Under the pieces are notes generated by a model. That model saw only the letters and a list, made by a program, of their open reading frames with translations, ran no database searches and was not told where the DNA came from. Positions 1 to 64,000 of a DNA stretch of 64,000 bases are shown piece after piece. The translations under genes and the position numbers were made by a program. Source of the DNA: Arthrobacter crystallopoietes (GTDB lineage: Bacteria; Actinomycetota; Actinomycetes; Actinomycetales; Micrococcaceae); assembly GCF_017603825.1 (NCBI RefSeq), contig NZ_CP072014.1, positions 868,001 to 932,000 on the forward strand. Direction: 5' to 3'. Numbering within the stretch: the stretch's first letter is position 1; each line of letters opens with the position of its first letter.

Positions 1-2
1 GA

Positions 3-1079
3 CGCAACCCGGTGGCCGGGCTACTGGGCTCCTACGCGATCGGGATCGCCGCGTTCAGCTGCACCCCCTTCATCACCTCGACCGACGCCCTGCTCGCCGG
101 CATCTCCAATGCGGCGGCCGCTCCTGTAGCAGGAACGGTTCTGCCCGTGACCGCCGTGTCGAACCTGGCCCTGAACATGGTGCTCTCCGTCGTCCTGACG
201 GTCGCCGGTGGCCTGGTCATCGACAAGCTCCTGGAGCCGCGCCTGAACCGGATGGGCATCGGCACCGGCAAGGCAGCCGGGCACGACAGCGACGCGGCAG
301 CCTCCGCAGCCGTCACCGCCCAGGAACGCAGCGCCCTGCGCTGGGCCGGACTGGCACTGCTGATCGTGGCGGCCGGTGTGCTGGCCCTGACGCTGCCGGA
401 AAGCTCGCCGCTGCGCAACGAGGAAGGCAGTTTCCTGCCGAAATCCCCGCTGCTGAGCTCGGTGATCTTCCTGGTGTTCATCGTCCTGATCGTTCCCTCA
501 ATCGTGTACGGGGCCCGGTTACGCAAGATCACCGGCGTCCAATCCGTCGTCGACATGATGGGCCAGGCCGTCAAGGACGCCGTTTCCTTCATCGTGGTCG
601 CGTTCGTGCTGGCACAGTTCCTGGCCCTGTTCACCTGGAGCGGCCTGGCTTCCTGGATCGCGGTCAACGGCGCCCAAGGCCTGAAGGACGTGAACTTCAC
701 CGGCTTCGGTGCAGTGATCGCGTTCATTGTGGTCGTCTCCCTGCTGAACCTCCTCATCGCCTCCGGCTCATCCCTGTGGACGCTCATTGCCGCGGTCTTC
801 ATCCCGATGTTCGCCCTGATCGGGTACGAAGCCGGATTCATCCAGGCCGCCTTCCGCGTCGGAGACTCCGCCACACAGGCCCTCACCCCGCTGAATCCGT
901 ACCTGGTGATCATCCTCGGCTTCCTGCGCAAATACGAGCCGGACGCCGGCATCGGCTCGATCATCGCCCGGATGCTCCCCTTCACCATCGTGTTCTGGAT
1001 CCTCTGGGTACTCGTGCTCAGCATCTTCTTCTTCACCGGTACCGGAACCGGCCCCGGCATGGACATCCTGGTCCGCTGA
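3..1079 (+). CDS. AbgT family transporter, 5' end outside window
   Basis: C-terminal about 359 residues of a polytopic membrane protein; the reading frame is already open at the window edge, so the true start lies upstream. The segment reading NPVAGLLGSYAIGIAAF followed by CTPFITSTDALLAGI resembles AbgT family carriers (p-aminobenzoyl-glutamate or related amide uptake, ion coupled). Several long hydrophobic stretches follow, with a cytoplasmic-looking charged loop near 250-320. The next gene, 113 bases downstream, is an amidohydrolase on the same strand, which fits uptake plus hydrolysis of an amide or dipeptide. Family assignment is by remembered similarity; the substrate is inferred only from the family and neighbours. 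Confidence 0.75.
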   Translation, partial: RNPVAGLLGSYAIGIAAFSCTPFITSTDALLAGISNAAAAPVAGTVLPVTAVSNLALNMVLSVVLTVAGGLVIDKLLEPRLNRMGIGTGKAAGHDSDAAASAAVTAQERSALRWAGLALLIVAAGVLALTLPESSPLRNEEGSFLPKSPLLSSVIFLVFIVLIVPSIVYGARLRKITGVQSVVDMMGQAVKDAVSFIVVAFVLAQFLALFTWSGLASWIAVNGAQGLKDVNFTGFGAVIAFIVVVSLLNLLIASGSSLWTLIAAVFIPMFALIGYEAGFIQAAFRVGDSATQALTPLNPYLVIILGFLRKYEPDAGIGSIIARMLPFTIVFWILWVLVLSIFFFTGTGTGPGMDILVR

Positions 1080-1192
1080 CCCCACCGGGATCCGCAGGAC
1101 AGCCCCGCCGCGGCATAGCCCGCCCCCACACAACACCGCCCGTAAGGGCCCAGAACAAACCCGACAACTTCCCGATGTAAGGCAGTACTCTC

Positions 1193-2497
1193 ATGCACCA
1201 AGCACGGCTTCCCGCCACGCCCTCATCCACCGGCACCGTCCTCAGGCTCACCGGAGCCAGACTCATCGACGGCACCGGCGCAGCACCGGTCGATAACGCA
1301 GAAGTCCTCATCGACGGCGACCGCATCCTCTACGCCGGCCCGGCGCGGAACACCGATGACCACCCCGAAGCCACCACCGTTGACCTCAAAGGAAAAACGC
1401 TCCTGCCGGGATTCATCGACACCCACGTACACCTCTCCCTGTCGCTGGAAACACCCCCCGCAGAGAGCGCCGCACGGTTCGGCTCCGAACGCGTCCTGGC
1501 CGCCGCCCGCATCATCCACGACACCCTCATGGCAGGAATCACGACCGCCCGGGACCTCGGCGGCCTCGACGCCGGCTACCGCAGGGCCATAGCCGCCGGC
1601 ACCATCCTCGGCCCGCGCCTGCACCTGGCCGTCGCAGTCCTCTCCCCCACCGGCGGCCACTCGGACATGTGCATGCCCAACGGTACAAACGCCATGCCAC
1701 ACACCCAAGGCATGATCACCGTCGACTCCGATGACGAAATGCGCCGGGCCGTACGCACCCTCATCCGATCCGAAGCCGACGTCATCAAAATCTGCACCAC
1801 CGGCGGCGTGTCCAGCCCTTCGGACACCCCCCACGACCTCGGCGTTCCCGAACACCAGGTCCGGCTCATCAAAGACGAGACAGCCCGGCGCAGCGGCCAG
1901 CCCGTCGCCGCCCACGCCCAGGGCACTGCAGGCATCCTCGAAGCAATCCGCGGAGGAGTCAACAGCGTCGAACACGGATACGAGATCGATGACGACGGCA
2001 TCGCCCTCATGCTCGAGCAGGAAGCTTTCCTTGTCCCGACCCTCAGCTCCGCACTCCGCGTCCCCGACCCGGCGAACGTACCGGCCTACCTATACGAAAA
2101 AAAGGTCCAGTGGTCCGGCATCGCCCGGGAACACCTCGGCAAAGCCCTGAAGGCAGGCGTCAAAGTCGCCCTGGGCACAGACGCCGGCGTCTGCCCCCAC
2201 GGCGAAAACCTCAAAGAGCTCGCCCACCTGGTTGAACTGGGACTCTCCCCCATGGACGCCATCGTTGCAGGCACAAAACACGCAGCAGAACTCATGCGGC
2301 TGGAAGACCACCTGGGGACCCTGCAGACCGGCAAGCTCGCCGACCTGGTCATCACCGAAATCGACCCGCTAACAGACATCACCCTCATGGCAGACCCAGC
2401 CAATATCGGCGCCATCATCCAAGGCGGACGGTGCGTCAAGGACCTCAAAGGCTGGCTCCCCCTGCCCCCGACCACCACAACATTCACCGCCCCCTAG
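1193..2497 (+). CDS. Amidohydrolase, imidazolonepropionase/prolidase-like
   Basis: 434-residue metal-dependent hydrolase of the amidohydrolase superfamily. Metal-binding signatures are in order: H-V-H at residues 78-80 after LLPGFIDT, a likely carboxylated Lys199 in VIKICTTGG, His241 in VAAHAQG, His261 in SVEHG and Asp330 in ALGTDAG. The C-terminal GTLQTGKLADLVI closes the composite beta-sandwich typical of the imidazolonepropionase-like, Xaa-Pro dipeptidase subgroup. An AAGGCAG-like Shine-Dalgarno sits before the ATG. It follows the AbgT carrier on the same strand and probably hydrolyses the imported amide or peptide. The exact substrate cannot be read from sequence. Confidence 0.85.
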   Translation: MHQARLPATPSSTGTVLRLTGARLIDGTGAAPVDNAEVLIDGDRILYAGPARNTDDHPEATTVDLKGKTLLPGFIDTHVHLSLSLETPPAESAARFGSERVLAAARIIHDTLMAGITTARDLGGLDAGYRRAIAAGTILGPRLHLAVAVLSPTGGHSDMCMPNGTNAMPHTQGMITVDSDDEMRRAVRTLIRSEADVIKICTTGGVSSPSDTPHDLGVPEHQVRLIKDETARRSGQPVAAHAQGTAGILEAIRGGVNSVEHGYEIDDDGIALMLEQEAFLVPTLSSALRVPDPANVPAYLYEKKVQWSGIAREHLGKALKAGVKVALGTDAGVCPHGENLKELAHLVELGLSPMDAIVAGTKHAAELMRLEDHLGTLQTGKLADLVITEIDPLTDITLMADPANIGAIIQGGRCVKDLKGWLPLPPTTTTFTAP

Positions 2498-2914
2498 AGC
2501 CACCCGGGTCCTCCGTTTCCCTTGCCCCCGGCCTCCCCTTGGAGGCGAATACCCATCCGGTAATCGCCCCCAAAGAGGCAGGGAAACGACGAAACCACTC
2601 GCGGTCCAGATCCCCAGAGCTCTGCTAACGGGGCATTCCCGTCAACGACAGGCCTTCCCCCGATGCGCAAGAGGACCTGACCTTGCACGTGTTGCCGAGA
2701 TGCAATGCAGTTCGAAACCGGAAATCCCATCCCGCCACCTCTGTAAGGATCGGGAAGCCCAAAAGCCGATAACGGCGCAGATGACGGTGGCCGGCTCAAG
2801 GATGGCGGTCAGCATGCCCAGACCTTTCCCTGCGTACGGGCGCCTCGCCGTGCGCCACCACCCCGGCATTTCGTCGCTATCCAGAAGCTGGAACCGTTGT
2901 CTGTGAGCCGCTCG
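2498..2914. other. Intergenic gap, about 417 bp, with one copy of the 19-bp motif
   Basis: No convincing ORF lies between the convergent amidohydrolase and Lrp-like genes. The only structure noted is the motif copy at 2765-2783. Confidence 0.6.
2765..2783 (+). repeat. 19-bp motif copy 1 (GCCGATAACGGCGCAGATG)
   Basis: One mismatch to the consensus GCCGATAACGGCGCATATG. It contains the short inverted repeat GCCG-ATAA-CGGC. Intergenic, plus orientation, before the lrp-M20-MFS group. Confidence 0.75.
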
Positions 2915-3916
2915 TTAGCCCGAAGTGGTGCCAACAATCATTTCACCGGTTGCGGTGGAATTCTCGTTCAGCATCCAACCCGTGCGCTTGTGAGTCCGGA
3001 CCCCGACATCGGACTCGATGACCTGCACTCCTGGCGCCGCCTTCTGGAGCCCTGTTTCCACGTCGGCGATGGCGCCTGGGGTGCGCAGCCAAAGATAGAA
3101 TGTCAGGTTCGCATCTCCCGTGGTAGCGGCGCACAGCCGCAGGGTGCGGTGGGACTGTAGATAGCTGACCGCGGCCTCCAGCTGCGCGGGCGGAACGCGC
3201 ACATACCACTGGCATCCGATGGGATAGCCCGAGTAATTCTGGGCGAGTTCGCAGCGCAACGCCACCAGGCCCGTCTCAAGGGCCTGGCGCAGGTGCCGGG
3301 CCACCGTCGTCGGATGAGTACCGGTTGCAGCCGCGATCTCGGTGGCCGAGGCCCGCCCGTTCCGGGCCAGCACAGTCATCAACTGGGGCAGTGTCGCAGG
3401 CGTGGCTCCGGGCGGACGCACCACACCGGAATGCAAGGCAGCAATGCGCCGCTGCTGCTCGGGGGACAAGACATCCAAGCGCCAGTTGTTCCCCGCAGAG
3501 TAAAGCCTGGTCGCCAGCGTCACCTGGCTGCGCAGAATGTCCGGATCGGTGCGCACCAGGGGCAGCACGTCCCTAGCCACCTGCTCCCAGCTGCGCGTCA
3601 GGACGGTCAGCCGCAGATCCCACGCCCGGGCCGCTTCCTCGATGGTTCCGATCTCGGGGACCGCGCATAAGCGTTCCAGTACCTTCGTCCGCTGCCCGGG
3701 ACGGCATTGGATGCCGACGAAAGTGACGCACCCCTGGCCTTCGGCGGTTCCGATATGGCACGTGACCCAGGCCTGTCCGTCGGACCGCAGCCGTTCCCAT
3801 CGGGCGGCGAGCGTCGCGGGATGCCGTCCCAGCACGGAGCCGAGCTCGGCCCAGGTGGCGCGGGGAGAGAGCTGGAGGGCGTGGATCAGTTCGAGATCCT
3901 CGGCGGGTAGCTCCAT
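2915..3916 (-). CDS. Lrp/AsnC-like regulator with two tandem units
   Basis: 333 residues, about twice the usual Lrp length. The N-terminal half has an HTH of the AsnC type (residues about 5-45, DLELIHALQLSPRATWAELGSVLGRHPATLAARWERL) followed by a ligand-sensing-like part. A second HTH (about 180-215, LPQLMTVLARNGRASATEIAAATGTHPTTVARHLRQ) and a second alpha/beta part with DANLTFYLWLR follow. AAGGA precedes the ATG. It is divergent from the M20 amidohydrolase and shares about 30 bp (or 110 bp if the downstream TTG is used) of promoter with it, so it probably controls the M20-MFS pair, with an amino acid or its amide as signal. That regulatory role is inference. Confidence 0.8.
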   Translation of the reverse strand: MELPAEDLELIHALQLSPRATWAELGSVLGRHPATLAARWERLRSDGQAWVTCHIGTAEGQGCVTFVGIQCRPGQRTKVLERLCAVPEIGTIEEAARAWDLRLTVLTRSWEQVARDVLPLVRTDPDILRSQVTLATRLYSAGNNWRLDVLSPEQQRRIAALHSGVVRPPGATPATLPQLMTVLARNGRASATEIAAATGTHPTTVARHLRQALETGLVALRCELAQNYSGYPIGCQWYVRVPPAQLEAAVSYLQSHRTLRLCAATTGDANLTFYLWLRTPGAIADVETGLQKAAPGVQVIESDVGVRTHKRTGWMLNENSTATGEMIVGTTSG

Positions 3917-4029
3917 GCAGGATCCTTCGGTTTGACAGCAGGATAATGCAATTTTCCCATCTTATTGTGCTCAAGGGAGCGGGGGCAGGTCACACTCAAG
4001 GGATCTGTTTTCCAGCGAAAGGGGCCGCT
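3917..4029 (+). promoter_or_regulatory. Divergent promoter region, Lrp-like gene / M20 gene
   Basis: A TTGACA hexamer lies at 3932-3937 on the plus strand in an unusually AT-rich pocket. No clear -10 at 17 bp was found; TTATTG at 3962-3967 is 24 bp away. If this is the promoter, the ATG at 3946 cannot be the start, which favours the TTG at 4030. Tentative. Confidence 0.3.
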
Positions 4030-5277
4030 TTGGCTTTGCCCGCATCCTCCGCCGACCTGACCGTCGCCCTGCGCGGAGACGCCGCGGCCATGGCCGGCGA
4101 TATCGCCGACCTGCGCCACCGCCTGCACCGCGAGCCGGAGATCGGTCTGGATCTTCCGCACACTCAGGAGAAGGTTCTCAGCGCCCTCGACGGCCTGGGC
4201 TACGAGATCTCCACGGGCACGGACACCTCGTCCGTAACGGCCGTGCTGCGAGGAACGGCGGGAACACGGGCCAGCGGAACGGAGCGCCCGGTAGTGCTGC
4301 TGCGCGGGGACATGGACGCCCTTCCGGTACAGGAGAAGACGGGCCTCGAGTACGCCTCCGAGATCCCCGGGGCCATGCACGGGTGCGGCCACGATCTGCA
4401 CACGGCGATGCTCGTCGGTGCCGCGAACCTGCTCGCCTCCCGGCGGGACCAGCTGGCCGGCGATGTCGTCCTGATGTTCCAACCCGGCGAAGAGGGCTAT
4501 GACGGGGCCGGTGTCATGATCCGCGAAGGCGTCCTCGACGCCGCCGGGGCCCGCCCGAACGCCGCTTATGCGCTCCACGTGATGAGTGCCCTCGGCGATA
4601 GCGGGGCCTTCCTCTCCCGACCGGGCGCCGTGATGAGCTCTTCGGACGGACTGGTCGTGACCGTCCACGGGGCAGGCGGGCATGGCTCTGCGCCCTTCGC
4701 TGCCAAGGACCCCGTCACGGTCGCAGCCGAAATGGTTATGGCACTGCAGTCCATGGTCACCCGGCAGTTCGACGTGTTCGACCCGGTCGTGATTTCCGTC
4801 GGCATGCTCCAGGCGGGCACCAAGCGCAACGTCATCCCCGACACGGCCCGCTTCGAAGCGACCATCCGCTCCTTCTCCGCGCAGGCCAAAGCGCGGCTGA
4901 AAGCCTCGATCCCGCGGCTGCTGGGAGCCATCGCCGAAGGCCACGGACTGGAGGCCACGGTCGACTACATCGAAGAGTATCCGCTGACCCTCAACGACGG
5001 CGCCGAGTCCGCGTTCGCGCGGCACGCCGTCAACGAACTGTTCGGCCCGGAGCGCTACCGGGAACTGGCCAATCCGCTGGCCGGCTCGGAGGACTTCTCC
5101 CGCATCCTGGCCGAGGTGCCGGGGGCGTTCCTGTTCCTCTCCGCCGTGCCTGAAGGCACCGACTCCACCGAGGCCGCCTACAACCACTCACCGTTCGCCG
5201 TCTTTGACGACGCAGTGCTGGCCGACGGCAGCGCGCTTTACGCGCGGCTGGCGCTCGAACGACTCGCGTCCGCCTGA
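4030..5277 (+). CDS. M20 family metallo-amidohydrolase (hippurate hydrolase-like)
   Basis: About 415 residues if the TTG at 4030 is used; it has a good GAAAGGGG Shine-Dalgarno 5 nt upstream. An in-frame ATG at 3946 would add 28 residues with no family likeness. M20D signatures: LRHRLHREPEIG near the N terminus, LLRGDMDALPVQEKTG, MHGCGHDLHTAML (metal ligands Cys/His), QPGEEGYDGA (catalytic Glu region) and YNHSPF near the C terminus. The family cleaves N-acyl amino acids, hippurate or indole-amino acid conjugates in the cytoplasm. The MFS carrier 45 bp downstream probably imports its substrate; the divergent Lrp-like gene probably regulates both. Confidence 0.88.
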   Translation: MALPASSADLTVALRGDAAAMAGDIADLRHRLHREPEIGLDLPHTQEKVLSALDGLGYEISTGTDTSSVTAVLRGTAGTRASGTERPVVLLRGDMDALPVQEKTGLEYASEIPGAMHGCGHDLHTAMLVGAANLLASRRDQLAGDVVLMFQPGEEGYDGAGVMIREGVLDAAGARPNAAYALHVMSALGDSGAFLSRPGAVMSSSDGLVVTVHGAGGHGSAPFAAKDPVTVAAEMVMALQSMVTRQFDVFDPVVISVGMLQAGTKRNVIPDTARFEATIRSFSAQAKARLKASIPRLLGAIAEGHGLEATVDYIEEYPLTLNDGAESAFARHAVNELFGPERYRELANPLAGSEDFSRILAEVPGAFLFLSAVPEGTDSTEAAYNHSPFAVFDDAVLADGSALYARLALERLASA

Positions 5278-5322
5278 CCACGATTTTCCCTCCCCCCTCC
5301 CCCCTGCCTCCAGGAGACTTCG

Positions 5323-6684
5323 ATGTCCTTCCCCCGCCCCCACACCACCAAGCAGTCCGACGGGTCCGCCCCCGAGACCCGTCCGCCCCGGTCCACAACC
5401 ATCAAGACGCTGATCGGCACCGGCGCCGGAAACGCCGTCGAATGGTACGACTGGGCCATCTACGCCACCTTCGCTTCCTTCATCGCTTCCCAGCTGTTCA
5501 GCAAGCAAGACTCCTCCAGCGCCTTCCTCGCGACCCTCGCGATCTTCGCCGTCGGCTTCGTGGCCAGACCGCTCGGCGGTTTCATCTTCGGCTGGATCGG
5601 TGACAAGGTCGGCCGGAAGGCATCGATGACGCTCTGCGTCGGTCTGGCCTCGCTGGGCTCCCTCGCGATCGGCCTCACCCCCACGTACGACTCGATCGGC
5701 GCAGGCGCGTCCCTCATGCTGCTCGTTGCACGGCTCATCCAGGGCCTCGCGCACGGCGGCGAGCTGCCGAGCGCCCAGACCTACCTGTCGGAAATGGCAC
5801 CGTCCTCCCGCCGCGGCTACTGGGCATCGCTGATCTACGCCTCGGGCACGGTCGGCATCCTGTTCGGCACCCTGCTGGGCGCAGTCCTCTCCAGCGCCAT
5901 GCCGGAATCAGCCATGGCCGCCTACGGCTGGCGCATCCCCTTCCTCCTGGGCGCAGTCTTCGGGCTGGTCGCTCTGATCATGCGCTCCCGCATGGAAGAG
6001 TCCGAACTCTTCAAGTCCGAGGCGGCCGCCCATGACGCCGTCGTCCCCGGCCACCACGCCCCGGCCCGCGGCGGCCTGTTCACCGATCTGGCTCGGCACT
6101 GGCGCCAGGCCCTGCAGGTCATCGGCCTCACTGTAGGCCTGACCGTCGCCTACTACGTCTGGGGCGTCTCCACCCCCGCCTACGCCATCAACGTGCTAAA
6201 GATTGACGCGGCGGAGGCGCTCTGGGCCGGCGTGGCGGCCAACTTGGTGTTCATCGTGGCCCTGCCGCTCTGGGGCCGGCTCTCGGACCGGATCGGCCGC
6301 AAACCGGTCCTGCTCATCAGCGGCATTGGCAGCGCCCTGCTCTTCTTCCCCGCTACCTGGTTCGTCCGGGACTCGGCCTTGCAGCTGGGCCTGGCCATGT
6401 CTGCCATGCTGATCTTCATCGCCGGATCGGCCTCGATCATGCCAGCGGTGTACTCGGAGCTCTTCCCCACCGCCGTCCGCACCATCGGCGTGGCCATCCC
6501 ATATGCGCTCTGCGTGGCGGCGTTCGGCGGCACCGCGGCCTACCTGCAGGCCGGATTCGGCATCTGGTTCGGCGACGCCGGCCCCACCGCTTTCGCGCTG
6601 TACACGATTGCCCTGCTGCTCGTCGGCACGGCGACTGTACTCTCGCTGCGCGAAGGCCGCGGAGTCGACCTCAGCAACCGTTAG
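5323..6684 (+). CDS. MFS transporter, metabolite:H+ symporter (MHS) type
   Basis: 453 residues with 12 predicted membrane segments. Features of the MHS subgroup (KgtP/ProP/ShiA-like) are NAVEWYDWAIYATFASFIA in TM1, FLARPLGG-like VGFVARPLGGFIFGWIGDKVGRK in the TM2-3 loop, RLIQGLAHGGELPSAQTYLSE, and the mid-protein repeat GRLSDRIGRKPVL. CCAGGAG precedes the ATG by 7 nt. It lies 45 bp behind the M20 gene on the same strand and most likely forms an operon with it, importing a carboxylate or acyl-amino acid. The exact substrate is unknown. Confidence 0.88.
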   Translation: MSFPRPHTTKQSDGSAPETRPPRSTTIKTLIGTGAGNAVEWYDWAIYATFASFIASQLFSKQDSSSAFLATLAIFAVGFVARPLGGFIFGWIGDKVGRKASMTLCVGLASLGSLAIGLTPTYDSIGAGASLMLLVARLIQGLAHGGELPSAQTYLSEMAPSSRRGYWASLIYASGTVGILFGTLLGAVLSSAMPESAMAAYGWRIPFLLGAVFGLVALIMRSRMEESELFKSEAAAHDAVVPGHHAPARGGLFTDLARHWRQALQVIGLTVGLTVAYYVWGVSTPAYAINVLKIDAAEALWAGVAANLVFIVALPLWGRLSDRIGRKPVLLISGIGSALLFFPATWFVRDSALQLGLAMSAMLIFIAGSASIMPAVYSELFPTAVRTIGVAIPYALCVAAFGGTAAYLQAGFGIWFGDAGPTAFALYTIALLLVGTATVLSLREGRGVDLSNR

Positions 6685-6810
6685 ATTGCACACCACCGAT
6701 GATCGCTACGGCGTGGCGATCCGGAACCACCGTCCCTTCGAATAGTCCCCAGACTGGGCGCACTGCGGTTTTGGAAGGTAGGTATCTCCCTCAGGGCATC
6801 CGAAGTCGAC

Positions 6811-6829
6811 GCCGATAACGGCGCATATG
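6811..6829 (+). repeat. 19-bp motif copy 2, exact consensus
   Basis: GCCGATAACGGCGCATATG. Intergenic between the MFS gene and the 3' end of the AAA ATPase gene. With copy 3 at 8209 it brackets the ATPase as direct repeats about 1.4 kb apart. Confidence 0.85.
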
Positions 6830-6950
6830 TCTCAGTGCTGATGCCGGCATGGAATCAGGGAAGCAGCAACAACAACCTCGAAAGTCTGTGGGAGGCCCTT
6901 CCTCTGCGGCATAGGCGAAGCTGTCCTCGCCATTTCGGCAGGATCTGGGA

Positions 6951-8126
6951 TCAGATCTCGTGGTGCTGTCGCTTGATGAAATCCGCCATCCCTGGGACGG
7001 TGAAGGCGACTTTCCCGTACTCGGAGGAGTAGATCAGGCCCTTGGCGATCAGCTGGCCCCGTGTAGGCGCCAGGCTGGTGGCCTTGGCACTCAGGCGTTG
7101 TGCGATCTCTCCGGTTGATGACCCCTGGTCTCCGTCGAGGGCCATGGTCGCCAGGTATTCGCGTTCCCGCGGGGTTGCCCGGTCCCAGCGCGAGGGGAAG
7201 AACCCGGAGTCCAGCCGCTGCAGACCGATGGTTGCCGCCGCTTGGGCGTCCTCTTCGGTGAAGGGCGAGGCTTGGGCCACTTCCCACATGGCGCTGCCGA
7301 ATTCCTGGATGAAATACGGGTAACGGCCCGTAACGTCTACCAGGATGTCCAGGGCTTTGCTGCCGTACTCGGCGCCCACTTGCTTGGCCGGAACGGTGAA
7401 AGATTCTCTGGCATCGGCCTCGGCCAAGGTCCCGATGAGGCGGAAATCAAAGAGCCTTTCGGCGTAGCTGCGGACCTCAGCCAAACGGGCGGGCAGATTC
7501 GGCAGGCCCGCTCCGACGATGTAGAAGGGCAACTCCAGCTGCCCGGCATGGTGCTGGCAGGTGACGAGAGCAGAGAGCAGGTCCTCGTCCAGATCCTGCA
7601 TTTCGTCGATAAAGATGATGAACCCCTTGCGGATGCTTCGCATTGCCGCCGAAACATCCTCGATCAGGTCACGGAGGTCAATTTCGATCAAACCCGTTCC
7701 CGCCCGCGCCGGATCCCGCTCCACCCCGAGCGAAATACCTTCAACCCCGAACCCGGCAGTAAAAGACGTGACTGTTCCCAGCAGCTGACGGAATTTTTCC
7801 AGCCCGACACGGCCGATGTAGCGCCGGGAGGCCACCTGAAGCTCGCGGGCAAGGGTTTTACGCGCCTCGGCGGCACCGGCTTCCCCCGGCTGCCCTTCGA
7901 TCTTGATCGTCAGCCAGTCATGATGGAGCGCCAGGCCCCGAAGCCGGTTAAGCAGCACTGTTTTGCCGACGCCCCGCAGCCCGCTCAGCACCATTCCGCG
8001 GTTGGAGAAGGACCGCTCGGTTCGGACCAAAAGTAAGTCGAAAGCGTCGATCTCGGCCTGCCGGCCGGCTAGAAAACCCGGCTGCAGGCCGGACCCGGGA
8101 CTGTAAGGGTTCAGGGCAGGTTCCAT
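6951..8126 (-). CDS. Stand-alone AAA ATPase (Orc1/Cdc6-like) with C-terminal winged helix
   Basis: 391 residues from the ATG at 8126 (MEPALNPYSPGSG). A longer ORF to 8174 runs through a palindrome and adds residues without family likeness. Walker A is GLRGVGKTVLLNRL near residue 50, Walker B is FIIFIDEMQDLDEDLL near 160. The C terminus (DQGSSTGEIAQRLS ... RGQLIAKGLIYSSEYGKVAFTVPGMADFIKRQ) looks like a winged-helix DNA-binding domain. Such single ATPases recur in actinobacteria, but I know no established function. It is monocistronic, bracketed by motif copies 2 and 3, and has a 22-bp palindrome at its promoter. It could be a STAND-like regulator, or an ATPase of a small mobile unit; the latter is inference. 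Confidence 0.75.
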   Translation of the reverse strand: MEPALNPYSPGSGLQPGFLAGRQAEIDAFDLLLVRTERSFSNRGMVLSGLRGVGKTVLLNRLRGLALHHDWLTIKIEGQPGEAGAAEARKTLARELQVASRRYIGRVGLEKFRQLLGTVTSFTAGFGVEGISLGVERDPARAGTGLIEIDLRDLIEDVSAAMRSIRKGFIIFIDEMQDLDEDLLSALVTCQHHAGQLELPFYIVGAGLPNLPARLAEVRSYAERLFDFRLIGTLAEADARESFTVPAKQVGAEYGSKALDILVDVTGRYPYFIQEFGSAMWEVAQASPFTEEDAQAAATIGLQRLDSGFFPSRWDRATPREREYLATMALDGDQGSSTGEIAQRLSAKATSLAPTRGQLIAKGLIYSSEYGKVAFTVPGMADFIKRQHHEI

Positions 8127-8145
8127 GTATAGGAGTTTATGTGCA

Positions 8146-8167
8146 CTTATTGGAATTTTCCAATAAG
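8146..8167. promoter_or_regulatory. Perfect 10-bp-arm palindrome upstream of AAA ATPase gene
   Basis: Arms CTTATTGGAA and TTCCAATAAG separated by TT, centred about 30 bp upstream of the ATPase ATG. Read on the minus strand it overlaps a possible -35 (TTGGAA), with TAAACT as a possible -10 close to the start codon, so the mRNA may be nearly leaderless. It looks like an operator, perhaps autoregulatory. Confidence 0.55.
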
Positions 8168-8208
8168 CCGCCATAACTTCAAATCACTGCGCGCGATGCA
8201 TCCCAATG

Positions 8209-8227
8209 GCCGATAGCGGCGCATATG
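8209..8227 (+). repeat. 19-bp motif copy 3 (GCCGATAGCGGCGCATATG)
   Basis: One mismatch to consensus. Lies between the AAA ATPase promoter and the arsR-sulP operon, same orientation as the other copies. Confidence 0.85.
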
Positions 8228-8404
8228 ACCATGCCACCTGCAGTTCTATGAATTTGATCTCCTGTCACTCCCTTCGGCTCACCCCTGTCGGTCATGTGAG
8301 GGCAGGTCGGGTGCGTGAGAACCCTTTCTTGTACCAAGGCGGCCCCCGCTATCTGAATTGCTATATGATGGAAACCTAAATTAATTGATTAGTGAAAGCT
8401 GCCT

Positions 8405-8782
8405 ATGGTAGATCAACCCGATTTCCACGCCCCGCTTTACGAGGTCAAGGCGAACCTCTTCAAAGGCCTGGCCCATCCGGTGCGGATCCGTGTGCTCGAA
8501 CTCCTGGCGGAGTCGCCGCAGGTTTCCGTGGCCGACCTCATTGGCGGTACGGGTCAGGAAGCCTCGAACCTCTCGCAGCACCTGTCCGTGCTGCGGCGCC
8601 ATCATCTGGTAGTGGCCGAGCGCCGTGGCCTGCAGGTGTTTTACCGGCTGGCCTACCCGCAGGTCGCCGACCTGCTCAGGGTGGCCCGCAGCCTGCTGAC
8701 CGAAGTGCTGGCCACCACGCAGAAGAATCTTGAACTCTCCATTGCGCCAGCAATGTCCGTGAGTGCGGAGGACCGGCCGTGA
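8405..8782 (+). CDS. ArsR/SmtB-type HTH repressor
   Basis: 125 residues with the ArsR winged-helix pattern: KANLFKGLAHPVRIRVLELLAE, VSVADLIGGTGQEASNLSQHLSVLRRHHLVVAERRGLQVFYRLA. No CxC metal-site motif is visible, so it may sense something other than a thiophilic metal. The stop overlaps the GTG start of the SulP gene by 4 nt, so the two are translationally coupled and it probably regulates its own operon. The AT-rich stretch just upstream (about 8355-8395) probably holds promoter and operator. Confidence 0.85.
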   Translation: MVDQPDFHAPLYEVKANLFKGLAHPVRIRVLELLAESPQVSVADLIGGTGQEASNLSQHLSVLRRHHLVVAERRGLQVFYRLAYPQVADLLRVARSLLTEVLATTQKNLELSIAPAMSVSAEDRP

Positions 8783-10446
8783 GCCTCCTGCGTTCGGCCC
8801 GCCAACTGCTGCCGGGCACGGCGGACTATGCCCCGCTGAAGCGCAGTTGGAAGAACGATCTGATTGCCGGCATTACGGTGGGCATCGTTGCCCTGCCGCT
8901 GGCTCTGGCGTTCGGCGTCAGTTCGGGAGCCGGCGCGGCCGCAGGATTGATCACGGCCATCGTGGCCGGGGTTGTGGCCGCTGTTTTTGGTGGCTCCAAT
9001 GTCCAGGTCTCCGGCCCCACCGGTGCAATGGTGGTGGTGCTCGCACCGGTTATTGCCCTGCACGGCATGCAGTCCCTGGCCCTCGTGACGATTATGGCCG
9101 GCGTCATCGTGCTGGCCGCGGGCGCCCTGAAACTCGGCCGCGCGGTCGGCTACATTCCGTGGCCAGTGATTGAGGGTTTCACCCTCGGCATCGCCATCAT
9201 CATCTTCCTGCAGCAGGTCCCCGCCGCCTTCGGTGTGCCGGCCGGTGACAGCACCAATGCCGCCGTCGCTGCGTTCCAATCGCTGCGGAACACGGACTTC
9301 TCCACCCTTTTCTGGCCCCTTGTCCTGGTCCTGATTGTCGCCGCGATCATGCTGGCCGCCCCGAAGATCCATCCGCAGCTGCCCGGGTCCATCATCGGCA
9401 TCATTGTTGCCACGTTGGTTGCAGGTTTGGCCGGGCTCCCCGTTACGAGGATCGGCGACCTGCCCAGCTCGCTGCCGGCACCATCCGTTCCTTACTTCGA
9501 TCCGGGTCTCGTCACGGCGCTGCTTGGCCCGGCCCTGACCATCGCGGCGCTGGCCGCCATCGAGTCACTGCTGTCGGCGCGCGTGGCCGCGTCCATCTCG
9601 GATACCGGTCCCTACGATCCGGACCGCGAGCTGGTGGGTCAGGGCTTGGCATCGGTGGCATCGGGCTTCTTCGGAGGCATGCCGGCAACCGGGGCCATCG
9701 CCCGGACCGCCGTCAACATCAGGGCCGGCGCAAAGACCCGCGCTTCCACGATCGTGCACGCGCTGGTGCTCCTCGGCGTCGTCTACCTGGCCACCGGGCC
9801 GGTGGGACAGATCCCGCTGGCAGCACTTTCCGGTGTGTTGATGGTGACCGCTTTCCGGATGATCTCCCCGGCGACCCTGCGCAGCGTCATCGGCTCCACC
9901 CGCGCCGATACCGTCACCTTCTTCGTCACCGCCGTCATTACGGTGTCCTTTGACCTGATCCAGGCGGTGGAAATCGGTATCGTCGTCGCTGCCTTCTTCG
10001 CCCTGCGCTCCCTGGTCAAGGCCAGCGGCGTGCACCGCGAGGAACTTCCCGGCCCGGCACAGGACGGGGACGAACAGATTGCCCTCTTCCGCCTTGACGG
10101 CGCCTTGTTCTTCGGGGCTTCCGAGCGCGTGCTGGAACGGGTGAGCGCCATCCGCAGTGTCCACGTGGTCATTATCCGGATGTCCCAGCTGCAGATCCTC
10201 GATGCCACCGGGGCAAGGGTTATCGCCGAGCTCGTGACCGCCCTGGAACGCCGCGGGATCACGGTCCTCATCAAAGGGATCCAGGAGCGGCACCTGAAGC
10301 TGGCAACACACGTGGGCGTACTGGAATCATTGCGCCACCACAAACACCTGTTCGCAGAGCTGGAACCGGCCGTGGAACACGCGCGCAGCCACGTCTCACG
10401 TGCCCGGCAGCAAACAACGACCGCTAGAACTCGAGGCATGTCATAG
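8779..10446 (+). CDS. SulP family anion permease with STAS domain
   Basis: 555 residues. The N-terminal two thirds are polytopic, starting with LLPGTADYAPLKRSWKNDLIAGITVGIVALPLALAFG and GPTGAMVVVLAPVIA, typical of SulP carriers (sulfate, bicarbonate or other oxyanions). A C-terminal STAS domain from about 435 contains VVIIRMSQLQILDATGARVIAELV. The GTG start overlaps the arsR stop by 4 nt. Its neighbours are nitrogen-oxide genes, so an oxyanion role is plausible, but sequence alone does not tell sulfate from bicarbonate. Confidence 0.87.
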   Translation: MSLLRSARQLLPGTADYAPLKRSWKNDLIAGITVGIVALPLALAFGVSSGAGAAAGLITAIVAGVVAAVFGGSNVQVSGPTGAMVVVLAPVIALHGMQSLALVTIMAGVIVLAAGALKLGRAVGYIPWPVIEGFTLGIAIIIFLQQVPAAFGVPAGDSTNAAVAAFQSLRNTDFSTLFWPLVLVLIVAAIMLAAPKIHPQLPGSIIGIIVATLVAGLAGLPVTRIGDLPSSLPAPSVPYFDPGLVTALLGPALTIAALAAIESLLSARVAASISDTGPYDPDRELVGQGLASVASGFFGGMPATGAIARTAVNIRAGAKTRASTIVHALVLLGVVYLATGPVGQIPLAALSGVLMVTAFRMISPATLRSVIGSTRADTVTFFVTAVITVSFDLIQAVEIGIVVAAFFALRSLVKASGVHREELPGPAQDGDEQIALFRLDGALFFGASERVLERVSAIRSVHVVIIRMSQLQILDATGARVIAELVTALERRGITVLIKGIQERHLKLATHVGVLESLRHHKHLFAELEPAVEHARSHVSRARQQTTTARTRGMS

Positions 10447-10511
10447 TGGCGTTGATCTGAAGGGCCAGATAAGAAGCGTCCGCCGGAGGTGTTCCCGGTA
10501 GAGAGACAGGG

Positions 10512-10543
10512 AGCTGGAGCAGTGCACCGCTATTCTTCCAGCT
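10512..10543. terminator. Possible terminator between convergent sulP and nirK
   Basis: Seven-base arms AGCTGGA and TCCAGCT with an 18-nt loop, touching the nirK stop codon. No T-run. Weak. Confidence 0.3.
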
Positions 10544-13214
10544 AGTCGGCTACTTCAATGACGCCCGTCGCCCCGCGTTCGGCGTCCACGAAGGCATGGT
10601 TGACGAACGTGTATCGGCCGGCCTCCGCGAACCCGAGCTCGACGAATCCGCCTTGCGCGGCCGCCAGGTCAAGGGCCTGCGCCCCGCCCCGTTCGGCGTT
10701 GTCCGGCTCCAGCAGGTAGGCGCCTTCCTTGAACACGGTGTCGAACTGCCCGCCCACTACATGGAAGCTGGTGCCGCGGGAAGGACCTGCGGCCAGCAGC
10801 CAGATACGCAGGCGCTCCCCGGCCTTCACCTTCAGTGGGTGGTGCATGTATTGCGTGGCGTGGCCGTTGAACATCACGATGTCCGGATCGTCTGCAGCAA
10901 TCTTGTCCACGTTTACCGGCCCGGCCTGCTCACCGAGATAGGCCTCGGACTGGACCAGCAGGAACTCCTTGTCTACCGCCGGCAGGTCTGCCGGGTCGAT
11001 GATCACCGCGCCGAACAGGCCGGAGGCTATGTGCGCAGACATCGGCATGGTGCCGCAGTGGTAGAGCCAGATGCCGGAACGCTCTGCCGTGAACTCGTAC
11101 ACCAGCGATTCGCCCGGCGGAATGGTCCGCATGGGCTCGTCCGGGGAAACAGCACCGGCATGGAAGTCCACCGAGTGGCCCATGGTTCCGTTGTTGACCA
11201 GCGTGATTTCGAATCTGTCGCCGACCTTGCCCCGCAGCGTCGGCCCCATGACGCGGCCGTTGAAGGTCCAGGCCTGCTGCACGATGCCGGGAGCCACCTC
11301 CTGCGCCAGTTCCTCGACGTTGAGGGTCAGCTGGTGCGTGCTGCGAGGCGCAGCCGGCGCCAGCTCTGCTGCACGCGGCTCGAAGTCCTGGCCCGGCGGG
11401 GCATGGAAATCCAGCACGTCTGCGGCAACGCCCGTGCCGTCGTCGTTGTTCATGTGGTTTGCATGGCCGTCGGCCGGAACCTGCGCCGCGATTCCAGCAT
11501 CCGCCGCGCTCCCGGCCTCGGCGGAGCCGGTCACCTTGATCTGAAAGACCATGCCCTGGCTGCGGTGGCCCACCACGGTGCACCAGCCTTCTGTGTCCGT
11601 GCCGATGATGCCCGCGTCGAGGGTGGCGGATTCGCCCGGGTAGAGCCGGCCGGATTCCTGCCCCGTGGCCAGCCGCAGGTCATGCACCGTGGTGGGATCC
11701 TCGTTGGTCAGTTCGATGACCAGCCGGTTGCCCTCGGGGACATCCACGGATGCGGGTGAGAAGCGCATATTGTTGGCCGAGACCCGGACCGTAGTGGTCT
11801 CGCCGGTAGGTTCAACTGCGGAGGCTGGAGCGGTGGAACCGGACAGCGCTGCCGGGTCCAGGGCCACACCGCCGGCCGCGCCGAGCAGCACCAGGATCAC
11901 CCCGGCGGCGCCCCAGGCAAGGTGGTTCTTCGGCCGGGGCGCTGCCCCGACCTGCAGCGGCAGCGGCTTGCCGCCGTTGGCCGCCAGCGCCTTCCGCCCC
12001 GCAACAGAGGCTTTCACGGCCCGGAACATCAGCGGCAGGAACGAGGCGAACGCCAACAGCACCAGCACGGATACGATGACCCGCACCCAGCTGGGCACCG
12101 GCAGCACGCAGAGCAGCAAACCAAAATTCACGACGGCGATGCGCAGCATCGCGAATTTGCTCATCTGCGCGCCGGCTGCCTTGACCGCCGCAGGGCCTCC
12201 GCCCATCACGGCAGGCATCAGGTAGCCCATCACGCCCAGCAGCACCTGGGCCACGAACCCGGCGGCGAACGGCGCGGTCAGCTCTTCCAACCGATGCGGG
12301 TCCAGCGGTCCGGAGACCAGCATCGCGAAGAGCGCGATCAGCGATCCACCCAGCCACAACAGTCCGGCGCCGACCGAAAAGCCGGGGAAATCGTCCGGCC
12401 GCTTCGCCAGGGCACAGCGGATAAAGTACACGCCGATGTAGGCCACCCCGGCCAGGTAAAGCAGGACACCGATGGCTGCGGCCGGAGCCAGCCCGGCCAG
12501 CGCCCCGAGTACCGAAACCGCCAGTCCGGCGCCCATGGCAACCAGGCTGCGCCAACCGGCCAGGTCCATCCCGGCGGGCATCCGGGTATGCAGAATGGTA
12601 GGCCAGAGCGTGATCAGGGTTCCGATCACCGTCAGTCCGACGAAGCCGAGCAGATTGGTCACCTGGTGTGCCAGCAGGAGGCGGGCATGGGCCGCGTCGT
12701 TCAATCCGTAGGCCAGTGCCGCCCCGAAAGCGGCCCCGGCCGGCAGCAGCAACGCGGCTGCTATATAGAACTTCACCGTGGTGGCGAACCGTGATGGCAG
12801 CGCGCGGCGCAGTTGCAGCATCAGATGCACGGCATGCCAGGCAACCGAACCGCCCACCACTACGGCGCCGATCAATGTCAGGAGCCAGATGCCGGACAGA
12901 ATGCCGGCAATGGTCACTACGATCCCGGCGTTCAAGGTCCGGATGCGCCACAGCTGCATAGCCCGCGCCGTATCCGGCAGGCGGTTCTTCAGCAGCGCCT
13001 CGGTAAAGTGCTGGCTCCAGACCAGGATGGAGTTGGTCACCATGCCCAGCGTGAACATGTGGACCAGCAGCCACCGCGATTCGGGGACGAATGGATGCGC
13101 GAACGCCAGGACAACGAGCAGCACAAACCACACGGTGACCGGAAGGCTGGCCTTGCGGTGCCATGAGGACCGGCGCGCCGGCCGGAGGGTTTGCCCTGCC
13201 GCTTTCGTTGTCAT
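10542..13214 (-). CDS. nirK: Membrane-anchored three-cupredoxin copper nitrite reductase
   Basis: 890 residues, more than twice a classical NirK. Residues about 1-450 are a polytopic membrane region of around a dozen hydrophobic segments. A first cupredoxin domain (about 470-560) keeps type-1 copper ligands: His in TVHDLRL, Cys and His in GWCTVVGHRSQGM, and Met. Two further cupredoxin domains (about 625-890) are NirK-like: MGHSVDFHAG and WLYHCGTMPMSAHIASGLFG give type-1 and type-2 copper ligands, and GTSFHVVGGQFDTV gives the partner-subunit type-2 His. It should reduce nitrite to NO outside the membrane; the extra cupredoxin may deliver electrons. Divergent from hmp, which removes NO. A multicopper oxidase of other function cannot be excluded. 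Confidence 0.8.
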   Translation of the reverse strand: MTTKAAGQTLRPARRSSWHRKASLPVTVWFVLLVVLAFAHPFVPESRWLLVHMFTLGMVTNSILVWSQHFTEALLKNRLPDTARAMQLWRIRTLNAGIVVTIAGILSGIWLLTLIGAVVVGGSVAWHAVHLMLQLRRALPSRFATTVKFYIAAALLLPAGAAFGAALAYGLNDAAHARLLLAHQVTNLLGFVGLTVIGTLITLWPTILHTRMPAGMDLAGWRSLVAMGAGLAVSVLGALAGLAPAAAIGVLLYLAGVAYIGVYFIRCALAKRPDDFPGFSVGAGLLWLGGSLIALFAMLVSGPLDPHRLEELTAPFAAGFVAQVLLGVMGYLMPAVMGGGPAAVKAAGAQMSKFAMLRIAVVNFGLLLCVLPVPSWVRVIVSVLVLLAFASFLPLMFRAVKASVAGRKALAANGGKPLPLQVGAAPRPKNHLAWGAAGVILVLLGAAGGVALDPAALSGSTAPASAVEPTGETTTVRVSANNMRFSPASVDVPEGNRLVIELTNEDPTTVHDLRLATGQESGRLYPGESATLDAGIIGTDTEGWCTVVGHRSQGMVFQIKVTGSAEAGSAADAGIAAQVPADGHANHMNNDDGTGVAADVLDFHAPPGQDFEPRAAELAPAAPRSTHQLTLNVEELAQEVAPGIVQQAWTFNGRVMGPTLRGKVGDRFEITLVNNGTMGHSVDFHAGAVSPDEPMRTIPPGESLVYEFTAERSGIWLYHCGTMPMSAHIASGLFGAVIIDPADLPAVDKEFLLVQSEAYLGEQAGPVNVDKIAADDPDIVMFNGHATQYMHHPLKVKAGERLRIWLLAAGPSRGTSFHVVGGQFDTVFKEGAYLLEPDNAERGGAQALDLAAAQGGFVELGFAEAGRYTFVNHAFVDAERGATGVIEVAD

Positions 13215-13567
13215 AGGGATTTTGCTCTTCTACTGGAATTCAGTGGGGCCGGTTTCGTTAAGGCACGCCGTCGTCGTGGCCATCGACGTGGCCGCGGCTC
13301 CGAGGAGGCTTGCTGCGGCGAGGGCGGGGACCCCTCGCCACCCGCGTAACCCCTTCCGGCGAAAGCCGCAGGGCCTGCAGCCGTGATGGAACTGCCTGCA
13401 TGCATTATCAAACCAGATCGATCCCTACTGTGATATCAAACACACCACGGCCGAATGGGCCGCGGAAAACCAGGCAACTTTCTACGGTGTGTAGAAATGT
13501 GGATTTAAACCAGTATATCGAATGCTACTTTTGAGGCATCAGCCACCTTCTGACCCAAGGAGTAACG
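13215..13567. promoter_or_regulatory. nirK-hmp divergent regulatory region
   Basis: About 350 bp without a gene. It becomes AT-rich towards hmp and holds a dyad at 13479-13497. This is the natural place for NO or oxygen control of both genes. No classical FNR site was recognised. Confidence 0.5.
13479..13497. promoter_or_regulatory. 19-bp dyad upstream of hmp (TTTCTACGGTGTGTAGAAA)
   Basis: Seven-base perfect arms around a 5-nt spacer, about 70 bp upstream of the hmp start. Candidate operator for an NO-responsive repressor such as NsrR. The sequence does not match a consensus I can state with certainty. Confidence 0.45.
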
Positions 13568-14740
13568 ATGCTCTCGGAGAAATCACGCCCCATCATTGAA
13601 GCCACCCTCCCCCTGGTGGGCGAGCGGTTGGGGAGCATTACGCCGAACTTTTACAGCCGCCTGTTCGCGGCGCATCCGGAACTCCTGGACGGCCTTTTCA
13701 GCCGCGCCAACCAGCGCAACGGGGAGCAGCAGAAGGCCCTGGCCGGCTCCATCGCGGCCTTCGCCTCCGCCCTGGTCGCCAACCCGGATCTGATCCCCGA
13801 AACCATGCTCAGCCGCATCGCCAACAAGCACACCTCGCTGGGCATCACCGAAGACCAGTACGACATCGTCTACAAGTACCTCTTCGAAGCCATCGCCGAA
13901 GAACTGGCCGATGTGATCACCGCCGAGATCGCCGAAGCCTGGACCGAGGTCTACTGGCTGATGGCCAACGCCCTGATCAAGATCGAAAAGGGCCTCTACG
14001 CCCGGCAGGCCAATGACAAGATGTGGATGCCGTGGAAGGTCGTGGAGAAGAACCCGGCCGGCACCGGCGCCATGACATTCGTCCTCGAGCCGGCGGACGA
14101 CACCCCGGTCACCGTCGCCCGCCCCGGCCAGTTCATCAGCGTCAAGGTCCAACTGCCCGACGGCCTGCACCAGGTCCGCCAGTACTCGCTCTCCGCCGAC
14201 GTCGACTCCACCGACCGCCGCGTCTTCACCACCAAGCTCGACGACGGCGGCGAAGTCTCCCCCGTACTCCACCGCAACGTCCAGATCGGCGATGTCCTCG
14301 AGCTGTCCAATCCCTACGGCGACGTCACCCTGGACGAGGGCGACACTCCGGTGGTCTTCGCAACGGCAGGCATCGGCTGCACCCCCTCCGCATCCGCGCT
14401 GCGCTCCCTGGCCCGGCAGGGTTCCAGCCGCGAAGTCATGGTGCTGCACGCGGAAAAGAACCTGGAAGCCTGGGCCCTCCGCGACCAGATGGTCAACGAC
14501 ATCGAAAAGCTCGACGGCGCCAACCTCAAGCTGTGGCTCGAAGAACCGGCCGAAGGCGCCAGCACGGGCTTCATGTCCCTGCAGGACGTCGAGCTTCCGG
14601 CCGATGCCTCCGTCTACGTCTGCGGCCCGCTGCCGTTCATGAAGTCCATCCGCAGCCAGGCGATCGACGCAGGCATCCCCGCCACCAAAATCCATTATGA
14701 GGTCTTCGGCCCGGACCTCTGGCTCGCCTCCGCCAGCTAG
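13568..14740 (+). CDS. hmp: Flavohaemoglobin, nitric oxide dioxygenase
   Basis: 390 residues in the standard three-domain layout: globin (about 1-138, proximal His88 in RIANKHTSLGI, TyrB10 in NFYSRLF), FAD-binding ferredoxin-reductase part (about 150-255, RQYSLSAD) and NAD-binding part (about 260-390, FATAGIGCTPSASALRSL, YVCGPLPFMKSI, EVFGPDLW). An AAGGAG Shine-Dalgarno stands 6 nt before the ATG. It oxidises NO to nitrate with O2 and NAD(P)H in the cytoplasm. Divergent position to nirK and vicinity to nar genes fit a detoxification role. Confidence 0.95.
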   Translation: MLSEKSRPIIEATLPLVGERLGSITPNFYSRLFAAHPELLDGLFSRANQRNGEQQKALAGSIAAFASALVANPDLIPETMLSRIANKHTSLGITEDQYDIVYKYLFEAIAEELADVITAEIAEAWTEVYWLMANALIKIEKGLYARQANDKMWMPWKVVEKNPAGTGAMTFVLEPADDTPVTVARPGQFISVKVQLPDGLHQVRQYSLSADVDSTDRRVFTTKLDDGGEVSPVLHRNVQIGDVLELSNPYGDVTLDEGDTPVVFATAGIGCTPSASALRSLARQGSSREVMVLHAEKNLEAWALRDQMVNDIEKLDGANLKLWLEEPAEGASTGFMSLQDVELPADASVYVCGPLPFMKSIRSQAIDAGIPATKIHYEVFGPDLWLASAS

Positions 14741-14826
14741 GGCCGGGCGGTTTTATTCTGCCGATACCGGACAGTCGCCAACCCTTCCAGCTGGTGGCCG
14801 GGCGGCCAGACCCTCCGTGACGGCCC

Positions 14827-14843
14827 GGCCCTTCGAAGGGGCC
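14827..14843. terminator. Hairpin between convergent hmp and narK
   Basis: Arms GGCCC and GGGCC around a 7-nt TTCGAAG loop, with another GC-rich inverted repeat just upstream. No T-run. Could serve both convergent genes. Confidence 0.4.
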
Positions 14844-14891
14844 GATCCGCGCAGGTGCGCGGTCAACAACATCAGCCTTTGGGGACGCCCG

Positions 14892-16103
14892 TTAGATTGC
14901 CTCGGTCTCCGCGGCTCGCCGGGATGGCTGCCGTTTGAGGTAGAGCCAGGTGTAGATCAGCGCTATCAGGGCCGTGGCCGCGAGCAGGAGCAGTCCGATG
15001 GCGTAGCTGTTGTCCTCGGCGTTGTAGGTGGCGCCCATGACCAGCGGCGGGAAGTAGCCGCCCAGTCCGCCGGCCGCGCTCACGATACCGGTCACGGAGC
15101 CTACCCGTTCGGGAGGGGAACTGGTTCCGACCCAGGCAAAGACACCGCCGGTGCCCAGCCCGAGGGCAGAGGCCATGCCCAGGAACGTCAGGCCGGCGGG
15201 GATTTCGCCGTCGGGCCGCAGGTTGACGACGAAGGCCAGTACCGCCACCGCTGCCAGGGACACCAGCACGACGGGTTTGGAGCCGATCTTGTCGGCCAGG
15301 ATGCCGCCGACCGGCCGTGCCAGCACGGCCGCCAGCGCGAACCCGGCCGTGCGCGTGCCGGCGCCCGTCGGGTCCATCTCGTAGATGTCCCGGAGGTAGG
15401 TCGGCAGGTAGTTGCTGAACGAGACAAAGCCGCCGAAGACCACGGCGTAAAGGAAGCACATCTGCCAGGTCACTTTGAGCTTGGCGGCTGCCAGCAGCTT
15501 GGGCACAACAGGATTAGTGTTCGGTGTCCAGCCGGGGGCTTCCCGCAGGAAGAACCATACGACGGCGGCCACCGCCACCAGCAGGACCGCGACCAGCAGG
15601 TGTGTGGGAAAGTAGCCGATCCAGCCCACCAGGCGCGGGGTCAGGAATGCGGCCAGCGCCGTGCCGCCCATGCCCGCACCGAATACACCCGTAGCGAAGC
15701 CGCGTCGTGATGCCTCGAACCACGGGCTGACAAAGGGAATTCCGACGGCGAAGATGGTGCCGGCCACGCCGAGCAGGAAGGCGAAAATGACCAGCAGCAG
15801 GTAGGACTGCAGGACACCGGCCAGCGAGACCAGCAGAACTGCCGGGGTCGTAGCGAGCAGGACCGCCGTGAACATCACCCGTCCGCCAAAGCGGTCCGTC
15901 AGCGCTCCCATGACGATCCGGCCGAGCGAGCCGACGAAGACGGGCATCGCGACGACGATGGACGTCTGGGTGGAGCTGAGGTCCATTTGCTGGGTGTAGC
16001 TCGCGCTGAGCGGGGCGATGATGGTCCAGGCCCAGAACGCCATGACCGAGGCGAGCGTGGCAAGGACAAGGTTTCGGGTCTGGCCCGGGGCGCCTTTTTC
16101 CAC
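14892..16103 (-). CDS. narK: Nitrate/nitrite transporter, MFS NNP family
   Basis: 403 residues, about 12 membrane segments, within the usual NarK/NasA length. It shows the NNP pattern: NLVLATLASVMAFWAWTIIAPLS, MPVFVGSLGRIVMGALTDRFGGR, FVSPWFEASRRGFATGVFGAGMGGTALAAFLTP, and the second half VSFSNYLPTYLRDIY and ARPVGGILADKIGSK. Located 12 bp after narI on the same strand, so it is probably the last gene of the narGHJI-K operon. It would exchange nitrate and nitrite for the membrane nitrate reductase. Confidence 0.9.
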   Translation of the reverse strand: MEKGAPGQTRNLVLATLASVMAFWAWTIIAPLSASYTQQMDLSSTQTSIVVAMPVFVGSLGRIVMGALTDRFGGRVMFTAVLLATTPAVLLVSLAGVLQSYLLLVIFAFLLGVAGTIFAVGIPFVSPWFEASRRGFATGVFGAGMGGTALAAFLTPRLVGWIGYFPTHLLVAVLLVAVAAVVWFFLREAPGWTPNTNPVVPKLLAAAKLKVTWQMCFLYAVVFGGFVSFSNYLPTYLRDIYEMDPTGAGTRTAGFALAAVLARPVGGILADKIGSKPVVLVSLAAVAVLAFVVNLRPDGEIPAGLTFLGMASALGLGTGGVFAWVGTSSPPERVGSVTGIVSAAGGLGGYFPPLVMGATYNAEDNSYAIGLLLLAATALIALIYTWLYLKRQPSRRAAETEAI

Positions 16104-16115
16104 CGGAATTCCTTT

Positions 16116-16868
16116 CTACTTCCGCTCGCGGTCCCGGGTGCCTACCGGCTGCCAGCCCGGCTGCCGCGCCCGGCTCCCGGGGGCCGTGCCGACGTCGCGG
16201 CTGCGGTAGACGATGTAGGGCCGGAACAGGTAGTGCAGGGGCGCGGTGAACGCATGCACCAGCCGGGTGAACGGCCAGATGCAGAACAGCAGCATCCCCA
16301 CCAGGGTGTGCAGGTGGAAGGAGAACGGAGCGGCTGCCATGGAGGCGATGTCCGGTTGGAAGATGAACAGGGACCGGAACCACGGCGAGACAGTTTCGCG
16401 GTAGTTGTGGCCGTGGCCGCCCAGGAAGACGCTGGCCAGCGTTGTCCAGAGTCCGAACACTATCGCCGCTACCAGCACCACATACATGAGCTTGTCGTTC
16501 TTGGTGGTGGCCATGAAGACCGGCCCCGTCGTGCGGCGGCGGATGATCAGAAGGATGATGCCGCCCAGGGTGCCAATCCCTGCGATGCCGCCGACAAAGA
16601 GTGCATTGAAGTGGTAGAAGTCCTGGCTCATGCCGACTGCTTCGGTCCAGGACTTCGGAATGACCAGGCCGAAGAAGTGCCCGGCGATGACCGCGAGGAT
16701 ACCGAAATGGAAGATCGGCGAGCCGATGCGCAGCAGCTTCGATTCGTAGAGCTGCGAGGAGCGTGTGGTCCAGCCGAACTGGTCATATTTGTACCGCCAG
16801 ATACTGCCGCCGACGAGGATGGCGACCATGACGTAGGGCAGCACGCCCCAGAGCAGAATGTCCATCAT
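16116..16868 (-). CDS. narI: Respiratory nitrate reductase gamma subunit (cytochrome b)
   Basis: 250 residues, five membrane segments. Haem-ligand histidines are expected in FHFGILAVIAGHFFGLVIP and in FHLHTLVGMLLFCIWPFTRLVHAFTAP, both seen. It oxidises menaquinol on the outer face and passes electrons to NarH. The start overlaps the narJ stop by 4 nt. The C-terminal tail after YRSRDVG is basic and Gly/Arg rich, as in actinobacterial homologues. Confidence 0.93.
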   Translation of the reverse strand: MMDILLWGVLPYVMVAILVGGSIWRYKYDQFGWTTRSSQLYESKLLRIGSPIFHFGILAVIAGHFFGLVIPKSWTEAVGMSQDFYHFNALFVGGIAGIGTLGGIILLIIRRRTTGPVFMATTKNDKLMYVVLVAAIVFGLWTTLASVFLGGHGHNYRETVSPWFRSLFIFQPDIASMAAAPFSFHLHTLVGMLLFCIWPFTRLVHAFTAPLHYLFRPYIVYRSRDVGTAPGSRARQPGWQPVGTRDRERK

Positions 16869-17488
16869 TGTCCTCCCTGCATCGGCAGCAAACGCGGATC
16901 GTACGGTTCCAGGCCCACGCTTTCCGTGGGCGGGCCGTAACCGGCCATCTTCATCACTTGCTGCCGGTCGGTCGGCGAGGCTCCCGGCAGGGTGTCGCAG
17001 ATAGCTTGCAGGACCTGTGCGTGCGGGAGGCTGTCGTCGACCAGCGCCAGGCGCAGCATCTCGAGACTGGGCCGGTACCTGGTCAGCAGTTCCCGCCCGG
17101 CTGCCAGGTCCACCATTGCCGCGAATTCCAGGACCATCGGCAGGTAATCGGGCAGTTCGCCGTGTGTATTGACCAGCATTCCGCTGTCCCGGTAGACCTG
17201 CTTGAAGCCGATCAGGACCTCGCCGCGGCGGCGCGTATCGCCGTCGGTCCAGTAGGAAAGGTGCAAGGCGTGCCTCTTGCTGAGGTCAAATTCCTGAACG
17301 TACCAGGCCTGCACTTCGGCAAGCGGTTTGGCGGTCAGGGCGTTCAGGACGTCGCCGAACGAGCGGTCAAGCCCGTTGAACTCGGCCAGCGCGGACCGTA
17401 TCAGGGGCATTCGTTCCAGCAGTTCCTCGTCCGGGTACCCCAGGCACCAGGACGCGGCCAGGTAGGTTACCCGCTGCCGCTGCATCAT
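16865..17488 (-). CDS. narJ: Nitrate reductase assembly chaperone
   Basis: 207 residues of the TorD/NarJ type. Recognisable are YLAASWCLGYPDEELLERMPLIRSAL, WYVQEFDLSKRHALHLSYWTDGDTRRRGEVLIGFKQVYRDSG, and GELPDYLPMVLEFAAMVD. The chaperone holds apo-NarGH for Mo-cofactor loading and is not part of the mature enzyme. 4-nt overlaps with narH (upstream) and narI (downstream) show tight coupling. Confidence 0.92.
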   Translation of the reverse strand: MMQRQRVTYLAASWCLGYPDEELLERMPLIRSALAEFNGLDRSFGDVLNALTAKPLAEVQAWYVQEFDLSKRHALHLSYWTDGDTRRRGEVLIGFKQVYRDSGMLVNTHGELPDYLPMVLEFAAMVDLAAGRELLTRYRPSLEMLRLALVDDSLPHAQVLQAICDTLPGASPTDRQQVMKMAGYGPPTESVGLEPYDPRLLPMQGGQ

Positions 17489-19275
17489 GGCTCCCGGGGT
17501 GGTTGGCTCTCCAGCGGGTTTCCGCTTGGTCCGGCCTGGGAGCTGGGACCCCCGTAGTCCGGCCCGGGACCTGCTGCGCCGCCGCCGTGGGCAGGAGAGT
17601 CGGGTGACATTTGCGGATTGTCTTCGGTTTTTGGGAATAGCCCGCGCGGGACACCGCGGCCGTCCCAGTTGAGCAGGTTGACCCGTCCCCGCAATTCCCC
17701 TGGTTCCGTCTGGCCATCGGTGGTCTGCCGCTGTTTGAGCGCGTAGAAGTTCTCCACGGCCACGGGTGTGGGCTTGCCGCTGGCTTCGCCGAAGGGATCG
17801 GAGGGATACATGCCCGGTCCGTCGTCGAAATCCAGCGAGCAGCCCATCTCTTCGAGATTGTGCGCCTGTTCAACGTGGGCCTTGGGGATGACGTAGCGTT
17901 CGTTGTATTTGGCAATCGCCATCAGCCGGTACATCTCGTACATGGCCTCGGGCTCCATACCGACGGCTTCCGGTATTGAATCGTCCGGGTCGTTGCCCAG
18001 GCTGATACCGCGCATGAAGGAACGCATGGCGGCGAGCTTTCGGAGTACACCGGTGACAATCTCGGTGTCCCCGGCGGTGAAGAGCTCCGCCAGATACTCA
18101 ACCGGGATGCGCAGCGATTCGATGGCGCCGAACAGGTTCCCGGCGTCCTCGGCGTCGTGGCCCTGCTCGCTGAGCAGATCGACAACCGGGGACAGCGGGG
18201 GCACGTACCAGACCATTGGCATGGTGCGGTACTCCGGGTGGAGCGGCAGTGCGACCTTGTAGACCTTGGCCATGTTGTAGACCGGTGAGCGCCGTGCGGC
18301 GTCCATCCAGTCCTCCGGGATGCCCTCGGCGCGGGCTCCGGCGACGACTTCGGGGTCGTTGGGATCCAGCATGAGGTCCAGCTGGGCCTGGTAGAGCTCC
18401 TTTTCATCTTCGATGGACGCGGCCTCGGTTACCCGGTCCGCGTCGTAGAGGAAGATGCCGATGTAGCGCAGCCGTCCCACGCAGGTTTCGGAACAGACGG
18501 TCGGGATGCCCACCTCGATGCGCGGGTAGCAGAAGGTACATTTTTCGGCTTTGCCGGTCTTGTGGTTGAAGTACATCTTCTTGTACGGGCAGCCCGTGAT
18601 GCACTGCCGCCAGCCGCGGCAGCGGTCCTGATCCACCAGGACGATGCCGTCTTCTTCGCGCTTATAGATGGCGCCGGACGGGCAGGAGGCCATGCAGGAC
18701 GGGTTGAGGCAGTGTTCGCAGATCCGGGGCAGATAGAACATGAACGTCTGCTCGAACTCGAACTTGATCTTCTCCTCGGACTCCTTGCGGATCTTCTCGA
18801 CGATGGGATCAAGATGGCCCAGCTGCGAGGTGCCGCCCAGGTTGTCGTCCCAGTTCGCGGACCACTCGACCTTCATGTCCTTGCCGGTGATGAGCGACTT
18901 GGGCCTGGCCACCGGGAAGTCGTCGCCGAGCGGGGCATCGGTGAGCGTTTCGTAGTCGTAGGTCCAGGGCTCGTAGTAGTCGTCCAGTTCGGGCTGGACG
19001 GGGCTGGCAAAGATGCCGAACAGCTTCTTGAGCCGGCCGCCGCCCTTGAGCTTGAGGCGTCCCCACCGGTTCAGCTCCCAGCCGCCGCGCCATTTCTCCT
19101 GGTCCTCGTAGCGGCGCGGGTAACCCTGGCCCGGCCGCGTCTCGACGTTGTTGAACCAGACGTACTCGGTGCCGGCGCGGTTGGTCCACGCCTGCTTGCA
19201 CGTCACCGAGCAGGTGTGGCAACCGATGCATTTGTCGAGGTTCATCACCATGCCCACTTGAGCCATGACTTTCAT
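17485..19275 (-). CDS. narH: Respiratory nitrate reductase beta subunit (Fe-S)
   Basis: 596 residues. Cluster ligands are intact: Cys16, 19, 22 and 26 (CIGCHTCSVTC), the group CEHCLNPSCMASCP, CRGWRQCITGCP (the Trp marks the 3Fe-4S site) and CTFC with a later CSETC. It wires electrons from NarI haems to NarG. Compared with the usual length of roughly 510-560 residues it has a long Gly/Pro/Ser-rich C-terminal tail of about 50 residues after the conserved core. The ATG overlaps the narG stop by 1 nt. Confidence 0.94.
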   Translation of the reverse strand: MKVMAQVGMVMNLDKCIGCHTCSVTCKQAWTNRAGTEYVWFNNVETRPGQGYPRRYEDQEKWRGGWELNRWGRLKLKGGGRLKKLFGIFASPVQPELDDYYEPWTYDYETLTDAPLGDDFPVARPKSLITGKDMKVEWSANWDDNLGGTSQLGHLDPIVEKIRKESEEKIKFEFEQTFMFYLPRICEHCLNPSCMASCPSGAIYKREEDGIVLVDQDRCRGWRQCITGCPYKKMYFNHKTGKAEKCTFCYPRIEVGIPTVCSETCVGRLRYIGIFLYDADRVTEAASIEDEKELYQAQLDLMLDPNDPEVVAGARAEGIPEDWMDAARRSPVYNMAKVYKVALPLHPEYRTMPMVWYVPPLSPVVDLLSEQGHDAEDAGNLFGAIESLRIPVEYLAELFTAGDTEIVTGVLRKLAAMRSFMRGISLGNDPDDSIPEAVGMEPEAMYEMYRLMAIAKYNERYVIPKAHVEQAHNLEEMGCSLDFDDGPGMYPSDPFGEASGKPTPVAVENFYALKQRQTTDGQTEPGELRGRVNLLNWDGRGVPRGLFPKTEDNPQMSPDSPAHGGGAAGPGPDYGGPSSQAGPSGNPLESQPPREP

Positions 19276-22200
19276 CAGTACCTGACCTCCTGCGAACGCT
19301 TGCGGATTGTCGTGACCATGTCCCGCTGGTTCCCGGTAGGGCCAAGGTAGTTGAAGGCATAAGCGAGCTGGCCGTACCCCCCGATCAGATGCGTGGGCTT
19401 GACCAGCAGCCGCGTGTTGGAGTTGTGGATACCGCCGCGACGTCCCGTGGCCTCCGACTTCGGCACGTCGATGGTCCGTTCCTGGGCATGGTGCACGAAC
19501 ACCACCCCCGCGGGCATCCGGTGGCTGACGATGGCCCGGCAGACATAGACGCCGTTGGCATTAACGCACTCGACCCAGTCGTTGTCTATGACATTGATGG
19601 CCGCGGCGTCTTCCTTGCTGATCCAGCAGGTTGGCCCGCCGCGGGAGAGCGAGAGCATGAACAGGTTGTCCTGGTACTCCGAGTGGATGGACCATTTGTT
19701 GTGCGGGGTCAGGTACCTGACGGTGATCTCGGCCGATCCGTCCTGCCCCAGACGGGGTTCGCCGAACAGCCGGTGCATGTCCAGCGGCGGCCGGTAGATC
19801 GGCAATGCCTCGCCGAGATCCCGCAGCCAGTCGTGGTCCAGGAAGAAGTGCATCCTGCCGGTGAGCGTGTGGAAGGGCTTGAGCCGTTCGATGTTCGTGG
19901 TGAACGGCGCGTACCGGCGGCCACCGGTTTCGGAGCCGGACCACTCCGGCGAGGTAATCACGGGCACCGGCGCGGATTGCGTGTCCGTAAAGGTAATGTG
20001 TTTCTCTTCCGAACCCAGGGCCAGGTCGACCAGGTCGCGGCCCGTCTGTTTCTCCAGCTCCCGGAACCCGTGGACTGCCAGCTCGCCGTTGGTGGTTCCG
20101 GAGAAGGTCAGAATGGCTTCCGCGAGCTTGGCATCGGTCTCGATGGCCGGCCGCCCGTCGGCCGAACCACCCAGCATCACCCCGTTCTTCTTGGCGAGCC
20201 AGTCCAGGGCATGGTCCAGCTTGTAGTTGATGTTCTTGACGGTAAAGCCCAGCTTGTCGGCCAGCGGGCCGACGGCGGCCAGCTTGTCCGCGATGGCCGT
20301 GTAATCGCGTTCGACGACGGTGAAGACGGGCATGGTCTTCCCCGGCACGGCCGGGGTGGTCCCGTCCCGCCAGTCCCTGACCACTCCTCCGGGCTGGGCG
20401 ATCTGTCCGGCGGTGTCATGCTGCAACGGAACACTGACCAGATCCTTGCGCACTCCGAGGTGGGTCTTTGCCTGGCGGGAGAACTCTTCCGCCAACTGGT
20501 GGAACATCTCAAAGTCGGACTTGGCCTCCCACGGTGGATCGATGGCAGGGGTGAAGGCATGGACAAACGGGTGCATGTCCGTGGAGGACAGATCATGCTT
20601 CTCGTACCAGGTGGCAGCGGGGAACACGATGTCGGACAGCAGGGTGGTCGACGTCATCCTGAAGTCGGCGGAGACGAGCAGATCCAGTTTGCCCTCGGGA
20701 GTCTCCTCGTGCCATTTGACTTCGTCGGGACGCGTCATCGAGGCCTCGGCGGCGTTGCCCATGACATTGTGGTGGGTGCCCAGCAGGTTCTTCAGGAAAT
20801 ACTCGTTGCCCTTCGCCGATGAGCCCATCAGGTTTGAGCGCCACAGCATCAGCGTCCGCGGCCAGTTCTGCGGTGCATCCACGTCTTCAATGGCCGGATT
20901 GAGCGTTCCCTCTTTCAGCCGGTTGGCCACGTAGCCGGCGGCATTGGCGGCCTGGCCGTCTTCTACCGCCTGCTCGGCTTCAGCCGCCAGGTCCAGCGGG
21001 TTCTTGTCGAACTGGGGGTAGAACGGCATCCAGCCCAGCCGCGCGGACTTCGAGATGGTGTCCGCAGTATGCATGCCCTTGAGGTGGCCCTCGGCCAGCG
21101 GTGAACTCAGCGAGTCCGCCGAGTAGCCGTCATTGCGCCACTGCCCGGTGTGCATGTACCAGTACGAGGTTCCGGTCATGGTCCGCGGCGGGCGGGACCA
21201 GTCCAGGGCGTTGGCCAAGGAAACCCAGCCGGTAATCGGGCGGGTCTTTTCCTGCCCGACGTAATGGGCCCAGCCACCGCCGTTGCGGCCCATCGAACCG
21301 GTCAGCAGGAGCAGTGACAGGATGGACCGGTAGGTCGCGTCCCCGTGGAACCACTGGCAGATTCCGGCGCCCATGATGATCATCGACCGGCCGCCGGACT
21401 GCTCCGCGTTCCGGGCGAATTCCCGTGCGATCTTGATGCACATCCTGGCCGGGACGGAAGTAATGGCTTCCTGCCACGCCGGGGTGTAAGGCGTGGCGCC
21501 GTCGTCGTACTCTCCGGCCCATTCGCCCGGCAGGCCGTCGCGGCCGACACCGTACTGGGCCAGCATCAGATCGAAGACGGTGGTGACCAGTTTGCCGCCG
21601 ATGCTGCGCACCGGCACGCCGCGGCGCAGAACCGAACCGGAGCCGTCCGGCGCTTCAAAACACGGCAGCTGGACCTCGGCGCTCTCGCCGCCGGACTCGT
21701 ACAGGCTCAGCCGGGGTTTGACATCGCCGAGTTCCAGATTCCATTTGCCTTTGCCGGACTCGCTGTAGCGGAAGCCCATGGATCCGTTGGGGACGACCGG
21801 CTTATCCGTGACCTCGTCCAGCAGCACCGTCTTCCATTCGGCGTCTTCGCTGCCTGCCAGTTCCGGCAGGTCGGCCGAGGTCAGGAATTTGCCCGGGACC
21901 AGCGACGAGCCGTCCGGCGAGGGCGTGAGCGTGATCAGGAACGGCAGGTCCGTGTACTGCTTGACGTAGTCCGTGAAAAAAGGCACGTGACGCTCAACGA
22001 AAAATTCCTTGAGTATCACGTGCCCCATCGCCATGGCGAGTGCTGCGTCCGTGCCGGCTTGGGCTGGCAGCCAGTCATCCGCGAACTTGGTGTTGTCCGC
22101 ATAGTCCGGGCTGACCGTAACCACCTTGGTGCCCCGGTAACGGACCTCCGCCATCCAATGCGCATCCGGCGTCCTGGTGACCGGCACGTTGGAGCCCCAC

Positions 22201-22994
22201 ATCATCAGGTACGTCGAATCCCACCAGTCACCGGATTCGGGCACGTCCGTCTGGTCACCGAAGACCTGCGGGCTGGCCACGGGCAGATCGGCGTACCAGT
22301 CGTAGAACGAAGTCATCACCCCGCCGATCAGCTGGATGAACCGCGTACCTATCGCGTGGCTGACCATGGACATCGCCGGAATGGGCGAGAAACCCGCGAC
22401 CCGGTCCGGCCCGTACGTCTTGATGGTGTGGACATGCGCGGCGGCAGCCATCTCGATGGATTCCTGCCACGACACCCGGACCAGGCCGCCCTTGCCGCGG
22501 GCCTGCTGGTACTTCTTCCGGCGCACCGGATCGCCGACGACGTCGGCCCACGCGAGGACCGGGTCCTTCAGCCGTGACTTCGCCTCACGGTACAGCTCGA
22601 GCAGCACGCCGCGGGCATACGGGTAGCGCACGCGGGTGGGCGAGTACGTGTACCAGGAGAAAGCCGCGCCGCGGGGACAGCCCCGGGGCTCGTATTCCGG
22701 GCGGTCATTGCCCACGGAAGGATAATCCGTTTGCTGCGACTCCCAGGTGATGATGCCGTCCTTGACATACACCTTCCAGGAGCACGATCCGGTGCAGTTC
22801 ACCCCGTGCGTGGAGCGGACTACCTTGTCGTGGCTCCAGCGGTCGCGGTAGAAAACATCACCCTTCCGCCCGCCTTCTCGGTACACGGCGCGTCCGTCAT
22901 CGCTCTGTTCCCAGCGCGTGAAAAACCGCCCCACTGCCAACATTGCGTCGGAGGCGCTGCCATCGGTTCCAGGTTTGATCGGTCCGGCTGCCAT
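19275..22994 (-). CDS. narG: Respiratory nitrate reductase alpha subunit (Mo-bisMGD)
   Basis: 1239 residues, full length. The FS0 cluster ligands are His63, Cys67, Cys71 and Cys106 (HGVNCTGSC and RGCPRGAAFSW). The Mo-site motif DWYADLPVASPQVFGDQTDVPES (about 232-254) carries the conserved Asp. Further hallmarks: MMWGSNVPVTRTPDAHWMAEVRYRG, GNAAEASMTRPDE, NKWSIHSEYQDNLFMLSLSRGGP. It reduces nitrate to nitrite on the inner side of the membrane as part of NarGHI. First gene of the narGHJI-K operon. Confidence 0.96.
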   Translation of the reverse strand: MAAGPIKPGTDGSASDAMLAVGRFFTRWEQSDDGRAVYREGGRKGDVFYRDRWSHDKVVRSTHGVNCTGSCSWKVYVKDGIITWESQQTDYPSVGNDRPEYEPRGCPRGAAFSWYTYSPTRVRYPYARGVLLELYREAKSRLKDPVLAWADVVGDPVRRKKYQQARGKGGLVRVSWQESIEMAAAAHVHTIKTYGPDRVAGFSPIPAMSMVSHAIGTRFIQLIGGVMTSFYDWYADLPVASPQVFGDQTDVPESGDWWDSTYLMMWGSNVPVTRTPDAHWMAEVRYRGTKVVTVSPDYADNTKFADDWLPAQAGTDAALAMAMGHVILKEFFVERHVPFFTDYVKQYTDLPFLITLTPSPDGSSLVPGKFLTSADLPELAGSEDAEWKTVLLDEVTDKPVVPNGSMGFRYSESGKGKWNLELGDVKPRLSLYESGGESAEVQLPCFEAPDGSGSVLRRGVPVRSIGGKLVTTVFDLMLAQYGVGRDGLPGEWAGEYDDGATPYTPAWQEAITSVPARMCIKIAREFARNAEQSGGRSMIIMGAGICQWFHGDATYRSILSLLLLTGSMGRNGGGWAHYVGQEKTRPITGWVSLANALDWSRPPRTMTGTSYWYMHTGQWRNDGYSADSLSSPLAEGHLKGMHTADTISKSARLGWMPFYPQFDKNPLDLAAEAEQAVEDGQAANAAGYVANRLKEGTLNPAIEDVDAPQNWPRTLMLWRSNLMGSSAKGNEYFLKNLLGTHHNVMGNAAEASMTRPDEVKWHEETPEGKLDLLVSADFRMTSTTLLSDIVFPAATWYEKHDLSSTDMHPFVHAFTPAIDPPWEAKSDFEMFHQLAEEFSRQAKTHLGVRKDLVSVPLQHDTAGQIAQPGGVVRDWRDGTTPAVPGKTMPVFTVVERDYTAIADKLAAVGPLADKLGFTVKNINYKLDHALDWLAKKNGVMLGGSADGRPAIETDAKLAEAILTFSGTTNGELAVHGFRELEKQTGRDLVDLALGSEEKHITFTDTQSAPVPVITSPEWSGSETGGRRYAPFTTNIERLKPFHTLTGRMHFFLDHDWLRDLGEALPIYRPPLDMHRLFGEPRLGQDGSAEITVRYLTPHNKWSIHSEYQDNLFMLSLSRGGPTCWISKEDAAAINVIDNDWVECVNANGVYVCRAIVSHRMPAGVVFVHHAQERTIDVPKSEATGRRGGIHNSNTRLLVKPTHLIGGYGQLAYAFNYLGPTGNQRDMVTTIRKRSQEVRY

Positions 22995-23383
22995 GGCTTC
23001 ACCCTACGAAACGAATGTGACGATGACCATAGCCTGAAGGTGCAGACAAAATTAACTTCCGATATCCGCCCCTTTACTTGCTGACCCCGAAGCGTGGCGC
23101 CAAGGACGGTGGGAACGGCAACGAACTGAACTGCGGCCGCCTGATTGAACAGCAGGCCGCTCAAACCACGTCCACCTGACGGCAGGAAATAATGCAGGCG
23201 TGTGCCGTCAACGGCCTGTACTGCTCGGCGGCAAGGACCCTACAGCGCTAGGTCGAAATCGGAGCCAGAAACCGCCGCAAGCACCACCCTCAAATCCGGT
23301 CAAGACCAGGCGTTTGCTTGGCCGCCGCCGCCGGACCGTCCGCTGTCCTTCCTATTTGCCAAAAACCTTTGAAGAATGAACCC
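22995..23383. promoter_or_regulatory. narG / PPOX-gene divergent intergenic region
   Basis: About 390 bp between divergent genes. AT-richer around 23040-23080 on the narG side, where the nar promoter is expected. No certain FNR, Nar or other known operator was recognised. Confidence 0.4.
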
Positions 23384-23809
23384 ATGATGTTCGAACACGA
23401 CAACCCGATCCTTGAACTCACCGATGACCAGTCCTGGAAGTTGCTGAAAAATACCAGCCATGGCCGGATCGTCCTGACAGCAGCCGGCGAGACGGATATT
23501 TTCCCAATCAATTACATGGTGCACGATGCGGTCCTGCTCATGCGCAGCGCACCCGGCACCAAGCTCGCCGAAATCACCATCAACGAGAACGTGGTGTTCG
23601 AAACGGACGGTATCACCAGTGAAGAGGCATGGAGCGTCGTCGTGAAGGGAACGGCCCGGGTCCTGCAGTCCGGAGAGGAAATCGCCGAAGCCGAGAGCTT
23701 GGGCTTGAAAACCTGGATTCCCACAATGAAGGACTTCTACATCGAGGTGAAGCCGGAACGCATCAGCGGACGACACTTCATCCTGGGCGATCAGCCCGAG
23801 CGGTTCTAA
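23384..23809 (+). CDS. Pyridoxamine 5'-phosphate oxidase-fold protein
   Basis: 141 residues from the ATG at 23384; a second ATG follows at once at 23387. The split-barrel flavin-binding pattern is visible: LLKNTSHGRIVLTAAGETDIFPINYMVHDAVLLMRSAPGTKLAEI, then SVVVKGTARVLQSGEEIAEAE and WIPTMKDFYIEVKPERISGRHF. Small proteins of this group bind FMN, F420 or haem, and many relatives are of unknown role. It is divergent from narG, so it may be nitrosative- or hypoxia-linked; that is inference. Confidence 0.8.
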   Translation: MMFEHDNPILELTDDQSWKLLKNTSHGRIVLTAAGETDIFPINYMVHDAVLLMRSAPGTKLAEITINENVVFETDGITSEEAWSVVVKGTARVLQSGEEIAEAESLGLKTWIPTMKDFYIEVKPERISGRHFILGDQPERF

Positions 23810-24121
23810 GGCAAATCCGCAGGCAAGAATAGCTGGCCGGAGGACCCTTCGGGTTGGTCACTCTCCACCGGCCGGACTCCGGCTTAGGCTCTCGCCGTCC
23901 GTTGGTCGACGAGTGAACGAGAAAGCTCAAGGCTTAGCAGCTCTAACAGCGCAAAATGGATACATCTAACCTGATTGTCCCGAACCGTGATCGATCGCGA
24001 ACGCCGATTACGGCGCATATGTTCAGCGCGTGAGGAAAGAGGCTGAGCCCGTTGATCTTCCTCCCGCAAGGCATGGCTGTTGTTTTGGTTGTGTAACCGG
24101 ATGGCGCAGGCGGATGGAAAG
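23810..24121. other. Intergenic gap with motif copy 4
   Basis: About 310 bp between convergent genes. It contains small GC-rich inverted repeats just after the PPOX stop (around 23830-23880) and the motif at 24003-24021. No gene seen. Confidence 0.5.
24003..24021 (+). repeat. 19-bp motif copy 4 (GCCGATTACGGCGCATATG)
   Basis: One mismatch to consensus. The seven bases upstream (CGCGAAC) also match those upstream of copy 5, extending the identity to 24 of 26 bp. Confidence 0.85.
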
Positions 24122-24535
24122 TCAGAGGTAGAGGCGCAGGTCCAGGATGGAACGAGGCAATTGTTCGGGATCGGGGTGAGCGATGACAACTCGGATACCG
24201 TCCGGGTCTCGCGCTTCAACGAAAGTCACGCCGCCTGCTGAATGTGTGTAGGTGTGATCGCTCATTTCTTTCAGTAGCTTCTCGAAATACTCCAGCCCCT
24301 CCATGCTGTCGGTCGCCCACATCAGCAGATGGGGCCCGATGCCCGTCACGTGATGTGCGGCCCCTGTGCCTCGCTCAATCAAGTACACCTGAAATCCTCC
24401 GGAGGCCAGAAGAAGGGCTGCGCCTTCTTCCCGGATGGCCTGCTCGCAACCGAACACGTCACAGTAGAAGTTCACTGACCGCTCAAGTTGGGATACGAAC
24501 AGAACTGATGAAACAACCCTCGCCGAGTACTCCAT
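24122..24535 (-). CDS. VOC (glyoxalase/bleomycin-resistance fold) protein
   Basis: 137 residues from the ATG at 24535; an in-frame start at 24616 would add 27 residues without family likeness. Vicinal-oxygen-chelate signatures: VVSSVLFVSQLERSVNFYCDVFGCE in the first beta-alpha-beta unit, LLLASGGFQVYLIER, THSAGGVTFVEARDPDGIRVVIAHP in the second. The closing PDG-x-R-x-x-I is typical. Substrate unknown; members include lyases, dioxygenases and binding proteins. It lies between motif copies 4 and 5. Confidence 0.75.
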   Translation of the reverse strand: MEYSARVVSSVLFVSQLERSVNFYCDVFGCEQAIREEGAALLLASGGFQVYLIERGTGAAHHVTGIGPHLLMWATDSMEGLEYFEKLLKEMSDHTYTHSAGGVTFVEARDPDGIRVVIAHPDPEQLPRSILDLRLYL

Positions 24536-24588
24536 GGGGCCATTCTTGACCGCCCCCTGCAGTTTGGCCAGATCCAACCGGCCCTGTA

Positions 24589-24819
24589 TCAGGCAGGCCT
24601 GAAGTTTCCGCTCCACCTCTCGTCATCGGGAATCGGAGAACCGAACACCTTCGTGGTGCGGCGCAGGTCGTCTGCGGCAAGGTCGCGAAGCCTGCCCAAT
24701 TCGTCGAGCCGCTCTTGGGGAATCTGGTGCCGCTGGAACTGCTCCTTCGCATGCTTGAACTGCTTTTCGGCCTCTTTAAGGTTTGCCTGGGCCTGCGAAA
24801 CCGGATCAAGGGTAACCAT
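24589..24819 (-). CDS. Small hypothetical coiled-coil protein
   Basis: 76 residues starting MVTLDPVSQAQANLKEAEK. A heptad-like, charged helix follows (QFKHAKEQFQRHQIPQERLDELGRLRDLAADDLRRTTK). GGAG stands just before the ATG at unusually short distance. I do not recognise a family. It lies directly upstream of the VOC gene on the same strand and may be co-transcribed. Confidence 0.5.
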   Translation of the reverse strand: MVTLDPVSQAQANLKEAEKQFKHAKEQFQRHQIPQERLDELGRLRDLAADDLRRTTKVFGSPIPDDERWSGNFRPA

Positions 24820-24987
24820 GGCTCCATGATGGCAGCCCTCGGCCCGAAGCCAGAAGGGTACGAGGTCCCCCCTTTTACAATGCCCGGGAACGGTCGAGGC
24901 CTCGAGGTGGCGGGATCGGCGGATGGGCCGGAGCGAGTTACAACGCGACGGACTGCATCCCCTCTGACCCAGACCATGGCCGCGAAC

Positions 24988-25006
24988 GCCGATAACGCCG
25001 CATATG
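24988..25006 (+). repeat. 19-bp motif copy 5 (GCCGATAACGCCGCATATG)
   Basis: One mismatch to consensus; 26-bp similarity with copy 4 when the upstream CGCGAAC is included. Confidence 0.85.
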
Positions 25007-25118
25007 GCAGTCGAGAGGTTGCGGATGCCGATGCGCTCGTTCAGTGAGGCTACTGTTTCGGGCAGCTTCCTTCTTCGATGTCTGATTCCCGGCAGGGTTG
25101 CCAAAACACCGCCTTGGA

Positions 25119-25137
25119 ACCGTAATAAGCGCACATG
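25119..25137 (+). repeat. Degenerate motif copy (ACCGTAATAAGCGCACATG)
   Basis: Keeps CCG-ATAA-like core and the GCRCATG end but has several mismatches; could be chance. Confidence 0.3.
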
Positions 25138-25154
25138 TTCTTTACTTAATCGGC

Positions 25155-25173
25155 TTAGGTATGCCTTACTAGA
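25155..25173. promoter_or_regulatory. Candidate DtxR/IdeR-type iron box
   Basis: The stretch TTAGGTATGCCTTAC and the next bases match 13 of 19 positions of the DtxR-family consensus TTAGGTTAGCCTAACCTAA, strongest in the left half. It lies about 25 bp before the Shine-Dalgarno of the gene at 25199, where a repressor site would act. Confidence 0.45.
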
Positions 25174-25198
25174 CGGCGACCGTCCCGGAAGGATCCCT

Positions 25199-26044
25199 AT
25201 GAGTTCGAACCCGTATACTCCCCCGTCATCCGCATTCCAGGCGAACCTGCGCGCGGACTACACCCGGTCGCTGACGCGCCGCATGCTTGCGGGCGAGGGT
25301 GCCATTGAGCTTACGGCGTACCGGGCCGGCGAGAGGCTCTCATCCGCGGTCCATGGCGTGTCCCGCTCCGGACAGCTGGTGATCGCGGACATCCCCAACC
25401 TCTTCCATTCGCTGGGGACGTTCCACGGCGCCGACGACATCGAGGTGCGCGCGGACATCGTCAAGGACTCCGCCGACCATACCCTCGGCCTGCGTCTGGC
25501 GTCCCTGCATCTCCTGGGCAAGCTGCGCTGGTGCCGGAATACGACGGAAGTTGCCGCGCTGGGCCTGCAGGGGCAACTGGCGGATCTCGTCCACGACGTC
25601 GGACCCCGTGTGCGGGTGGGCGTGGTCTCCACCGAGCGGATCCTGTTGCATGACTGCTCCGGCGTCACTGCCTACGGGGCAGCCATCGTGGCCGAAGCCG
25701 CCACCGCTGTCCCGTCAACCGATGCCCTGAATGATGCCGTCCTGACTACCGCCGCGGAGACCCTGGCCGACGTCGCCGATGCCGTGCTGGATGATGAACT
25801 CCCCGGTTGGACGGAGCGGCTCGACCTGCCCGGGGCCACGGGCCTTGTCACCGATCCGGCGCACAGCGTGGATGTCGACCAGCACTGTGTGACGGTGGCA
25901 CGCTTTACCGGAGATCAGGCGTGGGTCGTTCAGGTGCCGCTGCCGTCGCCGCCCCATGCCGTATCAGCGCAGGACGGCGTCATCGCCTGGCACCATCTCC
26001 TCGACTCCCTGCCCACACGGCGTACCCTTGCACCGCGGCCCTGA
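25199..26044 (+). CDS. Hypothetical protein, possibly DUF2470/HugZ-like, iron regulated
   Basis: 281 residues from the ATG at 25199, with GGAAGGA 5 nt upstream. The ORF can be extended upstream to 25004, but that passes through the promoter and motif. The central part (LSSAVHGVSRSGQLVIADIPN ... IEVRADIVKDSADHTLGLRLASLHLLGKLRW) resembles the FMN/haem-binding split-barrel seen in DUF2470 proteins, though I do not see the diagnostic histidine motif. A possible iron box precedes it, suggesting a role in haem or iron handling. Function is not established. Confidence 0.6.
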   Translation: MSSNPYTPPSSAFQANLRADYTRSLTRRMLAGEGAIELTAYRAGERLSSAVHGVSRSGQLVIADIPNLFHSLGTFHGADDIEVRADIVKDSADHTLGLRLASLHLLGKLRWCRNTTEVAALGLQGQLADLVHDVGPRVRVGVVSTERILLHDCSGVTAYGAAIVAEAATAVPSTDALNDAVLTTAAETLADVADAVLDDELPGWTERLDLPGATGLVTDPAHSVDVDQHCVTVARFTGDQAWVVQVPLPSPPHAVSAQDGVIAWHHLLDSLPTRRTLAPRP

Positions 26045-26104
26045 AAAGGACCAAGCAGCAGCGTGCTGCGTCAGTTCAGGCCCGCCGGACGGAGGCGCGG
26101 CAGG

Positions 26105-26389
26105 TCAGGCGACCGTGTAGGTGGTGCAGGTGGCGGTGTCACTGACCTCGATACCCTCAGCCGTGCACATTAGGTCGGTGTTGTAGGAACATTCCAGACG
26201 ATGGCACGCACCCACACGGCCTGGGTCAGCGGTAAGGGGCCGGCGGGCATCCAGCTGTACGAAGGTGCCACAGGAGGCCTGGGACTCGACCCCGGCGATC
26301 GTGATGGCCACAGCGTTGCAGCCATCATTGTTGTTGAAGGAGCAGGCGGTGGTAGCGCAGGAACGCACGGCAGTGGTCATGGTGCTCAT
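26105..26389 (-). CDS. DUF1540 protein, two Cys-rich repeats
   Basis: 94 residues carrying two copies of a Cys4-like pattern. Repeat one runs VRSCATTACSFNNNDGCNAVAITIAG to ASCGTF; repeat two runs GACHRLECSYNTDLMCTAEGIEVS to ATCTTY. This C-x4-C-x-(F/Y)N-x-C-x-A-x-x-I pattern is DUF1540, thought to be a small metal-binding domain. Role unknown. Single gene facing the DUF2470-like gene (convergent). Confidence 0.8.
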   Translation of the reverse strand: MSTMTTAVRSCATTACSFNNNDGCNAVAITIAGVESQASCGTFVQLDARRPLTADPGRVGACHRLECSYNTDLMCTAEGIEVSDTATCTTYTVA

Positions 26390-27009
26390 CCTTGTCAGTC
26401 CAAGCCCAAGCGCTCGTACCCGGGCGATGAATTAAGAATAGTCCGCCCCGTGAAGCGCGCAAGGGGTTGCGTTCAGGGACGACAGCGTCGCGCCAAGTCG
26501 CCTTCTGTCCGAGATGTGCCGATAGCGGCGCATACGTCGGGCACCCTGACGGCCGACAAAATGCGGCCAAGCACTGAAAGATAGCCTGAATCCATTCGGT
26601 CCCGGTTTGGCGGCGACGCGGACGCCGGCAGGCTGCGAGGCCAAGTCGAGTCCCTCCTGCACCGCTCGGCCTAGGTACCGCCCGGCAACAATCCGCACTA
26701 ACTGGCAGAGGCGTGCAGCGGATTCATCTAATATCAGGTCGGTCTTACTTTCCCGTCGGGCTTTCACCCACTCGTAGTACCCCCTCCCCTGGACCAGGTC
26801 GCCCGCTTGGCCGCTTCGGAGCGGAACAGGAATTTCTCCGGCACAGTCTCGCTGCGGGTTATCCAACCCTGCTAACGTCACCAAAAGACCCGCCTACGAG
26901 CAGCGACAGCGGCACTCAAGCGCCGATATCAGTGCCGTTACCGGCCTAGTTGGAAAGTCTGGTCAGAGCGTCGACACAGCCACAATCAACCGCGGATCAG
27001 TACGAGAGG
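26390..27009. other. Intergenic gap, about 620 bp, with motif copy 6 and possible gene remnant
   Basis: A minus-strand frame (about 26600-26790) encodes VKARRESKTDLILDESAARLC and more. It reads somewhat like protein and has an A/G-rich AGGGGAGG sequence upstream, but it runs into the motif at 26518 and matches no family I know. It could be a decayed gene. Confidence 0.35.
26518..26536 (+). repeat. 19-bp motif copy 6 (GCCGATAGCGGCGCATACG)
   Basis: Two mismatches to consensus. Intergenic, same orientation. A weaker relative (GCCGATATCAGTGCC...) lies at 26922. Confidence 0.75.
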
Positions 27010-28059
27010 TCAGCGCCAGCCGAGCTGCGGCGCCACATGCTCCAGGAGCGACTGGATGACGTGGACGTTGTAATCGACGCCGAGCTGGTTCGGGATCGTG
27101 AGCAGCAGTGTGTCTGCCGTGGCGATCGCCTCATCCTCGGCCAGCTTCGCGGCCAGCTCGTCCGGGGGACCCGCGTAGGAGCGGCCAAAGACCGCACGTG
27201 TTTTCTCGTCAATGTTGCCCACCTGGTCGGAGCTGTGGCGGTCGCGGCCGAAGTATTGCCAGTCGCGCTCGTCCGTCAGTGCGAAGATGCTGCGGCTAAC
27301 CGAGACGCGCGGCTCCCGCTCGTGCCCGGCTTCCTTCCAGGCCTGCCGGTAGAGCTCGATCTGCTCGACCTGCTGGACATGGAACGGTTTACCGCTCTCG
27401 TCGTCCTTGAGCGTGGAGCTCTGCAGGTTCATGCCGAGCTTCGCAGCCCAGATGGCCGTGGCGTTCGAGCCGGAACCCCACCAGATGCGATCGCGCAGGC
27501 CCTCCGCGTACGGCTCCACGCGCAGCAGGCCCGGAGGGTTCGGGAACATCGGGCGAGGATTCGGCGCCGCGAAACCCTCGCCAGTAAGCACCTCGAGCAA
27601 ACGCTCGGTGTGCCTGCGGCCCATGTCCGCGTCCGACTCGCCCTCGGCCGGGACGAAGCCGAAGTGGCGCCACCCATCGATCACCTGCTCGGGTGAACCC
27701 CTGCTAATGCCCAGCTGCAGTCGGCCACGCGAGATCAGGTCGGCCGCACCGGCGTCCTCCGCCATGTAGAGCGGATTTTCGTAGCGCATGTCGATCACGC
27801 CGGTACCGATCTCGATACGGCTGGTCCGCGCCCCTATCGCAGCGAGCAAAGGGAACGGGGACGCGTATTGCTGCGCGAAGTGGTGGACGCGGAAGTAGGC
27901 GCCGTCCGCCCCCAGCTCCTCGGCCGCGACCGCGAGGTCGATTGCCTGCAACAGTGCATCCGACGCGGTACGCGTGCCGGACTCCGGGTGGTCGGTCCAG
28001 TGGCCGAAAGACAGAAATCCGATGTTCTTCACACTGGAAACGAACGTGGTTGCGGGCAA
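27010..28059 (-). CDS. LLM-class flavin-dependent oxidoreductase (luciferase-like)
   Basis: 349 residues from a TTG; an in-frame GTG nine codons later (VKNIGFLSFGHW) is equally possible. The luciferase-like TIM-barrel pattern is seen: ELGADGAYFRVHHF, SPFPLLAAIGARTSRIEIGTGVIDMRYENPLYMAEDAGAADLISRGRLQLGISRGSP. These are FMN- or F420-dependent monooxygenases or reductases of diverse substrates. It stands alone, so no pathway is suggested. Confidence 0.85.
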   Translation of the reverse strand: MPATTFVSSVKNIGFLSFGHWTDHPESGTRTASDALLQAIDLAVAAEELGADGAYFRVHHFAQQYASPFPLLAAIGARTSRIEIGTGVIDMRYENPLYMAEDAGAADLISRGRLQLGISRGSPEQVIDGWRHFGFVPAEGESDADMGRRHTERLLEVLTGEGFAAPNPRPMFPNPPGLLRVEPYAEGLRDRIWWGSGSNATAIWAAKLGMNLQSSTLKDDESGKPFHVQQVEQIELYRQAWKEAGHEREPRVSVSRSIFALTDERDWQYFGRDRHSSDQVGNIDEKTRAVFGRSYAGPPDELAAKLAEDEAIATADTLLLTIPNQLGVDYNVHVIQSLLEHVAPQLGWR

Positions 28060-30875
<2,816 letters not shown>

Positions 30876-30884
30876 CCAAGGCCT

Positions 30885-30914
30885 CCGGGCCGGCTGCAGA
30901 TGCGGCCGGCCCGG
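30885..30914 (+). terminator. Strong hairpin after katG
   Basis: Perfect 10-bp arms CCGGGCCGGC and GCCGGCCCGG with a 10-nt loop, starting 10 nt after the katG stop. No T-run follows, but the stem is very stable. Confidence 0.65.
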
Positions 30915-30991
30915 TACTGCCGCCACGGCATCCAGACGGTCGTGAACGCGCCGCCCTTGATAATGTTGCCCACCCAGTTCAAGGCGAAAGC

Positions 30992-31010
30992 GCCGATAAC
31001 AGCGCCGGAA
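30992..31010 (+). repeat. Partial motif copy 7 (GCCGATAACAGCGCCGGAA)
   Basis: The left 13 bases match with one change; the right end differs. Same orientation as the others, in the katG-downstream gap. Confidence 0.4.
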
Positions 31011-31027
31011 CGATGCTGACGGGCTTC

Positions 31028-31456
31028 TCAACGGATCAGCTGCTGATTGCTCATCATCTGGTCACGGACTTGTTCCAGCCGCTGCTCGTCTATCTGCACG
31101 CTCTGTATTCGCCTCCACAGCGAGGCGCCTTGGCGTAGCTTTCGGATCACTGCGTTCACCTCCTTTTGAGCCAAGTAGTTGGGCATGACGTTTTCGGCGT
31201 CGGCGGGCTTGCTGGCGGTGACTTCGTCGTCGACGGCGGGGTCGGGAGCGTTGGTTCCGTCCAGGGCGCGTAGGCTGCCGGCGGTGATCAGCTCACCCCG
31301 GACGGCGTTTTGTTGGTCGGGTTGTGATCCCGCCCGCGACATTGACAGTGGGTCTGCAGACAAGACAGCCTGCGGTTCTGCCGATTCCTGCTTTTGTTCA
31401 GGCGGCCGGAGTGACCTTTCCGGAGCCGGTAAAACAGCTGAATCCAGCGGTTTCAT
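31028..31456 (-). CDS. Hypothetical protein, unknown family
   Basis: 142 residues with a clear Shine-Dalgarno (GAGGAAG) before the ATG. The central part has strongly GC-ending codons, supporting real coding. The N-terminal two thirds are Pro/Ala/Asp/Ser rich and look disordered; the C-terminal 45 residues form a charged helix (VIRKLRQGASLWRRIQSVQ then DEQRLEQVRDQMM). An internal GTG at 31147, preceded by AAAAGGAGGTGAACGCA, could start a separate 40-residue product. No cysteine, no signal peptide, no family recognised. Confidence 0.5.
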   Translation of the reverse strand: MKPLDSAVLPAPERSLRPPEQKQESAEPQAVLSADPLSMSRAGSQPDQQNAVRGELITAGSLRALDGTNAPDPAVDDEVTASKPADAENVMPNYLAQKEVNAVIRKLRQGASLWRRIQSVQIDEQRLEQVRDQMMSNQQLIR

Positions 31457-31605
31457 GAGTGCTTCCTCTTTCGGTGGGTGTTCGACATGGACTCACTGCG
31501 CGAAGGGACTTGTGATCCTGCTGCGCGTCCTGGCGGCCAAGCGTTTTGGGGATGCAGAAAGCAGCGGGCCCTGCCCGTGCGACATTTACTGCGAAAGATG
31601 CTCAT
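31453..31605 (-). CDS. Possible 50-codon ORF, overlapping the next start by 4 nt
   Basis: Starts MSIFRSKCRTGRARCF behind a GAGGA sequence and ends in an ATGA overlap with the 142-residue ORF. Its third-position GC is only about 60 percent and the peptide is Arg/Ser rich, so it may be a translated leader or no gene at all. Confidence 0.25.
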   Translation of the reverse strand: MSIFRSKCRTGRARCFLHPQNAWPPGRAAGSQVPSRSESMSNTHRKRKHS

Positions 31606-31716
31606 GGCGAAGGTCCTCAACGACTGACGTGAGGCCTCCGCTCGAAGGAGCGGTAGAAATGCGGTGGTTCTTAGGGAAGGCGGTTTAAGACAGAAACCGG
31701 CCCAAGAAACTGAAAT

Positions 31717-31791
31717 CTAGTGCGCAGAAATGGCGGAGGCGGGGCGGACTTTGGCGGTAAATACGCCGCCGGGCGTCTTGAAAATATTCAC
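31717..31791 (-). CDS. 24-codon small ORF with very strong Shine-Dalgarno
   Basis: GTG start preceded by AAAGGGAGGTGG at ideal spacing. The peptide starts MNIFKTPGGVFTAKVR and ends SAISAH. Its third positions are GC-biased (about 75 percent). The frame continues upstream to an ATG at 31875 (52 codons, MSPIDLSQSGF...), but that part has low third-position GC and a weak ribosome site, so the short form is preferred. The sequence ATCTAGTGCGC stands at both ends of the short ORF (31715-31725 and 31810-31820). Could be a leader peptide or a precursor peptide; no modifying enzyme is nearby. Confidence 0.45.
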   Translation of the reverse strand: MNIFKTPGGVFTAKVRPASAISAH

Positions 31792-32126
31792 GGAACCCAC
31801 CTCCCTTTCATCTAGTGCGCCAGTAGAGACAATGCCCGAAGTAAAACCGGATTGAGAAAGATCAATCGGACTCATTTAACATACCCACGAAGCTTCTGCT
31901 TTGACCAGCGAGTTTGGGAACTTTCTTGAGAAACTTCTTCTTCCGCGGCGTGTTTCCTTCGACACGCCGACCGATGACGACGGCGGCTGTCGGCCAGGGC
32001 GCCAGTGGCAAGAGGGGCCGTGGCAAGAAAATACGTCGCAAGATGGACCGGCGCCGTCGAACACATTAATAGACTGACGTCAGCTTAATGGACTGGCCAT
32101 GTCTTACCGATGGAGCAGGAATTAGG

Positions 32127-33350
32127 ATGAACAATGCAGTCCCCCACGACGCCGCTCCGGATGCCCGGCTTGCTTCCTCACGTGTCATTGAACTGGATGC
32201 CCTGAGAGCCTTCGCACTGCTGGGCATTCTCTGCGTCAATATCTGGTTCTTTGCGGATCCTTATGTCATGACGGGCAATTCCAATCCCGATTTCCAGTCT
32301 GCCCAGGATGTGGCGATGAGATTTGCAGTCAGTGTTTTCTTCGAAGCGAAGTTTTACATCCTGTTCTCTTTCCTCTTCGGTTACAGCTTTGTCCTCCAGT
32401 GGGCTTCCGCGGCATCCGCCGGACAGTCCGAGGTACCCCGCACGTTGCGCCGTGCTGCCGGCCTTGTGATCATCGGCCTCTTCCACGGGCTGTTCCTGTT
32501 CCACGGTGACATCCTGTTGACGTACGGACTCGTCGGCCTCGTCCTGCTGGGCACCCGCATGATCTCCGCCCGGGCCGCCGCTGTTACAGCCGGCGTCCTC
32601 GTCGGAACCATGGGTCTGGTCATTCTGCTGCTGGGGCTGCTGACGGCAGCGATGGAGCCGACACTCGGCGAGTCCGACCTCCAAACGGTGCCACCGGCGT
32701 TCGACCTCGCCGGAAGCCCGGTAACGGTCCTGGCCCACAACATCTCGCTATACCCGATGACGATGATCGACGCCCTGTTCCTGCAGGGCCCGATAGCGCT
32801 CGGTGCGTTCTACGCCGGCCTGTCATGTGCCAAGAACCGGGTCATTGAGCGGGGCCTCTCGCGCCGTACTCTGATGATGCTGGTCGGCATTGCCCTCCCG
32901 ATCGGACTGGTTGCGGCACTGCTGCAGGGGTACCTCGTCGATTACGTAGGCGGGATGGGCCTGCAGGTGGTCGCATTCGGAATCTCAACCCTGACCGGAC
33001 CTATGCTGACCGCGGGCTACGTAGGTCTGCTGCTCCTGCTGTTCCGCACCCGGCCGGGCCATGCGCTGCGCAACGCGCTGGCGCCAGCGGGACAGTTGGC
33101 CCTCTCCAACTACCTCGGCCAGTCCGTCCTGATGCTTCTGCTGTTCACGGGCTTCGGCCTAACCCTGACCAACCAGGTGCCGCCGCTCGGCGTGCTCGGC
33201 ATTGCCGCACTGATCTTCCTGGCGCAGCTGTTGCTCAGCTTCTGGTGGGTCAGGAAGTTCCGCTACGGCCCGATGGAGGCCCTGCTGCGGGGCGCAACCT
33301 ACTGGCGGAAACCGACGTTGGGTTCCGCGCCTAAATATTCCAGCCGGTAA
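32127..33350 (+). CDS. DUF418 membrane protein
   Basis: 407 residues from the ATG at 32127 (GCAGGAATTAGG just upstream); an earlier ATG at 32088 is less likely. It begins RVIELDALRAFALLGILCVNIWFF, the typical start of DUF418 proteins, with about ten membrane segments and the C-terminal QLALSNYLGQSVLMLLLFTGFGL ... WVRKFRYGPMEALLRGATYWR. The group is distantly related to membrane acyltransferases; its substrate is not known. The last 20 bp overlap the convergent phosphatase gene. Confidence 0.85.
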   Translation: MNNAVPHDAAPDARLASSRVIELDALRAFALLGILCVNIWFFADPYVMTGNSNPDFQSAQDVAMRFAVSVFFEAKFYILFSFLFGYSFVLQWASAASAGQSEVPRTLRRAAGLVIIGLFHGLFLFHGDILLTYGLVGLVLLGTRMISARAAAVTAGVLVGTMGLVILLLGLLTAAMEPTLGESDLQTVPPAFDLAGSPVTVLAHNISLYPMTMIDALFLQGPIALGAFYAGLSCAKNRVIERGLSRRTLMMLVGIALPIGLVAALLQGYLVDYVGGMGLQVVAFGISTLTGPMLTAGYVGLLLLLFRTRPGHALRNALAPAGQLALSNYLGQSVLMLLLFTGFGLTLTNQVPPLGVLGIAALIFLAQLLLSFWWVRKFRYGPMEALLRGATYWRKPTLGSAPKYSSR

Positions 33351-33969
33351 CCGCGGGCGTCTTCTTGTCCCAACCAAGATTGCACACTGCGGCCGTCTCC
33401 AGGACAAAGCGCCGGCCCTCGATCGGCTCCAGTTGGAGCCAGCGTGCCGCGAGGACCCGTAGGAAATGTCCGTGTGCCACTAGCAGCACGTTCCTTTGCG
33501 TCAAAGGTGCCGCGGGAGCAGGTCCACTACCGGAAAACGGGGCAGCATCAGGAGTGTCCAGTACTTTGGCTATGACGTGGTCGGCCCGGTCCGAAACCTG
33601 CTGCAATGTCTCCCCGCGCACCACTCCGTGCGTCCAGATCAGGTAGGAAGGATCCTTCTTGCGGATGTCGACGCTGCGCTGGCCTTCATAGTCGCCGTAG
33701 TCCCACTCATGGGCATACGGGACCACCTCGGCGTCGGGGAAGCCAGCCAGCTCGGCGGTCCTTTGGGCCCGCTTCAAAGGTGATGTCAGTACTGAAGAAA
33801 AGATGATGCCTGACAATTTGCGTCCCGCGGCGACGGCCTGCTGTACGCCATTGTCAGTCAGTTCCAGGTCCGTCAGTCCCGTGTACCGATGGTTTTTGGA
33901 CCATTCGGTCTCACCGTGGCGCACCAGCCACAGTTTAGGGAAGTCATGGGCATCAGCAGCTTCGGTCAT
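33331..33969 (-). CDS. Histidine phosphatase (phosphoglycerate mutase-like)
   Basis: 212 residues. The RHG motif LWLVRHGETEWSKNHRYTGLTDLELTDNG with the phosphorylated His is near the N terminus; the second His sits in LLVAHGHFLRVLAARWL. Such proteins are small-molecule or sugar-phosphate phosphatases. The start overlaps the cca stop by 4 nt, so the two genes are co-translated; a conserved functional link is not known to me. Confidence 0.88.
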   Translation of the reverse strand: MTEAADAHDFPKLWLVRHGETEWSKNHRYTGLTDLELTDNGVQQAVAAGRKLSGIIFSSVLTSPLKRAQRTAELAGFPDAEVVPYAHEWDYGDYEGQRSVDIRKKDPSYLIWTHGVVRGETLQQVSDRADHVIAKVLDTPDAAPFSGSGPAPAAPLTQRNVLLVAHGHFLRVLAARWLQLEPIEGRRFVLETAAVCNLGWDKKTPAVTGWNI

Positions 33970-35468
33970 GACAGACCCTTAGAGGAAGCAGCATCAGTGG
34001 TATCAGGAGTTTTGGTACTGTCGCCGGCAGCCTCGGGCTGCTCCGCCCACCAGCTCCGTAACTTCTGTTCCGCAATCTCCCGCTCCTGCGGTCCATTCTC
34101 CAGCCGCTCCTCCAGCAGGAACTTATAGGCGCGGCCAACCACCGGGCCAGGCCTGATCCCCAGCAAGGCCATGATCTGCTGCCCATCCAGGTCCGGGCGG
34201 ACGGCATTCATTTGTTCCTGTTCCTGCAGGTTCGCAATGCGCTGTTCCAGATCGTCGTAGGCGAACGCCAGCCGCTCCGCCTTGCGGCGGTTCCGGGTGG
34301 TGACATCCGACCGGGTCAGCCGGTGCAGCCGTTCCAGCAGGGGGCCGGCATCGTTGACGTAGCGGCGCACGGCCGAATCGGTCCAGCCGGCCTCGCCGTA
34401 ACCATAGAAGCGCATATGCAGTTCCACCAGGCGCGCCACGGCCTTGATTGTGTCGTTGTCGAAGCGCAGCTTCTTCATCCGCTTGGCCACCAGCTTGGCG
34501 CCGACTACTTCGTGGTGGCGGAAACTGACCGCGCCCGAAGGTTCGAACCGGCGCGTAGCCGGTTTGCCGACGTCGTGCATGAGGGCAGCAAACCGCAGGA
34601 CGAAGTCCGGGGCCGGCACCGCGCCGTCGTCGTCGGTTTCCAGTTCGCACGCCTGCGACAACACGGTCAGCGAGTGCTGGTAGACGTCCTTGTGCCGGTG
34701 GTGCTCGTCGATCTCCAGCTTCAGCGCCGAAACCTCGGGCAGCACATAGTCGGCCAGCCCGGTATCCACGAGCAGATCGATGCCGGTCCGCGGGTCCTTG
34801 CCGTTGATCAGCTTGGTCAGCTCGTCGCGCACCCGTTCTGCCGAAATGATCTCGATCCGCTCAGCCATGTCCGTCATCGCCGCGGCCACCTCGTCCGCGA
34901 CCGTGACGTTGAGCTGGGAGGCGAAGCGGGCCGCGCGCATCATGCGCAGCGGATCATCGGTGAACGACGCCGAGGGCTCACCGGGCGTGCGCACCACCCC
35001 TGCGTGCAGATCCTTGACGCCGCCGTAGGGATCGACCAGTTCCAGCGACGGCAGGCGCAGCGCCATGGCGTTCATGGTGAAGTCACGGCGGAAAAGATCG
35101 TCCTCGAGCGACTTGCCGAAGGCAACCACCGGTTTGCGGGAATCAGGATCGTACGCCTCGGCGCGGTACGTGGTGATCTCGATGGTGTGCTCGCCCTTGC
35201 GCAGGCCGATAGTGCCGAAGGCCCGGCCGATTTCCCAGAAGTTGTCGCACCACTTGCGGATGACGGCGATGGTGGCGTCCGGATCCGCATCGGTGGTGAA
35301 GTCCAGGTCCGGCGACACGCGGCCCAGAAAAAGATCCCGCACCGGCCCGCCCACCAGGGAGAGCTCGTGCCCGGCGTCAACGAAAAGCTGACCCAGTTCG
35401 ACAACAACTTCGGGCAACGGCAGAGCGGACGTCTCGGGATTACTTGCCGAGCCAAAAAGGTGAACCAT
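33966..35468 (-). CDS. cca: CCA tRNA nucleotidyltransferase
   Basis: 500 residues. The nucleotidyltransferase motif LVGGPVRDLFLGRVSPDLDFTTDADP carries the catalytic DxD. RRDFTMNAMALRL, DPLRMMRAARFASQL and the HD domain (RFAALMHDVGKPATRRF ... FRHHEVVGAKLVAKRMKKLRF) follow. It adds or repairs the 3' CCA of tRNAs. The presence of an HD domain and length match actinobacterial enzymes. Divergent from the NUDIX gene, as is usual near murJ in this group. Confidence 0.95.
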   Translation of the reverse strand: MVHLFGSASNPETSALPLPEVVVELGQLFVDAGHELSLVGGPVRDLFLGRVSPDLDFTTDADPDATIAVIRKWCDNFWEIGRAFGTIGLRKGEHTIEITTYRAEAYDPDSRKPVVAFGKSLEDDLFRRDFTMNAMALRLPSLELVDPYGGVKDLHAGVVRTPGEPSASFTDDPLRMMRAARFASQLNVTVADEVAAAMTDMAERIEIISAERVRDELTKLINGKDPRTGIDLLVDTGLADYVLPEVSALKLEIDEHHRHKDVYQHSLTVLSQACELETDDDGAVPAPDFVLRFAALMHDVGKPATRRFEPSGAVSFRHHEVVGAKLVAKRMKKLRFDNDTIKAVARLVELHMRFYGYGEAGWTDSAVRRYVNDAGPLLERLHRLTRSDVTTRNRRKAERLAFAYDDLEQRIANLQEQEQMNAVRPDLDGQQIMALLGIRPGPVVGRAYKFLLEERLENGPQEREIAEQKLRSWWAEQPEAAGDSTKTPDTTDAASSKGLS

Positions 35469-35569
35469 AGTGATTTAAGGGTGCCAGAAACACGCGGGCG
35501 ATGTTTAACAATCTCCGCGCCATGTCCTACGAGCACAGCACTCGATTAAAAATCGTTAGAGTGGACTGC

Positions 35570-36094
35570 ATGGCACATCCGGTCCCGAGCGCTCCGAAGC
35601 GCACTCCACTGACAGCGTCAGTGGGCAGTGCCGCGCCCGGACACCATTCCCTGCCCACCGTGGAGGAAGTTTCAGCCGGCGGAGTCGTGGTGGACACTTC
35701 CACCAAGGAATTCCGCGTTGCCATCATTGCCCGCTTCAACCGCGGCGGCCGGCTCGAGTGGTGCCTGCCCAAGGGCCACCCCGAAGGCGAAGAGACAAAC
35801 GCCGAGGCAGCGATCCGCGAGATCGAGGAAGAAACCGGCATCCAGGGCGACGTGCTGGCCACGCTCGGCAGCATCGACTACTGGTTCACGGTCAGCGGCC
35901 ACCGCGTGCACAAAACAGTCCACCACTTCCTGCTCAAGGCCACCGGCGGCGAGCTGACCATCGAGAACGATCCGGACCACGAGGCCGTGGACGTCGCGTG
36001 GATCCCGCTGGCGGACTTGGGCCGGAAGCTGTCCTTCCCGAATGAGCGCCGGATCGTGGACCTGGCGCGCGAAGTGCTGCCCGAGTACCTCTGA
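35570..36094 (+). CDS. NUDIX hydrolase
   Basis: 174 residues from the ATG at 35570; in-frame starts further upstream (35501, 35522) lie in the cca promoter region. A full NUDIX box GHPEGEETNAEAAIREIEEETG is present (about 64-86), giving the metal site. It follows the pattern KGHPEGEE seen in (deoxy)nucleotide or diadenosine-polyphosphate hydrolases. Position between cca and murJ is conserved in actinobacteria (MutT4-like locus); the substrate is inferred only. Confidence 0.88.
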   Translation: MAHPVPSAPKRTPLTASVGSAAPGHHSLPTVEEVSAGGVVVDTSTKEFRVAIIARFNRGGRLEWCLPKGHPEGEETNAEAAIREIEEETGIQGDVLATLGSIDYWFTVSGHRVHKTVHHFLLKATGGELTIENDPDHEAVDVAWIPLADLGRKLSFPNERRIVDLAREVLPEYL

Positions 36095-36107
36095 GCGATA
36101 CGCACGT

Positions 36108-36217
36108 CGCGGTAACTGCTCGGTGACACGCCGATGACCGGCCAATCACACTGCGATGGCTGCCCGGTGACGGTGCGATGGCTGCCCGATCACACTTCGA
36201 TTGTTTCCGCGTGACGC
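36108..36217 (+). repeat. Five 22-bp tandem repeats upstream of murJ
   Basis: Units begin at 36108, 36130, 36152, 36174 and 36196, in exact 22-nt register. The most conserved units read TGCGATGGCTGCCCG followed by RT and a CAC/GAC end. They diverge towards both edges. They fill the gap between the NUDIX stop and the murJ start, so they could be protein-binding iterons or decayed filler. Confidence 0.75.
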
Positions 36218-36284
36218 CAGAGGGCCGCGTTGCTGGACGTTCGCTGAACAGATCCTGCCCCGCCAAGTGAGACGATAGACAGCG

Positions 36285-37961
36285 ATGTCTGACATGGAAA
36301 CACAAAGCACAGCGCGCGCCAGCGCCGTCATGGCCGCCGGGACCTTGGTCTCGCGCGTCCTCGGGTTCGTGCGTACGTCGCTGCTCGCCGTCGCCATCGG
36401 TGCCAACACCACCATGGGCGACATCTTCGAAAAAGCGAACACCATCCCGAACATCATCTACCTGCTGCTGGCCGGCGGGGTGTTCAATGTGGTGCTGGTT
36501 CCGCAGATTATCAAGGCCAGCAAAAACAACGACGACGGCGGGGCCGACTACATCTCGCGCCTGTTGTCCCTGACGCTGCTGGTGCTGGCCGCCATCACGC
36601 TGGTCGTGACGGCGCTTGCCGGGCCGATCATCCGCCTGCTGACGCGGGACTGGACGCAGGGCATGCTCGAGCTGGGCACCATCTTCGCGCTCTGGTGCCT
36701 GCCGCAGATCTTCTTCTACGGGCTCTACGCCGTGGTCGGCCAGGTCCTCAACGCCAAGAGCCGCTTCGGCTGGTACATGTGGGCGCCAGTGGTGAACAAC
36801 GTCGTCGCCATCACTGTGCTGGTTCTCTACATTGTGCTGTTCGGGTCCTTCTCCCGCGCCACCGACAGCCCTGAAGCCTGGACTTCCCAGCAGACCCTGC
36901 TGCTGGCAGGTGGCACCACGCTGGGCATCATCCTGCAGGGCCTGGTGCTGCTCTGGCCGCTCAGCCGGTTGGGGCTCGGACTGAAGCTGAAGTTCGGCTG
37001 GCGCGGCATCGGCCTTGGGCGCGCGGGCAAGGTGGCCGGCTGGACGCTGGGCACCATGGTCGTGGGCAACTCCGCGTACCTGCTGTACGGCACCATCGCC
37101 TCCAGCGCCACGGCCGGGCGTCAGGAAGTCGAGGGCTCGGGGGCCGGGGTTGCCGGCGAGTACGCCCTTAATACCGCGACCCTGATCGCGATGCTGCCGC
37201 ACTCCGTCGTCGTACTTTCAATCGCCACGGTGCTGTTCAACCAGCTCTCGCGATCCCAGGCCCACGGGCAGCTGGACGAAGTCCGGCAGACCGTGAACTC
37301 GGGCCTGCGGAGCATCGGCGTTGCCACCATGTTCGGCGCCGCCGTGATGGTGGTGCTGGCCGGACCGCTGGCACGACTGTTCGCGGGCTCGGGCCCAACC
37401 GCCCCCGCTTCGGCCGCCGCGATGGGCCAGCTGCTGGCCGTCCTCGGGGCCGCGATGCCGTTCATGAGCATCTACTTCTTCCTCGGCCGCGTGTTCTACG
37501 CCGAAGAGGACGCGAAGACGCCGCTGGTCATGCAGTCCATCCTGTCCGGCACCTGCGTGGTCATCGCGCTGGTCATGGCACAGCTGATGCCCGCCACCGA
37601 GATCGTGTTCGGCCTTGCGGTGCTTTTCGCCGTCTTCCATATCCTGTCGGCGCTGCTGGCGCACTTCTTCACGGTCCGGCGGGTGGGCGATTACGGCGCC
37701 GGCCAGGTAGCCGAGAGCTACATCCGGATCGGTTACGCGGCCCTCGGCGCCAGTCTCGCCGGCGCAGCCGCGCTGTGGCTGTTCGGCGGTTACCAGGTCG
37801 GCGGTTTCGCCATGGTTTCGATCTTCAGCGCCATCGTGACCATCGCCGTCTGCGGCATCGTCATGGCGCTGGCGTACCTGCTCCTGCTCAAGGCCCTGCG
37901 GGTGGCCGAACTCCACGATTTCCTGCAACCAATCCTGAGCAGGCTACCGGGGCGCGGTTAA
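36285..37961 (+). CDS. murJ: Lipid II flippase, MurJ/MviN
   Basis: 558 residues, about 14 membrane segments. Start region: ARASAVMAAGTLVSRVLGFVRTSLLAVAIG; then GDIFEKANTIPNIIYLLLAGGVFNVVLVPQI, typical of the MATE-like MOP family. It flips lipid-linked murein precursor across the membrane. In mycobacteria the neighbour is fused to a pseudokinase; here the pseudokinase-like gene is separate and 90 bp downstream. A weak ribosome site; ATG at 36294 is an alternative start. Confidence 0.95.
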   Translation: MSDMETQSTARASAVMAAGTLVSRVLGFVRTSLLAVAIGANTTMGDIFEKANTIPNIIYLLLAGGVFNVVLVPQIIKASKNNDDGGADYISRLLSLTLLVLAAITLVVTALAGPIIRLLTRDWTQGMLELGTIFALWCLPQIFFYGLYAVVGQVLNAKSRFGWYMWAPVVNNVVAITVLVLYIVLFGSFSRATDSPEAWTSQQTLLLAGGTTLGIILQGLVLLWPLSRLGLGLKLKFGWRGIGLGRAGKVAGWTLGTMVVGNSAYLLYGTIASSATAGRQEVEGSGAGVAGEYALNTATLIAMLPHSVVVLSIATVLFNQLSRSQAHGQLDEVRQTVNSGLRSIGVATMFGAAVMVVLAGPLARLFAGSGPTAPASAAAMGQLLAVLGAAMPFMSIYFFLGRVFYAEEDAKTPLVMQSILSGTCVVIALVMAQLMPATEIVFGLAVLFAVFHILSALLAHFFTVRRVGDYGAGQVAESYIRIGYAALGASLAGAAALWLFGGYQVGGFAMVSIFSAIVTIAVCGIVMALAYLLLLKALRVAELHDFLQPILSRLPGRG

Positions 37962-38051
37962 CAGAACCGCAAGCCACCCGGTACCACCCGGTAGCATGTA
38001 ACCAAACGTCCAGGGCGCCCAAACGCCCAACTATTCCGCCTGGAGGAACAC

Positions 38052-39725
38052 GTGCCGCAACCAGTAGATGTGGGGACCTTGCTCGGCGGCCGCTACAAGG
38101 TCACCGCGCAGATTCTCGCGTCCGCCGAACAGGACCTGGTGCTCAACGGCGTGGACCAGGTCCTCAACCGTCCGGTCAGCATCCTCGTCGCCGCGCCGGA
38201 GAATGCCAGCCAGGCGGCCATGAGCGCCCGCGAGATCGCCACGGGCGAGCGTGCCGGCAGCGTGCAGGTCCTGGACCTGGGCATCACGGACGGCTACACG
38301 TACCTCATCACCAACCAGGCCGAGGCGGCGGACCTCCTGGACCTGGTCATCCAGCAGGATGCCGCTCCCTACGTCGAGCCGTTCTTTACGGACACCCTCG
38401 GCTCGGAGATCTTCGGCCAAGCCCGCTCGCGCGAGCCGGAGCCCTATGACGAGGATGACTACTACGAGGAAGAGTACGACGACGAGCCGCGCACTAGCCT
38501 CCGGGAACGCCTGAACAAGCTGGACCTGCCCAAACTCGGCCGTTCAAACAACGACGGCGGCGCCAAGCCTTTGTTCGGCCGTCGCCCGGGTGCCGGTACG
38601 GCGGCCGGAGCCGCAGGCGCGGCAGCCGGCGCCGCTGCAGCTGGTCACTCGGGAACCGGTACGGTCGATGACCGCACAACGCACTTCGGGCGTCCCCAGG
38701 CAGACAGCTCCGCGCGTGCAGGCAGCGTCCCCCCGCCGCCCCAGTCGCCGCCGCAGTTCTTCGACGACAACAACCATCCGGTTACCGCACCGGTGGACCA
38801 GCCGCGAACGGAACACCGCGAAAATGGTGAAGCCCCCAAGGTCAGCCTTTGGTCGGTCAACGATTACTACGAGGACCGGCCGCAAACCTCCTATCAGCCC
38901 GCCGCCGAACCTGCCGCACCGGCCCCGCCGGCGCACAATGCCCGTTCAGAGAAAGACGAGTATGTCCGCTCTGCTTCGATGTTCCCCGCTGGAGCCCGCG
39001 GCAATTCGAGGTCGCGCGAAGAAGACTACGAATACGACGAATATGACGACGACGAGAACAACAGCCCGAAAACCTCGCGGCTGCTGATCGGCGGCTTGCT
39101 TGCCGTCCTGCTGATTATCGCCGTCGTCATTGCGGTCAACCAGCTGAATCTGTTCCGCGGCGGCCCCGTTGCAGGCGAGAATACCGAAGAGAACAATTCC
39201 GCGCCGGCCAATCCGGGTGAAACGAAGGCAGCAGAGAGCGATCCCGCCGAAGATGCCGTAGTGGAGCCCGCAATTGCCGGCCTGGAACGGCTAGTGCCCG
39301 ATATGCCCAGTCTCGACGCGGAAAACGACGGCAGTCTGCCGGAGGCCATAGACGGCAACCCTGCGACGTACTGGACCAGTTTCCAGTACCAGTCGGACCA
39401 GTTCGGCGGTTATGCCTCCAACATGGCCCTGGTTGTCGAACTCGAGGAGTCCTCGAGCATCAGCACCATCGAGCTGACCCAGCTCAGTGGCAGCGGCGGC
39501 AACTTCTCGGTGATGCTTAACGATTCTCCGACGCTGGAGGGTGCCCGGCAGGTCGCCCAAGGCAGCTTCACCGCCCAGAAGGCCACTATCCCCGTTCCGG
39601 AAGATGAAGGCGCCGCGCCGAAGGCAGAGTACGTCATCATCAACTTCACCCAATTGCCCAGGCTTTCCAATCCCCAGGGCGGTCCGCCTTTTGGTATTCG
39701 TATGGCGGAGATCGAAGTTTCGTGA
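38052..39725 (+). CDS. Pseudokinase-like single-pass membrane protein of the murJ locus
   Basis: 557 residues from a GTG with TGGAGGAAC upstream. The N terminus (GTLLGGRYKVTAQILASAEQDLVLNGVDQVLNRPVSILVA) resembles a Ser/Thr-kinase N-lobe, but glycine-loop and catalytic-loop motifs are missing and the domain stops at about residue 125. A long acidic/Pro/Ala-rich cytoplasmic linker, one membrane segment (about 341-363, LLIGGLLAVLLIIAVVIAV) and an extracellular discoidin-like C-terminal domain (about 415-557) follow. By position it corresponds to the pseudokinase part of mycobacterial MviN (Rv3910), which binds a FHA protein when phosphorylated; such a role is inferred here. Confidence 0.75.
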   Translation: MPQPVDVGTLLGGRYKVTAQILASAEQDLVLNGVDQVLNRPVSILVAAPENASQAAMSAREIATGERAGSVQVLDLGITDGYTYLITNQAEAADLLDLVIQQDAAPYVEPFFTDTLGSEIFGQARSREPEPYDEDDYYEEEYDDEPRTSLRERLNKLDLPKLGRSNNDGGAKPLFGRRPGAGTAAGAAGAAAGAAAAGHSGTGTVDDRTTHFGRPQADSSARAGSVPPPPQSPPQFFDDNNHPVTAPVDQPRTEHRENGEAPKVSLWSVNDYYEDRPQTSYQPAAEPAAPAPPAHNARSEKDEYVRSASMFPAGARGNSRSREEDYEYDEYDDDENNSPKTSRLLIGGLLAVLLIIAVVIAVNQLNLFRGGPVAGENTEENNSAPANPGETKAAESDPAEDAVVEPAIAGLERLVPDMPSLDAENDGSLPEAIDGNPATYWTSFQYQSDQFGGYASNMALVVELEESSSISTIELTQLSGSGGNFSVMLNDSPTLEGARQVAQGSFTAQKATIPVPEDEGAAPKAEYVIINFTQLPRLSNPQGGPPFGIRMAEIEVS

Positions 39726-39765
39726 TGGCCTCCAGCCGTGCCAGGTGCCCCGCGGCGTCCAGCAC

Positions 39766-39791
39766 GGAATAAGCTTGGCACTTCGCTCGTT
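39766..39791 (+). promoter_or_regulatory. SigR/SigH-type promoter of trxBA
   Basis: GGAAT at 39766-39770, exactly 18 nt spacer, then GTT at 39789-39791, about 80 bp before the trxB start. This is the known actinobacterial thiol-stress (SigR) promoter pattern and thioredoxin genes are classic targets. Confidence 0.75.
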
Positions 39792-39870
39792 GTGACAGTT
39801 GGCTAGACCCGGTCAGGACCGGCCGCTATCCGGGCATGACACCGTAAAAACAGGAAGAGGTTCACAAGCA

Positions 39871-40854
39871 GTGAGCACAGATACCACCACGTCCGTGCGG
39901 GACGTCATCATCGTCGGCTCCGGCCCTGCCGGTTACACGGCAGCTGTCTACACGGCGCGTGCCAACCTGAAGCCGCTGCTGATCGCCAGTTCCGTACAGG
40001 CCGGCGGTGAACTCATGAACACTACCGACGTCGAAAACTACCCAGGCTTCCCCGAAGGCATCATGGGGCCGGATCTCATGGACACCTTCCAAAAGCAGGC
40101 CGAGCGCTTCGGCACGGAAATCCTGTTTGAGGACGTCACCGAACTGGAACTCGATGGCCCCATCAAGAAGGTCACTATCGGCACGGGCGAGACATTCACA
40201 GCGAAGTCCGTCATCATCTCCACCGGCTCCGCCTACCGCGAGCTGGGCCTGGAAGATGAAAAGCGGCTTGCGGGCCGTGGGATCAGCTGGTGCGCAACCT
40301 GCGACGGCTTCTTCTTCAAGGACCAGGACATCGCCGTCGTTGGCGGTGGGGACTCAGCCATGGAGGAAGCGCTCTTCCTGACCAAGTTCGCTAAGTCGGT
40401 CACGGTCGTCCATCGCCGGGACAGCCTTCGTGCCTCGAAGATCATGCAGGACCGGGCGCTGAACCACGAGAAGATCAAGTTCCAGTGGAACTCTGCAGTC
40501 ACCGGCATCGATGGTACCGACAAGGTAACTGCACTCAGGTTGACAGACACTGTTGACGGGAGCGAGAGCGTGCTGCCCGTGACCGGTGTGTTCGTGGCCA
40601 TCGGCAATGATCCCCGCGTGGAACTCGTCAAGGGCAAACTGGACCTGACGTCCGAAGGCACCATCGCCGTTGACGGTCGGTCTTCCCGGACGTCTCTCGC
40701 AGGCGTCTTCGCGGCCGGCGACGTCATTGACCCGACCTACCGTCAAGCCATCACCGCTTCCGGCTCCGGCTGCGTTGCAGCCATCGATGTCGAGCACTAC
40801 CTCGCTTCCCTTGAGGATGCCGAAATTCCGGTAGCCGAGCCGGCCACCGTCTAA
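39871..40854 (+). CDS. trxB: Thioredoxin reductase
   Basis: 327 residues from a GTG at 39871, with GAAGAGG upstream; an ATG-like start at 39799 would include the promoter. FAD motif [27 protein letters not shown], redox centre Cys141-Ala-Thr-Cys144 ([11 protein letters not shown]), NADPH motif [19 protein letters not shown] and C-terminal [24 protein letters not shown]. It reduces TrxA using NADPH. 26 bp before trxA, one operon. Confidence 0.96.
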
Positions 40855-40880
40855 CCCAACTGTTCAGAAGGAGAATTATT

Positions 40881-41207
40881 ATGAGCAACGCTAAAGATGT
40901 CACGGATGCCAGCTTCGACGCTGACGTCCTGAAGTCCGACAAGCCCGTCATCGTCGACTTCTGGGCCGAATGGTGCGGCCCCTGCCGTATGCTGACGCCC
41001 ATTCTGGACGATATTGCAGCGGAACACGCCGGCAAGGTCGAGGTCGTCAAGCTGAATGTGGATGACAACCCTGCGACCGCCGCTCAGTACGGCATTACGT
41101 CCATCCCCGCTGTCTATGTCTTCAAGGACGGCAAGGTGGCCGCCACGTCAATCGGCGCCAAGCCGAAGCAGGTTATCGAGAAGGAATTTGCTGAGTTCCT
41201 CGGCTAG
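40881..41207 (+). CDS. trxA: Thioredoxin
   Basis: 108 residues, standard length. Active site WCGPC with Cys32 and Cys35; cis-Pro in [19 protein letters not shown] ribosome site before the ATG. Electron carrier for ribonucleotide reductase and thiol repair. Stop is 5 nt before the CwlM-like gene. Confidence 0.97.
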
Positions 41208-41212
41208 AAATT

Positions 41213-42400
41213 ATGGATAACGACGCTGCAGACCAGAGTCTGCGCCGTTCGGATACTAGCCGGCGCGTGGTGGCCCTAAGAGAAAGGCTGCTGCGCGCCG
41301 GCATTTCCATGGCGTATCTGGCACCGGATCAGGTTAACGATCCGACGGTTTTCGACGACCATGTTGATGCTGCCGTCCGCACGTTCCAGCAGAACCGTGG
41401 ACTCATGGTGGATGGCGTGGCAGGTCCAGAAACACTAAGGGCGCTGGGCGAAGCACAGTACAACCTGGGCGACAGGCCTATGTTCTGGCAACACGGTATC
41501 GACCACACGCGGGGAGATGATGTATCGGAGCTCCAACGCCAGTTGTCCTATCTCGGGTTTTATTACGGCCACATAGACGGCGAGTTCGGCGAACGTACTC
41601 ATCTCGCCGTGCGGGAACTCCAGCAGAACCTCGGTCTTGAACCTACCGGCGTCGCGGATGCCCCCCTCATCGGAGCGATGGCACGCGTGAACCGCAGCAT
41701 TAGTCCGAGTCATGCCTTCTCGCTCAGGGACTATGAACGGCTGAACCAGGCTTCCGCAGCGCTCAAGGGCCGCGTCGTTTGTTTGACCGCCGGTCATGGA
41801 ACCTCCTTCCAATCTTCCGTAACCGACAAGGCAAGCGGACGCCCTTTGACTGAGAAGCTGGTCGCATCCGATGTGATGCGCCGCGTTGAGAGCATCCTGT
41901 CCGGCCTCGGGGCAGAAGTAACTGTGGTGGCTGCTGGGGACGAGAAGGCTGCGGACAACCGTGTCCAGTTGATTCGTAAGGTGTCTCCTAGTTTGAGCAT
42001 CTCAATCAACTGCGATTCGCTGGATCAACCACTGGCCAATGGTGTCTCTGCCTTTTATTGGGGCAAACCGGAAACAGGAGAAATTCGTTCTCCAATCGGT
42101 CACCGGGCCGCTGAATTAGTCCTGAAGGAAGTTCTTGCCCGGACTACGGCAACCGACCTGGGGATCCACGGACGCAGTTGGGACATCTTGCGACTGACAA
42201 GCATCCCGTCAATCCAACTCGATATCGGTTATCTCAGTAATCCTGACGAAGCCGGCAGACTGGCAGACCCTGTCTTCCGTCAGGTACTGGCTGATGCCAT
42301 CGTTATAGCTATCCAGCGGCTTTACTTGCTGGAAGAGGATGACGAACCGACAGGTACCTTGGCACTCGATGACGTGCGGCGTTTCAACCCTGAGCGTTGA
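41213..42400 (+). CDS. cwlM: CwlM-like N-acetylmuramoyl-L-alanine amidase homologue, probably catalytically altered
   Basis: 395 residues, no signal peptide. Two peptidoglycan-binding-1 domains (about 15-80 and 100-155, e.g. AVRTFQQNRGLMVDGVAGPETLRALG) precede an amidase_3 domain (about 187-380). Zn ligands His195 (AGHG) and Glu214 (LTEKLVAS) are present, but the expected third His (S-I-H-x-N) is Ser264 and the catalytic Glu before GYLSN is Asp337. So catalytic activity is doubtful. In mycobacteria CwlM is cytoplasmic and regulates MurA rather than cutting murein. The trxB-trxA-cwlM order is conserved. Confidence 0.85.
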   Translation: MDNDAADQSLRRSDTSRRVVALRERLLRAGISMAYLAPDQVNDPTVFDDHVDAAVRTFQQNRGLMVDGVAGPETLRALGEAQYNLGDRPMFWQHGIDHTRGDDVSELQRQLSYLGFYYGHIDGEFGERTHLAVRELQQNLGLEPTGVADAPLIGAMARVNRSISPSHAFSLRDYERLNQASAALKGRVVCLTAGHGTSFQSSVTDKASGRPLTEKLVASDVMRRVESILSGLGAEVTVVAAGDEKAADNRVQLIRKVSPSLSISINCDSLDQPLANGVSAFYWGKPETGEIRSPIGHRAAELVLKEVLARTTATDLGIHGRSWDILRLTSIPSIQLDIGYLSNPDEAGRLADPVFRQVLADAIVIAIQRLYLLEEDDEPTGTLALDDVRRFNPER

Positions 42401-42406
42401 ACCAGA

Positions 42407-42420
42407 GTTTCACGTGAATC
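42407..42420 (+). promoter_or_regulatory. parS-like site 1 (GTTTCACGTGAATC)
   Basis: One mismatch to the ParB site GTTTCACGTGAAAC; seven bases after the cwlM stop. Confidence 0.75.
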
Positions 42421-43232
42421 GTTGCCTTGCCAGTTGCGGCCATGGGCCTTTCCCCGGGGACATTGAGTGGGTTTCCAGCATCATGCCGTCGATCCAAACC
42501 TGAGCTCTCGCTTGCCGCTATCGGTTGCCCTCCGCGTCTCTGACTACCGCCAGTAGAGGAGAAGGCTCATCTTGGATGGGATACCGGCGGGGCACAAACC
42601 AAATGCGACACTCCTGACACGCGCGCTGCTTCCACTACTAAGGATGAGTGCTCGCATTATCGGGGCATCCGATCGAAGTTCACCACCCCTAGGGGCACGG
42701 GAAGGCATGCAGCATGTCTGAAATTCGAGCGTTTGATGCGTCCCAATCAGGAGCAGGCCGCGACAGACTGAATGTTCCGCAATCCTCGGCGCTTCAGGGT
42801 AGGGGAAGTGTATTTGAGTCCTGTAGGACTCGTCATAGCCATAACCGTTGCCTCCGACTATTTCCCGCGACAGCTGGCGGCTCCCGGCTCCTGGCTGCTC
42901 CGGCTACACATATCGATCCATCCAAGGCCGATCGTTGAGACGCGGTGGACCCGCCTATCCAGGATCATGCCAGACAACGAGATCCGAAAGAGGTCGATCC
43001 ACCGGCTTCCGAGTAGCTCACGCTGATGGTTGTCAGTATGTTGGTGATCGCGGCTCGCCGCGGGTGGGAAGAGTTTGCTCCCAAGATGCGCGTCGCTGCT
43101 CCAGGTGAGGAAGACACCGACACTGCGCAAGCCGAGATTGTGTTGCTGGTAGCAAGTCTTGTCATCAACGGCTGCCCCGCATCTCGACAAACTGCGAGGA
43201 CCGGAAGTGGCGTATGCCCGCAGTTCCTCGAG

Positions 43233-43246
43233 GTTCCACGTGAAAC
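43233..43246 (+). promoter_or_regulatory. parS-like site 2 (GTTCCACGTGAAAC)
   Basis: One mismatch; the recurrent asymmetric variant. Confidence 0.85.
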
Positions 43247-43720
43247 GGCACTGACCCGCTGAAATCTCATATCATCGACAGGAGGCCTGACATGTGGAAA
43301 TTCCATCGGACTGGTCTAGCGCAGCCGTATCGGCCGTGGATGTTCTTCCCCTGTCCACTCAACACCACATATATATGGTGCAGGCTCCTCACTGAGCGAT
43401 GATGGCCGGCGGTGCCCAGCAACATTGGTGGCCGATACGCCCACCCGTCCAGATCGATTAGCTAGCAGCCTGCAGGACACCTCGCGGCAGCTTCGCTCAG
43501 GTGCAAAATGCCCCTGAACGGGATTCAATTTGAACCGCCCGTCAAGACGCCGACCGTTCTGGATCGCCGGGGTCTCTATTCGCGATAGCCCTTGCAGTAG
43601 CTACCGACCCTGCAGCTAGGAACCCCCGAACGCAAGCTCCAGACGGTTCGATTGTCCTAGCGGTCGTCCTGAGATGGAGGGGACGGTGCCTGCCGGATTT
43701 GACTTCTATAACCTGTCGTG

Positions 43721-43734
43721 GTTTCACGTGGAAC
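43721..43734 (-). promoter_or_regulatory. parS-like site 3 (GTTTCACGTGGAAC)
   Basis: Reverse complement of the asymmetric variant. Confidence 0.85.
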
Positions 43735-44409
43735 AGCTGACTCAATACCATTCGACATCCGGGTCAGTCGTCGACCACACCCATTCGCCTGTCAGAGGAC
43801 GGCTCACGCAAATTGCTGGCCGACTTGGGTCACAGACAGCGCGGCTATCAGCACTGCATGCCCGTATATGGCTGCAAAGCTCTAACGGGAAGGTGTGTTC
43901 CCGCAGAACTCCCGGGATTGCAGGTTCGGGCAGCTCCGGTTTGTGTCCTTGGCTACGGCAATTTCGGTTGTTCAGCGAGACGAACCTGGACCGGTGAACA
44001 ATACCAACCTCGGCTACGTGTTCGCGTCCTGTCGTATTCCCGGATTCTTCTGTTCCGGAGTTGGCCAGAGTGCGGAATCGAGGCGATCCAATAGGGCATT
44101 ACGACCTCAACCACTACTGCGATGTCGTAGACGTTGACCCATCCGCTTGTTTGCTTAGCGGGTGCTACCTCATCCTTCTGGGACGGCCGCACTGTAGCTT
44201 CTGTCGTCCCCTCAGTTCGTTCGCCAAATCCGCGGTTACAGGTGTCTTGATCGTTCCAGGTGCACTTTCAGCTGCCCGAAACTCACATTCACTCGCCACG
44301 CTGCGTTCAAGCGGAATGCCCCGTGCATCTCCACACTGCAACGAACCGGTAGAAGGGCCAGCGTGTTTTGCTGTAAATAGCGAGAGGTCTCTGCTGCTTT
44401 GTTGCCAAA

Positions 44410-44423
44410 GTTCCACGTGAAAC
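44410..44423 (+). promoter_or_regulatory. parS-like site 4 (GTTCCACGTGAAAC)
   Basis: Asymmetric variant, one mismatch. Confidence 0.85.
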
Positions 44424-44939
44424 TGTGTAAGCAGGTGGCCCGCTGATTCTGATCACTCTGCGCTACTCGTATACGCAGCCGTACGAGGTACTTGCACCCG
44501 ACTCTGCTTCGGTGAGCCGCCGCTGCAAGATAGTGCCGGCATGTAGCGTGTTGAGAAAATTTGAATCGGTAGCATTCCGCGTGACAAGTGCCTGTCGCAC
44601 TAGGACCACACCTATAGTGGTTCACTGGCACTGACCCGGTTGAGAGAATCATGCAATGCCGAGTACAGTCGCCTTTCTGTGCTCCCGTCTCCACAACGCA
44701 AATTGACGGCGGTTCCAGAGAAGGAACATAGATTTAGGCCGTGCGTTTGAGGAGCTGCAGCTGCCGATCACCTTGACCTATGCCCGGGGGCGCCAGCTTG
44801 GGATCTTTCAGCTGTGTCCCTGTCTCCAGCTGGACTGCTGGATCTCTGCGTTCTCCGCCATGCCATGTGATGCAATGAGGAGAGTGCGCAGTACGGTCAT
44901 ACATGTGTGTCGCCGCTTGCACCCGGCCATTGCGTACAT

Positions 44940-44953
44940 GTACCACGTGAAAC
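44940..44953 (+). promoter_or_regulatory. parS-like site 5 (GTACCACGTGAAAC)
   Basis: Two mismatches in the left arm. Confidence 0.65.
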
Positions 44954-45290
44954 CATGCTTCGCATGAGAACATTCGTCGAGCGCTTCGGACCAAACGCTT
45001 GCCTGGTTGCTGGGCGCTACAAGAAGTCAGGTCGGAATTTTGCGAATCGGCGCCGTGGAGAGGGACCGCAAGCACAACGTGGCTTGGTCCCTCCATCTAC
45101 ACGGAAAGCAGGCCTCAACTACCTGCCCATACGGGGACTGAGAGTTACACGCTGAAGCATCGCACTATCTGCTCGCCGGCAGCGATGTGATGAACCGGTA
45201 GGACAAAGATTGGGACAGAAGGACACATATAATAAGCGCCAAAGAAGTGCCCCGAGACCAACTACCCAGTCCAACTTGCAGAGACGATGC

Positions 45291-45304
45291 GTTCCACGTG
45301 AAAC
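45291..45304 (+). promoter_or_regulatory. parS-like site 6 (GTTCCACGTGAAAC)
   Basis: Asymmetric variant, one mismatch. Confidence 0.85.
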
Positions 45305-45787
45305 CAGCAGTGCGTTTCCCGTTTCCCCTACACGCGTGCTGGTGCCGGTGGGAAATCACCAGGAGAGGGGCACCATGATGCCAATGACTCGCATACGCCT
45401 CTGGTACGCCAAAATTTATTCCATCGTCGAAAGTCTTGAGCAGCAGTCGGCTACTCCGCTTCATTGCCTTCCTCAGGAAGTTTAGTCGGGACTACTATTC
45501 ACTGGTGCCCCAGCCCCTACCGAGCCGAACACATGCTCCGGCCGCTGCGCTCCACGAGGCTTAGGCCGAATCAGCTGAACTTGCCTTCGCTACGTCAAAC
45601 TACTTGACTGGCTCTTTTCGCAAATTGGTCGGGTTGAGGAGATTCCGAACTTTGTCTTCCGCGTTAGGTCGTCGCAGCCCGTGCGATTGAGGTACCTTCG
45701 GGTTTGGCTATACTGCCGAGATGCTTCATGTGTCTCACTTGTCGGGAGGACGGTGCCCACCGGAAGAGGCACAGCGCGGCCGTGCAC

Positions 45788-45801
45788 GTTTCGCGTGAAT
45801 C
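45788..45801 (+). promoter_or_regulatory. parS-like site 7 (GTTTCGCGTGAATC)
   Basis: Two mismatches, one in the centre; the weakest of the set. Confidence 0.5.
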
Positions 45802-46436
45802 AACACTGCGCCGATAACGGGCGGTTCCGATAATAGACCCTCGTGGCCTAAGTTGAACTCTTCCGAGAATGCTCTGGTCCGATCCCCGTGACGCAGTAAC
45901 GACATTTGACGCGCGAAGACGTACGGCCCAACCTCGGATTCCAACTGGAACCGGACCCAGCAAGCAGCCCATGGATGACGCCACCACGAGCTAGCTGCCG
46001 GTGAGTACTCCCTACTTGGAGAATCCTGGATCCGTCGCGACTGACACCGACTCAAGGACGGCGCGCATCGTATGTTGCGGGGGTAAAGTGCGTTTTGCAA
46101 CTGCCCGCGACGACGGAGTCGCCCGCAGGCTGTTGGATCTTGCCTTCTTCTCCAGCCGGGCAGTCGCGGTGCGGGCACGATACTGGACACGGATGAACCG
46201 GCAGGTAGCTAGGGCTATCGCCCCGGGATCCTGGCGAAAGCGGATAGGATCCATCTCCAACCGGCATTCAAGAGACGGCGGCGATACGGCTGATCGTCTG
46301 TGGGTAGCCTCGATGACCATGAGAGCTCTGGCGGAAACAGTCCACGGGCAACCATATGGGCAGTTTCTATCGGCCGTCAGTGCGCTGCCAGCCCAGGCGC
46401 ACTTCGTCGCATGTCTACTGGATAGACGAACCATCA

Positions 46437-46450
46437 GTTTCACGTGAAAC
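46437..46450. promoter_or_regulatory. parS site 8, perfect palindrome
   Basis: GTTTCACGTGAAAC without mismatch. Confidence 0.95.
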
Positions 46451-46771
46451 GCAGGAGATACATTAGGAGTCCGATTCTATGACGTGGTGCATCTGCTGAA
46501 AAAGCGACCTGTGACAAGTGCGCCGTCCCGCTACGGCTGCGCACCAAGGCGCGGTCGGTAGAGTCGGAGTGCCGCAATAGTTTACAACGCGAGATGCTGA
46601 CACTGAACAAAATTCACCCATCATGGTGTGTTCGTCTACTAGTCCGATAACCAAGATGGATGAGTACTCACGCTGAGAGGATATTGACTAACAGGTGAGC
46701 GATCATCGTGATGACATTGAGATCATAGCCGAGGCGACGCTGTGCTGTAGTTGAGTCGAACTTCCTACTCA

Positions 46772-46785
46772 GTTTCACGTGGAAC
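46772..46785 (-). promoter_or_regulatory. parS-like site 9 (GTTTCACGTGGAAC)
   Basis: Reverse complement of the asymmetric variant. Confidence 0.85.
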
Positions 46786-47471
46786 GGTAGCCCTGCGTTG
46801 GAACCGTGCCAGGATGCAGAGGAGTGGAGACGGTTTGACTTCGCCATGTACCTTCTCACGCCGGGTCTTATTGGGCTTTGATCAAATTACTTCTATAGAA
46901 GCGAAGCATACGGATCCAGCTATGCAGCACTTCGCCCTGCCGGCGTCGGTGAAGACCGCAACGGTTGGTCGTACCCGCCAACCACGGGCGCTTTCATTGA
47001 CTACGTATGCGTGCTCACCAGAATCAAGCTTATATGCCCAAGGGATTACGGTCCCAGCGACGTCACCGAAGTGGTACCGCTTCCGGCCGGTACGTTCATC
47101 GGCTCCACCGGTCCCCGTGGACTGCACTACTTCAATAAGACCGTCGACGTGGCCATGGCCGGATAGGGCGACAAGATTCATCGCACGTTGTTGGCGGACG
47201 GCGCCGAGCATGTGATTGACAGCTAGTGCGATATCCCGTTCCATAGGGACCGACAGAGGGTTCGCCATCCAAAAACGTGATGACACTGCTGCTTCGGGGG
47301 CGCAAGTTCGACGGGGGGAATTTCGCGCTTTCGGTCATCCTCACAGCGTCGGTATCTCACATGGCAGATTCAGTCTCCTCCGACAAGGAGCTGTATCCCT
47401 CTGTCGCGCCGCCAGGCCAGATGAGCGCTGACGCAGTGAAGATGGCTTCTTCGTCGAGGGTTCGTTGCCAT

Positions 47472-47485
47472 GTTCCACGTGAAAC
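47472..47485 (+). promoter_or_regulatory. parS-like site 10 (GTTCCACGTGAAAC)
   Basis: Asymmetric variant, about 140 bp past the parB stop. Confidence 0.85.
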
Positions 47486-47621
47486 CAAAAGTCCGGCAAG
47501 ACCGCCCGAGAGTAGCCGGCCGACCTTCTCCGTCTTCCGGAAAACAGTAGTCACACACGCGGAAAGGGCGGGAACCGCTTCACTGCGGAACCTACCCTCC
47601 CATGCATCTCTTCGTTCTAGG

Positions 47622-48983
47622 CTATCCGTCGTTATTTGGACTCAGGACGGTCATGATTCTGTTCAAATCATCAACACTCGCGAACTCAATACTGACCCGC
47701 CCCTTCTTTGCGCCCAAGGTAATCTTCACACTTGTATCGAGCCGATCAGAAAGCGAGGTGGCAAGGTAGTCCAATCGCTCATGGCGTGCGCCAGCTCGAG
47801 GCTTTGCATCCCTCTTCGGCCTACGAAGTCCATCGCTAAGTGAGACAATCTCCTCGGTTGCCCGGACGGACAATCCTTCAGCTACAATCCGTTGAGCTAG
47901 CTTCTCCATTTCCGCGGGATCTGCAAGGCCGAGCAGGGCCCGGGCGTGCCCCGCCGATAAGACACCCGCTGCGACACGACGCTGTACCAATGGTGGCAAC
48001 TTCATGAGCCGGATCATGTTGCTGACTTGGGGCCGCGAGCGACCAATGCGATCAGCCAGCTCGTCGTGCGTACACCCGAAATCTTCCAGTAATTGTTGAT
48101 ACGCAGCCGCTTCCTCAAGCGGATTCAGTTGACTGCGGTGGAGGTTTTCCAGGAGCGCATCCCGGAGTAGATCGTCATCGGTTGTCGAACGAATAATTGC
48201 CGGAATGGTCTCCATTCCGGCTTCTTGAGAGGCACGCCAGCGCCTCTCGCCCATGACCAGCTCATACTTATACTCGCCACTCTCACCCGATGGTCGAACA
48301 ACGATGGGCTGCAAGATGCCGATCTCACGGACCGAGTGTACTAATTCCGCCATGTCTTCTTCATCGAAGACCGTCCGCGGCTGCTTCCGGTTAGGGTGGA
48401 TAGACAGGATGGGAACTTCAGCGAACGTCGTCCCTGGCACCTCTACCAGAGTTTCACGGGAAACATCCTCGTCGGCTCCCCGGGCAGCCGGCAGTTCGCC
48501 AGATTCCACCATCTCCTGTTCAGTTACTTCCGGCTCATCAGCTGCTGCTGGTGTTACGGAAGACTCAGCCGCCGTTACCGCCCTTGCCTTAGGTTCCACG
48601 GGAGCAACCACTGGCTTATTGTTCTCATCAGCTGTGGAGTCCGGGCCCGTCTCAGTCTCCGCGTCCGCACTATCTGTGTCCGGAGACGGTTTTGGCAAAG
48701 CCTTCTTCATAGGCTTGCGTGCAGACGGGGAGTTTTTGCGGGGTCCCCGAAGGACCTCGGCGACCTGGGCTGCTGAAGAGGCCCCGCCTCTTTCCGCGGG
48801 GGTATTCAGGAATGGCGCGTTGTCTTCGTCGCGACGGGAAGCTGCCGGGAAAAAAACGTCGACTGGACGACCACGGCGGGCAGCTGCCGGACTGGGCTCG
48901 GTATTCTTCTCTTCTGTGGCTACGGGTGAATTCGGAATCAACGCACCCAGGCCCCTACCCAAACCGCGGCGTTTCTCACTCAT
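47622..48983 (-). CDS. parB: Chromosome partitioning protein ParB
   Basis: 453 residues from the ATG at 48983 ([25 protein letters not shown] upstream). A long Ala/Pro/Asp-rich N-terminal linker of about 180 residues precedes the CTP-binding ParB core ([80 protein letters not shown]), the HTH ([29 protein letters not shown]) and a C-terminal dimer domain ([24 protein letters not shown]). It loads and slides on DNA from parS. The linker includes VSRET, encoded by a parS-like sequence. Follows parA with 77 bp between them. Confidence 0.97.
48451..48464 (-). promoter_or_regulatory. parS-like site 11 inside parB (GTTTCACGGGAAAC)
   Basis: One central mismatch; on the minus strand it encodes VSRET of the ParB linker. 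Confidence 0.6.
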
Positions 48984-49060
48984 CAAGGGATCCTTCCTGA
49001 ATGCACGCAAATACGCGCATTTTTATGACTAGGAGCTAAGTCTACCGTTGAGAGTTGGTG

Positions 49061-50041
49061 TTACTTGGATTGCCGCCCGCGCTCGGCAATTTCTGCTGCT
49101 GCCTCCTGATAGGACAGAGCACCGCTAGAGGATGCATCATAAGTAATGACTGTCTGCTGATAACTCGGCGCCTCGGAAATACGTACGGACCGAGGTATAA
49201 CAGCGCCCAGAACCTGATCCGGGAAGTGCTGACGTACCTCCGCGGCAACCTGCGCAGCCAAGTTTGTTCGACCGTCGTACATGGTCAGGAGAATCGTTGA
49301 AACAACCAGGTCGCCGTTGAGGTGCTTCTGAATCATCTCGATGTTGCTGAGGAGTTGGCTGAGCCCCTCCAAGGCGTAATATTCACATTGGATAGGAATC
49401 AACACTTCTTGCGCGGCTACGAAAGCGTTGACGGTGAGCAGCCCCAGACTCGGCGGGCAGTCGACGAAGACGTAGTCCAACCGTTCCTGTCCCGCGGCTT
49501 CCCGTTCCTTCGCGTACACGTCTATGGCGCGCCGAAGTCTCTGTTCCCTGGCGACCAGTGAAACGAGTTCTATCTCGGCGCCGGCCAAATGAATAGTAGC
49601 CGGTGCAACGATGAGGTTTTTGATGTCCGGGCAGGGAGCCAGTACGTCAGCCAGCGGCAGATCGTTGATGAGGACATCATAGATGCTGTCCACGTCCGCG
49701 TGATGCTCGACGCCGAGAGCAGTCGAGGCGTTACCCTGCGGATCGATGTCCACCACCAGAACGTTCAGCCCAGCGGCGGCCAGGGCAGCGGCGATGTTAA
49801 CCGTCGTCGTTGTCTTACCGACGCCACCTTTTTGGTTGCTTACTGTAAGAATCCGCGTTTCGCTGGGCCTCGGCAGGTCGCGTCCCTGCAACCTTTCGCG
49901 CCGCCGGTTCTCGCTGGCAAGCTCACGTGCCAGCGGTGTGCTCTCATCGATTGAATCCATGACGCTGGGAACTGCCGACTCGACCTTCATTTCAGTGCCA
50001 CCGGTAGCCGATGTTTCACGTGAAACCTCGATGTTAGTCAT
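49061..50041 (-). CDS. parA: Chromosome partitioning ATPase ParA
   Basis: 326 residues. Deviant Walker A KGGVGKTT at 71-78 after ILTVSNQ, then NIAAALAAAGLNVLVVDIDPQGNAS and the FVDCPPSLGLLTVNAFVAAQEVLIPIQCEYYALEGLSQL segment. ParA makes the nucleoid-bound gradient that moves ParB-parS complexes. The N terminus MTNIEVSRETSATGG is encoded across a perfect parS. Confidence 0.97.
   Translation of the reverse strand: MTNIEVSRETSATGGTEMKVESAVPSVMDSIDESTPLARELASENRRRERLQGRDLPRPSETRILTVSNQKGGVGKTTTTVNIAAALAAAGLNVLVVDIDPQGNASTALGVEHHADVDSIYDVLINDLPLADVLAPCPDIKNLIVAPATIHLAGAEIELVSLVAREQRLRRAIDVYAKEREAAGQERLDYVFVDCPPSLGLLTVNAFVAAQEVLIPIQCEYYALEGLSQLLSNIEMIQKHLNGDLVVSTILLTMYDGRTNLAAQVAAEVRQHFPDQVLGAVIPRSVRISEAPSYQQTVITYDASSSGALSYQEAAAEIAERGRQSK
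50013..50026. promoter_or_regulatory. parS site 12, perfect, inside parA
   Basis: GTTTCACGTGAAAC; read on the minus strand it encodes VSRET at residues 6-10 of ParA. Confidence 0.95.
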
Positions 50042-50259
50042 TAATTATCGACCTTTATGAGTTGAGTGAACGAAGAAAACCAGCCTCGGAGCCGGTCCCG
50101 TGATGAAGTGAAGCTGCGTCCCGCAGAGCGCTCGTCTCCCAAACCCACCAGAACTCGCTCACTTCCCTTATCTCCGGCTTTAGTGACTCTAGACTATCTG
50201 CTGACACTTCAGAATGACGACGACCCCACGCGGGTGTAGGTTATTCGTCGACGGAAGAA

Positions 50260-50895
50260 TCAGCGGCCAACCACAATACGGACAACGGTCGTGGGTTCCT
50301 CCAGGAGGTCTTCCCCCACCGTCACAACAGAGGTGTCCGTGCCGCCCAGCTTGCGGATCACCTTGGCCGCCTTCTCGATCTCCTCTGCCGCGCTTCGGCC
50401 CTTGATGGCTAGGACTTGCCCATGGCCTTCCAAGAGCGGAATCGTCAGGGGCGCCAGCTTGTTCAGGGCCGATACGGCGCGCGCCGTCACAACATCCGCT
50501 TTAACCTGTCCAACGGCCAACTCTGCACGACTGCGAAGGACCTCGACGTTGTCTAGGCCTAGGTCATCGATAACTTCGTTCAGCCAGGTCACCCTGCGCT
50601 CCAGAGGTTCTATCAGTGTGAGCCGCAGGTCAGGCCTCGCCAAGGCGAAAGTGAGTCCGGGCAGGCCAGCACCGCTGCCTACATCCGCAACATAGGCGTC
50701 GGCGGGAATCAGTTCCGCTACGACCGCACAGTTCAGCACGTGTCGGCTCCAAAGACGAGGCACTTCACGGGGACCCAGCAAGCCTCGTTCCATGCCCGAT
50801 GTCGCCAAATGCTGCACGTAACGCTCTGCCAGCGCTGTTCGGTCGCCAAATACCGACGATGCCGCTGCCTTCTCTTTCGGCGTTATTTCAACCAC
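50260..50895 (-). CDS. rsmG: 16S rRNA m7G527 methyltransferase
   Basis: 211 residues. RsmG/GidB hallmarks: MERGLLGPREVPRLWSRHVLNCAVVAELI, SAM-binding ADVGSGAGLPGLTFALARPDLRLTLIEPLERRVTWL and VVTARAVSALNKLAPLTIPLL. Methylates 16S rRNA. Minus strand in the order jag-rsmG-parA, conserved near oriC. Confidence 0.95.
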   Translation of the reverse strand: MVEITPKEKAAASSVFGDRTALAERYVQHLATSGMERGLLGPREVPRLWSRHVLNCAVVAELIPADAYVADVGSGAGLPGLTFALARPDLRLTLIEPLERRVTWLNEVIDDLGLDNVEVLRSRAELAVGQVKADVVTARAVSALNKLAPLTIPLLEGHGQVLAIKGRSAAEEIEKAAKVIRKLGGTDTSVVTVGEDLLEEPTTVVRIVVGR

Positions 50896-50937
50896 GTATA
50901 TACCTCGATAAGTAGGTCAGGCCAGCGGCCGGCAGGA

Positions 50938-51495
50938 TTAGGAAGCCAGTGAGACGACGATGTGTCGGTTGGCTCCTTCGCCTTCCGACTCGCTGGCCAG
51001 CCCGAGATCAGCCACCGCGTCATGGACGATTTTCCGCTCATAAGCACTCATCGGTGCCAAAGCGACCTCTTCGCCGGTCTCTTTTGCCTTGGCAACGGCG
51101 TCCTGCGCGATCTTGTGCAGTTCGACGCTACGTTCTTCCCGGTAGCCGGTGATATCAAGGACAAGCCGTGATCGGTTCTCGGTGGACGTCAGAACGGCCA
51201 GCCGTGCGAGTTCCTGCAGTGCCTCCAGAACTTCGCCATCACGGCCGACCAACGCTTCAAGAGCATCATTGTCGTCCTCTTCAGAAACAATCGAAATGTA
51301 GGTGCGTCCGTTCCGGACTTCGATGTCTATGTCGCCATCAATATCGGCGATGTCCAGCAGCTCTTCCAAGTAGTCCGCAGCTACGTCGCCTTCTTCTTCC
51401 AAACGGCTCGCGTTATTGGACTGTGTCGACTCTTCCGATTCGGCTTCCAGTGCTGACTGATCGGCAGATGTATCGGAGACGCTCTCGGTGCTCAT
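50938..51495 (-). CDS. jag: RNA-binding KH/R3H protein Jag (KhpB)
   Basis: 185 residues. Acidic Ser/Glu-rich N-terminal 40 residues, KH domain with LVGRDGEVLEALQELARLAV (GxxG loop as GRDG) and C-terminal R3H domain (MSAYERKIVHDAVADLG ... NRHIVVSL). RNA-binding partner of KhpA in cell-envelope control. Its ATG overlaps the yidC stop by 4 nt. Confidence 0.93.
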   Translation of the reverse strand: MSTESVSDTSADQSALEAESEESTQSNNASRLEEEGDVAADYLEELLDIADIDGDIDIEVRNGRTYISIVSEEDDNDALEALVGRDGEVLEALQELARLAVLTSTENRSRLVLDITGYREERSVELHKIAQDAVAKAKETGEEVALAPMSAYERKIVHDAVADLGLASESEGEGANRHIVVSLAS

Positions 51496-52457
51496 TTTCT
51501 CTTCCTGTTCTTACGCTGGGGCTGCGGGCGCTGCACCTTGGTGGCAGCCGGGGCCTCGACGGCCGGTTCCTCGGACTTCTTCTCACCCAGAAGGGGGACC
51601 ATGGGCAGTCCCTTCCGTGCACGACGTTCAGCTAAGGCCTTGGCAGCAGGCGAACCGGGGGTGGGCATCCGCCTGATCACAAGGAATTGCTGGCCCATTG
51701 TCCAAAGGTTGGTAGTGGTCCAGTAGATGAGGACACCAATGGGGAAGTTGATACCGCCGATGCCGAACACCAGGGGGAGGATGTACAGCATCATCTGCTG
51801 CTGGCGCATGAACGGGCTGGCCAGTGCTTCCTCGGACATGTTCTTCGACATGATCTGCTTCTGCGTGATGAACTGCGAGGCAGTCATCGCCAAAATCATG
51901 ATGATCGACAGCACGATCACGGCAACCTGATTGTCGCCACCGCCGCCGTGAAGAAGAGAGGCCGATAGGGGTGCCCCGAAGATGGTGGAGGCATCGAACT
52001 GCTGAATGTCCTGGGCAGACAAGGCACCGATACCACGGCCTTCGTCGCTAGCCCCGGACGCCTGGCTAAGTACCTGGAACAAGGCAAAGAAGAACGGCAT
52101 CTGAATCAGCATCGGCAAGCAGGCCGAGAATGGGTTGGTGCCGTGCTTCTTGTACAGGGCCATTTGTTCCTGCGTCATCGCCTGACGCGAGAGCTGGTCC
52201 GTCTTGCCCTTGTACTTCTGCTGAAGCTTACGAAGATCCGGCTGCAGCGCCTGCATTCCGCGCTGAGCCTTGATCTGCTTGACGAACACCGGGATGAGAG
52301 CAGCCCGGATGACGAGTACCAGAGCAACGATGGACAGTGTCCAGGTCCAGCCGTTCGCCGCATCCATTCCCAAGGTGGTGAACAGGTCGTGGAACGCCCG
52401 CATGATCCATGAGACCACCCACATAAAAGGGAAAAGTATGGTGTTCAGGAAGTCCAT
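51492..52457 (-). CDS. yidC: Membrane protein insertase YidC
   Basis: 321 residues, five membrane segments, gram-positive type without the large periplasmic domain. The essential groove Arg51 sits in VLVIRAALIPVFVKQIKAQRGMQALQPDLRKLQQKYKG. KKHGTNPFSACLPMLIQMPFFFALFQVL and NFPIGVLIYWTTTNLWTMGQQF follow; the C-terminal tail is very basic, as in other ribosome-binding homologues. Inserts membrane proteins with or without SecYEG. Confidence 0.96.
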   Translation of the reverse strand: MDFLNTILFPFMWVVSWIMRAFHDLFTTLGMDAANGWTWTLSIVALVLVIRAALIPVFVKQIKAQRGMQALQPDLRKLQQKYKGKTDQLSRQAMTQEQMALYKKHGTNPFSACLPMLIQMPFFFALFQVLSQASGASDEGRGIGALSAQDIQQFDASTIFGAPLSASLLHGGGGDNQVAVIVLSIIMILAMTASQFITQKQIMSKNMSEEALASPFMRQQQMMLYILPLVFGIGGINFPIGVLIYWTTTNLWTMGQQFLVIRRMPTPGSPAAKALAERRARKGLPMVPLLGEKKSEEPAVEAPAATKVQRPQPQRKNRKRK

Positions 52458-52463
52458 TACTCG

Positions 52464-52871
52464 TTAGCTCCTCGGGCCGCTTGGACGGCCTTCATCGTCG
52501 GCCGGAATCTCCGGGTGATTCAGCACAATAATCCGTGGCGTTCCAGCGGGATTCTCCCGAAGCAGACGCTCATAGTAAGGGGACAACGGAACGTGATCCA
52601 CGCCGCCGCTGTTCCAGGGGTGGCAACGCGAAAGCCGACGCACCGCAAGCCATGTTCCCTTTACGGTTCCATGGACCGTCACCGCTTCCAGCGCATAGGC
52701 CGAACAAGAGGGGAAAAACCGGCACACTTGCCCGTATACAGGAGAAACGACTTTGCGGTATGCCTTTAGCAATCCGATCAGCGAAGTCTGCGGCAAGGCC
52801 CAGACAAAACGCGCGGCGGAGGAAGAGGCAGGGGCAGGAGGTTGCGCCGGCGAATGGCTTGTTGTGCTCAT
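52464..52871 (-). CDS. yidD: Membrane insertion efficiency factor YidD
   Basis: 135 residues. Conserved core LIGLLKAYRKVVSPVYGQVCRFFPSCSAYALEAVTVHGTVKGTWLAVRRLSRCHPWNSGGVDHVP, with the conserved cysteines. The N-terminal 25 residues are Pro/Ser/Ala rich and the C-terminal tail is variable. 4-nt overlap with rnpA upstream and 6-nt gap to yidC. Confidence 0.94.
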   Translation of the reverse strand: MSTTSHSPAQPPAPASSSAARFVWALPQTSLIGLLKAYRKVVSPVYGQVCRFFPSCSAYALEAVTVHGTVKGTWLAVRRLSRCHPWNSGGVDHVPLSPYYERLLRENPAGTPRIIVLNHPEIPADDEGRPSGPRS

Positions 52872-53251
52872 TCGGCGGGTCCTCTCTGCTCAGCCGCGGG
52901 CAATGCCGCGCGGAACTTTGACGTCGCTGCTGCAAATGTCTTGCGGTAGTCATTGCTCAGAGCGCAGAAATCTGCGTTCGCCGCCGCGGGTAATGCCCTG
53001 ACGACAACAGAAAGCCCCTGTGGATAAGCCCTGAGACTGTGCACCGCGATCTCCCGCAGTCTCCGTTTAACGAGATTACGGGTCACAGCGTTCCCCACCG
53101 CCTTGGACACGATAAAGCCGAAAGTGCTCGGCCGGTCCAGGGCAGTGGGAACCGCGTATAACACTAAGTTCCGACGCCCAGAGCGGGCGCCGGAACGTAC
53201 AGTTGTTGAGAAATCTGCCGAAAAGCGCATCCGGTTTTTACTGGGCAGCAT
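52868..53251 (-). CDS. rnpA: Ribonuclease P protein component
   Basis: 127 residues. [21 protein letters not shown] start, the [25 protein letters not shown] motif (RNR helix) is intact. Partners with the RNase P RNA to mature tRNA 5' ends. Directly downstream of rpmH on the minus strand as usual. Confidence 0.95.
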
Positions 53252-53325
53252 GCTACTGAAAGCTACCTATCCCGTTGCGCGGCTGCTGAAAGACAAAGCA
53301 GCCGGATTCGACAAACGGCAGCTGG

Positions 53326-53463
53326 TTAGGCCGACAGTTCGGTACGGCCCTTGCCGCGGCGCGCTGCCAAGATGGCACGGCCGGCGCGGGTACGCATGCG
53401 AAGGCGGAAGCCGTGCTTCTTGGCACGACGGCGGTTATTCGGCTGAAAAGTCCGCTTGCTCAC
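53326..53463 (-). CDS. rpmH: Ribosomal protein bL34
   Basis: 45 residues from a GTG at 53463; too short for common ORF cut-offs. Begins [19 protein letters not shown] and ends [11 protein letters not shown]. First gene of the rpmH-rnpA-yidD-yidC-jag-rsmG-parA-parB series leading leftwards from the origin. Confidence 0.98.
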
Positions 53464-53891
53464 GGTGGTTACTCCAAGACGATCGACAGATGCGCCTCAG
53501 CCCGTTGCAACAAGGGGAAGTAACAGGCGGACGCTCTATTGGGCATCTGCTCTGGCAACCTCACAAAAGGCATGGGGGTATGCACAAAGCAGACACGAAG
53601 GACTACATAACGGTAGGGGTTCGAACGGTGTTCCGTCAAACCAGCACTCTGCCGTTGATATCCACTGGTGTGGATAAACACCTGTGGACAACCTCTGGCG
53701 GACCTCGTTCACTGGCGCCGGCCGCATTAGTTTACCTAGGCCACTTTCCAGCTATCTTCTACCAGAATCATCATCTACTCTTGGCAGGAGCACTTTATCC
53801 ACGTCTGTGTATAACTCTGTGGATGAAGGTCCTGGATCCGGTAAAACGGGAAGTGGAGGAATTTGCATTACTGCTATTTGAGGGGTTTTCG
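53464..53891. promoter_or_regulatory. rpmH-dnaA intergenic region with DnaA-box-like sites
   Basis: About 430 bp between divergent genes, holding their promoters. DnaA-box-like 9-mers: TGTGGATAA (53669-53677), TGTGGACAA (53683-53691), TTATCCACG (53795-53803), TGTGTATAA (53806-53814) and TGTGGATGA (53818-53826). The right cluster is only 65 bp before the dnaA start, so dnaA autoregulation is likely. It may also be part of a bipartite origin. Confidence 0.7.
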
Positions 53892-55310
53892 GTGGATACG
53901 GACCAGATAAACGACGTCGGAAGCTCCTGGCGTAAGGTGGTTCGCACCTTGGAACGGGACGACAGAGTCAGTCCCCGGCAGCGAGGTTTCGTAGTCCTCG
54001 CCCAGGCCAAGGGCTTGATTGGAACCACGCTGTTGGTAGCTGTTCCCAATGAACTCACTAGGGAAGTCTTCCAATCGCAGCAGCTCAAGGAGCCGTTGCA
54101 GGACGCCCTCCGCGATGTCTTCCAGGACGAGATCCTCTGTGCATTCTCTGTGGATACCGACATGGTCACGCAGGCGGAACCGGAACCCGAACCGGAAGTT
54201 GCCCCATCACCGGCCAGCACCACGGGCGACGAAATTCGCGCACAGCCCACTCCGCCGAGCACCTCGCATGAGTTCGGCCGGCTCAATCCGAAGTACATTT
54301 TCGACACCTTTGTCATCGGCTCGTCGAATCGGTTTGCACACGCCGCTGCCGTGGCCGTGGCCGAAGCTCCGGCAAAGGCCTACAACCCGCTCTTCATCTA
54401 CGGTGATTCAGGGCTAGGCAAAACCCACCTGCTCCACGCGATCGGGCATTATGCCCGGCATCTCTACAACGGGATCCGTGTCCGCTACGTAAATTCCGAA
54501 GAGTTCACAAACGACTTCATCAACTCCATTCGGGACGATGAAGGTGCAAGCTTCAAGCAGTTGTACCGGAACGTGGATATTCTCCTCATCGATGACATCC
54601 AGTTCCTGGCCAACAAGGATGCGACGCAGGAAGAGTTCTTCCACACTTTCAACGCGCTGCACAACCACAACAAACAGGTGGTCATCACCTCAGATCTTCC
54701 GCCAAAGCAGCTTTCCGGGTTTGAAGAACGGATGCGCTCACGTTTCGAGTGGGGTCTGCTGACCGACATCCAGCCTCCGGAGTTGGAAACCCGCATCGCG
54801 ATCCTGCGCAAGAAGGCCATCAGCGAGGGGCTTTCCGTTCCGGATGAGGTGCTTGAGTACATCGCATCCAAAATCTCCACCAACATCCGCGAACTCGAAG
54901 GCGCTCTGATCCGTGTCACTGCCTTCGCGAGTTTGAACCGTCAGGCCGTGGACATGGGCCTGGCAGAAATCGTCCTCAAGGACCTGATTACCGACGACGG
55001 GGCACAAGAGATCACGTCGACCACGATCCTGGGTCAGACTGCGGCCTACTTCAAACTCAGTCTCGAGGAGTTGTGCAGCAAGTCGAGGACCCGCACGCTC
55101 GTGACCGCCCGGCAGATCGCCATGTACTTGTGCCGGGAGCTGACGGACATGTCACTGCCGAAGATCGGTCAGGAACTGGGTGGCCGAGATCATACAACGG
55201 TCATCCATGCGGATCGAAAGATCCGGGAACTGATGGCTGAGCGTCGGGCGATCTACAACCAGGTCACCGAGCTAACCAACCTCATCAAGCAGCAGCAGCG
55301 CGAGAGCTGA
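53892..55310 (+). CDS. dnaA: Replication initiator DnaA
   Basis: 472 residues from the GTG at 53892 (GAGGGG 7 nt upstream); the frame is open to 53103 but that part overlaps rpmH/rnpA and has no family likeness. Domain [29 protein letters not shown]; acidic/Pro linker (about 90-125); AAA+ domain III with [18 protein letters not shown] (about 171) and [20 protein letters not shown]; domain IV with the DNA-binding [18 protein letters not shown]. Binds DnaA boxes on both sides of its own gene. Confidence 0.98.
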
Positions 55311-55867
55311 ACCCGTAAAGACCACTCCCCAGGTACCTTTCGTACCCTCGATCTGTTTCTGAAGCGTCTCTTTCAGACCTCGCTATCGGTCCGAAATTAA
55401 CAGGTGTGGATAAAGCTGTGGATCATTAAGTGGAGAACCGCACTTCATCAAGGGATAACTACGGGGTCGCCTGTGGATCCCAATAATCACAAGGATTCTT
55501 GTCCACACGACCTCACAGGCGCCGACGGAGGAACTACACATCTTGTGAACAGGACGATTTCGCCAGCAGCCGCGGCCAGAAGCAGTTATCCACAGTATCC
55601 ACAGACGTTATTAACACTACGAATCCCATCTATTCAGGCTTTTCCAAATAACATTTGACCCTCCCGATCAAAGCTCTCCGATCCCTCATGCTCTGATCCA
55701 CCGAAATCAACCTCCGGTGTGAGAATGCCTGTCTGGCGGCTAAGCTTGCACAGAGAATTGTTGTCATTGGTCCACAGCAGCCGCCGGTTCTTTCTGCCGG
55801 GAAGAGCAGCACAGCTGTGACCACTGGCATTCCCCGGCATGTACGTTGTGAAAGGCGGCACACTTCA
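55311..55867. other. oriC: oriC, dnaA-dnaN intergenic region
   Basis: 557 bp, AT-rich for this genome. DnaA-box-like sites: TGTGGATAA (55405-55413), TGTGGATCA (55418-55426), TGTGGATCC (55472-55480), TTGTCCACA (55499-55507), TGTGAACAG (55544-55552), TTATCCACA perfect (55586-55594) and GTATCCACA (55595-55603). Gene direction flips around dnaA (rpmH group left, dnaA onward right), agreeing with an origin here. Confidence 0.88.
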
Positions 55868-56992
55868 GTGAAGTTCAGAGTTGATCGGGATGTCCTGGCC
55901 GAGGCCGTTACCTGGACAGCCCGCTCGCTGTCGCCGAGGCCCCCTGTTCCCGTGCTGTCAGGCCTGCTCATCAAAGCCGAAGCGGGCATGGTCAGCATCG
56001 CCAGCTTCGATTACGAGATATCCGCCCGTCTCCAGATTCCGGCGGACGTGAGCGAAGAAGGCACTATCCTGGTTTCCGGCCGGCTCCTCGCGGACATTTC
56101 CCGGAGCCTTCCCTCGGCCCCCGTTGATGTTTCCACCGATGGCACGAAGGTGACCCTGACCTGCCGCAGTAGCCGGTTCAACCTGGCAACCATGCCGGTC
56201 GGCGACTACCCCGAACTGCCTGCCCTGCCGGATATCAGCGGTGTTGTTGATGGAGAAGCTTTCGCGGAAGCAGTTAGCCAGGTGATCATCGCTGCGAGCC
56301 GGGACGACACCCTGCCGATCCTGACCGGCGTCCGCATGGAGATCGAAGACGACCTCATCACATTGCTTTCCACCGACCGGTACCGTCTGGCACTGCGTGA
56401 GGTGGCCTGGCGGCCGACCACCCCTGGTATCTCTACAAGTGCATTGGTCAAGGCAAAGACGTTGAACGAAGTTGCCAAGACCCTTGGCGGTTCCGGTGAT
56501 CTGAGCATTGCGCTATCGGACAATAGCGAACTGATCGGCTTCGAGAGCGGCGGTCGCCGTACCACCTCGCTGCTGGTCGACGGCGATTACCCGAAGATCC
56601 GTTCATTGTTCCCCGAGAACACACCCATCCACGCAACGGTCGAGACCTCCGTGCTCGTTGAGGCAGTCCGCCGCGTATCCCTGGTGGCCGAGCGCAACAC
56701 GCCCGTCCGCCTTGCCTTCACCGACGGCCAGCTCTCGCTGGATGCCGGCACAGGCGAAGACGCCCAGGCCTCCGAAGCCATCGAAGCAGCCTTGTCCGGG
56801 GATGAAATTACCGTCGCTTTCAATCCGCACTACCTGTCTGAAGGTCTCAATGCCTTCAGCAGCAAATACGTCCGCTTCTCCTTCACGACTCCGCCGAAGC
56901 CGGCGGTTATGTCAGCGCAGGATGACCTAGAAGGCGAAGACAAGGAAGACTACCGCTACCTGCTGATGCCGGTACGTTTGCCGAACCAATAA
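55868..56992 (+). CDS. dnaN: DNA polymerase III sliding clamp
   Basis: 374 residues from the GTG at 55868 (VKFRVDRDVLAEAVTWTARSL; AAAGGCGG upstream). Three clamp domains with PPVPVLSGLLIKAE, DTLPILTGVRMEIEDDLITLLSTDRYRLALREV, and the closing YRYLLMPVRLPN. Ring that holds polymerases and mismatch-repair proteins on DNA. Confidence 0.97.
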   Translation: MKFRVDRDVLAEAVTWTARSLSPRPPVPVLSGLLIKAEAGMVSIASFDYEISARLQIPADVSEEGTILVSGRLLADISRSLPSAPVDVSTDGTKVTLTCRSSRFNLATMPVGDYPELPALPDISGVVDGEAFAEAVSQVIIAASRDDTLPILTGVRMEIEDDLITLLSTDRYRLALREVAWRPTTPGISTSALVKAKTLNEVAKTLGGSGDLSIALSDNSELIGFESGGRRTTSLLVDGDYPKIRSLFPENTPIHATVETSVLVEAVRRVSLVAERNTPVRLAFTDGQLSLDAGTGEDAQASEAIEAALSGDEITVAFNPHYLSEGLNAFSSKYVRFSFTTPPKPAVMSAQDDLEGEDKEDYRYLLMPVRLPNQ

Positions 56993-57065
56993 GCCGAAAG
57001 CAGCAAGAACCTCAGTTCAGACCCGCGCCACTAGTCTCAATCACAACCGGGAAAGAGTGATCGTT

Positions 57066-57989
57066 ATGCACATCGGCCTCATTGGACTTGGGAAAATGGG
57101 CTTCAACATGCGCCAACGCCTGCGTGACGCGGACATCAAGGTCACCGGCTACGACCGCAATCCCGAGCGGACGGACGTTGAATCGGTCGATGCGCTGGTG
57201 GCGACTGTTCCGGCCCCGCGGATTATCTGGGTGATGGTCCCCGCCGGGGAAATCACGGATTCGGTTATCACCGATCTGGCCGGAAAACTTGAAGCCGGAG
57301 ACCTTGTGATCGACGGCGGAAACTCCAAGTTTACGGAAGACCAGAACCATGAAGCTCTGCTGGCGGAGAAAAACGTTGGTTTTGTCGACGTCGGCGTCTC
57401 CGGCGGTGTGTGGGGGCTGGCCAACGGTTATGGACTAATGGCCGGTGGAGATCCGGATCGAGTCCAAGCAGCTATGCCGTTGTTCGATGCGCTACGTCCC
57501 GAGGGGCCGCGGGAAGAAAGCTTTGTTCACGTCGGCGATGTTGGTGCCGGCCACTATGCAAAAATGGTGCACAACGGCGTCGAATACGGACTCATGCAGG
57601 CCTATGCCGAAGGGTACGAACTGCTTGAAGCCAAGGACATCATCAAGGATGTCCATGGAACATTCCGCGCCTGGCAAAAAGGCACGGTCGTCCGATCGTG
57701 GCTGCTGGATCTCATGGTCAAGGCGCTCGAAGAAGACCCCGGCCTGAGCAAGATCGCCGGTTACGTCGAAGATTCGGGCGAAGGCCGCTGGACTGTGGAA
57801 GAAGCCATCGCCCACGCCGTCCCGGCGCCCGCCATTACCGCCGCGCTCTTCGCCCGGTTCGCTTCCCGGCAGGACGACGCCCCGGCCATGAAGATGGTCT
57901 CGGCCCTGCGCAACCAATTCGGCGGACATGCCGTCCGCGCCCCCGGCGCCCGAAACGCCGCAGAACAGCACAATGACAACCAGAAGTAG
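57066..57989 (+). CDS. gnd: 6-phosphogluconate dehydrogenase, short (YqeC/GndA) type
   Basis: 307 residues from the ATG at 57066; an ATG three codons earlier is possible. NAD(P) motif MHIGLIGLGKMGFNMRQRL, then VMVPAGEITDSVITDLAG, VIDGGNSKFTEDQ and FVDVGVSGGVWGLANGYGLMAGGD, with catalytic Lys/Asn in GAGHYAKMVHNGVEYGLMQAYAEGYELL. The short form lacks the long all-helical C-terminal repeat. Insertion of gnd between dnaN and recF is common in actinobacteria. Confidence 0.94.
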   Translation: MHIGLIGLGKMGFNMRQRLRDADIKVTGYDRNPERTDVESVDALVATVPAPRIIWVMVPAGEITDSVITDLAGKLEAGDLVIDGGNSKFTEDQNHEALLAEKNVGFVDVGVSGGVWGLANGYGLMAGGDPDRVQAAMPLFDALRPEGPREESFVHVGDVGAGHYAKMVHNGVEYGLMQAYAEGYELLEAKDIIKDVHGTFRAWQKGTVVRSWLLDLMVKALEEDPGLSKIAGYVEDSGEGRWTVEEAIAHAVPAPAITAALFARFASRQDDAPAMKMVSALRNQFGGHAVRAPGARNAAEQHNDNQK

Positions 57990-57999
57990 CCGCTGCTAG

Positions 58000-59181
58000 G
58001 TGTTTGTAGAGTATTTATCCCTGACTGATTTCCGGACCTATACCCAGCTGGATATCCCCTTTACGCCAGGAACCACTGTATTTGTGGGCTCAAACGGCGT
58101 CGGTAAAACCAATATTGTCGAAGCGATCGGCTATCTCGCGTCCCTGTCCTCGCACCGTGTCAGCACGGATGGCCCGCTCATCCGCTTCGGTGCAGAGCGG
58201 GCTCTTGTCCGCGCCAGGATTGTCCGCGGCGGCCAGTCCACCTCCTTGGAGCTGGAGATTAACCCCGGCAAGGCCAACCGTGTCCGGATCAACCGCGCGA
58301 ACCCCGTCCGTGCACGCGATGTCTTGGGTATCCTTCGGACAGTTCTTTTCGCACCGGAAGACTTATCGCTGGTTAAAGGCGATCCATCCAACCGGCGTCG
58401 GTTCGTCGATGAACTCCTGGCGAGCCTCGTTCCGCACCATGCCGCCACCCGCAGCGACTATGAGCGCGTCTTGAAACAGCGCAACGCGTTGTTGAAATCG
58501 GCGCGTGCCAGCGGCCGGTTCACCTCGACGCACGAGTCCACCCTTGAGGTCTGGGATCAGCACATGGCCCAGGCCGGCGCCGCTCTGCTCAAGGCACGAC
58601 TCGAACTGGTCGAACTGCTGCAGCCGCATGTCGCCGCCGCGTACGCATCTTTGACGGATGGTTCGAAAAAGGCCGCCGCCATTTACCGTTCCACTATCGA
58701 CCTGCAGCTTTCGGACGAGGGAGAAATAGAGAACGACGGCGGTGGGCAGGATCTCCCGTTGAGTTCCTTGAGCGTTCCGGAACTGGCTGCCAAGTACCTG
58801 GAGGCATTCCGGGCGCAGCGCAAAAAGGAAGTGGAGCGCGGCATTTCCCTGGTCGGGCCGCATCGCGACGAGCTCGAACTCGTGCTCGGCCCGACGCCGG
58901 CCAAGGGCTACGCATCCCACGGTGAAACTTGGTCGCTTGCTTTGTCTTTGCGACTGGCTTCCTACTATGTGCTCCGCGAAGATGACCAGACTCCCGGGGC
59001 TGCCCCGGTACTGATCCTTGACGATGTTTTTGCCGAACTCGATACCCAGCGACGGGATAAACTGGCTGGGATCGTGGCAGGCGCAGAGCAAGTCATCGTC
59101 ACGGCAGCAGTAGTAGAAGATATCCCCGCTGCCCTCAGTGGCGAGAAGCTGACAGTCATTCCGGGAGGGGTGGATCAGTGA
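58000..59181 (+). CDS. recF: DNA replication/repair protein RecF
   Basis: 393 residues from a GTG. SMC-like ATPase: Walker A GSNGVGKTNIVEAIGYLA (about 28-45), signature SLALSLRLASYYVL and Walker B PVLILDDVFAELDTQRRDKL. Assists RecA loading at gaps. The stop overlaps the next start (TGATG). Confidence 0.96.
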   Translation: MFVEYLSLTDFRTYTQLDIPFTPGTTVFVGSNGVGKTNIVEAIGYLASLSSHRVSTDGPLIRFGAERALVRARIVRGGQSTSLELEINPGKANRVRINRANPVRARDVLGILRTVLFAPEDLSLVKGDPSNRRRFVDELLASLVPHHAATRSDYERVLKQRNALLKSARASGRFTSTHESTLEVWDQHMAQAGAALLKARLELVELLQPHVAAAYASLTDGSKKAAAIYRSTIDLQLSDEGEIENDGGGQDLPLSSLSVPELAAKYLEAFRAQRKKEVERGISLVGPHRDELELVLGPTPAKGYASHGETWSLALSLRLASYYVLREDDQTPGAAPVLILDDVFAELDTQRRDKLAGIVAGAEQVIVTAAVVEDIPAALSGEKLTVIPGGVDQ

Positions 59182-59786
59182 TGGCAACTGGAAAACGTCC
59201 CCCTTCCGCACCTGGGGACAACCAAGGTGACCAAGCCGGTCTGCCGGCACCCCGCACCGGCCCCGCCCAGCCGGAGATAACGCACCACGACGAAATTGAT
59301 GCTGCCAAAGCGATGCTTAGCCGGGTTCGCGAAGCGGCCGCAGGGCGTGGCGATATCCGCACCCGGTCAGCCACACGCCGTCGTACGCCCTCGCCTCATC
59401 CTGTGAGCGCAACGTCGAAACAGGATTCCGGCCGGGATCCGAGGGGACTCGGATCGGTCTTCGGCCGTTTGGTTCAGGACCGGGGATGGTCTTCGCCGGT
59501 GGCTGTCGGATCCGTGATTTCCCGCTGGGACGAGCTTGTCGGGGCGGAGATTGCGGCGCACTGCCGACCGGAAAGCTTCCAGGACACAACAGTCCAAGTG
59601 CGCTGTGATTCCACCGCGTGGGCGACGCAGTTGCGCTTGATGAGCCACGCGCTGCTCAAACGCTTCGATGAAGCGCTCGGTGCAGGCGTGGTCACCAAAA
59701 TCCAGGTCCTCGCTCCGTCCGCGCCGAATTGGCGCAAGGGCTATCGGACCGTCAGCGGACGCGGCCCGCGCGATACTTACGGATAA
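59181..59786 (+). CDS. dciA: DUF721/DciA-like protein
   Basis: 201 residues. N-terminal 85 residues are Pro/Ser/Arg rich; the C-terminal DUF721 domain includes SVFGRLVQDRGWSSPVAVGSVISRWDELVGAEIAAHCRPESFQDTTVQVRCDSTAWATQLRLMSHALLKRF. DciA proteins load the replicative helicase in bacteria without DnaC/DnaI. TGATG overlap with recF. An alternative GTG start is one codon earlier. Confidence 0.88.
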   Translation: MATGKRPPSAPGDNQGDQAGLPAPRTGPAQPEITHHDEIDAAKAMLSRVREAAAGRGDIRTRSATRRRTPSPHPVSATSKQDSGRDPRGLGSVFGRLVQDRGWSSPVAVGSVISRWDELVGAEIAAHCRPESFQDTTVQVRCDSTAWATQLRLMSHALLKRFDEALGAGVVTKIQVLAPSAPNWRKGYRTVSGRGPRDTYG

Positions 59787-59805
59787 ACTCCACAGCATCG
59801 AAGCG

Positions 59806-59830
59806 GGCTCTTGCGAAATGCGCAGGAGCC
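59806..59830 (+). terminator. Hairpin after dciA
   Basis: Arms GGCTCTTGCG and CGCAGGAGCC (one G-T pair) with a 5-nt loop, 20 nt past the dciA stop. No T-run. Would separate the dnaN-dciA group from gyrBA. Confidence 0.5.
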
Positions 59831-59962
59831 AAGTAGAGCACTCAGAGGGCCGCCGCCTATACACCGACCCATAAGAGGCCCCTTCAATGCGGGAAAAGGC
59901 AGTTTCTTGCCCGTCCAGGGCCTGTTCATGCATAATTCGACGCCGCGACACGCTAGAATTAG

Positions 59963-62098
<2,136 letters not shown>

Positions 62099-62162
62099 TC
62101 AGGATGCCCGGCCGAAACCCTTTCCCTGGTAACACGATGACTTTGACAGAAGGAACGCAACG

Positions 62163-64000
<1,838 letters not shown>

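Follow-up and report, generated by a model that had tools for sequence, protein, structure and literature searches.

What does a bacterial chromosome keep in more than five kilobases without an evident gene, directly beside parB? This question is raised by positions 42401-47621 of the window (the whole stretch of 64,000 nucleotides that was analysed, taken from a single-contig genome of 4.38 Mb). This spacer of 5221 bp separates an amidase gene from parB. The gene order is trxA, amidase, spacer, parB, parA and rsmG, with dnaA and dnaN, placed by DnaA boxes and gene order, beyond rsmG. The features around the junction are:

40881-41207, + strand, thioredoxin (trxA); bounds the spacer in genera without the amidase here
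41213-42400, + strand, N-acetylmuramoyl-L-alanine amidase, pointing toward parB
42401-47621, no strand, gene-free spacer at the amidase/parB convergent junction; no coding, Rfam, tRNA or Pfam signal; homologous spacer in relatives
47622-49010, - strand, parB (ParB_N, HTH_ParB, ParB_C)
49061-50041, - strand, parA (AAA_31)

The amidase gene and parB converge on the spacer, which rules out a long promoter region. The cognate parA and parB are both present, and ParB carries its ParB_N and HTH domains. The initial annotation had taken a low GC content as a special trait of the spacer. This was rejected as a hallmark: the spacer has 57.0% GC versus ~57% in the adjoining genes, and the low GC is regional.

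The spacer was searched for genes, RNAs and transcription signals. A codon-usage score, with the neighbouring genes as training set, was near or below zero for every spacer ORF, none exceeding 0.5, as compared with 24-52 for the adjoining genes (trxA, 31; rsmG, parA, parB and the amidase, 24 to 48). Period-3 power was 0.1-3.2 per 300 bp, a random level, versus a gene median of 13. The longest spacer ORF has 154 aa (shuffle average, 173), and ORFs of 100 aa or more number 14 versus 7.4 in shuffles. Rfam and tRNA (ARAGORN) scans of the spacer, a Pfam search of all six frames and a PADLOC scan for defence genes in two of the six frames returned no match. Hidden genes and RNAs were rejected on the basis of coding score, period-3, ORF shuffles, Pfam, Rfam and ARAGORN. 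Conserved genes or RNAs, the finding that would have spoken against the initial annotation, were thus looked for in the spacer and none was detected, a decayed gyrB piece (below) being the sole exception. Promoter-like motifs over 20 spacers numbered 25 versus 37.7 expected (z -2.1), and the window's own spacer has 6 such matches versus 1.7-2.5 expected. Its one terminator-like site is internal; such sites are fewer than chance, with none at the spacer ends.

Intergenic runs elsewhere, sampled over 400 kb of this genome, have a median of 97 bp and reach 1287 bp at most. As this longest, uncalled run is 90-94% conserved in relatives and may be a missed gene, the 5.2-kb spacer is a strong outlier. 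Of the control intergenic regions meant as a neutral clock, L143 is conserved at 90-94% and L149 at 91-94% over most of its length, so that both may be missed genes and are weak controls; for L144, no intergenic match in synteny could be used.

The spacer does contain parS. Using the palindromic motif GTTTCACGTGAAAC or close variants as the pattern, we located ten 14-mers with 0-2 mismatches in the spacer, one within parB and one within parA (no strand assigned):

42407-42420, parS site 1, GTTTCACGTGAATC, 1 mismatch
43233-43246, parS site 2, GTTCCACGTGAAAC, 1 mismatch
43721-43734, parS site 3, GTTTCACGTGGAAC, 1 mismatch
44410-44423, parS site 4, GTTCCACGTGAAAC, 1 mismatch
44940-44953, parS site 5, GTACCACGTGAAAC, 2 mismatches
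45291-45304, parS site 6, GTTCCACGTGAAAC, 1 mismatch
45788-45801, parS-like site 7, GTTTCGCGTGAATC, 2 mismatches
46437-46450, parS site 8, perfect GTTTCACGTGAAAC
46772-46785, parS site 9, GTTTCACGTGGAAC, 1 mismatch
47472-47485, parS site 10, GTTCCACGTGAAAC, 1 mismatch
48451-48464, parS-like site within parB, GTTTCACGGGAAAC, 1 mismatch
50013-50026, perfect parS within the 5' part of parA

The number of matches expected by chance was 0.007 from spacer shuffles and 0.15 from whole-window shuffles. Genome-wide, allowing up to 2 mismatches, the ten spacer sites and those in parB and parA were accompanied by four scattered 2-mismatch matches, while a reversed-pattern control gave 7; hits outside the spacer, parA and parB are thus at or below the control. 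Above-background parS is confined to these three elements in the 4.38-Mb genome, near oriC. Many relatives carry a site at an equal distance within parB, ~842 bp before its stop, and many have one ~2.3-2.6 kb before the parB stop, as with the parA-internal parS. The gene-free, parS-bearing spacer beside parB proposed at the outset is therefore confirmed, with 10 sites and no coding signal, and the gaps, first given as ~330 to 830 bp, measure 335-826 bp (CV 0.28).

In this genome the spacing is evener than uniform placement (p = 0.0005), but regularity is not universal. Across 53 spacers, whose rows are phylogenetically related, placement was even at p<0.05 in 19 and clustered (p>0.95) in one. 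Glutamicibacter-type spacers have few sites, often in close pairs and not even. Over spacers, length and site number correlate weakly (Spearman 0.37).

Relatives were sampled as 80 named parB loci plus 47 parB regions from same-genus or same-family genomes. Gene scoring was applied in each to the DNA that follows parB, and a row counted as a spacer from 900 bp and 3 parS upward. Of the 84 rows sampled from Micrococcaceae, 62 have such a spacer, as against 0 of the 20 from outside this clade; long rows in the latter set span genes, their length being taken up to trxA, and have zero or one parS. All 62 fall inside one 84-row Micrococcaceae clade (support 97, quick ParB tree). Most members of the window's genus have spacers of 2.7-5.8 kb with 9-17 parS, those of A. 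hankyongi and A. mobilis being shorter than most. Lengths within the genus include 5221, 5499, 5481, 5805, 5142 and 4558 bp, the first four being those of the four closest genomes; the three closest relatives have 5.2-5.8 kb and 10-13 parS. Groups g31, g5, g25, g27 and g28 have 1.0-3.8 kb, groups g7, g9 and g19 have 4.0-6.5 kb, and Glutamicibacter and Paeniglutamicibacter types have 3.5-9.2 kb with few sites (just 3-6 parS in Glutamicibacter-type spacers of 5-9 kb). Kocuria, Zhihengliuella, Micrococcus, Citricoccus and g26 have less than 0.5 kb and no spacer, and most Intrasporangiaceae have 18-208 bp after parB. Between genera, spacer length ranges over 1.0-9.2 kb, with 193 to 1534 bp per site.

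To what extent is the sequence itself kept? Pairwise among the four closest genomes, coding identity is 91.7-95.2% and identity at 4-fold sites 76-86%, and spacer identity falls to 47-70%; shuffled-control spacer alignments, for pairs of one alignment set, reach ~41%. The close-relative spacer alignments contain 664-2088 gap columns. For the nearest relatives, Arthrobacter sp. SF27 (L006) and VKM Ac-2550 (L007), the values are.952 (coding),.859 (4-fold) and.70 (spacer). In this pair 10 of 13 parS are exactly conserved and one more is still parS-like, versus 2.3% of all 14-mers exact, and the 40-nt flanks of parS match at the ordinary spacer level. Between the window and L086 (spacer identity.56), 8 of 10 aligned sites are still parS-like. 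In an independent genus, L105 and L106 (spacer.578) keep 6/6 sites exactly versus 1.7% of 14-mers; we do not rely on the 4-fold value of this pair (0.959), which is higher than its coding identity, since gene calling put some of its genes on the wrong strand. Exact conservation was likewise 7/7 versus 4% background for L009/L011, 5/5 versus 13% for L017/L132 and 3/5 versus 0.4% for L060/L083. It exceeds background in every close pair tested, with the qualification that same-clade pairs do not count as independent and that alignments near 50% identity are rough. Such conservation implies that the parS sites matter, and these alignments indicate that they are under purifying selection relative to the surrounding DNA. 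What else aligns between close relatives, apart from parS, the gyrB relic and the pieces at the spacer ends, is limited to short weak blocks. The centromere-like array first suggested is therefore supported, being kept in relatives while non-parS sequence drifts. The accompanying claim of a maintained length holds for the closest group (5221-5805 bp at identities of 0.47-0.70) but not between genera, where length and spacing vary.

Only one piece of the spacer matches elsewhere in the genome:

47044-47358, + strand, decayed gyrB fragment (N-terminal region), 68% identical to window positions 60139-60450

The same piece lies at the same place in L006 (95% identical to its own gyrB), L007 (89%) and L086 (69%). 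In the window, L007 and L086 copies, differences are even over the three codon phases, as for unconstrained DNA. All six derived differences of the L006 copy are on one codon phase, so this copy was probably taken recently from, or converted by, a working gyrB. The decayed copies of the window and L007 lose G+C on balance, so a lowered GC is explicable without selection for GC. Stray DNA thus settles in the spacer. A pure pseudogene graveyard was rejected, this gyrB piece alone having been found.

In ParABS systems, it is established that ParB is loaded at parS, from where it spreads, and that it engages both ParA and SMC. In our view the locus is probably a chromosomal centromere of the ParABS type, embedded in gene-free DNA that is neutral in sequence and gives ParB a platform. 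Following established ParABS biology, the roughly ten spacer sites and the two in parB and parA would load ParB, which would then spread or slide over DNA without genes, gather the origin region so that ParA can drive its segregation, and load SMC. Selection would preserve parS and leave the DNA between sites free to change in sequence, the spacer being kept as a promoter-poor, gene-free platform some kilobases long at the parB-amidase/trxA junction. Sequence analysis establishes the constraint on sites, the absence of genes, the drift elsewhere and the family-wide occurrence; we infer with least certainty that length and emptiness would themselves be selected, since bound proteins would block ParB. 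The initial rationale of sliding free of transcription needs adjusting on this point. In Escherichia coli with the F plasmid centromere, ChIP-seq showed dips in ParB binding at promoters that persist under transcription block, one of which was gone after its promoter locus was replaced; promoter-bound proteins, not active transcription, block ParB (PMC6238139). In vitro, ParB bypasses roadblocks (PMC9242446). The platform is consequently better described as one without promoters and bound proteins. In Caulobacter, head-on transcription hinders SMC (PMC5583512).

Could the parS sites be functional and the spacer passive filler, with stray DNA accumulating and decaying at a promoterless convergent parB-trxA junction and length persisting merely as deletions tend to remove a parS? 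The gyrB piece, shared in position by four related genomes, fits this explanation, as do the wide variation between genera in length and bp per site and the sparse sites of the 5-9 kb Glutamicibacter-type spacers. We nevertheless regard it as unlikely, if well worth keeping in mind: close relatives hold 5.2-5.8 kb despite their many indels, other sampled intergenic runs in the genome are at most 1.3 kb, spacing is evener than chance in many species, and the spacer recurs over most of the family.

The remaining alternatives are far weaker. It is very improbable that conserved genes, small proteins or a non-coding RNA lie concealed in the spacer, given the lack of coding-score, period-3, Pfam or Rfam signal and the short weak blocks that close relatives share besides parS, end pieces and gyrB relic, even if its length, the excess of ORFs of at least 100 aa and the six promoter-like matches might point that way. 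We give just as little credence to a recently decayed, strain-specific gene cluster with incidental parS. It is contradicted by homologous gene-free spacers in many genera and by parS conservation above background in every close pair tested, and the gyrB relic, which might recall such a cluster, is alone in matching elsewhere in the genome. Least probable of all is that the spacer belongs to the replication origin rather than to a centromere: it lies ~8-13 kb from dnaA/dnaN, but DnaA boxes cluster at 53.0-55.8 kb and none occurs in 42401-47621 even with one mismatch, and an origin function of the spacer was rejected.

Within the preferred reading of a ParABS centromere on a gene-free platform, we tentatively suggest, as a possibility rather than an expectation, a 'regional centromere', in which selection would act not on the sequence of the block but on how large it is, how empty, and how its parS are spaced. 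If this is true, turnover of the block outpaces that of synonymous sites and ectopic copies such as the gyrB piece refill it, while the geometry for loading ParB is retained throughout a bacterial family. Bacteria usually tend to lose multi-kb unconstrained DNA, and the spacer is a rare case of its persistence. Clusters of parS are usually studied among genes, where ParB spreading is hard to separate from transcription and bound proteins. Natural gene-free arrays of 1-9 kb with 3-17 sites and varied spacing, present in dozens of species and absent from some genera, form a comparative system for what a bacterial centromere needs besides parS.

How does this arrangement compare with known systems? 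Plasmid iteron centromeres such as F sopC also have multiple ParB sites in non-coding DNA beside the par genes, as short head-to-tail repeats. Unlike these, the spacer sites stand hundreds of bp apart (335-826 bp here) in unrelated DNA, and a tandem iteron centromere was rejected; the relative L092 alone has a local tandem array, of 35 bp. Bacillus subtilis and Streptomyces share the 14-16 bp parS motif and the protein family, their parS being dispersed over tens to hundreds of kb, inside and between genes. Myxococcus xanthus resembles our case in a dense few-kb parS array near parAB, with ParB binding the parS consensus, but the array is far denser, with 22 parS in 3 kb, ~4 kb upstream of parA (PMC3899335). 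Corynebacterium glutamicum is likewise an actinobacterium with ten oriC-proximal parS, nine of them intergenic, and with ParB and SMC loading demonstrated; its sites are spread over 35 kb, however, and not within one gene-free multi-kb spacer (PMC7083940). We found no report of parS in Arthrobacter or its relatives in the literature searched, which was mostly open-access. Clusters of parS are already known in actinobacteria (C. glutamicum) and in Myxococcus; what we rate as new is a putative ParABS centromere within a gene-free spacer that is neutral in sequence yet retains its length in close relatives.

At parS position 4, C occupies 75% of the spacer sites in the genus of the window, and T occupies 90% of the sites in other Micrococcaceae spacers; judging from these sequences, parS in this genus has shifted genus-wide to the asymmetric variant GTTCCACGTGAAAC. 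The N-terminal part of ParB (window 47622-49010) is long, with the ParB_N domain first beginning at residue 195; in several other genera the protein is ~340-400 aa in length.

The spacer also holds a fragment of gyrB; the locus comparison found such a fragment at the matching location in four relatives, including Arthrobacter sp. SF27 (L006).

Window 47044-47358: gyrB fragment in the spacer
L006:11543-12025, minus strand: the relative's copy of the gyrB fragment

The L006 copy is close to intact, and because its six derived differences share one codon phase (6/6), they suggest gyrB as its source, by recent copying or gene conversion.

Elsewhere in the A. crystallopoietes genome, outside the spacer, another stretch is conserved at 90-94% across three relatives and may perhaps be a gene or RNA overlooked in annotation.

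L143:3981-5267: 1.3-kb stretch without a called gene

In the Glutamicibacter and Paeniglutamicibacter types (L046, L050, L060, L064, L083 and L112), 5-9 kb past parB are mostly gene-free and carry only 3-6 parS sites, frequently as close pairs. The spacer of another compared locus, L092, has 17 parS sites. Some of these form a local tandem array ~4018-4365 bp past the parB stop, with several sites set 35 bp apart, an arrangement that resembles plasmid iteron centromeres.
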